Virus record (IMG/VR): IMGVR_UViG_3300029258_002569 | Coordinates: 1 to 40,573 of that record | Strand: one strand, 5' to 3' | Length of the DNA stretch: 40,573 bases | Source: a virus | Shown: one piece after another, positions 1 to 40,573 of the stretch | Layout: each line of letters starts with the position of its first letter | Position numbering within the stretch: position 1 is the stretch's first letter | Program-made: the position numbers and the translations under genes | The notes under the pieces: generated by a model | Database searches by the model: none | Told to the model about the DNA's origin: nothing | The model's input: only the letters and a program-made list of their open reading frames with translations

Positions 1-95
1 AAAAAGGATATTCGCTGGATCAGACCATTGTGTTCCGGGAGGGACTTCATCATAGAGGTACTTAGCTCCCAGAATCGTTCCTCCGATGTTGTAGT

Positions 96-161
96 TTTGC
101 AAATGGTTTGGGGAAAATTTGCACGCGGTTTGGGGAAAAGTTGGTCGCGGCGAAAAAAGGG
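96..161 (+). repeat. Three tandem 22-bp transposase end-binding sites
   Basis: Units begin at 96, 118 and 140, exactly 22 bp apart. Units 1 and 2 share TTTGC....GGTTTGGGGAAAA and differ only in the middle (AAAT against ACGC). Unit 3 is degenerate but keeps the TTG..CGCGG core. MuA binding sites in phage Mu are also 22 bp, with R1 and R2 adjacent. The core TTTGCACGCGGTTTG (118-132) recurs inverted at 40466-40480 at the other edge of the window. That is the expected geometry for the two ends of a transposable phage. This end lies beyond the tail genes, so it corresponds to Mu's right end. Confidence 0.75.
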
Positions 162-301
162 TAAACAAATCCTGTCCGATTTTCGGCCCGTTTTTGAGCA
201 TAAAATCGACAGGAAGTGGTGCAGGCTGGTCGACGTGTCCGCCTGCGCTTGTGAGAGCAATTAGGCTGATTTGACCGCCTGATTAGGGCGTGAATCTCAT
301 T

Positions 302-330
302 ATTAAATCAGCCTTGAATGATGATTTAAT
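302..330. repeat. Inverted repeat, 9-bp arms
   Basis: ATTAAATCA (302-310) and TGATTTAAT (322-330) are perfect inverted arms around an 11-nt loop. It directly adjoins the next hairpin at 331-369. Lying beyond the last tail gene, it may help end or stabilise the late transcript. It has no clear U-tract. Confidence 0.5.
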
Positions 331-369
331 CGGATGAAAAAAGGCCTTATACGGGCTGTTTTTCATCCG
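331..369 (-). terminator. Strong hairpin beyond the late operon
   Basis: CGGATGAAAAA (331-341) pairs perfectly with TTTTTCATCCG (359-369), and the stem partly extends through GCC/GGC. It lies 45 bp beyond the stop codon of the last minus-strand tail gene, where an end-of-operon terminator is expected. The T-rich part is inside the stem rather than after it, so intrinsic termination is plausible but not certain. Confidence 0.5.
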
Positions 370-413
370 AGAATATCCATCTATAGTCCGCAATAAGAGC
401 GCAGCTCCTGGGC

Positions 414-599
414 CTATTTTGTAGCCTTAGGAGGCTGTTTGTTATCCTTTACGGTCAGCTGCGCCTTCACGGCTGCCAGCTCCTTCTGCATCCTGCCGCG
501 TTCGGCGGTGAGGAGCTGGATCTGGATCTCCTTGCGGCCGATCATGGCAATCAGATCATCCACGGATACGGTGCCGTCCGGCCTTTGATTATCAGTCAT
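414..599 (-). CDS. Small coiled-coil protein, last late gene
   Basis: 61 aa. The centre (about residues 15-50) is a heptad-rich, charged coiled coil with motifs such as IGRKEIQIQLLTAERGRMQK, followed by a basic tail ending KATK. The ATG overlaps the stop codon of the large tip protein (ATGA-type overlap at 596-599), so the two are probably translationally coupled. The tip protein also ends in a coiled coil (IKQLNQKIEALQ), so an accessory or chaperone role for fibre assembly is conceivable. I do not recognise a named family. Confidence 0.65.
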   Translation of the reverse strand: MTDNQRPDGTVSVDDLIAMIGRKEIQIQLLTAERGRMQKELAAVKAQLTVKDNKQPPKATK

Positions 600-3500
600 T
601 GCAATGCCTCTATCTTTTGGTTAAGCTGCTTGATGGCGCCGATTATGGTTGAGAATAGTACCTTGTTACTGAGCCAGGGCTTGCCCTCGGGATCGCGGAG
701 GATCTCCCTGCCGTTCTTGGATCTGGTGAGCATCCATTCGGGCAGCGTATCGTCGTCGATCAAGGGCAGGCCGTTTCGAGGATCGGTCTCCGTGCCCTTG
801 CCGATGCCGCTCAGGCTGGCCAGATCGTCGATTTCATCCAGGAAGTACAGGTCGGCTACATTGTGCCAGTCATCGGCATAGGCATCATCCCAGGCGTAAC
901 TAGCGCCACCCAGATCTATTTCTTTGGTAGAGTTAGGATAAAACCATTTAGCATCGTTATCCTTTACCGTAAAATATAATCGACCCGTAATGTCGCTGCT
1001 TGCTTGGGCAAAAAAAGTTACCTCCCCACGATCACTTTCAGACTCTGTGGTAATAGTGCCCTTATGATTACTACCATCGTCAGTGCCCATCGCTGTATTG
1101 CTGATTGCTTTCAGAAATATTTTCTTCCATCGAATATCCGTAGCCAGCCAACCTTCGCCAATATCTAGCTGAACAGCATCATCCGTGTCTGGGGTAATGC
1201 TAAATTTATCCCCTGAAGAGGTAAAGCCCATTGAAACCTCATAGGAGCTACCGGTAAACAGGATGACGCCTGGATCTGAATCATCTCCGATGAGCTCGAT
1301 ATCCCCACCTGCAAGCACCTTAACATTGCCACTGGATTTGATCTCCAGGGCGTCCGTGGTGTTGATCTGAATTTTGCCGGAGGTGATCTCCAGGGTACCG
1401 AAGTCGGTGCCCTTGAGCTGAGAGGCGGTAATTGTACTGGCTGCTATTTCACTGGCAGTGATGGTGTTGGCCGCAATCTGTGTAGCGGTAATGGTGTTGG
1501 TATAGATATTTCCGCCGTCGATCTTGGTTATATCGGAACTATGGCGTAAATCTTCAGTGCCTGCCAGACGCAAAAAAACGTTATCCATATACCCATAATC
1601 GCTTTCAGTCTGGGCATAGCACATTAACGAGATAAATTTCCCCGTAGCCGGCACTTCGAAAAAGGCCTTTTGTTGCTGCCAATCGGTTTGAGTGGTTGTG
1701 ATTTGCTCATCCCAACCTCCGCCAGATTTATCTTTATCATACCAATGTATTGAAATCCTAGCCTTTGTGGTACCATCACCGGATTTTATCGAACCACCAT
1801 ATTCGATGATATCACCTGCATTTACCTCAAAATATCGCTGATCGCCGGCAAAATCACGTTGCCAATTATATCCCGAGCCCGGGAGCATTTTAATACAATA
1901 ATTGCTATTATCACCACCGCTTGTTTCATACGTTAAACCGTCGAATTCTGACCAACACGTGGACCCATTTTCGAAACCGGGATTATTCAATAGATTTTGA
2001 GCATCAAGGGAGCCGCCGGTAATCATAACCCCGCCTTTAATCCGCATACCGTTGGTGGGATCGTATTTCAGGTAGGCGTCGGCCTCGCCGATGGCAATAC
2101 CGTACAGGTCGCTGTCATAGCCCAGGAAGCCGTTCAGGTTGCCCATCCTGAGCCGCGTGGTCAGGGTGTCCCAGGGGCTGCCCGCATGGGTAACGACGCT
2201 CATATAAGGCGCATTGGTCTCAGAGGCGGTCATATACACGAACCCGTCGCCGGACTGGCCGTAATTCACCACGGTTGCGCCTTTTGTCCATGCCGGGTTG
2301 GCGTCGGCCCCATACGCGGCGCCCTTGTCGCGGGTCACCGTATACGTGGGGGCGGATCCGGCGTTGGTTACCTCCAGCCACTCGTCGTCGGTGCCGTCTT
2401 TAATGCGCAGGAGATCGCCCACGGCAAAGGTCTCGTTGCCTTCGATGGTAAGGGTAGCGCTGTCCGCGGCGGTCATGTCCGCGTCCAGCACGTCCGCCGG
2501 CAGCACGGCCAGATTGCCGCCCACGGCGGAAACCACATCTTTCTGGAATACGGCTGTGCGGATTATCCCCCGTGCCGCAATATTACCCACCTCCAGCAGG
2601 TCCGGCTCCAGGGTAAAGCCCGCCCCGGCGATGCCGCTCACATAGTTGCTGGATCGTATGCGGGCGTTGCCGCCGTCGATGTCGATATAGGTGCCGCTGC
2701 CCACCCGTACCTTGTCGGATACGGACAGCACCCCGGTTCCCGCGTCGAACTTCAGGCCGTGGGTGTCGCCGCCGATACGCAGATTGCCCCCGCCGTCCAC
2801 GATAAAGCCGGGCTCGGTGCCCGCAACCGTAATGGCGTCCGCGCTGGCCCCCAGAGCGATCTTGGGCGTGCCGTCCAGGTTGCCCATCACCATCACCGTG
2901 GCCGCATTGTCAATGGCCGCGTTCCCGCCCCAGAAATCGTACAGTCCCGCGTAAAAGCTGCCCAGGCGGATGGATGAGGTAATCGCAATGGACTCGGCCG
3001 CGGACAGGGCGCCGAACACGCCCAGGCCGTTCACGCTCCGGATCTTGATATACACGGTGTCTCCGGGCACATAGAACATGCCCATGCCCTGGATCACAAA
3101 GGCCTCGCCGCTGGAGATCCCGGCCAGGTAATAGGTGCTGTCATCATTTGAGATATAGATCTCGGTATGCGAGTAAAAGGCGTCGTCCGGGGGGGTGAAT
3201 TCTACCTTGACCGAGTCGTAGTCGAACCCCGTGCCCGGCGAGACCAGGGCCAGGCTCAGGCCGGTGGCCGCATCCGGAGTATCATAGGGGTTGGGCAGGT
3301 CGGATTCGTAGCCCTCCTGGTCCGAGGCCTCGGCGTCGTCGTAGATGCCGCTGTAAAAGGCGGCAAGCTGAAACTTCATCCTGCCGTAGATATCCTCGCT
3401 CTTGCCGGTCACCAGAAACTGCTTGGCGGTCCAGCCGGGCAGGGTGTGGGTTACGGTCACCAGGTCGTAGAGCTCCAGGTCCCCGGCGCCCGAGAAGGCC

Positions 3501-4645
3501 GCCAGCTCGCACTCGTAGTCGGTGTATTTGAGCTTGTTGAACTTGTACCGGGCCCGGCGCCGGGCGAGCTCGCCGAACGTGATGAAAAAGCAGGTCTCCT
3601 CATACAGGAGCTCGCCGTTTATCTCGATATCGTGCTCGTCTTTCACCTCCACGCTGGTCTTCTTGTAGTCCTTGGCGGAGTCCAGGAAATGGATGCGCAC
3701 GATGTTGTAATGATCGGGCCGGCGCCAGGTCAGGGAGCCCTTGACGATGTTGTCTTCGGTAAAGGCGTGGGACACGGTCTTGGCCGTAAGCCCGCCGGCC
3801 CCGTCCTCCATCTGTGCCGAGTCCCACACGGGCTTGAGCTTGCCCTGGCTCATCACGGCCCGGCCGTTGAACGAGCTCCACAACAGCTTCTTGCTGTCGT
3901 TCACGCTGCCGTTGGTGTCGAAGTTGAAATCGAAGTAGTACCGGCCGGATGTGCCGCCCGAAGGCACGGCGTCGCACAGGGCCTCCAGGGACTTGAAGGC
4001 GTTCAGGTCCAGGTCGCCCGCATCATAGCCCTCTACATTGAGATACCAGTCGTACAGGATCACCGCCGGGTTGCGGGTAAAGGCCGCTGCCCCGCCCGCC
4101 AGGGGGGCGCATTTGAGGCCCTCCATCACCACGGTCATGCGGGGGTCGTGGCCGATCTGCTTGTCGTCTTTCTCGAATGTTGCGGCCGTGTAGGCCATGC
4201 CCCGGTAGGCGGACGCGCGCGAGGCAAACCGGCCGTCCGCGGTCTGGGTGCGGGTGCCGGTGTACTCGGTCTTGGTGTGGCTGCCGGTCAGGTCTCCCCA
4301 GGCGATGTCGTTGACCTTCCACGCGGTAATGCCCTCCACCTCGCCCAGGCAGTGGGCGAAGATGATGCGCAGGTCGCTGTCGTCCTTGTCGTTGAACCGC
4401 AGCTTGTTGGCGCCGATCTTGCATTTTCCGTAGCACCGGGCGATGGGCACGTCCTCGGAGATGGTGTTGCCGATGACATTCACGTTGCTGTAGGTGGGCG
4501 AGGCGCCGTAATCGACATCGGGTATGATATCGCCGATGAGCCATTCGACCACGTCGCCGATAATGGGGATATCCTCGATGATGTCCACCACGTCATCGAC
4601 GATGTCCATTACCTTTTCAAATATGTCACCGATAACGCCGCCCAT
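596..4645 (-). CDS. Large tail tip / host-specificity protein (J-like)
   Basis: 1349 aa from the ATG at 4645-4643, which overlaps the preceding stop as TAATG and has a GGAGGT Shine-Dalgarno sequence; upstream in-frame Met codons lie inside the previous gene. The N-terminus begins with a hydrophobic/acidic segment (GDIFEKVMDIVDDVVDII) and continues as a tip-protein body with fibronectin-like stretches near residues 430-550. About residues 885-1028 resemble a jelly-roll carbohydrate-binding module (NPGFENGS start, YMDNVFLRL end). The last 150 residues carry the WDDAYADDWHNVADLYFLDE pattern seen at fibre ends, then a short coiled coil. The region encoding the putative sugar-binding part (about 900-2000) is visibly more AT-rich than the rest, suggesting a swapped receptor-binding module. 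Role: baseplate hub and receptor recognition. Confidence 0.8.
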   Translation of the reverse strand: MGGVIGDIFEKVMDIVDDVVDIIEDIPIIGDVVEWLIGDIIPDVDYGASPTYSNVNVIGNTISEDVPIARCYGKCKIGANKLRFNDKDDSDLRIIFAHCLGEVEGITAWKVNDIAWGDLTGSHTKTEYTGTRTQTADGRFASRASAYRGMAYTAATFEKDDKQIGHDPRMTVVMEGLKCAPLAGGAAAFTRNPAVILYDWYLNVEGYDAGDLDLNAFKSLEALCDAVPSGGTSGRYYFDFNFDTNGSVNDSKKLLWSSFNGRAVMSQGKLKPVWDSAQMEDGAGGLTAKTVSHAFTEDNIVKGSLTWRRPDHYNIVRIHFLDSAKDYKKTSVEVKDEHDIEINGELLYEETCFFITFGELARRRARYKFNKLKYTDYECELAAFSGAGDLELYDLVTVTHTLPGWTAKQFLVTGKSEDIYGRMKFQLAAFYSGIYDDAEASDQEGYESDLPNPYDTPDAATGLSLALVSPGTGFDYDSVKVEFTPPDDAFYSHTEIYISNDDSTYYLAGISSGEAFVIQGMGMFYVPGDTVYIKIRSVNGLGVFGALSAAESIAITSSIRLGSFYAGLYDFWGGNAAIDNAATVMVMGNLDGTPKIALGASADAITVAGTEPGFIVDGGGNLRIGGDTHGLKFDAGTGVLSVSDKVRVGSGTYIDIDGGNARIRSSNYVSGIAGAGFTLEPDLLEVGNIAARGIIRTAVFQKDVVSAVGGNLAVLPADVLDADMTAADSATLTIEGNETFAVGDLLRIKDGTDDEWLEVTNAGSAPTYTVTRDKGAAYGADANPAWTKGATVVNYGQSGDGFVYMTASETNAPYMSVVTHAGSPWDTLTTRLRMGNLNGFLGYDSDLYGIAIGEADAYLKYDPTNGMRIKGGVMITGGSLDAQNLLNNPGFENGSTCWSEFDGLTYETSGGDNSNYCIKMLPGSGYNWQRDFAGDQRYFEVNAGDIIEYGGSIKSGDGTTKARISIHWYDKDKSGGGWDEQITTTQTDWQQQKAFFEVPATGKFISLMCYAQTESDYGYMDNVFLRLAGTEDLRHSSDITKIDGGNIYTNTITATQIAANTITASEIAASTITASQLKGTDFGTLEITSGKIQINTTDALEIKSSGNVKVLAGGDIELIGDDSDPGVILFTGSSYEVSMGFTSSGDKFSITPDTDDAVQLDIGEGWLATDIRWKKIFLKAISNTAMGTDDGSNHKGTITTESESDRGEVTFFAQASSDITGRLYFTVKDNDAKWFYPNSTKEIDLGGASYAWDDAYADDWHNVADLYFLDEIDDLASLSGIGKGTETDPRNGLPLIDDDTLPEWMLTRSKNGREILRDPEGKPWLSNKVLFSTIIGAIKQLNQKIEALQ

Positions 4646-5028
4646 TATACCTCCCAGCCTCCCACGATGCCTTTCTGCTCCGCCCCGTATTTTGCAAAGG
4701 GCGTGAGATCCCGGCACAGAAACCGCACGTGTGCGGTGCCCTGCTCTTGTGCCCAGGCGTCCACGGCGGCCTTGAGCTCCGCGTTTTCGGCCTTGTCGCC
4801 GCCGGAGTAAAAAAAGAGAATCAGCACGTGATCGCTCACGGGCCGGTGCACGGCGTTCACCGCCACCAGGTAGCCGGTTGTGCCCCCGATGATCAGCACC
4901 CGGGGGTTGTGCACGTTGGCCATGAGCCACTGGATCCACTCGGGCCTGGTGCCGGGCAGCACGTCCTCGATGCCGTCGTTGAGGGCCTTGAGCTTGAGAA
5001 TGTCGTCCGGTTCGAGTTTTTTGATCAT
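4645..5028 (-). CDS. GNAT-like tail-module protein
   Basis: 127 aa. The start ATG (5028) overlaps the upstream stop as ATGA, and the stop overlaps the tip gene as TAATG, so it is tightly coupled on both sides. The pattern VLIIGGTTGYLVAVNAV...ILFFYSGG...AELKAAVDAWAQEQGTAHVRFLCRD...FAKYGAEQKG resembles a small GNAT acyltransferase fold (beta strands 4-5 and the C-terminal helix). The acetyl-CoA loop is not clear, so catalysis is uncertain. Small proteins of this type occur between the hub and tip genes of siphoviral tail modules, where they may act in assembly. Confidence 0.6.
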   Translation of the reverse strand: MIKKLEPDDILKLKALNDGIEDVLPGTRPEWIQWLMANVHNPRVLIIGGTTGYLVAVNAVHRPVSDHVLILFFYSGGDKAENAELKAAVDAWAQEQGTAHVRFLCRDLTPFAKYGAEQKGIVGGWEV

Positions 5029-5936
5029 CGAAATTGGTCGTAATATCCCGGCGAGGGTCCCGCGTGGAAGGGGCTTCTGGTCCCTTCGATTGCTTTGCCG
5101 ATGTGCAGGCACCCGCCGAAGTTCAGTTGATTATCCGCGCCGGGGCCCCAGGCATTGCCGGCGCCGCACGTATCCCAGGTTTGATCGCACCCCTTGTATA
5201 CGGTATAGGTGCAGGTGTTGTCCACGGCCACGGGCAGCTCCACGTCAAGGGTGATGGTGTCGGTGGCCGCCGCGAAATCCGCCACCTTGCGGTGATAGGT
5301 CACCCCGCCCTTGGTTATCTCGATCCTGCCGTGGTTCCAGTAGTCGTCGGCCTGGGTAAGGGCGTTGTCCGTCAGGGTGCTCGCGGTGCCGCTGTCCGCG
5401 GTGCCCGCGGCCGTCAGGCTGGTCAAGTCCGCGTTGCCGTCGGCGTTGCACGCGGCCCCGCCGAACACATAGGGGCACAGGCGCTGGTAGGCCAGCTTCA
5501 GGATCTTCCGGGCCAGGGGCTTGCCCGTCACCGCGGGCACGGTAAGCCACTCCCTGCCGATATTCGAAGGCGTCTCCATGTACCCGTTGAACACCTCGTT
5601 GTAGTAGCCGGCATCGCCCATCGCATCCAGATAGATGCGCTTGATCACCATGCTCTTCCCCTTGAAGGCCTCGGCATTCGCGTACGCCGCCATATCCCTG
5701 GTGACGTTGTCGAAGTGCACGGTAACGCGCTGGATCTGGCCCTCCAGGGTCTGCTGGATGCCGTCTATGCGCACGGCCTTGGCCGTGTATACAGTGCCGC
5801 CCGTGGGAAAGGTGATATTGGCCTTGGCCGCGGCAAACCGCAGGGTGGAGGAGAGGCCCAGCTCCACCAGCACGGCCGGCCGCTTGTACGCGGCGTCCAT
5901 CTGGGTGATGACACTGGCGGGCAGTCCCTTGGGCAT
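5025..5936 (-). CDS. Baseplate hub protein, DUF2163 / BR0599-like
   Basis: 303 aa. The N-terminal half is a beta-rich hub domain (ITFPTGGTVYTAKAVRIDGI, then IQRVTVHFDNVTRDM). The C-terminus carries the conserved cysteine block CDQTWDTCGAGNAWGPG followed by NQLNFGGCLHIG, which matches the phage BR0599 / DUF2163 signature (C..T...C......N..NFGG). Such proteins sit under the tip protein in GTA- and lambda-like non-contractile tails. It overlaps the downstream GNAT-like gene by 4 bp and follows the 119-aa minor tail gene by 2 bp. Confidence 0.8.
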   Translation of the reverse strand: MPKGLPASVITQMDAAYKRPAVLVELGLSSTLRFAAAKANITFPTGGTVYTAKAVRIDGIQQTLEGQIQRVTVHFDNVTRDMAAYANAEAFKGKSMVIKRIYLDAMGDAGYYNEVFNGYMETPSNIGREWLTVPAVTGKPLARKILKLAYQRLCPYVFGGAACNADGNADLTSLTAAGTADSGTASTLTDNALTQADDYWNHGRIEITKGGVTYHRKVADFAAATDTITLDVELPVAVDNTCTYTVYKGCDQTWDTCGAGNAWGPGADNQLNFGGCLHIGKAIEGTRSPFHAGPSPGYYDQFR

Positions 5937-5938
5937 GG

Positions 5939-6298
5939 CTACACCGCCTTTTCAAACCGGATGGAGCACTTCCAGTACTTGCCCAGCAGGGGCTCCATCG
6001 AAAGGGATCCGTCCATCCACCGGCCCGTGATGTTGGCGCCGCCGCCGATATACGAGGGCACCGACTGCCACGAAAAGGAGTGATACCCCCCGTACTGGTC
6101 GTTGTAGTGGGTGAGCAGGGTATCGCGGTCCGTGTTGCCGAGCCCGGCGAAGTGCAGCTCGTAGCGCTCGGTCGGGGTTGAGGCGATGTTCATATATTCC
6201 TTTTTGGCCGACTCCGCCTCGGTGATCACGTTATAATACTCGGGCTCCAGGGTGATCACCGCATCGGGGGTCAGAGAAAAGGCGTCTCCCGCTCCCAT
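5939..6298 (-). CDS. Minor tail protein
   Basis: 119 aa, overlapping the tape-measure stop by one base. The C-terminal pattern WQSVPSYIGGGANITGRWMDGSLSMEPLLGKYWKCSIRFEKAV is typical of small distal-tail or M-like minor tail proteins that bridge tube and hub: a beta-sandwich with a final basic strand. Position between the tape measure and the DUF2163 hub gene supports a distal tail role. Assignment rests mainly on order and size. Confidence 0.65.
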   Translation of the reverse strand: MGAGDAFSLTPDAVITLEPEYYNVITEAESAKKEYMNIASTPTERYELHFAGLGNTDRDTLLTHYNDQYGGYHSFSWQSVPSYIGGGANITGRWMDGSLSMEPLLGKYWKCSIRFEKAV

Positions 6299-8589
6299 TA
6301 TATCCTGCTCCTCACCCGGGCCCGGATGGGGCCGTCATTATCGTAGGATCGCACCACCGCGCCGGGTGCCACCCGCTCGGCGATCTGGGTGGCGATGTTG
6401 GCCATCACCTGGCGCTGGGTGGCCTGATCCTGGAAGGTGGGGTTTTCCATGATGATATACACGTCGCCCTTGCCGCGCGGCTCGCCCGCGGTCTTCACGC
6501 CCAGGTCGCCGCTCGATGTGCGGGCCAGGGGCATGACCGCCTCCGGTCCCTTCTCGCCCATGAGTCCCATGCCGCCCGCCATCGGGAACATGGTAGGTTT
6601 ATCCACGATGCCGCCCCGGGCGTAGGGGAGGAGTCTGCTCTGGTCGATGACCCCGCCCTTGGCCAGGGGGATGCCCATCATGGCGAGCAGGGGCTTTACC
6701 ACATAGGCCTGGATGAGCATCTGGGTCACCATCCGGGCAAAGGCCCGGAGGATGTCCTTGAAGGTGGTCTCCGCGTTCCAGAGCATATCGTTCAACTGGG
6801 CTGAAAAGTTACTGGCCCAGCCGGCCACGGCGTTCTTGAGGTTATCGGTCATGGTCTGGTGTTTCTGCTCGATGGATTTGAAGGACTTGGCAACACCCTC
6901 CTCGATGTCTTCATATAACTGCCATTCCGCCGCAAGCTGGGCCTGCCTGCCCGCGGCCAGAAATTCCTCTTTCTCGGCCAGCAGGGCCTTTTCCTTCTCC
7001 CAGGCCTCTTCGGCCCAATTATAGTCCATCATCACGAGCTCGCCGTACTCGGCGGCCTGCCGGTTGACCCCGGCCCAGGCCTCCTCCACGCCTTTGCCCA
7101 TTTCCGCGATCTCTTTCATAACCGCAGGATCTATGCCCCCGCCGCCCCCAATGCCGCCTCCATTCCCATCTCCACCGCCGCCTCCTCCACCATCGCCGCC
7201 CTTGTCTCGCTCGGCCGCCAGGCGCTGCTCTTCGGCGATGGATTTGTCGATCAGGGCGATGCGCTTCTGTAATACCTCGATCTGGGCCTTGTATTGATCC
7301 GTGACCTCATTCACATTCACGCCCTGCATTTTGAGCATGTCGGCAAAGGCCGAGTCGTGGCTCATATTGGTGCGCAGGGCCTCGATGCGCTTTTGGAGTG
7401 CTGCCCGCTGGTCCTTGAGCGTGTCGATTATAGTGCCCGATCGCAGGTTGAGAAATTTTGTCCAGTATTCCACGGCATCGGAGATATATCCGGCCCACTC
7501 TTTTACCGCCGGAGAAAGTATGTCTCCCAGAAAAATAGCGGCCTTTTCCATCGAGGCTTTAAGTTCGTCCCACGAGGAGACTGAGCTCTTTTTGTAATCG
7601 TCCCATGCCTGTGCACCAGATCCCGTCTTCTGGGATAGTGCCTCCACCTTATCCGCAAGCTTACTAAACTCATTTGCCCCCAGGGCGGACATGCCTTTAA
7701 GGCCTTCCACTCGTTGAAAGAGCTCGGCCATTTTTTCCGCAGATCCGCCGGTTTGGGCCTGAAGCCGCCGGAGGGTTTCAGCAAGCCCCAGTTCCTGAAT
7801 CGCCGCCTGGGCGCTCTCATACCCCATTGCATGCACGGCATCTTTCATGGCCTCGGTCGGCTTCATGAGCGCCATGAGTATGCCCTGGTACTGTGTGGCA
7901 GCCTCCGCCGTGTTCCCGGCCGTCTGGGTTACGAGGGCCAGGGAGGCGCCGAGCTCGTCCTGACTGACGCCCAAGTCATGTGATAGTTTCGCCAGGCTGC
8001 CGATAATGGGCACCAGCTCACCCACCGTGGTCTGGCCTTCTTTTTCGATGGCAAAGAGCAGGTCGGCCGCCTCGGCTGCGTTTTTGATCTCGCCCTCATA
8101 GCCGGCCATGAGCTTGGTGAGCGCCTTGATCGCCTCGGCCTGGCTTACATGAGCCGCCTTTGCGGTTTTGGATGCCGTGACCAGGAGCTCCATCGATTTG
8201 ATGGGATGTTTTACGCCTGCGGAAATGACCTGATAATACCCCTTTACCATCTCCGTTGCGGTGCCGAGAGCCGGCGGTAAGGCCATAATTTTCTGTTTGA
8301 TCCAATCCAGGCTTTGGGTGGTGACTTTTTTCATGTCGATCAAGGAGATCTCCCATTCGGCATGCTTTTTGATGATCTTTCCGATTGCCATTACGGTGCC
8401 GGCCATTGCGGCGGTTACGGCCAGCCAGTGCTGCTTGAGCTTCTGGAGCGAGGCCCCCATGCTCTTACTGGCCTTGTCCGCGTTGGCGCGCATCTTGCCG
8501 AAGGCCTGCTCGGTGTTCTTGTCGAACCCGCGCACCACGGCCGTGCCTTTGTCGTCGACCTCAAGCCGGATGTAGATCTTATTTGCCAT
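6298..8589 (-). CDS. Tail tape measure protein
   Basis: 763 aa, helical and alanine-rich. The N-terminal part (about 1-330) has the typical tape-measure start (KIYIRLEVDDKGTAVVRGFD) and a minor-tail domain with the conserved GTATEMVKGYYQVISAGVK and QYQGILMALMKPTEAMKDAV segments. A glycine-rich low-complexity linker near residues 463-486 (7136-7200) separates it from a C-terminal part with LAKGGVIDQ...ARGGIVDKPTMFPM, the glycine/Phe-Pro motif typical of tape-measure C-termini. At 763 residues the protein is short for the family, so a fairly short tail is expected. No Shine-Dalgarno sequence is evident; the leader is occupied by a repeat block (8601-8665). Confidence 0.9.
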   Translation of the reverse strand: MANKIYIRLEVDDKGTAVVRGFDKNTEQAFGKMRANADKASKSMGASLQKLKQHWLAVTAAMAGTVMAIGKIIKKHAEWEISLIDMKKVTTQSLDWIKQKIMALPPALGTATEMVKGYYQVISAGVKHPIKSMELLVTASKTAKAAHVSQAEAIKALTKLMAGYEGEIKNAAEAADLLFAIEKEGQTTVGELVPIIGSLAKLSHDLGVSQDELGASLALVTQTAGNTAEAATQYQGILMALMKPTEAMKDAVHAMGYESAQAAIQELGLAETLRRLQAQTGGSAEKMAELFQRVEGLKGMSALGANEFSKLADKVEALSQKTGSGAQAWDDYKKSSVSSWDELKASMEKAAIFLGDILSPAVKEWAGYISDAVEYWTKFLNLRSGTIIDTLKDQRAALQKRIEALRTNMSHDSAFADMLKMQGVNVNEVTDQYKAQIEVLQKRIALIDKSIAEEQRLAAERDKGGDGGGGGGGDGNGGGIGGGGGIDPAVMKEIAEMGKGVEEAWAGVNRQAAEYGELVMMDYNWAEEAWEKEKALLAEKEEFLAAGRQAQLAAEWQLYEDIEEGVAKSFKSIEQKHQTMTDNLKNAVAGWASNFSAQLNDMLWNAETTFKDILRAFARMVTQMLIQAYVVKPLLAMMGIPLAKGGVIDQSRLLPYARGGIVDKPTMFPMAGGMGLMGEKGPEAVMPLARTSSGDLGVKTAGEPRGKGDVYIIMENPTFQDQATQRQVMANIATQIAERVAPGAVVRSYDNDGPIRARVRSRI

Positions 8590-8600
8590 AGCAAATAACC

Positions 8601-8665
8601 GCTGGAAAGCTGGAATGCTGGAAAGCTGGAAGGCCTTCTAGCGTCCTAGCCTCCTCGCCTTCTAG
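8601..8665. repeat. GCTGGAAN octamer / CTAGCC block
   Basis: GCTGGAAA, GCTGGAAT, GCTGGAAA, GCTGGAAG in exact 8-nt register, then CTTCTAGC, GTCCTAGC and CTCCTCGC. The two halves are roughly complementary. It sets the stop of the frameshift product and occupies the tape-measure leader. Confidence 0.75.
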
Positions 8666-8976
8666 CTGCTTTCCTTCTTCGTAACCATCTCATGGATAAT
8701 CGCCAGTTTGGTTAAGAGCTCCCGTGCCTGGCTCCGCGTCAAATGCAGATCCTCGATCTCAAAGACCAGGGGCAGGGCGTGAAAGTCGTACACGAACTGG
8801 GTGTTGATTTTGCCGTACAGGTCCCAGGCCCGGCGGTCCTCCTCGCTGAGGTTGGGCAGCGGGCATGTCTCGCAGGGCGGCTCGTTGCCGAACTCGGCGG
8901 ACCGGGCCTCGCATGTGTCACAATCGATATCCGGCCTGCCCAGGGCCCAGGCTACGAACTCCCTGAGGGCTTCGTT
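8662..8976 (-). CDS. Tail assembly chaperone, -1 frameshift extension
   Basis: This frame has no start codon of its own. It continues the upstream chaperone frame after a -1 slip on the A9 run at 8975-8983 and adds 104 residues, for a fusion of about 226 aa. The extension reads NEALREFVAWALGRPDIDCD and then has two CxxC pairs (CDTC ... CETC), probably binding zinc, an EEDRRAWDLYGKI block, and a helical end. Protein-like composition with conserved-looking cysteines up to the stop at 8664-8662 supports real translation. It corresponds to the GT part of the classical G/GT tail chaperones, encoded just before the tape measure. Confidence 0.8.
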   Translation of the reverse strand, partial: NEALREFVAWALGRPDIDCDTCEARSAEFGNEPPCETCPLPNLSEEDRRAWDLYGKINTQFVYDFHALPLVFEIEDLHLTRSQARELLTKLAIIHEMVTKKESS

Positions 8977-9341
8977 TTTTTTTGCCCCTCATCCGGCCCG
9001 CCCCTGGTAATGGAATCGGCGTCGCAGGCGTCCAGGATCTCGATCTTGATCGAGTTGGGGAGCTTGAGCTTGTTCTCCCGGGTACAGGGAACGTCCTCAT
9101 TCAGGACCGGAGATCTTACATATCTCCAGTCCACCACCATGTAGTCCAGGAGATCGGCGTTGATGGCATAGCTGTCCTGCTCTTCGATCCAGCCGCCCTG
9201 GCGCAGGTTCTTCTGGCGCTTGGTGTGCCGCTTCTCGATATCCCGGTACACCTCACTGTCGAACCGCCGCAGGATGAGGGTGCTGTCGCCTACCGGATGC
9301 TCAAAGGTCTCCTGCTCCTCGACGATTTCAATGAAACTCAT
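8952..9341 (-). CDS. Tail assembly chaperone, unshifted form
   Basis: 129 aa in the zero frame. It begins MSFIEIVEEQETFEHPVGDS, carries a basic middle (KRHTKRQKN) and ends at the TAG at 8954-8952, 22 bases after a run of nine A. It is the G-like product; a fraction of ribosomes should shift to the -1 frame to give the long form. Location between tail tube and tape measure is the standard place. The start is preceded by a hairpin that encloses its GGAGG (9342-9358). Confidence 0.8.
   Translation of the reverse strand: MSFIEIVEEQETFEHPVGDSTLILRRFDSEVYRDIEKRHTKRQKNLRQGGWIEEQDSYAINADLLDYMVVDWRYVRSPVLNEDVPCTRENKLKLPNSIKIEILDACDADSITRGGPDEGQKKTKPSGSS
8975..8983 (-). promoter_or_regulatory. Programmed -1 frameshift slippery run (A9)
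   Basis: The minus strand reads GGG CAA AAA AAA ACG in the zero frame, so an A AAA AAA heptamer is correctly phased for a tandem -1 slip. The zero frame stops 22 bases later, while the -1 frame is open for 104 codons with strong coding character. This is the arrangement in lambda G/GT and in Mu-type tail chaperones. Confidence 0.85.
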
Positions 9342-9358
9342 GAAAACCTCCGGTTTTC
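9342..9358 (-). promoter_or_regulatory. SD-enclosing hairpin before the chaperone gene
   Basis: The leader reads GAAAACCGGAGGTTTTC immediately before ATG. AAAACC and GGTTTT can pair, placing the GGAGG in and beside the loop. The same element precedes the genes starting at 10352 and 11127, so it is a repeated translational leader. Confidence 0.6.
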
Positions 9359-9360
9359 TG

Positions 9361-9466
9361 CTAGAAGGCTGGGAGGCTCGAAGCTAGGAGGCTTTCTCCT
9401 TCGACTTCGCTCAGGATGGTGAGCATGTCGAACCATAGCTTTCCAGCTTCCTGGCTTCCTAGCGTA
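9361..9466. repeat. CTAGCCTC/GCTGGAAG block with a GTCGAA palindrome inside
   Basis: An 8-nt-periodic repeat (CTAGAAGG, CTGGGAGG, CTAGGAGG ... TTCCAGC, TTCCTGGC, TTCCTAGC) fills the whole gap. A palindromic element (about 9398-9433, TTCGACTTCGCTC ... GAGCATGTCGAA) sits in its centre, as if one repeat had inserted into another. Confidence 0.75.
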
Positions 9467-9467
9467 T

Positions 9468-10352
9468 TTAAACGTTTGCCACGAACGAGGGGATTCCGTG
9501 GAACGTGAAATCCACGGCCTCCTTGACGATCTCGTTCAAAGGCGCGCTCACGCCCAGGCCGTTGAACAAAGCCCAGGCCAGGAAATGATCGCCGGTCTGG
9601 TCCTGATCCGGGTCATAGTTAAAGAGCTCCAGCAGAAAATAGGCCTCCGAGGCATCCAGGATGCCGTCGAAAAAGGAATCCCCGCCGATGAAGTAGCTCT
9701 CGGCCCGGCCGGATCCGCCCGCCTGCCCCGGCACGTATTCCTTCCACTGCTGGCCCATGCGGTTCATCTCGGCAAGGTCCAGGGAAAGATCGAAGCTCCA
9801 GCCGAACAGGTAGCCCACCTTTTCCAGGCCGGCCTCCACGATGTAGCCGTTGTTGCCGGTGACGGTAACCACGGTCACATTGCCGTCGAACACGGCCTTG
9901 CCCCTGGTATAGTCGACGATCAGCACGTTCTTGCTGCCCGTATCGCTGAACGCGGGGGGCACATTCGGATTGAGGAGCCGTTTTGCCGATGCCGTGATCT
10001 GGGCCTCGGCACCTGACTCCGTGGTTGCCTCATCCTTGAGGTTGCCGATAGTCCACTGGTCGTTCAGGGTGTGGCCCGTGGTGGCGGCAAAGGTGATGGT
10101 CTGGCCGTCGCTCAGGGTCTGGGCCTCGCCGGTAACGGTCACGTCCTCGGTCCATTCGCCGCCGTCCTTGCGCCACTTGAAGGTATCGGTTCCTGCCGCG
10201 GCGTCGATCACCGCCTCGAAATAGGCGGAGGATGCGCCGGAAAACCCGGTGCCCCAGGTAACGTCGTTGAGCCCGTCGCCTTTAAAGCCGTTGGGCCGCT
10301 GCCGATAGATCGCCCCTAATTTCCCGTGCGTCGGCGTGGTGGGAGAAGACAT
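9468..10352 (-). CDS. Tail tube-like protein, long paralogue
   Basis: 294 aa. The segment GWSFDLSLDLAEMNRMGQQWKEYVPGQAGG aligns with the same block in the next gene upstream (10407-10823). The extra length is mostly an N-terminal beta-rich insertion (FKWRKDGGEWTEDVTVTGEA) that resembles a phage Ig-like or accessory domain. It is probably a tail tube or tube-decorating subunit. Position just before the chaperone pair supports a major tail protein role. The start is preceded by the AAAACC-GGA-GGTTTT leader. Confidence 0.7.
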   Translation of the reverse strand: MSSPTTPTHGKLGAIYRQRPNGFKGDGLNDVTWGTGFSGASSAYFEAVIDAAAGTDTFKWRKDGGEWTEDVTVTGEAQTLSDGQTITFAATTGHTLNDQWTIGNLKDEATTESGAEAQITASAKRLLNPNVPPAFSDTGSKNVLIVDYTRGKAVFDGNVTVVTVTGNNGYIVEAGLEKVGYLFGWSFDLSLDLAEMNRMGQQWKEYVPGQAGGSGRAESYFIGGDSFFDGILDASEAYFLLELFNYDPDQDQTGDHFLAWALFNGLGVSAPLNEIVKEAVDFTFHGIPSFVANV

Positions 10353-10354
10353 GG

Positions 10355-10371
10355 AAAAACCTCCGGTTTTT
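10355..10371 (-). promoter_or_regulatory. SD-enclosing hairpin before the long tube gene
   Basis: The leader AAAAACCGGAGGTTTTT just before CC-ATG is an inverted repeat with GGAGG at its centre. It is near-identical to the leaders at 9342-9358 and 11128-11144. Confidence 0.6.
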
Positions 10372-10373
10372 CA

Positions 10374-10406
10374 AATTGACAATTGACAATTGAAAATTTT
10401 CAATTG
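10374..10406. repeat. TCAATTG-type heptamer repeat
   Basis: Units ATTGACA, ATTGACA, ATTGAAA and TTTTCAATTG run in tandem and end in the perfect palindrome AATTGAAAATTTTCAATT. The block starts at the stop codon of the short tail-tube gene. Confidence 0.75.
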
Positions 10407-10823
10407 CTATGCATCGTCCACGACATCCAGCGCGCCGTCGCCCGTGAAGTCGAAGCTGAACGAGAACTTATCGCCCACGGTGCCGGCCGGATGAAACCCG
10501 ATGATGTAGATATTGCCGGTAAAGGCGTTGGTGCTGCCGTCCAGCAAGAACTTCACGTCCGTGAGCTTGGTGCCGGGCGTGGCCGCCACGATGTTGTCCA
10601 CGAATGCCTTCTGCTCGGTATTGCCCAGCACGAGCTGGCCGGAAAAGCTGCCGGACCATCTGGCCTGGCCGGGCAGGCCTTCCTTCCATTGCTGGCCCTG
10701 GCGTGAGATGTCGGCCATGTCGAGGGCCACGTCGATATTCCAGCCCTCGGAAAAATCCATTGCCGTGTCGTCCTTCTCGATCCGGGCTGTCTTGCCGTGA
10801 AACGGCGTTGTGTTGAATGCCAT
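10407..10823 (-). CDS. Tail tube-like protein, short paralogue
   Basis: 138 aa. It is beta-rich, with GWNIDVALDMADISRQGQQWK and LPGQARWSGSFSGQLVLGNT, matching the core of the 294-aa neighbour. This suggests a duplication. Features FLLDGSTNAFTGNIYIIGF and FSFDFTGDGALDV fit a tail tube beta-barrel. A good AAGGAGG lies 8 bases before the ATG. Either paralogue could be the major tube subunit. Confidence 0.7.
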   Translation of the reverse strand: MAFNTTPFHGKTARIEKDDTAMDFSEGWNIDVALDMADISRQGQQWKEGLPGQARWSGSFSGQLVLGNTEQKAFVDNIVAATPGTKLTDVKFLLDGSTNAFTGNIYIIGFHPAGTVGDKFSFSFDFTGDGALDVVDDA

Positions 10824-10846
10824 TGGTCAACCTCCTTCGTCGGTTG

Positions 10847-10920
10847 AGCTGGGAGGCTTGAGGCTGGGAGGCTGGGAAGCTTGAAGCGTCCTAGCGTCCT
10901 AGCGTCCTAGCGTCCTAGCT
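10847..10920. repeat. GCTGGGAGG / GCGTCCTA block
   Basis: Left half GCTGGGAGGCTTGAGGCTGG; right half four exact tandem GCGTCCTA-type octamers. The two halves are imperfectly complementary, so the block could fold as a long hairpin. Confidence 0.7.
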
Positions 10921-11127
10921 TGTTTTCTTCTTTGCCGGTTTGCTGCTTTTCAGCGGAGCCGGTACCGGCGCCGTGTATTCGAACAGCACCGTATCATCCA
11001 GATCCAGGATCAGGAGCACGGCATCCGGGCAGGCCATACAGCTCGGCCGCACGTCCTTGCCGGTTACGGCCCGGCATCCGGTCTTCTTGGTGCAGATGAT
11101 CCTAATGATTCCCTTGTACGGATTCAT
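10915..11127 (-). CDS. Small cysteine-containing tail-module protein
   Basis: 70 aa, no recognised family. It has cysteines at CTKKTGC and CMAC and a lysine-rich end (KSSKPAKKKTS), suggesting a small metal-binding fold. The stop lies within the adjoining CTAGC repeat block, so the C-terminus may be set by the repeat. The start at 11127 is preceded by the SD-hairpin leader. Its place between the gp37-like and tube genes suggests a structural or assembly accessory. Confidence 0.6.
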   Translation of the reverse strand: MNPYKGIIRIICTKKTGCRAVTGKDVRPSCMACPDAVLLILDLDDTVLFEYTAPVPAPLKSSKPAKKKTS

Positions 11128-11144
11128 GAAAACCTCCGGTTTTC
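11128..11144 (-). promoter_or_regulatory. SD-enclosing hairpin before the 70-aa gene
   Basis: The leader GAAAACCGGAGGTTTTC directly precedes ATG and is identical to the leader at 9342-9358. TCAATTG-type repeats start immediately upstream. Confidence 0.6.
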
Positions 11145-11179
11145 AATTTTCAATTGTCAATTGTCAATCGTCAATTGAT
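11142..11179. repeat. TCAATTG-type heptamer repeat
   Basis: Five tandem heptamers (TTTTCAA, TTTTCAA, TTGTCAA, TTGTCAA, TCGTCAA) fill the gap between the stop of the gp37-like gene and the leader of the 70-aa gene. Confidence 0.75.
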
Positions 11180-11629
11180 TCAGCTCCATTCCTCAAACTC
11201 CTCGGCGGGCAGGTCCAGCTCGCAGAAGTGGCAGAGCACCCCGCCGAACGCCCTGTTCTCCACCACGGCCACATTCACCGGGCCGCTGTCCTCGGCCGCG
11301 CCGTTCAGGGTGCGCTTGGCCCTGAATGCGGCGGCCACCGCCTCGATCAGGGCCTGAAAGGTAACCTCGGTCTCGTCTTCGTCCTTCAGGCCATAGATGC
11401 CCCGGATCTTGTACTGGTGGATCCGCGATTCATGGGTTGTGCTCTCCACGGTTGCGGGCGTGGCCGTTCTGGTAATGATCCAGCCGTTGATCTTGTCGGA
11501 GCCGGTCTTGAACAGGTCCAGGAACTTCTCCCAGGTGGCGGCCCAGCGCTGGTAGTCGTGCACCTCGCCGATCCCGCTCACGCCGGAGAGGATGCTCTTG
11601 ATCTGTGCCCTGATTGCCGCTTCGCTCAT
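11180..11629 (-). CDS. Tail terminator-like protein (Mu gp37 / DUF1834 type)
   Basis: 149 aa. The pattern of an N-terminal helix (EAAIRAQIKSILSGVSGIGEVHDY), then WIITRTA, YKIRGIYGL and VTFQALIEAVAAAFRAKRTL, resembles tail terminator or neck proteins that cap the tube. It lies between the HK97-gp10-like gene and the tube genes. The leader GCGGAGCGAGC-ATG is shared with the gene starting at 12191. Confidence 0.6.
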   Translation of the reverse strand: MSEAAIRAQIKSILSGVSGIGEVHDYQRWAATWEKFLDLFKTGSDKINGWIITRTATPATVESTTHESRIHQYKIRGIYGLKDEDETEVTFQALIEAVAAAFRAKRTLNGAAEDSGPVNVAVVENRAFGGVLCHFCELDLPAEEFEEWS

Positions 11630-11705
11630 GCTCGCTCCGCTCGCGCTGGAAGGCTGGGACGCTGGAAGGCTTGAAGCCTCCTAGCCTCCTAGCCTCCTAG
11701 CCTCC
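11630..11705. repeat. GCTCGCTCCGC leader plus GCTGGAAG / CTAGCCTC block
   Basis: The minus-strand leader is fused to octamer repeats GCTGGAAG...CTAGCCTC. The same composite order (leader, GCTGGAAG units, CTAGC units) occurs at 12192-12286, so the whole gap was copied as a cassette. Confidence 0.7.
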
Positions 11706-12191
11706 AACCTCTTTGACAATATCCCCCGGGATCTGGTGCAGCATGGCCTCGATCCTGCCCCGGCTGTCCTCGAACCCGGTCTCGAACATGTGCGCGCCCT
11801 TGGTGCCGCGCTGTGAAATGGCCCGAGCGATGAGAAACGCCACGCTGGGTGCGATTTCATCGGGGAGCCTGAGCTTTACCCTTACCCAGTGCTCGATCGG
11901 CCCCAGGGGCGGAAAATGGGGTCTGGTGCCCAGCTCCACGGGCTCGCCGTACTCCAGGGGCGTGCCCACCATGCCGGCGGTCTTGTCGCCGTACTGCTTG
12001 ACCGCGCCGTGGATGGTGTCGCGCAGGTGAATCGGCCCGGCCCCGTAGGGGGTTTCCCGCTTGATCTCCCGCTCCAGCAGGTTCACGGCCTCGGTCAGGC
12101 GCCGCACCCGGGCCTTGTTCGAGGCCTCGGGATAGTCCTTAAAAAGCTGTTCAAGCTCCCGTAAATCGGCTTTTAACTTGGTTTCAAACAT
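11697..12191 (-). CDS. HK97 gp10-like / Mu G-like tail completion protein
   Basis: 164 aa. The N-terminal helix (LRELEQLFKDYPEASNKARV) is followed by LEREIKRETPYGAGPIHLRDTI, then VGTPLEYGEPVELGTRPHFPP, which is the hallmark Y...VE.GT..H.F pattern of HK97 gp10-like neck or tail-completion proteins. Gene order (connector, gp10-like, terminator, tube) is canonical. The stop region runs directly into a CTAGC repeat. Confidence 0.75.
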   Translation of the reverse strand: MFETKLKADLRELEQLFKDYPEASNKARVRRLTEAVNLLEREIKRETPYGAGPIHLRDTIHGAVKQYGDKTAGMVGTPLEYGEPVELGTRPHFPPLGPIEHWVRVKLRLPDEIAPSVAFLIARAISQRGTKGAHMFETGFEDSRGRIEAMLHQIPGDIVKEVGG

Positions 12192-12286
12192 GCTCGCTCC
12201 GCTTGCGCTGGAAGGCTGGAAAGCTGGAAGGCTTGAGGCCTCCTAGCTTCCTAGCCTCCTAGCTTCCTAGCCTCCTAGCTTCCTAG
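12192..12286. repeat. Leader plus GCTGGAAG / CTAGCTTC block
   Basis: GCTCGCTCCGCTTGC is followed by GCTGGAAGGCTGGAAAGCTG and then about six CCTAGCTT / CCTAGCCT octamers. It is near-identical in plan to 11630-11705. Confidence 0.7.
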
Positions 12287-12975
12287 CGATGGCGCCTCGG
12301 GTGCGTCAGGTGATCCGTGCGCCACGACGGTATCGTGTCCTGATCCCGGGTTATGCTGGCCGGCTTGCGCTGGCCCTCTTTAATGCCCAGGTGATCGAAA
12401 TACACCTTCCGGTACGCCTTGGCCCGGGCCGCGTATTCCCGGCTCTTGCTTGTGTGCTCCACGCTGTCCGCGGCAATGGTGCTGTCCGTGCTCTGAGCGT
12501 AATACGTGGCCAGCATGCCGCAGAAATACCCGGCTGCCAGGGCCTGCACGGCCTCCTCGTCGATGGTCTCCACGGTGCACGTCGAATCCGTGCACGTGTG
12601 CAGGGCCGTGTAGGTTACCCGGAGCTCCTCGTCCGTGTCCGGAGTGTCTTCCAGCAGGCGCAGCACCCGGCCCGCGGGCTTGCGGTAGATCCGCCACTGC
12701 TCCTCCAGCAGCACATCCGCATACTCGTCGTCGTCGTCCACCGGGTATTCCACGGACCGCACCGCGGAAAATCCCTCGCTCCACGAGGCCAGATCGCTCA
12801 GAGGATAATCGAACCCGCCGTCGCCGGTGACATCCTCGGCCACCACCCGGGGCCGGTACCGGGCGTGCTCCTTGACGGCCAGGTCCACGGCCAGGCTCTT
12901 CTCGGCCTCGCCCAGGGGGATCTCGCCGCCCACCAGGTTTTCCACGGCCAGCAGATACTCGTACCGGGTGGTCAT
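12283..12975 (-). CDS. Head-tail connector (gp6 / Mu gp36-like position)
   Basis: 230 aa. Helical N-terminus (YEYLLAVENLVGGEIPLGEAEKSLAVDLAVKEHARYRPRV), a beta middle (VRSVEYPVDDDDEYADVLLEE, WRIYRKPAGRVLRLLED, ELRVTYTALHTC), then EEAVQALAAGYFCGMLATYYAQ and a helical end. This is the layout of head-tail adaptor proteins such as DUF1320 and gp6-like connectors. The ATG overlaps the stop of the 56-aa glycine-rich gene (ATGA), so the pair is coupled. Confidence 0.65.
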   Translation of the reverse strand: MTTRYEYLLAVENLVGGEIPLGEAEKSLAVDLAVKEHARYRPRVVAEDVTGDGGFDYPLSDLASWSEGFSAVRSVEYPVDDDDEYADVLLEEQWRIYRKPAGRVLRLLEDTPDTDEELRVTYTALHTCTDSTCTVETIDEEAVQALAAGYFCGMLATYYAQSTDSTIAADSVEHTSKSREYAARAKAYRKVYFDHLGIKEGQRKPASITRDQDTIPSWRTDHLTHPRRHR

Positions 12976-13142
12976 CTATTCCGGCCCCCGCCTCTGCCGC
13001 CGCCTTGGCCTTTTCCGGGTCCGTTGTCCGGGCAGGGCTGCTGATTCCTGCCGTCCCTTTGGCCGTTGGGCATGCCGTTTCCGCCGCCCCGGCCATCCTT
13101 GGGGCGGGGCTGTCCCCGCGGATTCTTAGCCGTATCCGCCAT
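12972..13142 (-). CDS. Small Gly/Pro-rich basic protein
   Basis: 56 aa: MADTAKNPRGQPRPKDG, then several GGGNG and GKGQGGGRGGG runs. AAAGGAGC precedes the ATG by about 6 bases, and the TGA overlaps the connector ATG, so despite low complexity it is probably translated. It could be a flexible head-accessory peptide; no family recognised. The glycine/arginine content and position beside the decoration gene are all that can be said. Confidence 0.6.
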   Translation of the reverse strand: MADTAKNPRGQPRPKDGRGGGNGMPNGQRDGRNQQPCPDNGPGKGQGGGRGGGRNR

Positions 13143-13160
13143 ACTTTGCTCCTTTCAGTT

Positions 13161-13255
13161 GCGCTGGAAGGCTTGAGGCTTGGATGCTGGAAGGCTGAAA
13201 AGCTTCCTGGCTTCCCAGCTTCCTCGCTTTCTCGCTTCCCAGCTTCCTAGCTTCT
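13161..13255. repeat. GCTGGAAG / CTTCCTAGC block
   Basis: GCGCTGGAAGGCTTGAGGC... followed by CTTCCTGG, CTTCCCAG, CTTCCTCG, CTTCTCG and CTTCCTAG units fills the gap next to the stop codon of the decoration gene. Confidence 0.7.
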
Positions 13256-14376
13256 TATTGTGCTCCGCACTCCCACGACACGATGGTCAGATTCGACACG
13301 TCGCTCGCATTCAGGAAATACAGAAACGGCACCACCACATCGCCGTCATCGATGGTATGGGCATCCGTGGTCGTGGGTGCCGCCCCGTCGATGGTATAGG
13401 TCACTGCGCCGTCCGCATCCACGAACACGCCCAGGGTATAGGTTTCGTCGTCGCCCCAAGTGTCGGTGGTGTCCGTGCTGTCCGTGCCGCCGTCGTCGTC
13501 GATATCCTCGATGTAAATCGCTCCGGAGATCACGTTCAAGGCCGCCATATCCGTATAATCGTCGATATTGGCCTGGTAGGCCCCGTCATTCCTAAACCCC
13601 ACGGCGCAGTCGTCCGTACCCGACACATCCTCGATAATGAGCTTCACCTTGAGGTAAAACGCATCCGTACCCACGGTAAAGGCCGCCGGGCTCCGGGCCG
13701 TAATCCCCTGGCCGATCTCCACGCCGTCGTCGTCCGTGTCGTCCAGATCGGCCACCAGCCCGTTGGCGTCGATAACTGGCGCCAGAATGGTCTGGGTGCC
13801 CAGGATGTGATACTCGAACGTGTTGTTCGGAAAGATCATCACGTTCTCGTTGCCTGTAGTGCCGCCCGCGGCCCCGCCGGTAATCAGGGCCGTGACCGGG
13901 TTCACGTCGAAATATTCGATGGTCAGCTTCGGATCATGCGACACCGGAAAGTTGAAATAATAGTCCGTGGTATTCACGGCTACCCCGACATTCTGCACCC
14001 ATTCGGGCGGGTTCTGGGTCACGTCGCCGGCGGTCTCGGAGAGATAGGCCGCATCGCCTTCCGCCAGTCCGGACCAGCCGCTCAGGATCCCGCTGGTGAT
14101 AATCTCCACGGCCTCGCCGTCCCCGCCGGTCAGGCTCCCCACGATCCCCACCGCGGGCCTCAGGTACGTTACGTTGGCATCGGCCTTGTAGGCCTCGCCG
14201 TCCGAGTCCTTGATGGCCACCACCTCGCCGGTGGTCACCGTCTCGCCGGCGTTCACCGTGAGCCGCGAGAAGACCTTTGTCACGTGATAGGCCGCGTGAA
14301 GGTCCGGCAGCACGAAGGCCAGCACCAGGGCCAGCACCATTGCCGCTGCCATACTCATTTTCATCATTCGTTTCAT
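13255..14376 (-). CDS. Capsid decoration-like protein with a signal peptide
   Basis: 373 aa. Residues 1-29 form a textbook Sec signal: basic start MKRMMKMS, hydrophobic core AAAMVLALVLAFVLP, and LHA-A as a cleavage site. Residues 30-120 (VNAGETVTTGEVVAIKDSDG ... GDAAYLSETAGDVTQ) look like a DUF2190-type head decoration or fibre domain, with the cyclic beta pattern Gxxxxxx(G/A)xAVAI. The rest is acidic and beta-rich (DDTDDDGVEIG, DIDDDGGTDSTDT) and resembles concanavalin-like head-fibre domains. It lies directly downstream of the capsid ORF, where decoration proteins are encoded. Export of a virion protein is odd: either the signal is an uncleaved membrane anchor or the protein acts outside the cytoplasm. 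AAGGAGG precedes the ATG. Confidence 0.7.
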   Translation of the reverse strand: MKRMMKMSMAAAMVLALVLAFVLPDLHAAYHVTKVFSRLTVNAGETVTTGEVVAIKDSDGEAYKADANVTYLRPAVGIVGSLTGGDGEAVEIITSGILSGWSGLAEGDAAYLSETAGDVTQNPPEWVQNVGVAVNTTDYYFNFPVSHDPKLTIEYFDVNPVTALITGGAAGGTTGNENVMIFPNNTFEYHILGTQTILAPVIDANGLVADLDDTDDDGVEIGQGITARSPAAFTVGTDAFYLKVKLIIEDVSGTDDCAVGFRNDGAYQANIDDYTDMAALNVISGAIYIEDIDDDGGTDSTDTTDTWGDDETYTLGVFVDADGAVTYTIDGAAPTTTDAHTIDDGDVVVPFLYFLNASDVSNLTIVSWECGAQ

Positions 14377-14394
14377 GACACTCCTCCTTTATAA

Positions 14395-14467
14395 GCTATG
14401 AGGCTTGAGGCTTGGAGGCTAGAAGGCTATCCAGCTTCCTGGCTTCCTAGCTTCCCAGCGTTCCAGC
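14395..14467. repeat. GAGGCTTGAG / TTCCTAGC block
   Basis: GAGGCTTGAGGCTTGGAGGC followed by CTTCCTGG, CTTCCTAG, CTTCCCAG and TTCCAGCC units, between capsid stop and decoration leader. Confidence 0.7.
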
Positions 14468-14472
14468 CTTAT

Positions 14473-16125
14473 TTACACCGCTGCCTTGTACGAGCCCACG
14501 TAGTCGATGGGTGCACCCGCGTACTCGTGCCTGATCTTGTGCCGGATCTTGTCCGCCACGAACACCTGCTCGCTCTGGGGCGAGTCGGCCACGAAGAACT
14601 CCGGCTCTTCCCTGCCGTTCAGGTAGCCCATCTCCACCAGCTCGGCCACCTCGGGCGGCACCGTCATATACCAGTCATTGGCGTCCGCGCTGAGCAGGCT
14701 CAAGGCGTGGCCTTTAATCAATCCCAACAGGGGGTTGGGCAGCTTGTCGGTCAAATCGTTGGTGCTGTAGTAAAACTCCTCCTTCTCGATCCGGGTGATC
14801 AGGTTCATGATCGCCGGCGGACCGATCAGGTTCAGCACCACGCCCCCGTCCAGCAGGCCCAGGTACTTGCCCGAGTCCTTTTCCGTCATCCCGGCCAGGG
14901 CCGTCCACGCCGTCCATGCATAGGCATGGGTCAGGGCATTGCTGCCCAGGTTGCCGTGCCCGCTCGTGAACACCGCGGTGCCGTCGGTGCAGGTGTCGTT
15001 GTCGATATACATATCCCACACGTACTGGCCGTGGGTCCTGCGCGCGGCCCTGCCCAGCTTGCTGACCACCCTGTTGACGATGGAGATGTCGTCGTTGATG
15101 ATGGTCTTCCGGGTGATGCTGAGGATGTTGCCCCGCTGGGCCAGTACATAGGTGACCTCCTCATCCGTGATCCCGGCGATCTCCTCGTAGTCCGCCGCCT
15201 CCGGATCGACCACGGAAAGATCCGGAAACCCGCCGATCTTCACGGCCTCCTGGGTGCGGAAGTCCTTAACGGGCTTGCGCACGCTGATGAGCAGGTTCTC
15301 CAGGTAGTCCGGCTCCTTATACTCCTTGACCAGGCGCCGGCCCAGGGTGTTGCCCAGCACATAGGTGAAGGTGCTGCTGGTAACATCCATCCTGCTCCTC
15401 AGATCGGGCGGCAGGTTCTGCCGGTTGAAAAACCCGGTTACCTCCGGATCGCCGGTGAAAAAGGCGTACATCTCCCGGATGCCCCGGAATGCCGGTACCT
15501 GATCGTAGCCCTCCAGGTCCTGCACGCTGCGCATGCGCGTCCCGGCGGCCCCGATCCGCTCGGTAAAAAAGGGCTGGTAGTCCAGGGTCTCCATGCGGGC
15601 GGCCATTTCCAGGTCTTCCTTGCGCAGGCCGAAGGCCCGGTCCACGGCCATAAGGGCCCGCTCGAACGTGCCGATCCCCACCCTGACGCCGGATGCCGGA
15701 ACACCCTCATCGGGCTTGGGGGTCAGGCTGGCCAGGTAATCCTTCTCGCCCTGAACGGCGTCGGTCAGCTCCTGGGCCTGGAATACGCGCACGCCCTGCG
15801 TGTCGCTCAATGCCGCGCGGATGCGCTTTTGCGCCTGCTCGGGCAGGTCGCTTGCCCCCAGGGCCCTGTCCAGGTCCATCTCGCACCGGAACCGGGCCAG
15901 GTCGTCCTTGGTGGCCATTGCAGGCGCATTGTCGCCCGATCCCGGATCGCCTGTGTCTCCGGTCCCGGTTCCGCCGGTGCCGTCCCCTGCGGGAGGATCG
16001 GCGGGCGTCATTGCCATGCGGGCGATCTCCGTAAGCTCGGCCTCCTCGATCTTCTCGAACTCTTTGTCCTTGAGCAGATCCGGCCGCACCCCGGTGATCA
16101 GATCCCAAAGTTGCTGCTTGTTCAT
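14473..16125 (-). CDS. Nested in-frame scaffold-capsid product
   Basis: Inside the polyprotein ORF, the minus strand has AAGGAGGAGG (16131-16140) five bases before an in-frame ATG at 16125-16123, beginning MNKQQLWDLITGVRPDLL. This is one of the strongest Shine-Dalgarno sequences in the window and is far too good for chance inside a gene. It predicts a 550-aa product with scaffold plus capsid but no protease, comparable to Mu Z nested in I. It would give the excess of capsid over protease that head assembly needs. Confidence 0.7.
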   Translation of the reverse strand: MNKQQLWDLITGVRPDLLKDKEFEKIEEAELTEIARMAMTPADPPAGDGTGGTGTGDTGDPGSGDNAPAMATKDDLARFRCEMDLDRALGASDLPEQAQKRIRAALSDTQGVRVFQAQELTDAVQGEKDYLASLTPKPDEGVPASGVRVGIGTFERALMAVDRAFGLRKEDLEMAARMETLDYQPFFTERIGAAGTRMRSVQDLEGYDQVPAFRGIREMYAFFTGDPEVTGFFNRQNLPPDLRSRMDVTSSTFTYVLGNTLGRRLVKEYKEPDYLENLLISVRKPVKDFRTQEAVKIGGFPDLSVVDPEAADYEEIAGITDEEVTYVLAQRGNILSITRKTIINDDISIVNRVVSKLGRAARRTHGQYVWDMYIDNDTCTDGTAVFTSGHGNLGSNALTHAYAWTAWTALAGMTEKDSGKYLGLLDGGVVLNLIGPPAIMNLITRIEKEEFYYSTNDLTDKLPNPLLGLIKGHALSLLSADANDWYMTVPPEVAELVEMGYLNGREEPEFFVADSPQSEQVFVADKIRHKIRHEYAGAPIDYVGSYKAAV

Positions 16126-17097
16126 GATAACCTCCTCCTTGTGGGCGAATGCGCCTGCAACCGCCCGGTTGAATTTCCCGCCCGCTGCGGGGCGGGACAC
16201 GATATCCACACTGTCGACCGCGAGAAACTCCAGGAGCTTCATCACGGACTTCCCCTCGATTACTTCTTTGACGGCCCGCACCGCGGTGTCGTATGACAGG
16301 CCGTAGATGGCCGCGCCCTGTTTGGCCGCCGCTGCCAGGTTCCTGCCCAGCCATGCATACGAATCCACGAAATGGAGAATTGCGGTAATGCCCCGGCCGG
16401 CCGCGTACTGCACGCCGTCCAGCCAGCCCGCCTTGTGCTTGATCAGCAGGCTCTTGATGTCGAACAGGCTCTCGTCCACATGCGTGGCCCCCTTGCCCGG
16501 GAGCTCGTAGATATTCACGTCCGCGTTGGTGAACAGGGCCGTGCCCTTTTCGAGTGCATCTTCAGGCAGGTACCAGCCGTTTTTGGTGAACCCCGGCTCG
16601 CACACCGTCACCTCCCAGGCCGTGCCCTCCGGGTCCTTTGCCTGATTTAGCCTGAGCAGCATGGTGAGCTGATCGTCCCGCTCGGCCTGCCGGGCCTGGG
16701 TTTCCACCCATACGCGCTCCACTTCCACGGGGCTGTCGCCAAGCTGGACATTGCCCTCCAGAATGGAATACGACAGCCGGTAATAGTTGCCCTCTTTCTC
16801 GTAGATGAGATACCCGCCGTAGACCTGGTTGAGATATGCATCCTGCCCGAATGTAGCTTCAATCGCCTCGTACAGCATGCGGTGTATATCATCCAGGCTC
16901 ACGTCCTGCTTGGCGCGCCAGGTGCCGTCATCGTCCTTCTCATACTTATTCTTGATGGCGCCCCAGGCAGCCTGCCGGGCCTTGTCCTCGTCGTCGCTGT
17001 CTGCCAGGGTGTCGTTGAACACCTGCACTCCCAGCTTGACGGCGCCCGCCGGCAGGCTCTTCAGCCAGTCCGGCGGATTCTTAATGGTATACGGCAT
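14473..17097 (-). CDS. ChaB-protease-scaffold-major capsid polyprotein
   Basis: 874 aa, GGAGG before ATG. Residues 1-63 are ChaB-like (MPYTIKNPPDWLKSLPAGAV ... ARQAAWGAIKNKYEK). About residues 70-320 are a prohead-protease region with THVDESLFDIKSLLIKHKAG, a GLSYD segment and LLEFLAVDSVDIVSRPAAGG, the end motif common to phage head proteases. About 325-470 is a charged, Pro/Gly-rich scaffold-like stretch (PADPPAGDGTGGTGTGDTGD). About 480-874 is a Mu T-like HK97-fold major capsid (FERALMAVDRAFGL, FRGIREMYAFFTGDPEV, TSSTFTYVLGNTLGRRLVKE, ITRKTIINDDISIVNRV, ending YVGSYKAAV). In Mu these are separate genes (I/Z and T). Fusion implies that cleavage releases mature capsid, unless most capsid comes from the nested start at 16125. 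Confidence 0.85.
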   Translation of the reverse strand: MPYTIKNPPDWLKSLPAGAVKLGVQVFNDTLADSDDEDKARQAAWGAIKNKYEKDDDGTWRAKQDVSLDDIHRMLYEAIEATFGQDAYLNQVYGGYLIYEKEGNYYRLSYSILEGNVQLGDSPVEVERVWVETQARQAERDDQLTMLLRLNQAKDPEGTAWEVTVCEPGFTKNGWYLPEDALEKGTALFTNADVNIYELPGKGATHVDESLFDIKSLLIKHKAGWLDGVQYAAGRGITAILHFVDSYAWLGRNLAAAAKQGAAIYGLSYDTAVRAVKEVIEGKSVMKLLEFLAVDSVDIVSRPAAGGKFNRAVAGAFAHKEEVIMNKQQLWDLITGVRPDLLKDKEFEKIEEAELTEIARMAMTPADPPAGDGTGGTGTGDTGDPGSGDNAPAMATKDDLARFRCEMDLDRALGASDLPEQAQKRIRAALSDTQGVRVFQAQELTDAVQGEKDYLASLTPKPDEGVPASGVRVGIGTFERALMAVDRAFGLRKEDLEMAARMETLDYQPFFTERIGAAGTRMRSVQDLEGYDQVPAFRGIREMYAFFTGDPEVTGFFNRQNLPPDLRSRMDVTSSTFTYVLGNTLGRRLVKEYKEPDYLENLLISVRKPVKDFRTQEAVKIGGFPDLSVVDPEAADYEEIAGITDEEVTYVLAQRGNILSITRKTIINDDISIVNRVVSKLGRAARRTHGQYVWDMYIDNDTCTDGTAVFTSGHGNLGSNALTHAYAWTAWTALAGMTEKDSGKYLGLLDGGVVLNLIGPPAIMNLITRIEKEEFYYSTNDLTDKLPNPLLGLIKGHALSLLSADANDWYMTVPPEVAELVEMGYLNGREEPEFFVADSPQSEQVFVADKIRHKIRHEYAGAPIDYVGSYKAAV

Positions 17098-17105
17098 AAC
17101 AACCT

Positions 17106-17192
17106 CCAGTTATCAGTTATCAGTCCCCCACCTGCGGCGGGGGCAGTAATCAGTTTCTTTGTTTTTACTGAACACTGAACACTGAACACTGA
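17106..17192. repeat. ACTGATN / CAGTGTTCAGT repeat with GC palindrome
   Basis: AGTTATCAGTTATCAGT, then a CCCC...GGGG palindrome (CCCCACCTGCGGCGGGGG), then CAGTAATCAGT and three ACTGAAC heptamers. The palindrome sits inside the heptamer repeat, as also at 22951 and 23387. Confidence 0.75.
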
Positions 17193-17594
17193 TTACTTGC
17201 TTTTCTTCCCCATCACCACGCGGGTCTTCTCGGGCGGTATCCCGTGCACGCGGATCGCGGCCAGCTTCCTCACGTCGCCGTCCTTTGCGTACCGCACCTT
17301 TGCACCGCCTGCAGTCAGGAGCACCGCCTGCTTGGTATGCGGATCGATGCGTCCCTTGACCAGGTACTTCTTGTCGATCCCGTAGGCCCTGCACCCCTCG
17401 TCGATCAGCTTCCTGTCGGCATCCGACAGGGGCCGCTCCCGGTTCGAATCCGGCGCCACGCTGGGGCCTTTCTCGGCCAAAGCCTTCTCGCGCTCATCCA
17501 GCTCCGCCTCCTTTTTCTCCAGGAATGCCTGAAGCTCCTTCAGCTCCTTTTCCCTGGCCTCCGGATCCTTGTTGTTTTGCTTGTCCGTTCCCAT
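17193..17594 (-). CDS. Coiled-coil head-module protein, unknown
   Basis: 133 aa. Residues 1-45 are a charged coiled coil (REKELKELQAFLEKKEAELD). The C-terminal half is globular and basic (ADRKLIDEGCRAYGIDKKYL ... KVRYAKDGDVRKLAAIRVHG). GGAGGG precedes the ATG. It lies between the F-like head protein and the protease-capsid gene, where Mu-like phages keep small assembly or protease-accessory genes. The stop codon is the first TAA of an ACTGATN repeat. No family recognised. Confidence 0.65.
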   Translation of the reverse strand: MGTDKQNNKDPEAREKELKELQAFLEKKEAELDEREKALAEKGPSVAPDSNRERPLSDADRKLIDEGCRAYGIDKKYLVKGRIDPHTKQAVLLTAGGAKVRYAKDGDVRKLAAIRVHGIPPEKTRVVMGKKSK

Positions 17595-17607
17595 GATCTT
17601 CCCTCCT

Positions 17608-17628
17608 TCAATTGAAAATTTTCAATTA
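17608..17628. repeat. TCAATTG-type palindrome at a stop codon
   Basis: TTCAATTGAAAATTTTCAATT; on the minus strand the stop of the F-like gene reads TAATTGAAAATTTTC, so the repeat begins within the stop codon. Confidence 0.75.
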
Positions 17629-18489
17629 AGCGGCAACAGATTGTTTTTCTGTTGCCGCTTCCCAGTCTTCATGATACGGGATGCTCGTGCACCCGCAGTT
17701 GATGGTATTGCCGGCCGAGCCCGCCGGATCCCGCGGATACATCAGCTCCTCGCCCTGTACGATAAAGGGCTGATCCACCGGGATCGGTCCCGGATCCCCG
17801 CCCGGGCCGTACGCCTGCGCCGCCGCCAGGTGCGACAGGCGCGGCACCTTGGGGCTGTGCCCGTAGTACCACTGCTTCTTGAGGCCCGGCACCACCCGGG
17901 CCGCGTGTTCCTTTCTGGCCTGGCCCGCCGCCTCCAGCACCCGGCCTGCCTCGGTGCGGGTGATGGTCTCGGCCCGGGCCGCGATGGACTTGAAGACGGA
18001 TTTATCCTTCAGGTTCCGGCCGATCGCCTGCATCACCTCATAGGGCTGCTTGCCGCCGGTCAAACCCAGGGTCAGCTCCTGGTTGATCTTTTTGATCGCA
18101 TCCTGGGTCAACCCCGTTACCAGATCCGCCGAAAAATCCTGTAATACCGAGAGCATGGTCATGTCGATCTCCGGGATGGCCTGGATGATCCCCACTTCCC
18201 GCAGGGGCAGGTCCACCCGGTCGATCCCCTGCTCCCAGAAACTGCGCTGCACATCCTGAAGCTCCACGCCGTATTTCCTGCCGAACTCGTTCAGGGCCCG
18301 GTCGATGGCGCTCTTGAGCTGGGGCAGGTAATAGACCTGCCAGTCCGTGGATGCCACGGCAGCGGCCACCTCTTTTCTGGCATTCGCCAGGATCCCCACG
18401 GCCCGCTTCACGGCCTGATCCTCAAGCTTATCCGCCTGTTTGATCAACTGATCGATCTTGCGTTTAAACTGTTGTTCCTTCGTTGCCAT
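17626..18489 (-). CDS. Mu F-like minor head protein (head morphogenesis)
   Basis: 287 aa. It has the Phage_Mu_F / SPP1 gp7 pattern: AETITRTEAGRVLEAAGQAR (RTE motif), LKKQWYYGHSPKVPRLSHLA, PFIVQGEELMYPRDPAGSAG, then NTINCGCTSIPYHEDW. The conserved INCxC end is present. The N-terminal 120 residues are helical and resemble the portal-contacting part. It follows the portal gene, as expected. The leader is wholly repeat sequence and no Shine-Dalgarno is visible before the ATG at 18489. Confidence 0.88.
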   Translation of the reverse strand: MATKEQQFKRKIDQLIKQADKLEDQAVKRAVGILANARKEVAAAVASTDWQVYYLPQLKSAIDRALNEFGRKYGVELQDVQRSFWEQGIDRVDLPLREVGIIQAIPEIDMTMLSVLQDFSADLVTGLTQDAIKKINQELTLGLTGGKQPYEVMQAIGRNLKDKSVFKSIAARAETITRTEAGRVLEAAGQARKEHAARVVPGLKKQWYYGHSPKVPRLSHLAAAQAYGPGGDPGPIPVDQPFIVQGEELMYPRDPAGSAGNTINCGCTSIPYHEDWEAATEKQSVAA

Positions 18490-18490
18490 C

Positions 18491-18603
18491 TTTTAATTGA
18501 AAATTTTCAATGGTTCGACCTTGCTCACCACCATGAGCTTGTCGAATGGTTGAAAATTGAAAATTGAAGGCCTTCTGGCTTCCTTGCCTCCTAGCCTTCG
18601 AGC
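18491..18603. repeat. Composite repeat with 39-nt GTCGAA palindrome and CTAGCC units
   Basis: TCAATTG-type repeats flank a 39-nt palindromic element at 18511-18549 (TTCGACCTTGCTC ... GAGCTTGTCGAA), followed by further TGAAAAT units and CTTCCTTGCCTCCTAGCC. The 39-nt element is an exact reverse complement of 33599-33637. Confidence 0.8.
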
Positions 18604-20024
18604 ATCTTTTCATAGTCTTTTTGATCTTCCGGCCGTTGCTTCCCGATCTCCCTTTCTTCCTCCTCCGGGTCGATGTCATAGCCCAGCATGCCCACCAGAA
18701 ACGAATACAGCCGCCGGGCGGTTTTCGTGCTGATCCAGGTGTTCTGCTCGGCCAGGCTCAGCGAGGTGGTGATCTGGGGCATGGCATTGGTCATGGCCGT
18801 GGTATCGCTGCGCGAGATCTCGGGCATGTTCACCGTAAAGCCGGCATCGGCCTGCTGCTCGGTGAGCCGCCCGTGGACCGCGGCCTGATCCAGCACGAAC
18901 CGGATCACCTGGCCGTAGATGAACTTGATCAAAAGCTGGCGCTCTTCCAGATCCTTGACCGGCACCTGGCCGAACTGCTCGGCCTCGGTCTGGTACGCCT
19001 TGCCCCCGCCGCCGAACCAACTCTCGGGCCGGCGCAGCGCGCCCAGGATAAAGCCCTTGCCCATGTCGAAGCCGGAGCGGTAGTCGTGGGCCTTCAGATC
19101 GGGCGCCACCGCGCCCCACTCCACATTCTCGTTGTGGGCGCGCAAGGCCCCCGGGTTGGGCGGGGCCTGGTTCCGCAGCCAGTCCCTGATCTCTTCCTCG
19201 GTCATGCCCTTGAGCTGGATATCCCAGATGAAATTCAGCAATAATTCGGCCCGCTCCAGGTAGTTGTACCCGTACCGCTCCAGGCTGTCGATCCAGTCGA
19301 ACAGGGTCAGGTAGTCCGACCGGCCCCGGGGCGAGTTGGGCGGGTGATTCAGGGCAAAGAAGAAGCACTCGCCGTTGAGCCGGCCGAAGGTCTTGGAGCC
19401 GCCGTTCGCATCCCGCCTGATCGCGTTGAGCTTCCTGCCGGTCCCGCCGGTGCGTCCGTAGAGCTCGACCTGCACGATCTCCTTTACGTTGTGCGCGCTC
19501 ACAATGATATCCTTGACGGTGCTCGGATCCGCATACCCCAGGGTTACATGCCCGTTTGCCGGGTTCACCTCCACGGGCCAGACCTGCTCGCCCAGGATGC
19601 TCAGCCACATCATGAGGTTGGGAAAGTCGATATCCAGGTTGTTGACCGGATCGTCCCTGAACGCATCCACCACCTCCTGGGCCTTTTCATCCGTGCACTG
19701 CACCGTAACCGGCTCGGAAAACAGGAACTTCTTGTCCAGCTCGGCCAGGCCCTTGAACATGGGCGAGGAGTCGAACATGAAGTACCCGATCTCGAACATG
19801 CGCTCCTGATTCAGGGTGCTCAGGTCCCGCCGCTGCGGGCTGCCTCCGGAAAGCCGCCGGTATCCCTCGCCGTGCGGATCGTAGTCGGCCATGATGGGCA
19901 GGCTCATCTTTGCCCTGCGCACGCCCGCCGTGACCTCCCGCTCGATCACATCCGCCGCCAGAAACCTGACGATTTTTTCCTTAATGCCCATAAGCTTGCT
20001 AAGCCGCCTCACGAAATCGACCAA
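18591..20024 (-). CDS. Portal protein (Mu gp29 / DUF935 family)
   Basis: 477 aa from the first ATG; an alternative start MGIKEKIVRF at 19991 gives 466 aa, and neither has a strong Shine-Dalgarno. Family features: ERMFEIGYFMFDSSPMFKGL, FRDDPVNNLDIDFPNLMMWLSILGEQVWPVE, GYADPSTVKDIIV, the central LFDWIDSLERYGYNYLERAE helix, and C-terminal YSFLVGMLGYDIDPEEEE. It makes the dodecameric ring through which DNA enters the head and overlaps the terminase stop by 26 bp. The end lies in a CTAGCC repeat. Confidence 0.85.
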   Translation of the reverse strand: MVDFVRRLSKLMGIKEKIVRFLAADVIEREVTAGVRRAKMSLPIMADYDPHGEGYRRLSGGSPQRRDLSTLNQERMFEIGYFMFDSSPMFKGLAELDKKFLFSEPVTVQCTDEKAQEVVDAFRDDPVNNLDIDFPNLMMWLSILGEQVWPVEVNPANGHVTLGYADPSTVKDIIVSAHNVKEIVQVELYGRTGGTGRKLNAIRRDANGGSKTFGRLNGECFFFALNHPPNSPRGRSDYLTLFDWIDSLERYGYNYLERAELLLNFIWDIQLKGMTEEEIRDWLRNQAPPNPGALRAHNENVEWGAVAPDLKAHDYRSGFDMGKGFILGALRRPESWFGGGGKAYQTEAEQFGQVPVKDLEERQLLIKFIYGQVIRFVLDQAAVHGRLTEQQADAGFTVNMPEISRSDTTAMTNAMPQITTSLSLAEQNTWISTKTARRLYSFLVGMLGYDIDPEEEEREIGKQRPEDQKDYEKMLEG

Positions 20025-21570
20025 ATGTTTTTCCCAGGCGGGAAATGAGTCCCGGCCGATAGAATCCTATTGTTTCCCGATCTTCTGGCTCCTTACCCGC
20101 ACAAGCGGCCTTGCCGGTGCCCTCCACCAGGCTTACCGCGCCTTCCAGGGCGTCGGGGCCGTCGTCGTTCATGTTGGTGTCCATGATATAAATGAGCTGC
20201 TCCACCAGCAGATCCTGATCGGAGTGGCCCTTGACAAACCGGAGTTTGCCGAACTCCACCAGGGGCGAGATCCGGTTGACGATGCGGGCGATCTTGTCCG
20301 TGGCGTGGCGCTCCTTGATCAGGCGCACATGGCGGCCGGCCCTGTTCGCATAGGCCTTGTATGAATCAATGAGAAAGTCTTCGAACATATTGATCTCCAC
20401 GCCCATGCCGCACCCGAATTCCTTATCGATGGCCCAGACCATGCCCCACATCTCATTGACCGTGGCGTGGCGGATCCAGGCATGGAGCACGTCCATGAGG
20501 CCGGCCTCAGGGTCGCGGCCCACCACCACGATGGCCTTGTAATCATTGGTCTCGGCGCTCTTGCCCGAGGGATCAAGGAACGCGCCGATCTTCCATGCTT
20601 TGCGCACCATGATATCCGGGGGCGGCACATAGATAAGCCATGATTCGCGGATAGGCGAATCCTCGGCCCCCACCCGGTTGCGCATTTCCTTGTTGAACCG
20701 CACCGTGCCCATCTGGCGCCGGCGCTTTTCCAGCCGCTCCAGAGACCAGAGGGCCGGCCACAGGGGCGTGCCGTCTTCCCGGACGGCGTCGTATTCCCTG
20801 CCGGGATAGAGCGGCTCGCCGGTTTCCTCATCCTTGGCTTTCAGGAGCTGATCCAGGATGGAGCGGGGCGCGAATTTGTTGCCCACCATCAGGAATGAAA
20901 ACCCGTCGGCAAGCGAGCCCAGCACGGCCTGGAGCAACCAGTCCAGGCCCTCCTTGACCAGCTTCGGATTCTTGACGTTCTTGTCGTTTTCCAGGTCGTC
21001 CACGATGACGCGGTCGGGCCGATACTGGAGATTTTTCAGGCCCCGCACCTTTTCGCCCCTGCCCCGTGCCAGAATCCGCACACCCTGGGCCGTGACGAAA
21101 TCGCTGTCCCGCCACTTGCGGCCGGTGAGCTGGCCGAAGTCGTGGCGCAGCCGCGGATTTTCTTCCAGCTCGATCCGGATCGGCAGCGTGAACCCGGTGG
21201 CCTGGTCTCCCGAATCCGAGATGATTATAATAAAATGCCGCAGCTCATAGACCGTGTCGTGCACGGGCACGCCGAAGGTGAAAAAGGTGGATTTGGCATG
21301 TTCCCGGGGCGCGGCCACGGGCACGATTTCATCGATGATATCCGCAAGCTCGGCCCATTCCTCGTGAAAGTCCTCGAACTCGGCATAGAAATAATGGGGC
21401 AGATAGGTCTTGAGAAAATAGAGCCGGTCCCTTTTGCCGCGGTCGATACGCTCTTTTTGTTTTTCCGGGCTGTCGTCTTCAAAGGGCGAGACGCTCTTCT
21501 GGACCCAGGACTTAAGCTCGTCCGCCCATCGGTCGAACTGGTATTCGGTTAATTTAGGCCGCTTTTTCAT
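19999..21570 (-). CDS. Terminase large subunit (Mu gp28-like)
   Basis: 523 aa. ATPase part: Walker A-like APREHAKST at residues 87-95, Walker B VIVDDLE at 188-194, and the SFLMVGNKF coupling region. Nuclease part: FLDPSGKSAETNDYKAIVVV with D333 and DDGPDALEG with D473 as likely metal ligands. It packages DNA headfull-wise from an integrated copy in Mu-like phages. It follows the small-subunit gene, with a short unknown gene between, and overlaps both neighbours. Confidence 0.9.
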   Translation of the reverse strand: MKKRPKLTEYQFDRWADELKSWVQKSVSPFEDDSPEKQKERIDRGKRDRLYFLKTYLPHYFYAEFEDFHEEWAELADIIDEIVPVAAPREHAKSTFFTFGVPVHDTVYELRHFIIIISDSGDQATGFTLPIRIELEENPRLRHDFGQLTGRKWRDSDFVTAQGVRILARGRGEKVRGLKNLQYRPDRVIVDDLENDKNVKNPKLVKEGLDWLLQAVLGSLADGFSFLMVGNKFAPRSILDQLLKAKDEETGEPLYPGREYDAVREDGTPLWPALWSLERLEKRRRQMGTVRFNKEMRNRVGAEDSPIRESWLIYVPPPDIMVRKAWKIGAFLDPSGKSAETNDYKAIVVVGRDPEAGLMDVLHAWIRHATVNEMWGMVWAIDKEFGCGMGVEINMFEDFLIDSYKAYANRAGRHVRLIKERHATDKIARIVNRISPLVEFGKLRFVKGHSDQDLLVEQLIYIMDTNMNDDGPDALEGAVSLVEGTGKAACAGKEPEDRETIGFYRPGLISRLGKTFGRFREAA

Positions 21571-21802
21571 GTACTGATATTTGCGGCATTATGATTGCCG
21601 CAGGAAGTTGATTAAGCCATTCGTTTAATCTGGCTGCGTCCACTGGACTAATATCCCCCGCATTTATTACGAGTGAATAATTTATTGGCCGATGACCCTT
21701 ATGCTTAAGACCTTTGAGCTTTCCCAACAAGGGCACCTGCCATTTAAATCCATCATGCCAATAAAATGAAACATAGCCTGAAATCAATTTTCTTACCTGC
21801 AA
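21554..21802 (-). CDS. Unknown 82-aa protein between terminase subunits
   Basis: No recognised family: RKLISGYVSFYWHDGFKWQV ... PINYSLVINAGDISPVDAARLNEWLNQLP. Composition looks protein-like but the DNA is more AT-rich than its neighbours. The only in-frame start after the upstream stop is a TTG at 21802, with no clear Shine-Dalgarno, so it may depend on coupling. It overlaps the terminase start by 17 bp. It could be an inserted gene. Confidence 0.5.
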   Translation of the reverse strand: MQVRKLISGYVSFYWHDGFKWQVPLLGKLKGLKHKGHRPINYSLVINAGDISPVDAARLNEWLNQLPAAIIMPQISVHEKAA

Positions 21803-21817
21803 TACAGAGATCCGTTT

Positions 21818-22273
21818 CTACGCTTGCGCATGCTCATTTTTGAACCGGTTTATAATCAGATCGAAATTACGGGCAAATCCACGGAAGGCCTCGGGATCGA
21901 TCTCCCTGAGCACCGCGGCCGTGAATTGCATGGCCTCCAGAAACAGCCGGGGCCGGTCTACCTGGACCTGCTGCATTTTGTTGATATACTCCTTGATCTT
22001 GATGGCGTTGCCGGCGTGCACCACCTGCGGATCCTTGCTGGAAATGCCTTCCCTGATCATGGTCAGTTTCAGATCAATGGTCTTTTCTTCGATCTCCGCC
22101 AACTTTCGCTGATAGTCCTTGCGCCGTGCAAACCAATCTTCTGTCGATGACCATCGTTTGAGGGATTGCACCGAAATCCCGGTTTCCGCCGCCACTTCGT
22201 CGAGCGTGAGATCACTGTGAATATAGAGCTTTTCCGCCCGCTCGCGGTGTTCGAACGAAATAGGTTTAACCAC
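21818..22273 (-). CDS. Terminase small subunit-like (Mu gp27 / DUF1804 type)
   Basis: 151 aa, GTG start. An N-terminal helix-turn-helix (SDLTLDEVAAETGISVQSLK, then RWSSTEDWFARRKDYQ) is the DNA-recognition domain of small terminases. It is followed by a long helical region (AEIEEKTIDLKLTMIREGIS) for oligomerisation and a C-terminal segment ending NRFKNEHAQA. It overlaps the previous gene by 8 bp. Confidence 0.8.
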   Translation of the reverse strand: MVKPISFEHRERAEKLYIHSDLTLDEVAAETGISVQSLKRWSSTEDWFARRKDYQRKLAEIEEKTIDLKLTMIREGISSKDPQVVHAGNAIKIKEYINKMQQVQVDRPRLFLEAMQFTAAVLREIDPEAFRGFARNFDLIINRFKNEHAQA

Positions 22274-22523
22274 GGCCTAAATCCTGTTTGATCGTTTCGA
22301 TCTCTGAGAGCAGCTGGTGATACTGCCCCAGCATTCGGATCAAGTCTTCCATAGCCTCTGCAGCAACCAGAATATCGATCTGATCCAGCGGAATATAGGG
22401 ATCGAGCTTGGAGCGGATCAGATCGCGCACCGGCTCGCATCTGACCGTAAGCTCTTTTGCCTCGTATTGCTTGCTCAATAGTCGCGCTTCATGCTGCAAT
22501 CGTTCTCGACGTAAGTCGCTCAT
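22266..22523 (-). CDS. Small helical packaging-region protein
   Basis: 85 aa, helical, with the amphipathic pattern RRERLQHEARLLSKQYEAKE and a C-terminal coiled coil (LIRMLGQYHQLLSEIETIKQ). GGAG precedes the ATG by 9 bases. It sits directly before the terminase small-subunit gene, matching the small gp26-like helical genes of Mu-like phages. No specific function is assigned. Confidence 0.6.
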   Translation of the reverse strand: MSDLRRERLQHEARLLSKQYEAKELTVRCEPVRDLIRSKLDPYIPLDQIDILVAAEAMEDLIRMLGQYHQLLSEIETIKQDLGRG

Positions 22524-22540
22524 GATATTCGCTCCGCGAA

Positions 22541-22617
22541 TAGGCTAGGACGCTTGAGGCTTGGACGCTAGAAGGCTTTAAGGCATCTCAGCTTTCTGGC
22601 TTCCTAGCCTTCTTGCC
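22541..22617. repeat. TAGGACGCTTGAGGC / TTCCTAGCC block
   Basis: CTAGGACG, CTTGAGGC, TTGGACGC, TAGAAGGC ... CTTTCTGG, CTTCCTAG, CCTTCTTG units fill the gap between two genes. Confidence 0.7.
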
Positions 22618-22927
22618 GTCCCCCTGCTTTCTTTTCCAGTCTGACCATCGGGCAGAACTGGTTGGTGTTGATGGCGTCCGTCATTTTCTGCATGGCCGTG
22701 GTATTCATGATCACCACGTCCTTGAGATCCTGGGCCAGGCCCTGATAGGACTGCACCAGCTTCACGTTGTTCTCGTACATCTTGCGCTGTTCCGCCATGT
22801 CGGTCTTGTACCGCTCCAGGATCTTGCGCAGGGCCTTGGAGTCGAAATACCAGATCATGACGATCACGCCCACCAGGCCGAAGGCCCGGAAGATTTCCAG
22901 CAGTCCCGCGAGGTTGATGGTTTCCAT
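22604..22927 (-). CDS. Membrane-anchored coiled-coil protein
   Basis: 107 aa. One transmembrane helix (about residues 6-27, LAGLLEIFRAFGLVGVIVMI) is followed by a cytosolic or periplasmic coiled coil (LRKILERYKTDMAEQRKMYE ... YQGLAQDLKDVVIMNTTAMQ). Shape and position near lysis genes fit an inner-membrane spanin or a phage accessory membrane protein. The distance from the lipoprotein gene (two genes away) makes spanin pairing uncertain. Its C-terminus (RQEG) and stop lie in a CTAGCC repeat. Confidence 0.6.
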   Translation of the reverse strand: METINLAGLLEIFRAFGLVGVIVMIWYFDSKALRKILERYKTDMAEQRKMYENNVKLVQSYQGLAQDLKDVVIMNTTAMQKMTDAINTNQFCPMVRLEKKAGGRQEG

Positions 22928-22928
22928 A

Positions 22929-22979
22929 CAAATCCAGTAGTCAGTCTCCCCGCAAGCGGGGATCAGTGTTCAGTCAGAC
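22929..22979. repeat. CAGTNNTCAGT repeat with CCCCGC palindrome
   Basis: CCAGTAGTCAGTCTC, then CCCCGCAAGCGGGG (a perfect CCCCGC/GCGGGG hairpin), then ATCAGTGTTCAGTCAG. It is the same build as 17106-17192. Confidence 0.7.
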
Positions 22980-22985
22980 GGCGAA

Positions 22986-23333
22986 TTATTCCGAAGAAAC
23001 ACGGAGGCCGGTCGGTGCCCCCGGAACCGCCTTGGTAAAGTCGAAAGGGTCGGATAACGCGCTCTCTCCCCAGACGTTCTTCGCGGCCGCCTGAACCGTG
23101 TGTGCGCCGTCCGGTACCCCTGCCAGGTCATACCAGAGCACCACGGTGCCGTCGCCCATATCCTTTGCCGGAAACAGGCCCTGGTCCGCGCCGTCCAGCA
23201 CCACGCGGTATTCATCCACGCCGGTCTGCGGATCGGCCGTCAAAAACGGATTGCCAAACGCCAGCGCCGGTATGAGCATCATTGCAATAACGAGAAACAA
23301 GAAACGAGTAACGAGTAACGAGATTGATCGCAT
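22986..23333 (-). CDS. Small secreted fibronectin-like protein
   Basis: 115 aa. The N-terminus is a signal peptide (MRSISLLVTRFLFLVIAMM, then ALAFG as a likely cleavage site). The mature part, VDEYRVVLDGADQGLFPAKD ... GVPDGAHTVQAAAKNVWGES, then VPGAPTGLRVSSE, is a single fibronectin type III-like beta sandwich. The signal peptide is partly encoded by an ACGAGTA-type heptamer repeat (23289-23325). It lies between the membrane coiled-coil and lipoprotein genes. Export suggests a periplasmic or surface role; function unknown. Confidence 0.6.
   Translation of the reverse strand: MRSISLLVTRFLFLVIAMMLIPALAFGNPFLTADPQTGVDEYRVVLDGADQGLFPAKDMGDGTVVLWYDLAGVPDGAHTVQAAAKNVWGESALSDPFDFTKAVPGAPTGLRVSSE
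23289..23325. repeat. ACGAGTA-type heptamer repeat inside a coding region
   Basis: ACGAGAAACAAGAAACGAGT followed by AACGAGTAACGAG gives tandem ACGAG(T/A)A units. On the minus strand it encodes LVTRFLFLVI, the core of the signal peptide of the 115-aa protein. Confidence 0.7.
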
Positions 23334-23351
23334 AATAAACCCCCTTTAAAA

Positions 23352-23437
23352 TCCAGTGATCAGTCATCAGTCTCCCGCCTGCGGCGAGAGCAGTAATCAG
23401 TTTTTTACTGAACACTGAACACTGTTTACTGATTACT
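23352..23437. repeat. ACTGATN / ACTGAAC repeat with CCCGC palindrome
   Basis: CCAGTGATCAGTCATCAGT, then CCCGCCTGCGGCGAG, then CAGTAATCAG, ACTGAAC, ACTGAAC, ACTGTTT and ACTGATTAC. The minus strand provides the last codons (SNQ) and TAA of the lipoprotein gene. Confidence 0.75.
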
Positions 23438-23857
23438 TTCTTCCTGCGCTGCGCCAAGCCCCTCTCTGAACCCGGCCAGCACGATCTTGACCATCGCCAT
23501 ATAGTCGCCGGTCAGAAACGGCAGGTCCGGGGGCTGGAGCTTGGGAAATTCCAACAATCGGACTAGCTTCTTGAGCTGCATCTCCAGAAACGGCTCGTCA
23601 ACCACCAGGTCGAACCCCTTGACCAGCAAGCTCTCGTAGCTCAGCACGGTGTCGCCTTGGTCCAGGGCCGTAATCTCGTCGAGCCAGGCATTCCACTGCG
23701 GGATCTTATCCACGTTGTTCCGGCCCACGTAGTAGCCGATGGTGGAGGCGCTGATGTCAGCCGCCGTCTCGGTGGTCGCGTCTTTCTTGATCGAGACGCC
23801 GGCGCACCCGGTCAAGAAGAGTGTCGCCAGTATCAGGGTCAATAGTTTTGTTTTCAT
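23426..23857 (-). CDS. Phage lipoprotein
   Basis: 143 aa with a lipoprotein signal: MKTKLLTLILATLFLTGC, where LTGC is a lipobox and Cys18 the acylated residue. The mature protein is helical (AADISASTIGYYVGRNNVD, IPQWNAWLDEITALDQGDTV) and is larger than Rz1-type o-spanins. Phage lipoproteins of this type occur next to lysis genes. The 5' end overlaps a 55-codon frame by about 100 bp in another frame, an Rz/Rz1-like arrangement. Confidence 0.75.
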   Translation of the reverse strand: MKTKLLTLILATLFLTGCAGVSIKKDATTETAADISASTIGYYVGRNNVDKIPQWNAWLDEITALDQGDTVLSYESLLVKGFDLVVDEPFLEMQLKKLVRLLEFPKLQPPDLPFLTGDYMAMVKIVLAGFREGLGAAQEESNQ

Positions 23858-23924
23858 GATCTATGGCCTTGTCTATAAGTTTGATGAGTGCGTACTCGAT
23901 AATGTGCGCCCAGATGCCGCCCAT
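23757..23924 (-). CDS. Possible small overlapping gene upstream of the lipoprotein
   Basis: 55 aa: MGGIWAHIIEYALIKLIDKA, then IDHENKTIDPDTGDTLLDRV and a very basic end. Its ATG overlaps the stop of the holin-like gene (TAATG), and its 3' part lies in another frame over the first 100 bases of the lipoprotein gene. The N-terminal 20 residues look like a genuine amphipathic helix; the overlapped part could be relaxed. Translational coupling supports it, but no membrane segment marks it as a spanin. Confidence 0.45.
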   Translation of the reverse strand: MGGIWAHIIEYALIKLIDKAIDHENKTIDPDTGDTLLDRVRRRLDQERRDHRDGG

Positions 23925-24139
23925 TACGATGCCTTGCGCCCTTCCCTGATCTTGGAGATCAGGGCCAGGATGCCGCCGATGCCGGCGAGGATCCCGGCGA
24001 CCAGCTCGTATGCCGCCTCGGTGTCTTCCACGCCCACATTGTAGCCGTAATAGCCCAGCACGAATGCGGCCAAGCCCAGCACGGCCGCGCCGATCCGTCC
24101 CCAGATCAACGATGCGGGCCATGAATCTTTGGTGTACAT
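23924..24139 (-). CDS. Holin-like protein, two transmembrane helices
   Basis: 71 aa. Two hydrophobic helices (about 12-33, LIWGRIGAAVLGLAAFVLGY; about 46-62, LVAGILAGIGGILALI) joined by an acidic loop (VEDTEAAYE), and a short basic tail (KIREGRKAS). This is the layout of class II holins. It lies two genes after the amidase, has an AAAGGAGG Shine-Dalgarno, and is followed at once by other envelope genes. Role: pore formation to release endolysin, inferred from topology and context. Confidence 0.65.
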   Translation of the reverse strand: MYTKDSWPASLIWGRIGAAVLGLAAFVLGYYGYNVGVEDTEAAYELVAGILAGIGGILALISKIREGRKAS

Positions 24140-24160
24140 GGGTTGCCTCCTTTTAATACG

Positions 24161-24598
24161 TTACAGTGTTATCCGTGCATCCTCCGGAGCGCTGCGATAG
24201 AGCCCCGGATGGCATTGCATGCACCGTTGCTTTTGCTCTTGGGTGTAGTGCTTTCGCTTGTATGTTTTTTCCTCGTGATCGAACCCATATTCGAAGGGCT
24301 GTCCCTGCTTGAAATACCGGTACCCGAGCAGGTTCCCGCGCACATCCATAAGCAGGGCCGCGCGCTGCACAGCGGCCTCCGGATCCGGGTTCTGCATAAC
24401 GATCCATACCGTGCCCGGGTTATTCGTGGGTACGGTTTTAACCGCCTGCCAGGTATCGAACACGTCCGGGTCCAGCTCGCCCTCGTAGGTCCACGCCCGG
24501 GCCAGGTACACGGCGGCGAACAGCACGGCCAGCAGGATGATAATGGTGATGGTCACCCGCTTGAGCATTTTCCGGTAATAGTCGACTTCCCAGCCCAT
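24161..24598 (-). CDS. Membrane-anchored protein with a CxxCH heme c motif
   Basis: 145 aa. An N-terminal membrane helix (about residues 15-34, VTITIIILLAVLFAAVYLAR) is followed by a soluble domain with PTNNPGTVWIVMQNPDPEAA and VRGNLLGYRYFKQGQ. The C-terminus has C126-M-Q-C129-H130 followed by PGLY, the CxxCH heme c attachment motif. It resembles an N-anchored monoheme c-type cytochrome. AAGGAGG precedes the ATG, and it lies between the amidase and the holin-like genes. A phage-borne cytochrome-like protein in a lysis cassette is unusual. It could alternatively bind zinc. Confidence 0.6.
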   Translation of the reverse strand: MGWEVDYYRKMLKRVTITIIILLAVLFAAVYLARAWTYEGELDPDVFDTWQAVKTVPTNNPGTVWIVMQNPDPEAAVQRAALLMDVRGNLLGYRYFKQGQPFEYGFDHEEKTYKRKHYTQEQKQRCMQCHPGLYRSAPEDARITL

Positions 24599-24610
24599 GA
24601 TGCAGCCTCC

Positions 24611-25180
24611 TTACTGGTGAACGGGCGGTTGCCCGCTGGTATAATCCAGCAGGCCCCTGGCCAGGCGCAGGCCGATCCCGCGCCTGAACACGGCCCGGCC
24701 GAACGCGCCGTGCTCGCTTATGTTGTCGATAAAGCCGGTTTCGATCAGGAGTGCCGGCATTGCCGTGTATTTGAGCACAAACAGATTCCGGCTCTCCTTG
24801 ATGCCCCGAAAGGGATGGTGTTTAAAAAAACTGTCCACATGCGCTTTAATCGCCCCCGCCGCCTGCCTGCCGGGCACGCTGCCCGGATAGATCCAGATCT
24901 CTTCTCCCCTGGCCTCGGGCATGCCGTGATCGTCGATATCCGGGTCGGCGTTGCAGTGCACGGATACAAAGAGATCCGCGTGCCACGAGTTGGCCAGCTG
25001 CACCCGGTTGCCGAGCGGGATATACAGATCCGAGGTGCGGGTCAGCGCGGTCCAGTGGAAGCGCTGCAGCCCCTCCATGCAGGCCAGGGCGATGTCCAGC
25101 ACGACGTCCTTTTCTTTCAGGTCGCGGAAGGCCGCGCCCGGATCCTCGCCCCCGTGTCCCGGATCAAGGCAGATTTTCAT
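24611..25180 (-). CDS. Endolysin: N-acetylmuramoyl-L-alanine amidase (Amidase_3)
   Basis: 189 aa from the ATG at 25180, chosen for the AAAGAGGG ahead of it; a TTG at 25195 is also open. Zinc ligands of the Amidase_3 family are visible: H9 in DPGHGG, E23 in KEKDVVLD, H75 in SVHCNAD. The catalytic Glu is E147 in LLIETGFI. No signal peptide is present, so release through the adjacent holin-like protein is expected. It cleaves the amide bond between MurNAc and the stem peptide. Confidence 0.9.
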   Translation of the reverse strand: MKICLDPGHGGEDPGAAFRDLKEKDVVLDIALACMEGLQRFHWTALTRTSDLYIPLGNRVQLANSWHADLFVSVHCNADPDIDDHGMPEARGEEIWIYPGSVPGRQAAGAIKAHVDSFFKHHPFRGIKESRNLFVLKYTAMPALLIETGFIDNISEHGAFGRAVFRRGIGLRLARGLLDYTSGQPPVHQ

Positions 25181-25190
25181 ATCGCCCTCT

Positions 25191-25226
25191 TTCAATTGAC
25201 AATGGTCAATCGAAAATTTTCAATTA
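25191..25226. repeat. TCAATTG-type heptamer repeat
   Basis: TTCAATTGACAATGGTCAATCGAAAATTTTCAATT lies between the stop of the 133-aa gene (TAATTG, first T at 25226) and the amidase leader. Confidence 0.75.
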
Positions 25227-25625
25227 GGTGAGCGTTATATCGATATCCCCCGTGGCAAAGCTGGCCGTATCGCCGGACTGGATGTTCTTGGTGGTGTTCA
25301 GCTTGCCGTAGGCGATCATGTTGCCTGCCGTGGTCTTGTCGCACACGGCAAAGTCCGTTACCACACCCCAGTCCGCGGTGGCCTGGGCAAAGGTCACGGT
25401 CTGGGTATTCTCCGTGGCGCCCGCCGCCGCCGCATCCCAGGTGTTGCACCCTTTCCTGACGTAGCTCCCGCCCGAGACCTCGCTGGGCAGGGTGCTGCCC
25501 GTGTCGTCATCCGCAATGGTTGACTTGCACAGGGCCACATACAGGTTGGTGGGCACGGAATATTCGCCCGTCTTGAACACGTGGTCCAGCAGTTCGTTTT
25601 CCAGATAGTCCGAAAATGAGCCCAT
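25224..25625 (-). CDS. Phage structural protein (gp80-like family)
   Basis: 133 aa. MGSFSDYLENELLDHVFKTG ... PTNLYVALCKSTIADDDTGS is the characteristic start of a family of small phage virion proteins (gp80-like), where F.DY.E..LL.H.F is followed by an LYVAL strand. It continues with SYVRKGCNTWDAAAAGATEN and VTDFAVCDKTTAGNMIAYGK. AAAGGAGC precedes the ATG. Such proteins are usually fibre or tail accessories. Here it is placed downstream of a terminator and upstream of the amidase. Confidence 0.65.
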   Translation of the reverse strand: MGSFSDYLENELLDHVFKTGEYSVPTNLYVALCKSTIADDDTGSTLPSEVSGGSYVRKGCNTWDAAAAGATENTQTVTFAQATADWGVVTDFAVCDKTTAGNMIAYGKLNTTKNIQSGDTASFATGDIDITLT

Positions 25626-25644
25626 AGGTCGCTCCTTTCAGTCG

Positions 25645-25684
25645 CTCAATTGACAATTGTCAATTGAAAATTTTCAATTGAAAG
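25645..25684. repeat. TCAATTG-type heptamer repeat
   Basis: CTCAATTGACAATTGTCAATTGAAAATTTTCAATTG: alternating TTGACAA, TTGTCAA, TTGAAAA and TTTTCAA units, fully palindromic in parts. It supplies the TGA stop of the 23-aa peptide (25674-25745). Confidence 0.75.
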
Positions 25685-25745
25685 AAATCCATATCCAGAT
25701 CGGAACCGGTTGTCGGAACACCAGATACCAGAATCCGGATTGCAT
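25674..25745 (-). CDS. Tiny membrane-like peptide (23 aa)
   Basis: MQSGFWYLVFRQPVPIWIWI followed by SFN and TGA. AAGGAGGAGA lies 2-11 bases before the ATG, an excellent ribosome binding site for such a short frame. The peptide is aromatic and hydrophobic and could insert in a membrane. The last three codons and the stop are repeat sequence. It begins 22 bp beyond the U-run of the terminator. Confidence 0.5.
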   Translation of the reverse strand: MQSGFWYLVFRQPVPIWIWISFN

Positions 25746-25766
25746 CTTCTCCTCCTTGGCATCGCC

Positions 25767-25834
25767 AAAAAAAATGCCCGACCCTCTCGATTGAAAATTG
25801 ACGATTGTCAATTGACAATTAAAAGAATCGGGCA
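25767..25834 (-). terminator. Intrinsic terminator with a repeat in its loop
   Basis: On the minus strand, arm TGCCCGATTCTTTT (25834-25821) pairs with GAGAGGGTCGGGCA (25788-25775) over 14 positions with four G-T wobbles, then eight T (25774-25767). The 32-nt loop (25789-25820) is a complete TCAATTG-type repeat that can itself fold. It ends the transcript after the Com-like gene. Confidence 0.75.
25789..25820. repeat. TCAATTG-type repeat occupying the terminator loop
   Basis: GATTGAAAATTGACGATTGT followed by CAATTGACAATT. The same units occur in the other intergenic gaps; here the block is bounded exactly by the two stem arms. Confidence 0.75.
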
Positions 25835-25890
25835 CTCTGGCCACTAAATATAGCTTATATGGGCACTCTGGCCACTAGATTTAGTTTATT
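25830..25890. repeat. Two 30-bp direct repeats beyond the Com-like gene
   Basis: GGGCACTCTGGCCACTA at 25830-25846 and again at 25861-25877, with similarity continuing (AAATATAGCTTAT against AGATTTAGTTTAT). Period is 31 bp. The first copy overlaps the 5' arm of the terminator. Possibly a duplicated terminator arm or protein site. Confidence 0.65.
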
Positions 25891-26083
25891 ATTGAGACTT
25901 TTCTTTTAAAAAGTCAACACTTTTTTTTATATATACCTCTCTTTTGCAGCGCTTGCAATACTGTTGAATAATTGCCTTGCCCTGAAATGCCACCCAATAG
26001 CCCAAAACCTTCCCGCAATGCGGGCAGCGTATCGGCTCGTCTCTACGGGTTTTACTGATCACTGATAACTGATTACTGATCAC
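25889..26083 (-). CDS. Com-like zinc-ribbon protein
   Basis: 64 aa from a GTG at 26083, six bases after the BppU-like stop; a GTG at 26062 would give 57 aa. The core IRCPHCGKVLGYWVAFQGKA followed by IIQQYCKRCKREVYI has two C-x2-C pairs in the same layout as Mu Com (CxxC..L......I...CxRC), the translational activator of mom. No mom-like gene is seen nearby, so its target is open. The first codons are translated from an ACTGATN repeat (26053-26086). Its stop lies in the 25861 direct repeat. Confidence 0.65.
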   Translation of the reverse strand: MISNQLSVISKTRRDEPIRCPHCGKVLGYWVAFQGKAIIQQYCKRCKREVYIKKSVDFLKEKSQ

Positions 26084-26086
26084 TGT
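26053..26086. repeat. ACTGATN heptamer repeat at the Com-like start
   Basis: ACTGATC, ACTGATA, ACTGATT, ACTGATC, ACTG in perfect 7-nt register. It overlaps the 5' end of the Com-like frame and provides both candidate GTG start codons. Confidence 0.8.
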
Positions 26087-26088
26087 AG

Positions 26089-26433
26089 TTATTCGCTGTC
26101 CAGCGAACTGTGTATATGCACGATCGCCTGCTCGTCCGCGGGCAGGGTGAACTTGCCGCCCGAGGCCGGGTTGATCTCGAACTCGATCTTGTACCGGCCC
26201 ACGGTGTCGGTGTCGCCCGCCTGCCACCGGTATTCGAACTGACCGTTCGCCCCGTCGGTGATGGTGATGCCCGTGGTCTGCCGGTCGATCTTCACGCTGC
26301 CGTCCATCAGCTTCATGGTGCAGTAGATGGTGGCGCCGGTGACGTTGATGGCGTCGCCGTCCGAGTCCTTTGCCGTTGCATAATAGTACGGCTGCAAATC
26401 ATTTTCCTTTAGATGGAGCACCTTTATACTCAT
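26089..26433 (-). CDS. BppU-like baseplate/fibre adaptor
   Basis: 114 aa. VLHLKENDLQPYYYATAKDS ... VTGATIYCTMKLMDGSVKID ... GITITDGANGQFEYRWQAGD, then GRYKIEFEINPASGGKFTLP. This is the small Ig-like BppU N-terminal fold that joins receptor-binding proteins to the baseplate. Many phages encode it among fibre genes, as here. Confidence 0.7.
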   Translation of the reverse strand: MSIKVLHLKENDLQPYYYATAKDSDGDAINVTGATIYCTMKLMDGSVKIDRQTTGITITDGANGQFEYRWQAGDTDTVGRYKIEFEINPASGGKFTLPADEQAIVHIHSSLDSE

Positions 26434-26466
26434 AATGGGTTCCCCGTTCAGGGTTCAGGGTTTATT

Positions 26467-26500
26467 TAATTGTCAATTTTCAATCGTCAATTTTCAATTG
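26467..26500. repeat. TCAATTG-type repeat supplying a stop codon
   Basis: TAATTGTCAATTTTCAATCG followed by TCAATTTTCAATTG. The TGA of the glycosyltransferase-methyltransferase gene lies in its first unit. Confidence 0.75.
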
Positions 26501-27645
26501 CCGCGCCGTTGCCAGTACTGGCAGCATGCCTGGTGGTATCCCGACCGCCTGACCAGTTTGAATTCCGGCCTGAGATACCGCTCCTGGAGCGCCGTCTCTT
26601 CCTCCCGCCGGGCGTCGTGCACGATGATATGATCGCCCATAAGAGCTGCGAGAAACAGTGCCATTTCACGCCCCGGGCCGCCGCCCTCTTTAGATGGAGG
26701 CCCGTCTATGAACACTATGTCGAATGGCTCGGGCAATTCCATGTCTGTAAATTGGATGCCGTCCCACTCGCGCACGATCACGGTTTCCGTGCCCTGGTTC
26801 CGGATCCGCTCGGCCCATTGCGCGTCCGTCTCATAGCTGATCACCGGGGCGTAGTCGCTCATCAACAGGGTGCTCAGCCCGGCGCCGAATTCCAGGATGT
26901 TCCGGGGCTGCACGTCCGTGATGATCCGCTTGATGAATTCCCAGTCCGCCGGCGTAATCGCCCAGCCGCCCCAGGGGATGTCGTAGTTGTGCGCGGCCGG
27001 ATCCACCTCCTGGGAGCTGCTCAGGCCCTGGAAGGCCAGCATGCCCACCTGCTTGTAGTGCTCGCACACCCGTTGGGGCGTGGTGAAGATCTCGAACCCG
27101 GCCGCCCCTGCCTTGCGGCAGAACGCGAAGTCCGTGCCCACGGTGCACACGCCGTGCTCGTCGAAGTCCGTGTGAAAGGGTGCTTCCAGGGCCTCCAGCA
27201 CCCGCCGGGCGATCAGGATGCACCCCGTGCCCACGACGTCTACCTTGAGCAGCTCGATGTCGTCGTCCACCAGGGCGAAATCCACGGGCGCATAGGCGTC
27301 TTCCGCGCGGGGATCTTTCACATAGGCCACGAAGTTGAGCTGGCGGCCGGCCTGGCGCACCGGGGCCGGAAACCCGACGATGTCCTTGTCCGCATGCACG
27401 AACTCGGCCGGGTTGTCCAGGGGCACCACGTCGTCGTCCAGCATGAGCAGGAAGTCATGGTCCGTTTCCAGGAACCGCCTGACGATCAGGTTGCGGTTGG
27501 ATGATATAGGATGCGCCCAGGTCTTGGCTGGATTCTCCCAGGTAATGTACACACCCTCGGTTGCCTTTAATTTCGGCAGGAGATCCGTGACGATCTCGGT
27601 GCGGATCCACCCGTGATTGAGTATTGCCAAGTACAGTTTTTTCAT
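26494..27645 (-). CDS. Glycosyltransferase-methyltransferase fusion
   Basis: 383 aa from MKKLYLAILNHGW at 27645; an upstream in-frame start at 27705 would translate repeat DNA. Residues 1-200 are a GT-A glycosyltransferase-like domain: LAILNHGWIRTE, SSNRNLIVRRFLETDHDFLL, the metal-binding DDD at 70-72, and GTDFAFCRKAGAAGFEIFTT near 170-189. Residues 235-383 are a class I SAM methyltransferase-like domain: motif I LEFGAGLS at 251-258, ISYETD at 269-274, FDIVFIDGPP at 308-317, IIVHDARR at 340-347. It lies next to the fibre gene. It may decorate a virion protein or a host glycan. Confidence 0.75.
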   Translation of the reverse strand: MKKLYLAILNHGWIRTEIVTDLLPKLKATEGVYITWENPAKTWAHPISSNRNLIVRRFLETDHDFLLMLDDDVVPLDNPAEFVHADKDIVGFPAPVRQAGRQLNFVAYVKDPRAEDAYAPVDFALVDDDIELLKVDVVGTGCILIARRVLEALEAPFHTDFDEHGVCTVGTDFAFCRKAGAAGFEIFTTPQRVCEHYKQVGMLAFQGLSSSQEVDPAAHNYDIPWGGWAITPADWEFIKRIITDVQPRNILEFGAGLSTLLMSDYAPVISYETDAQWAERIRNQGTETVIVREWDGIQFTDMELPEPFDIVFIDGPPSKEGGGPGREMALFLAALMGDHIIVHDARREEETALQERYLRPEFKLVRRSGYHQACCQYWQRRGN

Positions 27646-27689
27646 TCCCGATTTTCTCACTTTCTTTAATTCCCCTGCATGTTTCCAGC

Positions 27690-27723
27690 AATTTTCAATT
27701 TTCAATCGTCAATTGTCAATTGT
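27690..27723. repeat. TCAATTG-type repeat supplying the fibre stop
   Basis: AATTTTCAATTTTCAATCGT followed by CAATTGTCAATTG. The minus strand encodes QLTIDD and the stop codon of the 840-aa fibre protein. Confidence 0.75.
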
Positions 27724-30224
27724 CTCCGTTCCGTATCCTCGGTCATCGTTCTCCGCGCGCTATCCATCGTGAGATCGCGCCGTTCGACATCCGTGGTGAA
27801 TATGCGCCGGTACGCGGCCACGGCCAGGCCTGCCAGGCGGCCGGCCACGCTTGAGATGCCGGCGACGCCCCCGGAAAGCGAGAACCGGCGGATCAGGCCG
27901 GCCGACGCGCCGGATGCCGCTGCAATGGTACCGGCAAGCGATCTGGCTGCGCGCACCGTGCCCGATATCGCCGAGCTCGCGGCCGCGGATCCGGCCAGGG
28001 CGCGTGCGCGATGAACAAGCCCGGAAATCGCCGATGATGCGGCCACGCTGCCCGCCAGGGCTCGGGCCGCCCGCATGGTGCCGCTCACGGCGGAGGCCGC
28101 GGCTACAGCACCCTTTAAGACGACCGCCCCGCCCAGGGAGAGCCCGCCGGACACGGCGGAGACCGCTGCGCTTGCACCGGCCAGCACCCTGGCGGCGATG
28201 AGATTCGCGGCCGTGCTTGATGTTGCCGCGATGGTGCCGCTCAGGGATCGGGCCGCCGTGAGTGTTCCGGATACCGCTGTGCTCGCGGCGATACTGCCCC
28301 TGAGAATAAGCTCTCCGGCCAGGGAAAGTATGCCGGAAACCGTCGAAGACGCGGCGGAGGAGCCGGACAAGACTAGTCTGAGTATGAGGCCGGCCGCTGC
28401 GGTTGAAGTGCCGGCAACGGAGCCGCTTAAATGCCGCGCGATCTGCATGCCGCCTGATACGGCGGATGCAGCCGCGCTGGTTCCTCTGAGCGTGATCTTC
28501 CCCAGGATGGACACGGCCCCGGAAACGGCGGAGCTTGCAGCGATGGTTCCTGCTAATGACCGGGCCCGGCTTATGATGCCGCTCACTGCTGAGCTTGCTG
28601 CAACAGAGCCGATGAGGGATCTTGCTGCCTGCAGATTCCCGGATACCGTGCTGCTTGCTGCCGCGCTGCCCAGCAATGCGCGGGCGCGGCTGATGATGCC
28701 CGCCGCGGTTGAGCTTGCGGCGATGGTGCCGATGAGCTTTCTGCCCGCGATGAGCGCACCTGATACGGCGGAGACCGCTGCGCTGGTCCCGGCCAGCACC
28801 TTGGCGGCGATGAGATTTGCGGCCGTTGTCGAGCTTGCCGCAACCGTGCCCGCCAGGGACCGGGCCGCGTTGATGGCGCCGGTTACCGCCGAGCTTGCGG
28901 CCAGGCTGCCCGCCAGGGACCTGCCCCGGCTGATGATGCCCGCCGCGGTTGAGCTTGCGGCGATGGTGCCGATGAGTTTCCGCGCGGCCCGGAGCGCACC
29001 GGTGATGCCCGAAGCAGCGGCCGCGGATCCAACCAGGGCACGGGCGGCCTTCAACGCGCCGGACAGCGCCGAGCTCGCCGCGATATCTCCGGACAGTGCC
29101 CGGCCGATGATCAGGGCGGCCGCCGCACCGCCCGCCCCGGCGGCAGCCCCGGCCAGCTCGTGCGTCTCTCCCCCCGCCGCCACATACTCACTCGCCCCGA
29201 CGTCCCACACTGCATCTGCCGAACTTTCATTTGGCCTTTCATTGCCTGCAATATCGTATTTGAATAAGGGGTCTCCCGCCGTGTCATTGCGAAGGAAGTC
29301 GTCGAAGTCCGTGGTGGCCGTTACATCGTTATAGGGGTTTCTGCCGCATCTGTCTCCGGCATTGCCGTTGGCTGAGATATGTGCCGTGGCAAGGTGATTG
29401 GCATCGAGGCTGTCAGAGTAATCAATGCTGTTTTTGTAGTTATCTCCCGCTGTACCATCCAAATCCGCCGTGGCATCATCGGCAGCATTCCAGCCTGACG
29501 GAGAATCCCAGTTAGACTCGGTAAAACAGCCTCCACTGCCTTCCGCCTCGTATGAATAACAACTGAAGGCAATGGCGGTGCCATCGGCAGAACGTGAATA
29601 AATGGCATTGTAGATACCGCTTACAGACTTGCAGGCCGTGCAGCAAATTGTTCCAATCGTTTCGCCGGAACCTGCGTCGATTGAATAAGATTCAGTGGCA
29701 GTATTATAAACTATACAGGCGTAGAATAAGGTTGCGTCGGCATTGGTTTTAGCTCCAGAGCAATCATCTGTCGTATTTACAGCACACCCTATTGCCTTGG
29801 CATGTGTGCCTTTTAGGTATATTGTCTTTGCTGTAGCCGATGTCGATGTATGCTCTATATAAATATTAACAAATCGGCCCCACGCCTCGCTGATAAGAAA
29901 CGTGTCTGAATCTTGTGCATGTACGAAATTAGCCCCTGTGCCGTCTTTTCCCGCCCACGGAGTAGCACAACTGGCCGAAGATTTTACCACTCTATAATGG
30001 GTGCTGTCCGTATTGGTTGCACCCGCCATATCGGTTATGTAATCATCGTGATCCTGACTGTCGTAACAATCAAGGGTGGTTATGCCCGTACCGCTTAAGT
30101 CGTTATCCGATGCGGCTTCCCAGGTATCTAAAGACGAATAATCAGGATTGCCGCCGCCGGGCAGGGAACCGTCGCCGCCGGAGTCGTAGGTACAGGTGTA
30201 TGGAGATTCGTCGTAGCACGCCAT
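27702..30224 (-). CDS. Beta-helix fibre with 21 alanine-rich 20-residue repeats
   Basis: 840 aa. Residues 1-350 resemble a right-handed parallel beta-helix surface protein, with DYSSLDTWEAASDNDLSG near the start, many short Cys-containing strands, and the DAVWDVGASEYVA end mark common to such domains. Residues about 360-790 are roughly 21 tandem units near SLAGTIAASSAVSGAIRAAR, almost all exactly 20 residues (60 bp). The end has RRDLTMD, RRTMTED, RRQLTID triplets. The N-terminal part is noticeably more AT-rich than the repeats, so the protein is chimeric. Likely a tail fibre or receptor-binding surface protein. Its ATG overlaps the upstream stop (TAATG). Confidence 0.75.
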   Translation of the reverse strand: MACYDESPYTCTYDSGGDGSLPGGGNPDYSSLDTWEAASDNDLSGTGITTLDCYDSQDHDDYITDMAGATNTDSTHYRVVKSSASCATPWAGKDGTGANFVHAQDSDTFLISEAWGRFVNIYIEHTSTSATAKTIYLKGTHAKAIGCAVNTTDDCSGAKTNADATLFYACIVYNTATESYSIDAGSGETIGTICCTACKSVSGIYNAIYSRSADGTAIAFSCYSYEAEGSGGCFTESNWDSPSGWNAADDATADLDGTAGDNYKNSIDYSDSLDANHLATAHISANGNAGDRCGRNPYNDVTATTDFDDFLRNDTAGDPLFKYDIAGNERPNESSADAVWDVGASEYVAAGGETHELAGAAAGAGGAAAALIIGRALSGDIAASSALSGALKAARALVGSAAAASGITGALRAARKLIGTIAASSTAAGIISRGRSLAGSLAASSAVTGAINAARSLAGTVAASSTTAANLIAAKVLAGTSAAVSAVSGALIAGRKLIGTIAASSTAAGIISRARALLGSAAASSTVSGNLQAARSLIGSVAASSAVSGIISRARSLAGTIAASSAVSGAVSILGKITLRGTSAAASAVSGGMQIARHLSGSVAGTSTAAAGLILRLVLSGSSAASSTVSGILSLAGELILRGSIAASTAVSGTLTAARSLSGTIAATSSTAANLIAARVLAGASAAVSAVSGGLSLGGAVVLKGAVAAASAVSGTMRAARALAGSVAASSAISGLVHRARALAGSAAASSAISGTVRAARSLAGTIAAASGASAGLIRRFSLSGGVAGISSVAGRLAGLAVAAYRRIFTTDVERRDLTMDSARRTMTEDTERRQLTIDD
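28687..28976. repeat. Exact 50-bp duplication within the fibre repeats
   Basis: 28687-28736 and 28927-28976 are identical 50-mers, 240 bp apart, which is four 60-bp units. It indicates recent unit duplication or slippage within the array. Confidence 0.75.
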
Positions 30225-30994
30225 TAGTGTTTACCACCGTAGATAACAGGTTGTATCAGGTGCAATTCGTCTGCTTCCAAAATATATCGCTCATTCAATT
30301 TATCGTAACTTTCGACTTTTTGGATGTCTCGCAGCTCAGGCATATATTCCACTTGCTTATCAGTCATCCTGGCCTCATCCACGCCAAGCTGCTTGAGGTC
30401 ATTCATGGGGATATGGTATCTGCGTTTCTTCAGGTGTTTTGTGGGATACAATTCTTCCGGCTCTTCGGGATATTCTGCCGGTATTTTGTAGCTGTCCAAA
30501 TCCCACATCGGCTCACAGAGAGCAGGCATTTGTGCGTATTCCAGGTTATCGAGTGTCACGATGAGAAATTCCTTACGATCTTTTTCCGTCCACGTATCCC
30601 TGCCATATTCATGGAATTTGGAATAGCCAACGATGCCCTTTTGGCTCCGATAGCCCTTGTACGCAATAACATCCCCAGGCTCGGCCCGTTTTTCCCAGCC
30701 ATCCACGTTGTAAATCCAGTATGTTTCCTCATCGAATCCAACGGGCAATTCCATGTGACGGCTCACAGTCCTTTGTATCTTTACCGTGCCTGCCTTTTTG
30801 ATGTCCGGTGTCATATCGTGGTAGCCGGTGCCGTTGTATCCCCGCCCAACCTCGGTGAATGAGTCTGCCAGGTAATAATAGGGCTCACCATGATACCCAT
30901 AGCCCATGATGGGGATATGATCGGACCAGTTCCGTGCCCGCAGCTCATAGCGGGGTTTATGGTGTCCGAAAAGTGCTACCGACCATTTGGCCAT
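30224..30994 (-). CDS. Unknown 256-aa protein of the fibre region
   Basis: I do not recognise a family. WSVALFGHHKPRYELRARNW, GYGYHGEPYYYLADSFTEVG, then WIYNVDGWEKRAEPGDVIAY, GRDTWTEKDRKEFLIVTLDN. The middle suggests a small beta domain (EPGDVIAYKGYRSQKG) and the end is helical and charged. AGGAGATAAT precedes the ATG. It is encoded immediately before the large fibre gene, with which its stop overlaps, so a structural or fibre-assembly role is likely. Confidence 0.6.
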   Translation of the reverse strand: MAKWSVALFGHHKPRYELRARNWSDHIPIMGYGYHGEPYYYLADSFTEVGRGYNGTGYHDMTPDIKKAGTVKIQRTVSRHMELPVGFDEETYWIYNVDGWEKRAEPGDVIAYKGYRSQKGIVGYSKFHEYGRDTWTEKDRKEFLIVTLDNLEYAQMPALCEPMWDLDSYKIPAEYPEEPEELYPTKHLKKRRYHIPMNDLKQLGVDEARMTDKQVEYMPELRDIQKVESYDKLNERYILEADELHLIQPVIYGGKH

Positions 30995-31101
30995 ATTATC
31001 TCCTGATCACTCCGAAGAAACACGGAGGCCGGTGGGCCTGCCCGCAACGCTCTCGCTTGCGAGGCGGGTGGGAGCCCCTCGCATTTCTTCATGGTTGCTG
31101 T
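30995..31101. repeat. Gap with 32-nt palindrome and duplicated fragment
   Basis: 31011-31033 repeats 22990-23012 exactly (23 nt, coding for TGLRVSSE there). 31037-31068 is a 32-nt element with a CTCGC-TT-GCGAG hairpin, identical to 31345-31376 inside the GemA-like gene. No gene is apparent. Confidence 0.65.
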
Positions 31102-31590
31102 TTAACACTCTTTCCCTCCCCGGCAAGCGCTTGCAGGGCGGCCGCCGCGCCTCTTTTTGATCGCCTTGATCGCCTCGATGACCTTGTGCTTGGCCTCGTT
31201 GTCCAGAAACCGCCAGTGCTCCACCCCGAAGCGCTTATGGATAAACCGGCGCAGGGCCTTCCACCTGTAGCGCGGCTCGTAGTAGCCGGACGGCTCCAGC
31301 TCGGCCCAGAGCGCGAAGATCAGGCGCAGCTGCGGGTCCTGCTCCCTGCCCGCAACGCTCTCGCTTGCGAGGCGGGCGGGCCTGCCGGCATGGGGCGGCA
31401 GATTGATCCGGATGCGCGCCCCCCGGTCGTGCAGGTGCCGGGCCAGGGCCTCGAACCCCGCGTTATCCATGCGCGTGAGCGAGGCCGTGCCCGTGATCTC
31501 CTGCTGCATGGCGTGACGGTCGTCGTCCGATATGCCGAGCTGCTTGCAGGCCAGGATAATGACGGTTTTTTGTTTGGTGGTCAGCGGCAT
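31102..31590 (-). CDS. GemA / gp16-like regulatory protein (DUF1018)
   Basis: 162 aa from MPLTTKQKTVIILACKQLGI at 31590; an in-frame TTG at 31611 is also open. The N-terminal helix bundle (TTKQKTVIILACKQLGISDD, then RHAMQQEITGTASLTRM) and the C-terminal SGYYEPRYRWKALRRFIHKR, FGVEHWRFLDNEAKHKVIEA match the DUF1018 / gp16 pattern of Mu-like phages. In between, residues GRPARLASESVAGREQ are encoded by the 32-nt palindrome at 31345-31376, so an interspersed element has been inserted in frame between the two halves. There is no Shine-Dalgarno; the leader is a TCAATTG repeat. Confidence 0.75.
   Translation of the reverse strand: MPLTTKQKTVIILACKQLGISDDDRHAMQQEITGTASLTRMDNAGFEALARHLHDRGARIRINLPPHAGRPARLASESVAGREQDPQLRLIFALWAELEPSGYYEPRYRWKALRRFIHKRFGVEHWRFLDNEAKHKVIEAIKAIKKRRGGRPASACRGGKEC
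31345..31376. repeat. 32-nt palindromic element inside the GemA-like gene
   Basis: Identical over 32 nt to 31037-31068. It contains CTCGCTTGCGAG, a 5-bp stem with a TT loop, inside a wider CCCGC...GCGGG pairing. It is translated in frame. Confidence 0.75.
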
Positions 31591-31594
31591 AGGG

Positions 31595-31613
31595 CAATTG
31601 TCAATTTTCAATT
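31595..31613. repeat. TCAATTG repeat between stop and start
   Basis: CAATTGTCAATTTTCAATT fills the space between the TAA of the 225-aa gene and the ATG of the GemA-like gene, leaving no Shine-Dalgarno. Confidence 0.7.
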
Positions 31614-32289
31614 AGTTCGCGTTTCCCAGGATCTCCGTGAGCTCGCGCGATATGATCTGCAGCCGGGCATACCGCTCGGGTTCGATAAACACGTGCGCGA
31701 ACTTCCGCCTGAGCCGCTTGATCTCGTCGGTGTATTTCTCCGGCTCCTTGGTCATCTTGTTCAAAAACTCGGTGACCACGATCTCGGGCGCCGGGTCCGG
31801 CCCCAGGGGCGGCATGTCCACGGCCCGGGTGCGCCGGTCCGTCTTGAGCTCCTCGAACTCGAAGGCGATCTGCTTGACCATGTCTGCCATCACGGAGCGC
31901 TTGCCCCGGGATGCCTTTACCAGGCCGGTCATGGCGCGCTTGCGGAAGGTCTCGTAAAACTCATCCATCTCTTCTTTGGTTTTCGCCAGCCAATACCCGC
32001 CGGTGGTTCCCGCCTTGCTGCAAATGCGCTGATCATGATCGATGAGCAAATGATTCGTCATGTGCCGCACGTCCCGCTTCCAGGGCTCGATACCCTGCCG
32101 GTATTCCACGTGGGTCATGCGCCGGCCCTCCTGGGCCTCGTGAAACTGGAGCGCCAGGTCGCTGGCCGAGATGCGCTCGGCCCTGCCGATGTGATCGCTC
32201 AGGATCTCCATCATGTCCTCCTCGGTCTCGGTAAGCTGCCGGGAGTGCTGCCCGGTTTCCGGGTCAATCCCAAAATCTTCCGCTCTCAT
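31612..32289 (-). CDS. Winged-helix-like phage regulatory protein
   Basis: 225 aa from the ATG at 32289, which overlaps the upstream stop (ATGA). ETEEDMMEILSDHIGRAERI, then SASDLALQFHEA, WKRDVRHMTNHLLIDHDQRI and GGYWLAKTKEEMDEFYETFR resemble a winged helix followed by an alpha-helical domain (FRKRAMTGLVKASRGKRSVM). The C-terminal 90 residues are charged and helical. It occupies the place where Mu-like phages keep middle regulators, so transcriptional control is possible. Confident only that it is a real gene. Confidence 0.6.
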   Translation of the reverse strand: MRAEDFGIDPETGQHSRQLTETEEDMMEILSDHIGRAERISASDLALQFHEAQEGRRMTHVEYRQGIEPWKRDVRHMTNHLLIDHDQRICSKAGTTGGYWLAKTKEEMDEFYETFRKRAMTGLVKASRGKRSVMADMVKQIAFEFEELKTDRRTRAVDMPPLGPDPAPEIVVTEFLNKMTKEPEKYTDEIKRLRRKFAHVFIEPERYARLQIISRELTEILGNAN

Positions 32290-32828
32290 GTTGTGTCCCC
32301 CAACTTGCTTAATATGTTGTGGATGCGCTCCCTCGCCTGTTCCGGAGCACCCTCCAAAAATTGCTCTTCCTCCCCTTGCCGCGCCGAAGCCGCAGAGCGA
32401 AGACGGGTTTCGCGTACCTTTTCTTCCGCCGCGGTCATCCCCTCCGCGCTGACCCGCTTGGCGGTCTTGACCAGGATCGCCTTCAGGTAGTTGTGGTTCT
32501 TGAGCCCCCACTTCTCCCGATTGCAGATCCCGGTGACGGCGGTCAGCACCTCGGGCCAGGTGGTGCGCCAGCGCTTGCCCTCGTACTGGAATTCGCAGGT
32601 GTCGAACAGCTTGGCCGTCTCCTTGAGCAGGCGGAGCCGTTTGGAACGCTGCATGCCCCCGTATTCCGATTTTCTGAAACAGTCCGTATACTCGTAGATC
32701 AAGCGCCACGATTGCCCGAATTTTGCCGCAATATCGGCAATTTCCCTGTGTTCCACTTCCTTGATTGCATCCTCCAGGACAAAGGAATTTCCGCACCGCG
32801 GGCAAATGAGATTAATGCTCTGTTTCAT
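32286..32828 (-). CDS. Zinc-ribbon-containing early protein
   Basis: 180 aa. An N-terminal CPRCG (LICPRCGNSFVLEDAIKEVE) is half a zinc ribbon. Then REIADIAAKFGQSWRLIYEY, CFRKSEYGGMQRSKRLRLLK and FQYEGKRWRTTWPEVLTAVT form a helical DNA-binding-like body. Conserved hypothetical proteins like this occur in the early region of Mu-like phages; function unknown. The leader is an ACTGATN/ACGAGTA repeat remnant without a Shine-Dalgarno. Confidence 0.6.
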   Translation of the reverse strand: MKQSINLICPRCGNSFVLEDAIKEVEHREIADIAAKFGQSWRLIYEYTDCFRKSEYGGMQRSKRLRLLKETAKLFDTCEFQYEGKRWRTTWPEVLTAVTGICNREKWGLKNHNYLKAILVKTAKRVSAEGMTAAEEKVRETRLRSAASARQGEEEQFLEGAPEQARERIHNILSKLGDTT

Positions 32829-32831
32829 TAC

Positions 32832-32860
32832 TCGTTAGTCAGTCCTCAGTCCTCATCACT
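32832..32860. repeat. CAGTCCT / TCATCACT repeat remnant
   Basis: CTCGTTAGTCAGTCCTCAGT followed by CCTCATCACT, a degenerate ACTGATN-type block. It provides the last codons (SDED) and the stop of the 29-aa membrane peptide. Confidence 0.6.
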
Positions 32861-32935
32861 GCCGGCTGCCCCCTTGAAAAACAGGATCGCCAAGATAAGA
32901 CACGCAACCCATCCTATTAGAATCCATACCCACAT
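32846..32935 (-). CDS. Tiny transmembrane peptide (29 aa)
   Basis: MWVWILIGWVACLILAILFF followed by KGAAGSDED. GGAGG lies 11-7 bases before the ATG. A single hydrophobic helix with a short acidic tail; it resembles small phage membrane peptides. The end is repeat-derived. Confidence 0.55.
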   Translation of the reverse strand: MWVWILIGWVACLILAILFFKGAAGSDED

Positions 32936-32950
32936 CGTTCGCCTCCGGCT

Positions 32951-32985
32951 GAATTGACGATTTTCAATTGAAAATTGACAATTGC
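32951..32985. repeat. TCAATTG-type heptamer repeat
   Basis: GAATTGACGATTTTCAATTG followed by AAAATTGACAATTGC. It encodes the last six residues (QLSIFN) and TGA of the 56-aa membrane protein. Confidence 0.75.
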
Positions 32986-33134
32986 AAGCAGGCGCCGAGC
33001 ACGACTCCGGCACAAAACGGAATCAACCAATGCAACACCGCCACTAGATCAAACAATGGTTTCCGCCTGGCGGGCCCCTCCATTGATTGGGCTGCGGCCC
33101 GCATCATAATCCGTGTTTTGTCATCAGCTTTCAT
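32964..33134 (-). CDS. Small membrane protein (56 aa)
   Basis: MKADDKTRIMMRAAAQSMEG followed by PARRKPLFDLVAVLHWLIPF and CAGVVLGACLQLSIFN. One transmembrane helix at about residues 29-51. The ATG overlaps the stop of the MazG-like gene by 11 bp; no Shine-Dalgarno is seen, so coupling is assumed. Residues 51-56 and the stop are TCAATTG repeat sequence, so the original C-terminus was probably replaced. Confidence 0.5.
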   Translation of the reverse strand: MKADDKTRIMMRAAAQSMEGPARRKPLFDLVAVLHWLIPFCAGVVLGACLQLSIFN

Positions 33135-33369
33135 GTAAATGTATCAATAGCCTAATAGCCATTGCTCCTGCTTGAGCTGTCTCCTCAATCAATTTATCTA
33201 CCCCGCCGCGGCCATAATAAAGATCTAGTGCCGCCTGAACAGATTCTCCCGCTTCCTCTGCCAGAATTGCGGCACCATGCACGGGATCACTGGGCCAGGT
33301 TGGGAATTCCTTCTCTGCTTTTCTTAGCTCCGCAAATATAAGGCCAATCGCCTTTTCACCCTTTCTCAC
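33124..33369 (-). CDS. MazG-like nucleotide pyrophosphohydrolase-like protein
   Basis: 81 aa, GTG start overlapping the preceding TGA (GTGA). The pattern KEFPTWPSDPVHGAAILAEE, then AGESVQAALDLYYGR and KLIEETAQAGAMAIRLL matches the helical MazG-like core with the EExGE metal motif (E40, E43). In phages such proteins may hydrolyse non-canonical or alarmone nucleotides. Short length leaves catalysis uncertain. Confidence 0.6.
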   Translation of the reverse strand: MRKGEKAIGLIFAELRKAEKEFPTWPSDPVHGAAILAEEAGESVQAALDLYYGRGGVDKLIEETAQAGAMAIRLLIHLHES

Positions 33370-33545
33370 TTTCTCCCCCGCTCACTTTCAATATACTTTA
33401 GGTATTCCCGGTTCTTCCGCCACCACCGGATCTCACCCTTGATAATATCCCACACCAGCCACAGAAACAAAGTGACGAGGCCACCGAGCACGGCCGTTCC
33501 CAGCCACCGCCAGACGGCGTTAATCTCAATAAATAAATATTCCAT
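33366..33545 (-). CDS. Single-pass membrane protein
   Basis: 59 aa from the ATG at 33545, chosen for AGGAGA eight bases upstream; the frame is open to 33584. MEYLFIEINAVWRWLGTAVL then GGLVTLFLWLVWDIIKGEIR forms one transmembrane helix (about residues 15-33), followed by a basic amphipathic tail (WWRKNREYLKYIE). Function unknown; similar small membrane proteins are common in early phage regions. Confidence 0.6.
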   Translation of the reverse strand: MEYLFIEINAVWRWLGTAVLGGLVTLFLWLVWDIIKGEIRWWRKNREYLKYIESERGRK

Positions 33546-33580
33546 GTCCTGATCTCCTACCTGCTCTTTCCTTTGTTCCG

Positions 33581-33658
33581 ACAATTTTCAATTTTCAACC
33601 ATTCGACAAGCTCATGGTGGTGAGCAAGGTCGAACCATTGTCAATTGACAATTAATTG
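33581..33658. repeat. TCAATTG repeats flanking the 39-nt palindrome
   Basis: TCAATTTTCAA on one side, CAATTGTCAATTGACAATT on the other, and between them 33599-33637, the exact reverse complement of the 39-nt element at 18511-18549. The next gene's TAA is the first unit of the repeat. Confidence 0.8.
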
Positions 33659-33837
33659 CCCTTTGCCGCTTGATGCTCGCCTTGCAATAAGTGAATCTCC
33701 TGTTCGATCAGCTCCTTGCCCCTGTCGCATCCCTCGCACTGCTTCAGCCCCTTCCTGTACCGGTGCATACACAGCCGCTCGTACACCTGCTGGTGCCACC
33801 GTTCGCACCAGAATGATTTGCCCTTATTCATCATCAT
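33652..33837 (-). CDS. Small cysteine-rich protein
   Basis: 61 aa: MMMNKGKSFWCERWHQQVYE, then RLCMHRYRKGLKQCEGCDRG, ending GEHQAAKGN. Cys11, Cys23 and CEGC suggest one zinc site. The CxGCxRGK end resembles the CRDCAQGK motif of the neighbouring composite gene (33882-34715), so the two may share origin. Function unknown. Confidence 0.55.
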   Translation of the reverse strand: MMMNKGKSFWCERWHQQVYERLCMHRYRKGLKQCEGCDRGKELIEQEIHLLQGEHQAAKGN

Positions 33838-33852
33838 GTTCTTTTTCCCTTA

Positions 33853-33877
33853 CTGATAACTGATCACTAATCACTGG
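33853..33877. repeat. ACTGATN-type repeat
   Basis: ACTGATA, ACTGATC, ACTAATC, ACTGG between two small genes. Confidence 0.65.
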
Positions 33878-33881
33878 CCTT

Positions 33882-34715
33882 TTATGGTGTCACCTTTCGC
33901 TCCAGCAAGGAGCGCTTGACATACCACAACGCCTGGAGCTGGGGCGTGCGCACCTGCTCCCGGGCCGCCTCCTCCAGATCTTCGTAGATATCCTCGATGC
34001 CCTCGAAATCCAGCACGATGATGGGACCACCCGGTGCTGTTTCCTCCACCGGCTTGTCCAATACTCTCTGAACGGCACCGGATTGCTTACCGTTCGACAG
34101 GCTCACGGTCCTGAGCGCAGTCGAAGGACTGCCCACTGATGACTGATTACTGCCCACTGATGACTGATTACTGATCACTGATGACTGATTACTGATCACT
34201 GGCTTTTTCTTCTTCTCCTTCCACGCTTGCTGCATATACTTCCTCTTGCACAGGCCCTTGATGACCTTCCCCTGATACGTGCACCCGTCAGGCAGCCAGA
34301 ACTCGCACTTCCGGTCCCGGCACTCGGCCTTCACCTTCTCAAATGCCCGCTCATTGTCGGCAATGATTGCTTTTCGACTTTCTTGCTTTCTCATGCTCTT
34401 TTCCTTTGCTGATAACTGATCACCGTTCGACAAGCTCACGGTCCTGAGCGAAGTCGAAGGACTGCCCTCGCCGCAGGCGAGGGACTGATGACTGATCACT
34501 TTCCCCTGCGCGCAGTCCCTGCACTCCGAGGGCACCTCCTTTTTAAAGCTCCCCTCCACAAACGCCCCCTCGGTCTGCCGCCTCACGCATTCGGCCTTCT
34601 TCATGCGCGTGTGGGTGCGCTCGCACGTAAAATACTCCGGCCCGGCCATGATCTTGGCGCGCTCCATCATGCTCGCCAGATTCGCCGTGGTATCAATGAC
34701 TGTTTGTTCTTGCAT
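33882..34715 (-). CDS. Composite cysteine-rich ORF joined by translated repeats
   Basis: 277 aa. Part 1 (about 1-72) is cysteine-rich (YFTCERTHTRMKKAECVRRQ, then CRDCAQGK). A repeat-coded linker with GSPSTSLRTVSLSNG follows. Part 2 starts with its own ATG at 34394 with AAAGGA before it (MRKQESRKAIIADNERAFEK, ECRDRKCEFWLPDGCTYQGK, LCKRKYMQQAW). A second linker (VISNQSSV repeats, then GSPSTALRTVSLSNG) leads to part 3 (GAVQRVLDKPVEETAPGGPI, IVLDFEGIEDIYEDLEEAAR, ending KRSLLERKVTP). Linkers are translated ACTGATN and GTCGAA repeats. It looks like two or three small genes whose gaps were filled in frame. Expression of the full-length form is uncertain; part 2 onward (170 aa) is well supported by its own start. 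Confidence 0.55.
   Translation of the reverse strand: MQEQTVIDTTANLASMMERAKIMAGPEYFTCERTHTRMKKAECVRRQTEGAFVEGSFKKEVPSECRDCAQGKVISHQSLACGEGSPSTSLRTVSLSNGDQLSAKEKSMRKQESRKAIIADNERAFEKVKAECRDRKCEFWLPDGCTYQGKVIKGLCKRKYMQQAWKEKKKKPVISNQSSVISNQSSVGSNQSSVGSPSTALRTVSLSNGKQSGAVQRVLDKPVEETAPGGPIIVLDFEGIEDIYEDLEEAAREQVRTPQLQALWYVKRSLLERKVTP
34090..34202. repeat. GTCGAA palindrome plus ACTGATN repeats in a coding frame
   Basis: Palindrome GTTCGACAGGCTCACGGTCC ... GCAGTCGAAGG (34092-34127), then eight ACTGATN/ACTGCCC heptamers. On the minus strand it encodes the VISNQSSV and SPSTALRTVSLSNG linker. Confidence 0.75.
34410..34500. repeat. ACTGATN, GTCGAA palindrome and CTCGCC palindrome
   Basis: GATAACTGATCACC, then the palindrome at about 34424-34464, then CCTCGCCGCAGGCGAGG (perfect 7-bp arms) and GACTGATGACTGATCACT. 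It is translated as the first linker of the composite gene. Confidence 0.75.
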
Positions 34716-34719
34716 GGTT

Positions 34720-34757
34720 TTTCAATCGTCAATTTTCAATTGAAAATTTTCAATTGG
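34720..34757. repeat. TCAATTG-type heptamer repeat
   Basis: TTCAATCGTCAATTTTCAAT followed by TGAAAATTTTCAATTG, in the gap between the MuB-like stop and the next start. Confidence 0.75.
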
Positions 34758-34758
34758 T

Positions 34759-35784
34759 TTATCCTTTAAGCAGAAATGTTTCTGCGCTCCGGAGCAGCTC
34801 CAGTCCCATTGCCTGGCCGTAGTCCCGCTCCATGCTCCCCGCCACCTGGAGCAGCTTGACCACGGTGCGGAACTTGCCCCTGCCCTGGGCCTTGGTGTGA
34901 AGGAAGTCGATGCACTGTTTATCCAGGCCCGGGCGCAGCGAGTCGGCCAGGGCCTTGACATCTTCCCGCTCCACGGGCAGGTCGTCGCGCTTGATGGAGA
35001 TGCGCGAGTAAATCTGCTCGAACAGAAAGTTCCTGCCGCTGGTGCCCTTCATTTGATCGTACAGCCGCTCCATGCCCACGTACACCACGCCCACCCCGGC
35101 GCAGTCGTGGATCTTACGGATGACCTCGAAGGCCTCCCAGGTGAGAAAGTGGGCCTCGTCGATGATGATGAGCCGGTTGCTTTGCTTGAGCTTTTCGATA
35201 ATGGCATGCAAAAGGGCGCTGTTGGAGCCCACGCCGTGGGGCGTGCCGCCCACCCGCTTGGCGATCATGCGCAGCACCGAGCCCACGGACCGGGTGGCGA
35301 TATCCGCGGTAACGAACACCGTGTTCCGGTTGGCCCGCTTGTACTCGTTGCACGTGATGGTCTTGCCCGAGCCTGCCGGCCCCACTGCCACGCCCATGTC
35401 GCAGTTCTCGTCGCAGAACTGGAATACCTCCCAGATCAGGCGCGAGGCCAGGGTTTTGCAGAAGGTGCGCGGCATGGCCGTGAACTCCAGCTCCTCCTCG
35501 CGCCTGAGCAGGTTGGCGATGTCTTTTTCGAAGACCGCCAGATCCCCGGCGAACACCTTGTTCACATAGTTGGATACGGCCGCGGTGGACCGGTTGATCA
35601 TCCGGGCGATGTGGCTGTACGTGTGCCCGGCCTGATCCTTCCACAGGATAAACCGCTCATGCAGCCCGTCGTCGTACGTGTCGTGCCGTTTGGCGCTCTT
35701 GTCCTCCGGAGCTTTAGCGGAGGGGGATGGCGCCTCGGGTTTAATCTCGTTTAAATCGACCTTTTCCGCCTCTTGAATGGGCAT
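34759..35784 (-). CDS. MuB-like AAA+ ATPase, transposition target activator
   Basis: 341 aa, GGAGG before ATG. An N-terminal helix-turn-helix lies near residues 52-75 (AGHTYSHIARMINRSTAAVS). Walker A GPAGSGKT is at 135-142 and Walker B LIIIDEAH at 205-212, followed by a sensor-like VVYVGMERL and an arginine-bearing SGRNFLFEQIYSRISI. In Mu, the B protein binds target DNA with ATP, stimulates the A transposase and gives target immunity. It sits 13 bp after the transposase gene, as an A-B pair. Confidence 0.92.
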   Translation of the reverse strand: MPIQEAEKVDLNEIKPEAPSPSAKAPEDKSAKRHDTYDDGLHERFILWKDQAGHTYSHIARMINRSTAAVSNYVNKVFAGDLAVFEKDIANLLRREEELEFTAMPRTFCKTLASRLIWEVFQFCDENCDMGVAVGPAGSGKTITCNEYKRANRNTVFVTADIATRSVGSVLRMIAKRVGGTPHGVGSNSALLHAIIEKLKQSNRLIIIDEAHFLTWEAFEVIRKIHDCAGVGVVYVGMERLYDQMKGTSGRNFLFEQIYSRISIKRDDLPVEREDVKALADSLRPGLDKQCIDFLHTKAQGRGKFRTVVKLLQVAGSMERDYGQAMGLELLRSAETFLLKG

Positions 35785-35797
35785 TTACGACCTCCTT

Positions 35798-37789
35798 TCA
35801 ATCCGGCATGCTGAGCTTGAACGGCCGGATATATGATTGCTTTCGGGCATTGCGCTCTTCCAGGCGGCGCCGGGTGCTCTCGTTGAATTTCTCCCTGAGC
35901 TCGTCGAATGAGATCCGCTCGGCCCGGTGCTCCTCGTGGGCGTCTACTTCTTCCTGCACGTGATCCAGATCGGTGCGCAGCACGCGCACCACCTTGGCCG
36001 GCCGGTCCGGGTGCTCGCCCGAGGGCTCGCGTTTCGTATAGCCGAACTCCACCTGCACCAGGTTCTCGGCAGCCGCCATCTGGGCCTTGATGGCCTGCTT
36101 CTTGCGCTTTTCCAGACGCCTGATCTCCACGTAGGCCTCCTCGTCGTTCCAGGCGGTGCGGTCGGTGCGCTCGGCCGTGCATAAAAATGAATTTTCCAGT
36201 TTATATATATAAAGGATAGCCAAATCCTCCGGATCGTAGCGGTAGATCACCTCGCTGCCCTGGTACTCCATGAGCTCGGAGCTCCGGTACGTGCCGCCGA
36301 ACGCCGTGATCCCGAACCGGCCCACTTTGACCTTGCGCGAGACCATCATGAGCAGGCGCAGGGCCGAGGGCGAGACGCGCCGCTGGGCGTGATCCTTAAA
36401 ATATGCGGTCCACACCGAATTCGGCGTTGCGCCGTTCATGGCATGACCGTGATGCGCGTGATCCTGGTTGTAGGTTTCGACATAGTTTCCCAGATAGTCC
36501 TTGAACTCCTCCCACTCCAGGACATAGCGGCCGGCCTGTGTGGTGATGCGCTGATCCGCCCCTTCGGGACGGTGCATGATGTTGTTGCCCCGATACGCGG
36601 GAAAGGCCTTCTGGAAGTCCTGCTCCTGGGTCCAGAACCACCGCTCGATGTTCTTGGCCTTGGCATTCGCGGGAATAGCGAAGTGGGGCTCGATATGCAA
36701 GAGCTTGTAGATGCCGGCGAGCTCGTCCTCTTTCACCTTGAACCGGAACCGCTTGGTCTGCCCGCCGGTGAAATGCTTGGCGGAAAAGTCCCGCCCATTG
36801 TCGATCACGATGTGCTCCGGGGCCCCGTACCGCTCGATGGTATGCTTGAGCGACAGGTTGATGGTATTGGAGGATGGCACGTCCGCCAGGATCCAGCCCA
36901 GGATCTTGCGCGACCGCATGTCCTTCCACCCGGTGAACCAGGGGAAGAGGATTTTCCCCGATGGATGTCTAACCGCCACGTTGATCTGCTGGTGGTCCGA
37001 TACGTAGATCTCGCCGGGTACCAGGCTCTCGTAGTCCCTGAGCACCGACGGCACGTAGTGTTCCTGCCAGAACTTCCGGCCCCTGCGGTAGTAGTCGCGC
37101 GTCTCCGGCGGGATGCTTATGAGGTAGCGCCGCATGGTGGCGCCGGAGGGCAGGCGCCAGCCATGTTGCTTGGCGTGGTGGGCGAGCTGGTCGATGCACC
37201 ACGAGGCCGTGGGCTGATTGGGATTGCAGTATTTCTGGAAGAGAAAGGCCTTTGCCTCCTCGGGCCATTCCTTATAGATATGACTGTTTCCGAACCCGTT
37301 GAGCAATCCCTCGATCCCCGAAGCCCTGAATTCCTTAATTTTCCTGAATAAGGTTTTGTCGCTGAACGGCCGCTCCTCCGGGTGCTCGATCGCGTAGAGC
37401 TTGCAAAAATCTCGCGCCGCCCTGCAGCGCCCGCGACCTGAAGCCTGAGCTTTGTCGAAGGCCTCGAACGCCTCGATGATCCCGAGCCACCGCAGGGCCT
37501 CCCGTTTTTTATACTCCGGTTCCCGGTCGAATGAGTCGAGCGCGCCGGTCCTGAGCTCAGTCGAAGGGCCGCCGAGCTCGCGGACCTGCCGGAAAAATTT
37601 CGCCCGCGCCTCGGTCGAGAGACATGACAGCGCGATCTCTAATTTCTGACCCGACTGCCCCCCGCCGTTTCGTGATGGCACGATTCGCGTATCCTTATAT
37701 AGTTTACTTTGAATTCGCTTTCGAATTGCCCTTTCCGTGACATTTTCGAGTTCCGCACCCTGTTTTAAGTCCAACCAGATCTCATCCAT
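35798..37789 (-). CDS. MuA-like DDE transposase
   Basis: 663 aa. An N-terminal domain (WLDLKQGAELENVTERAIRK) is the MuA-type winged-helix site, followed by a helical end-binding part. The catalytic RNase H-like core has D265 (YVSDHQQ), D330 (IVIDNGRDF) and E382 (KNIERWFW), spaced like MuA. A beta-barrel follows (FGITAFGGTYRSSELMEYQG) and a basic C-terminal tail (RRRLEERNARKQSYIRPFKL) that may contact the B protein. Residues about 74-84 (GPSTELRTGAL) are encoded by a GTCGAA-type palindromic repeat (37545-37570), and AFDKAQAS near 110 by another fragment (37444-37461). Both lie in presumed linkers of the DNA-binding part. Drives replicative transposition. Confidence 0.93.
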   Translation of the reverse strand: MDEIWLDLKQGAELENVTERAIRKRIQSKLYKDTRIVPSRNGGGQSGQKLEIALSCLSTEARAKFFRQVRELGGPSTELRTGALDSFDREPEYKKREALRWLGIIEAFEAFDKAQASGRGRCRAARDFCKLYAIEHPEERPFSDKTLFRKIKEFRASGIEGLLNGFGNSHIYKEWPEEAKAFLFQKYCNPNQPTASWCIDQLAHHAKQHGWRLPSGATMRRYLISIPPETRDYYRRGRKFWQEHYVPSVLRDYESLVPGEIYVSDHQQINVAVRHPSGKILFPWFTGWKDMRSRKILGWILADVPSSNTINLSLKHTIERYGAPEHIVIDNGRDFSAKHFTGGQTKRFRFKVKEDELAGIYKLLHIEPHFAIPANAKAKNIERWFWTQEQDFQKAFPAYRGNNIMHRPEGADQRITTQAGRYVLEWEEFKDYLGNYVETYNQDHAHHGHAMNGATPNSVWTAYFKDHAQRRVSPSALRLLMMVSRKVKVGRFGITAFGGTYRSSELMEYQGSEVIYRYDPEDLAILYIYKLENSFLCTAERTDRTAWNDEEAYVEIRRLEKRKKQAIKAQMAAAENLVQVEFGYTKREPSGEHPDRPAKVVRVLRTDLDHVQEEVDAHEEHRAERISFDELREKFNESTRRRLEERNARKQSYIRPFKLSMPD
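37444..37461. repeat. Partial GTCGAA-type repeat within the transposase gene
   Basis: CCTGAGCTTTGTCGAAGG matches the half-element CCTGAGC.AAGTCGAAGG of 34445-34460 at most positions. It is in frame and translated. Confidence 0.55.
37545..37570. repeat. GTCGAA-type repeat within the transposase gene
   Basis: CGGTCCTGAGCTCAGTCGAAGG matches CGGTCCTGAGCGCAGTCGAAGG at 34106-34127 in 21 of 22 positions. The translated product GPSTELRTG parallels the SPSTALRTV linker of the composite gene. Confidence 0.75.
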
Positions 37790-38034
37790 CGCTCAATATC
37801 CCGATTTTCTTGGCTAATTTCAATTTATGGCCCCCTCAAAAGCGCCTATTTTCTGGTTCCGCACCTGGTTCCGCACTCAACAGCCCAGTGCGGAACTCAC
37901 CCTTTCCCCTTCCTTTCTTTAAAGATGGGGGGTTCCATCCCTTATCTTTATTGGACTGTTCCTCAGTCACCCCCCGAACCATCCCTCAAGTCCAATTCTT
38001 TTCACCCTTTCTCCCCTGCTCTCTTTCACCCGCG
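37790..38034. promoter_or_regulatory. Gap upstream of the transposase, operator-like
   Basis: 245 bp without a gene. It holds three copies of GTGCGGAAC/GTTCCGCAC (37856-37864, 37868-37876, 37888-37896) and a longer inverted pair ATTGGACT (37950-37957) and AGTCCAAT (37989-37996). The A-B operon needs a promoter or regulation here unless it is read from far upstream, so repressor or Ner binding is a reasonable guess. Confidence 0.5.
37868..37896. repeat. 10-bp perfect inverted repeat
   Basis: GTTCCGCACT and AGTGCGGAAC around a 9-nt loop (37878-37886). A further direct copy of GGTTCCGCAC lies at 37855-37864, twelve bases from the copy at 37867. No U-run follows, so an operator is more likely than a terminator. 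Confidence 0.6.
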
Positions 38035-38220
38035 CTAGCTGTTCGCGATTTTCTCCGCGTGCTCGCGGTCTTTGAACACCCGGTCGGCAGCCGCCTTGGT
38101 GTCCGGGCCGAACATGTCGTAGGTCACCCAGATGCCGGCGCGGGGATCGTGGATATCCTTGACCTCGCTGCGCTCGATCTTACGGGCGCGGGTGATCCTC
38201 CGCTGCGATCTCCTGCCCAT
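38035..38220 (-). CDS. Small basic early protein
   Basis: 61 aa: MGRRSQRRITRARKIERSEV, then HDPRAGIWVTYDMFGPDTKA and a C-terminal helix (DRVFKDREHAEKIANS). GAGGAG precedes the ATG by about 5 bases. A basic N-terminus suggests nucleic-acid contact. It overlaps the next upstream gene by 41 bp in another frame. No family recognised. Confidence 0.55.
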   Translation of the reverse strand: MGRRSQRRITRARKIERSEVKDIHDPRAGIWVTYDMFGPDTKAAADRVFKDREHAEKIANS

Positions 38221-38392
38221 TACGCTCCTCTAAGGCCGTAATCATATCGTCAATCTCTTTAATCTGAGTATTGCAATGATGATCCAGATCCGCCAGGCTG
38301 ATCCCATGCTTGACGCCGATCAAATAGGGCCGCAAGACATGTCGCAATTCCCTAATCCCTAAATTCCGTAATCCCTGAATGAGTTGATTCAT
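38180..38392 (-). CDS. Small helical early protein with a repeat-coded start
   Basis: 70 aa. Start fixed by GAGGTG before ATG 38392, just after the previous stop. Residues 2-17 (NQLIQGLRNLGIRELR) are encoded by an ATTCCCTA-type repeat. The remainder (HVLRPYLIGVKHGISLADLD, then HHCNTQIKEIDDMITALEER) is helical with a coiled-coil end. Function unknown. Confidence 0.55.
   Translation of the reverse strand: MNQLIQGLRNLGIRELRHVLRPYLIGVKHGISLADLDHHCNTQIKEIDDMITALEERNGQEIAAEDHPRP
38346..38385. repeat. ATTCCCTA-type repeat in a coding start
   Basis: AATTCCCTAATCCCTAAATT followed by CCGTAATCCCTGAAT; tandem units of 7-8 nt like the other families but with a different sequence. It encodes the N-terminus of the 70-aa protein. 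Confidence 0.6.
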
Positions 38393-38393
38393 G

Positions 38394-38681
38394 TCACCAC
38401 CTCATACCGAATGAGATACCTTTCATCCGGTCGCTGATGATAAAACCCCAGCACAGCGCGTTGGATACTGCCAGGATCTCCGTCTTGTATTCCGGCAGGG
38501 CCTTGGTAACCCCGTACACCAGGGCCAGCTCCACCCCCTTGGTAAGGTAGATCCGCTCCGGGCTGGGGTGATCCCCGTAGATGGGATTGATCTCGTAATA
38601 GCCGGCCTCCTGCTGGTAGTTCATGTTGCCGGCGGAGAGCACCTGCCCGGCAATGAGTAAGATCCATAATGCTTTATCCAT
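38394..38681 (-). CDS. Membrane-associated early phage protein
   Basis: 95 aa. A hydrophobic start (MDKALWILLIAGQVLSAGNM) is followed by EINPIYGDHPSPERIYLTKG, a motif I associate with small phage membrane proteins that place a helix after NPxxGxHPS, and two further moderately hydrophobic helices (VELALVYGVTKALPEYKTEI, AVSNALCWGFIISDR). GGAGGTG before ATG. Role unknown. Confidence 0.6.
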   Translation of the reverse strand: MDKALWILLIAGQVLSAGNMNYQQEAGYYEINPIYGDHPSPERIYLTKGVELALVYGVTKALPEYKTEILAVSNALCWGFIISDRMKGISFGMRW

Positions 38682-38826
38682 GCTTCACCTCCCGGATAGA
38701 GAGTTTGCGTATCGCTTTTACCGCCTCGGCCGCGCACTGCCGGCAGTAGGTGTGGCTGATCCGTTTATCTTCGAGCGGCGCCTTTTCGCCGATGACCCGC
38801 CCGCACTCGCAGCATTTAACGATCAT
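38674..38826 (-). CDS. Small zinc-ribbon protein (50 aa)
   Basis: MIVKCCECGRVIGEKAPLED followed by KRISHTYCRQCAAEAVKAIR. CxECG and CRQC form a four-cysteine ribbon. Start fixed by GGAGG nine bases before ATG 38826; it overlaps the previous stop by 11 bp and the next start by 8 bp. Probably a small regulatory or DNA-binding phage protein. Confidence 0.65.
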   Translation of the reverse strand: MIVKCCECGRVIGEKAPLEDKRISHTYCRQCAAEAVKAIRKLSIREVKHG

Positions 38827-39280
38827 GCTCCACCTCCCGGAGGAAGACCTCGCGCTTTCGCATCTCCTTTTGCAGCCGCTTAATCTCTTGTCTGTATCGC
38901 TCAATCTCGCCCCGCAGGGCCTCGGGGCCCGGCACCACGAACACGTTGGCCTTCTCCGCCAGGATCCTGAGCGGCTCGAAGCTTCCGGTGGCCGCACAGA
39001 AGGCCGGGAGATACTCGGCCGGAAACCGGTGGTACTCTTTGCTTTCCGCGGTCCAGGTATCCAGCATCCACTTGGTTATCTCCTGGTTGAGCAGCTCGCT
39101 CATCCTGCCGGCGATCTGCCAGCGCGAGAGCGGGCATTTTTTGATGCACTGGGTGATGATTCCCTGGAAATGATGCTGGATATTCAGGCCGCCCGGCCCG
39201 GGGCCGGGGGAGTGCTGGTGGGTAGCGATCAGCTCAAAAAGGCTGTACTGCCCGTCAATTTTTTGTGACGACTTAGGCAT
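38816..39280 (-). CDS. Early protein with helical C-terminus
   Basis: 154 aa. KIDGQYSLFELIATHQHSPG, CIKKCPLSRWQIAGRMSELL, NQEITKWMLDTWTAESKEYH and RFPAEYLPAFCAATGSFEPL look like a helical DNA-binding fold in which SRWQIAGRMSELLNQEIT is a plausible helix-turn-helix. A strong coiled coil ends it (LRGEIERYRQEIKRLQKEMR). Similar proteins lie just after Ner in Mu-like phages of Gram-negative bacteria. Likely a regulator or replication accessory. Confidence 0.6.
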   Translation of the reverse strand: MPKSSQKIDGQYSLFELIATHQHSPGPGPGGLNIQHHFQGIITQCIKKCPLSRWQIAGRMSELLNQEITKWMLDTWTAESKEYHRFPAEYLPAFCAATGSFEPLRILAEKANVFVVPGPEALRGEIERYRQEIKRLQKEMRKREVFLREVEHDR

Positions 39281-39306
39281 TGACGCCGGCTCTAAAGTGT
39301 ACTAAC

Positions 39307-39666
39307 TTAGAAGCCAAAGGCCTGACGAAGCTGTGCTCGCTGTTCTGCTGCGTAGTGGTCGGCTTGCCGGTCGATCTCTTCAGTAATGAGACGGCTCAGA
39401 AATAGATCGGAATTCGGCCCCCAGATGAGCTCATAAGGATAGCCGAGCCAATCGGCGACGCGCTGCCGGATATGACGGCATTCGGTAAACCGCACTTCGC
39501 CGCTTTTGGTGGTATACTTCCAGTTCCCTTTGAGCATCTTCTGGAGTGAGTGATACCCGACGCCGAGCTCGCGGGAGAGATCCCGCTTTGTCAGGCCCTT
39601 GGCCTTTATAAGTTTCTCGATCGTATTCATTTTGATGCGCCTACGATTCCCCTGAATTGTAGACAT
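39307..39666 (-). CDS. Ner-like helix-turn-helix regulator
   Basis: 119 aa from 39666, or 107 aa from the second ATG at 39630 (MNTIEKLIKAKGLTKRDLSR), which I favour because homologues usually begin near the first helix. The helix-turn-helix is KGLTKRDLSRELGVGYHSLQ. A C-terminal helical tail (LITEEIDRQADHYAAEQRAQ) may mediate dimers. It diverges from the repressor gene, as ner diverges from c in Mu, and heads the early operon. It should repress or time early transcription. Confidence 0.8.
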   Translation of the reverse strand: MSTIQGNRRRIKMNTIEKLIKAKGLTKRDLSRELGVGYHSLQKMLKGNWKYTTKSGEVRFTECRHIRQRVADWLGYPYELIWGPNSDLFLSRLITEEIDRQADHYAAEQRAQLRQAFGF

Positions 39667-39683
39667 ATTCCCATTTCGATCTT
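39631..39683. promoter_or_regulatory. Divergent control region between Ner-like and repressor genes
   Basis: The divergent starts are only 17-53 bp apart depending on the Ner start. The segment is AT-rich (GAATTGTAGACATATTCCCA) and must carry or adjoin both promoters and the operators, partly within coding DNA. No clear -35/-10 pair could be fixed, and the repressor ATG lacks a Shine-Dalgarno, which could mean a leaderless message. Confidence 0.45.
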
Positions 39684-40130
39684 ATGTCAAGAAAAAAATC
39701 GCATTTAGAAGGCAAAGACCTAAAAAAAATCGGAGAGCGATTTGAGCTACTCCGAGATCATCTTGATTTAAAGCAGGCTAACTTTGCGAAATTATTAGGT
39801 ATGGCCCCTAATTCTTACAGTGATATTAAACGTGGCATTAAAGGCCCTATTATGCCAGTTTTATTGTTACTCGAACATCGATATGGGATTTCCCCTCATC
39901 AAATCCTCACCGGCGAAGGTTTTTCTTTAGATAACCTTCAATCTTCGCGTCTACCCGATGGCGTGCGCGAGGTCGAGGCCTTATATACCGACCGCACGGT
40001 TCAATTCCTGGATATCCTGCAAAAAATCTTAAATGATGTGGATGACTTGAAGCGGAGGGTGCGCGACCTGGAAGTGCAAATCAACATAGACGATCTTGCG
40101 GGTCCTGCCGGCGATGCTTTAAAAAGGTAG
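39684..40130 (+). CDS. Phage repressor (c-like)
   Basis: 148 aa, one of only two plus-strand genes. Helix-turn-helix LDLKQANFAKLLGMAPNSYS near residues 28-47, then DIKRGIKGPIMPVLLLLEHR and YGISPHQILTGEGF, the end of an XRE-type domain. The rest is linker plus a C-terminal coiled coil (LDILQKILNDVDDLKRRVRD) for oligomerisation. The gene is clearly more AT-rich than the phage body. It should keep the prophage silent by binding near the divergent promoters and perhaps the end-associated enhancer. No Shine-Dalgarno before the ATG. Confidence 0.82.
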   Translation: MSRKKSHLEGKDLKKIGERFELLRDHLDLKQANFAKLLGMAPNSYSDIKRGIKGPIMPVLLLLEHRYGISPHQILTGEGFSLDNLQSSRLPDGVREVEALYTDRTVQFLDILQKILNDVDDLKRRVRDLEVQINIDDLAGPAGDALKR

Positions 40131-40168
40131 GAAACGTCATTTATGTGAGGTTTAAATAGGAGGATGGT

Positions 40169-40438
40169 ATGGCTAAAGAAATGATGTGCACCAACTGCGG
40201 CCACGTTGGGAAACCAAAGCGATACACAAAGGGTAGTATGATTGTTGAGCTCGGCCTTTGGATCTGTTTTTTGATCCCCGGCCTTATTTATTCCATCTGG
40301 CGCCTCTCTTCTCGCTACGACGGCTGTCCGAAATGCAGAGCATCTAATATGGTTCCCCTCACTTCTCCTGTAGCTCAAAAACTACTACAAGAAGCATCCC
40401 CATCTCCAGCGGATCCCGGTACAGCTGCGCCCGGCTAA
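40169..40438 (+). CDS. Zinc-ribbon membrane protein, possible lysogeny cargo
   Basis: 89 aa, GGAGGATGGT before ATG. MCTNCGHVGKPKRYTKGSMI and CPKCRASNMVPL form a split zinc ribbon around one membrane helix (IVELGLWICFLIPGLIYSIW). Such short CxxC-TM-CxxC proteins are widespread in bacteria with unknown role. Its position between the repressor and the phage end, in the same direction as the repressor, is typical of genes expressed in the lysogen. It could affect superinfection or the host envelope. Confidence 0.65.
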   Translation: MAKEMMCTNCGHVGKPKRYTKGSMIVELGLWICFLIPGLIYSIWRLSSRYDGCPKCRASNMVPLTSPVAQKLLQEASPSPADPGTAAPG

Positions 40439-40465
40439 TCCCGCCGGCGCCGAAAATTCTTTGCT

Positions 40466-40480
40466 CAAACCGCGTGCAAA
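40466..40480 (-). repeat. Transposase end site, inverted match to the left end
   Basis: CAAACCGCGTGCAAA is the exact reverse complement of TTTGCACGCGGTTTG at 118-132. Fifteen identical bases in inverted orientation near both edges of the window mark phage termini. This end adjoins the repressor side, so it corresponds to Mu's left end. Confidence 0.75.
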
Positions 40481-40511
40481 AATCGCCTTAAAATAGCCGT
40501 TTTCAATTTTC

Positions 40512-40523
40512 ACCGTGAGCAAA
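40512..40523 (-). repeat. Second, diverged transposase end site
   Basis: The minus strand reads TTTGCTCACGGT, matching TTTGCACGCGGT in ten of twelve positions, 43 bp outside the first site (about two 22-bp steps). The phage terminus should lie close by or just outside; CA dinucleotides at 40557-40558 and 40534-40535 are candidates. Confidence 0.55.
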
Positions 40524-40573
40524 GCCCTGGATTCAATAAAGTCTCGATCCCGTCTACATTTCCCCGCCTCCAC

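Follow-up and report, generated by a model that had tools for sequence, protein, structure and literature searches.

Does a phage carry a heme c protein of its own among its lysis genes, and what might such a protein do there? The question is raised by the window (the whole stretch of DNA analysed here, 40,573 nt), an IMG/VR virus record of a Mu-like transposable phage that encodes MuA-like and MuB-like transposition proteins, terminase, portal, protease/major head, tape measure, and central tail fibre. A first-pass annotation drew attention to a heme c motif in a membrane protein of the lysis region and suggested that it could tap the electron transport chain or time lysis. We asked what the gene's neighbours, relatives, and predicted structure say about these proposals.

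A membrane-anchored CMQCH protein next to the endolysin gene

The ORF at 24161..24598 (minus strand) encodes a 145-aa membrane-anchored protein (P0002) that is predicted to be periplasmic, and an AAGGAGG ribosome-binding site (24606..24612, minus strand) stands 7 nt before its ATG. Four basic residues precede a single hydrophobic N-terminal helix, the putative transmembrane (TM) anchor at residues ~12–33 (24500..24565, minus strand), which falls within a helix spanning residues 2–37 of the AlphaFold model; the positive-inside rule, applied by eye, predicts an N-in/C-out orientation. The anchor is followed by an EGELDP signature (residues 39–44; 24467..24484, minus strand), and at the end of the last helix lies CMQCH (residues 126–130; 24209..24223, minus strand), a putative heme c attachment site with PGLY directly after it (residues 131–134). 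The N-terminal anchor, good ribosome-binding site, and CMQCH that had been described are all present, and the span given earlier for CMQCH and PGLY, 126–133, was nearly right. CMQCH is the sole case of C..CH in the window (45,783 residues, stop-to-stop frames of at least 60 codons, both strands).

Directly upstream is an Amidase_3 endolysin without an apparent signal peptide (24611..25195, minus strand; Pfam 5.6e-34, PHROG endolysin 4.4e-36). Its stop overlaps the ribosome-binding site of the CMQCH gene, and this tight packing gives no sign of a separate transcription unit. The downstream neighbour is a 71-aa two-TM protein (23924..24139, minus strand), a candidate holin that is only weakly holin-like (PHROG holin E=0.3). 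Further along the region are a lipoprotein recognised by its LFLTGC lipobox (23426..23857, minus strand; no family match) and a TM protein with a coiled-coil-like sequence (22604..22927, minus strand), which is conserved in the cassettes of related phages (53–58% identity in L012 and L013).

Three other ORFs upstream of the amidase gene, all on the minus strand, stand out. A 133-aa ORF directly upstream (25224–25625) matches PHROG 240 'head protein' (1.2e-23) and lies apart from the other head genes, and a 403-aa protein upstream of the lysis region (26494–27705) is weakly similar to glycosyltransferases (PHROG 7e-05). Between the transposition and lysis regions, an 840-aa protein (27702–30224) contains a long run of SLAGTIAASSAVSG-type near-repeats and has no PHROG match.

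Most relatives in other phages conserve the motif

No significant family match for the 145-aa protein was found in Pfam, PHROGs, or NCBIfam, and scans with the protein on its own found no significant close homologue among viral contigs, genome contigs, phage records, or plasmids; a match to a Jannaschia cytochrome c (E=6, 28%) was dropped. We gathered related phages via the terminase and amidase of the window phage, and recovered L069, L130, and L072 from viral contigs by DNA patterns of the protein motifs GELDP..F..W and NPD...Y.Y[FY]K.G. DNA-pattern and profile searches together gave four relatives, all in IMG/VR phage contigs, and five members are now known including that of the window.

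Three of the relatives have C-M-x-C-H at the same place: CMKCH in L012, whose terminase is 69% identical to that of the window phage, and CMECH in L069 and L130. The fourth, L072, combines a signal peptide with the family domain (EGELDP, W, V, NPD, Y.Y.K.G) but stops short of the last helix and lacks CxxCH, which is not encoded in the DNA just past its stop either. C126, M127, C129, and H130 are accordingly invariant in four of the five members, and these four represent three distinct lineages. Domain identity between lineages is only ~30–41%; the four CxxCH-bearing members all agree at 24 of 100 domain columns, the C, M, C, and H of the motif among them, and 15 positions are invariant across all five, namely EGELDP, W50, V53, NPD 70–72, Y93, Y95, K97, and G99. 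All five members have an N-terminal TM or signal segment with basic residues ahead of it (by eye), and the L069 and L130 proteins have two additional cysteines (CMECHC...C; CMECHCDQIKGC).

The L069 and L130 proteins are 68% identical, and their domains differ with a dN of 0.15 and a dS of ~1.8, the latter near saturation, so the protein is maintained by purifying selection. Because relatives exist and show this ratio, we regard 24161–24598, on sequence grounds, as a real coding sequence. A single frameshift at 8041–8053 breaks the L012 copy in two, so this copy may be decayed or misassembled. Programmed frameshifting was considered and rejected, as a canonical −1 slippery heptamer is absent at the break (by eye), which makes sequencing error or gene decay likelier than recoding.

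A mobile gene, often but not always in the lysis cassette

In L012, the CxxCH gene directly follows an Amidase_3 gene and lies ahead of a 3-TM holin-like gene. In L130, it follows a Peptidase_M15_3 endolysin gene (1e-15) and precedes a gene for a small two-TM protein, after which come a 3-TM gene (holin-like by eye and without a match in Pfam), a TM coiled-coil-like gene, and the terminase small-subunit region. In L069, the gene is flanked by a gpW-like gene (by eye) and by a two-TM gene that is akin to the one in L130; the portal gene comes next, and no endolysin gene is adjacent. The assignment to the lysis region is strengthened by L012 and L130, where the gene follows an endolysin gene as it does in the window, and weakened by L069, where it sits beside the portal gene. 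Two-TM genes adjoin the CxxCH gene in L069 and L130 alike; a conserved pairing was nevertheless rejected, since the two-TM protein of the window has no match in either phage.

Among the window proteins tested, the CxxCH protein is the only one whose gene was detected as common to the window phage and L069 or L130. As no other window protein tested matches these phages, the gene has moved between phage lineages and was kept. The slot after the amidase gene is variable in relatives of the window phage: in L029, the amidase (65%) and two-TM (61%) genes adjoin without a CxxCH gene between them, L009 and L013 have TM peptides of 28–36 aa, and L027 and L028 have lipoproteins. These short single-TM peptides are encoded directly after the amidase gene (L009, ~47–130; L013, ~4860–4963), and that of L009 matches the L012 CxxCH protein's TM anchor almost exactly. 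The likeness in sequence looks as if a periplasmic domain had been gained by, or lost from, a small TM peptide. Around the CxxCH-less member, L072 (1222–7616) carries genes that by eye are glycosyltransferase-, radical-SAM-, methyltransferase-, and sulfotransferase-like.

Phages related to the window phage include a prophage in Desulfosarcina widdelii and one in a Syntrophaceae MAG; the hosts of these relatives are likely Desulfobacterota, and those of the window phage itself are probably sulfate-reducing or syntrophic anaerobes. We screened 395 genomes from the phylum of D. widdelii with a five-row profile and obtained 0 matches at E <= 0.001, while the same profile recovers all phage members expected; earlier profiles, run on narrower groups of 155 and 340 genomes, had found nothing convincing. 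Matches of a two-row profile in 395 Desulfobacterota genomes and a four-row match in the Desulfosarcina order were weak and were rejected, and L067, the profile match inspected in detail, is a solute-binding-type protein unrelated to CxxCH. Judged by these profile searches, the family is phage-only and accessory within the genomes sampled.

Predicted fold and comparison with cytochrome P460

AlphaFold modelled the full-length protein from three rows with a pLDDT of 78, and from six rows without the TM helix with a pLDDT of 80 and a pTM of 0.70. The model of the mature domain has a helix at 11–16, six strands, and a helix at 87–96 that carries the CxxC. Foldseek found no significant match in the PDB and nothing useful among viral models. 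The highest TM-score among the PDB matches listed belongs to cytochrome P460 of Methylococcus capsulatus (9hrk and 6hiu; TM 0.50/0.41, of which 0.50 is the query-normalised value; 132–133 columns; probability 0.89 and 0.75), with Foldseek E-values of 0.24 and 0.47 that are not significant. Cytochrome P460 was also listed for the full-length model (TM 0.38), for which the lysozyme inhibitor Ivy, at rank 1, was rejected with a TM of only 0.25.

P460 and c'-beta cytochromes have five-stranded antiparallel sheets and a single CxxCH heme whose His is the proximal ligand, their distal site takes small ligands, and their sequence conservation past CxxCH is very low (PMC11928373). The AlphaFold model of the phage protein fits this outline, with a predicted antiparallel beta-sheet ahead of one CxxCH close to the C-terminus; the protein is also probably exported, and a distal His/Met is not conserved in it. 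It differs in its smaller domain (~100 aa vs 125–140 aa), in the absence of a D-x-V-F motif after CxxCH, in its membrane anchor, and in the existence of one member without CxxCH. In sequence, Pfam gave no match to the P460 profile PF16694, and alignment with hhalign to P460 sequences from Desulfobacterota, where the P460 family occurs in 42 of 198 sampled genomes, covered mainly the CxxCH region. In local mode the profile comparison did not outscore column-shuffled controls, and of three global tests one gave a marginal signal, with 3 of 60 shuffles as good; membership in P460 by a sequence link was rejected against these controls. With a non-significant Foldseek match and at most a marginal profile signal, the link to the P460 fold is a lead and not membership. 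The invariant K97 is likewise kept in L072, which lacks CxxCH, and so cannot be assigned to heme as the Lys cross-link of P460.

Putative heme attachment and the axial ligands

In hosts with cytochrome c maturation, a periplasmic CxxCH is a signal for heme attachment. We consider that, on balance, CMxCH is likelier to be a heme site than not, and that the protein is probably a real, so far undescribed viral heme protein, with heme binding predicted. The only conserved Met and His residues are M127 and H130 inside CMxCH, and L069 and L130 have a single His in the whole protein, that of CxxCH. Of the features proposed for checking in homologues, CxxCH is conserved in four of the five members (it is absent from L072), whereas the distal Met or His expected of class I cytochromes c is not conserved. 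Neither class I cytochrome c nor multiheme families were matched; at E <= 10 the sole Pfam cytochrome model listed was PSCyt3, whose 0.12 falls below cut-off. A bound heme would probably have its sixth position open or occupied by some other residue. Because no distal His/Met is conserved, an open-site mono-heme c like that of P460/c'-beta fits better than an electron carrier, and ligand binding (NO, CO, sulfide) or a redox response fits better than classical electron transfer. The suggestion that the protein taps the electron transport chain has lost ground on both counts, the missing distal ligand and the single His of L069 and L130.

The closest evolutionary parallel, by analogy and without a sequence match, is sCache_heme (DUF3365/Tll0287), a family whose sensor scaffold, a Cache fold, acquired CxxCH as an insertion between its strands 3 and 4, and which includes stand-alone forms and has NO-binding or redox roles (PMC12889525). 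Both have a periplasmic domain that is not cytochrome-like, a single CxxCH, and related domains with and without the motif; in the phage protein, however, CxxCH is C-terminal, and Pfam gave no match to a DUF3365/Cache model.

A proposed role near lysis and its alternatives

The reading that we prefer, at about even odds (a probability of roughly 0.5), is that of an accessory, mobile, inner-membrane-anchored periplasmic mono-heme-c protein of phage lysis cassettes. An anchor in the inner membrane would hold a periplasmic beta-domain ending in the helix with CMxCH, where the cytochrome c maturation machinery of the host would covalently attach one heme. H130 would be the proximal ligand of a five-coordinate or water-ligated heme. 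Like the hemes of the cytochrome P460/c'-beta fold, it could take up NO, CO, or sulfide at its open site or switch between redox states. Made together with the lysis proteins, the protein would act locally in the periplasm around the time of lysis, most likely as a modulator or protector that responds to redox state or gas. In position, N-terminal anchor, and tight packing with an endolysin gene, it resembles the membrane proteins of lysis cassettes (holins, spanins, and lipoproteins), but it has none of the signatures of holins, antiholins, or spanins, and its CMxCH is conserved.

The protein could instead be cargo with no part in lysis: a moron, periplasmic and anchored in the membrane, that serves for example superinfection exclusion or host metabolism and has the lysis cassette as its insertion slot. 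The varying content of the slot (no CxxCH gene in L029, TM peptides in L009 and L013, lipoproteins in L027 and L028) and the L069 gene outside the lysis cassette, adjoining the portal gene, speak for this; we nonetheless hold it to be unlikely, given that in three phages the gene comes after that of an endolysin, with two unrelated types of endolysin represented, and, with the amidase stop overlapping its ribosome-binding site, has no transcription unit of its own apparent. Cargo of this kind may in any case bind heme. Slightly more doubtful is that CMxCH coordinates a metal, Zn or Cu(I), or acts as a redox-active thiol pair, and that the protein partners the holin or endolysin in a way that depends on the metal or the thiols. 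Such a site would account for a Met that is invariant though unneeded for heme attachment, and for the extra nearby cysteines of L069 and L130 (CMECHCDQIKGC), possibly a different metal site, and it sits well with the lack of a significant cytochrome family match. The domains of the window phage and L012, however, have, besides the motif His, only two cysteines, fewer conserved ligands than a Zn site usually needs; the predicted position in a C-terminal helix after a beta-sheet matches P460, and a periplasmic CxxCH generally signals heme attachment in Ccm-type hosts.

A classical electron-transfer cytochrome that taps the respiratory chain, and thereby triggers or times lysis via the proton-motive force, would suit the likely Desulfobacterota hosts of the relatives (the D. 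widdelii prophage and the Syntrophaceae MAG), which are rich in cytochromes c, and holin triggering is known to respond to membrane energy. The single heme, the unconserved distal His/Met, and the lack of matches to class I cytochrome c and multiheme families make this quite improbable. We give still less credence to a structural lysis protein, such as an Rz-like spanin subunit of the inner membrane, with an incidental CxxCH: an N-anchored periplasmic protein adjoining an endolysin gene would be in the right place, but the domain is predicted to be beta-rich and not a coiled coil, P0002 has no spanin match in PHROGs, CMxCH is conserved across lineages, and the same region holds a separate TM coiled-coil-like protein and a lipoprotein.

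Significance

The phage auxiliary metabolic gene SoxD carries the c-type heme motif CxxCHG (PMC8190135). Like SoxD, the present protein is phage-encoded and has a heme c motif; unlike SoxD, a recognisable homologue of a host enzyme, it belongs to a phage family without a detected cellular homologue. Known phage proteins with heme c motifs are copies of host enzymes, as SoxD is, and the present family is phage-only in the samples covered. In the literature searched, we found no phage-only family with a conserved heme c motif that occurs in unrelated phages, often beside the endolysin gene. The pair L130 and L072, which have the domain with and without CxxCH, would offer a case of heme motif gain or loss on one scaffold. 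An improbable, far-reaching version of our reading is a heme-gated lysis clock, in which phages of anaerobic respirers would encode a mono-heme-c lysis sensor of NO, sulfide, or respiratory redox state that adjusts holin-triggered lysis. Should heme binding be confirmed, one could test directly whether phages that infect anaerobes read or change the redox or gas chemistry of the periplasm around lysis.
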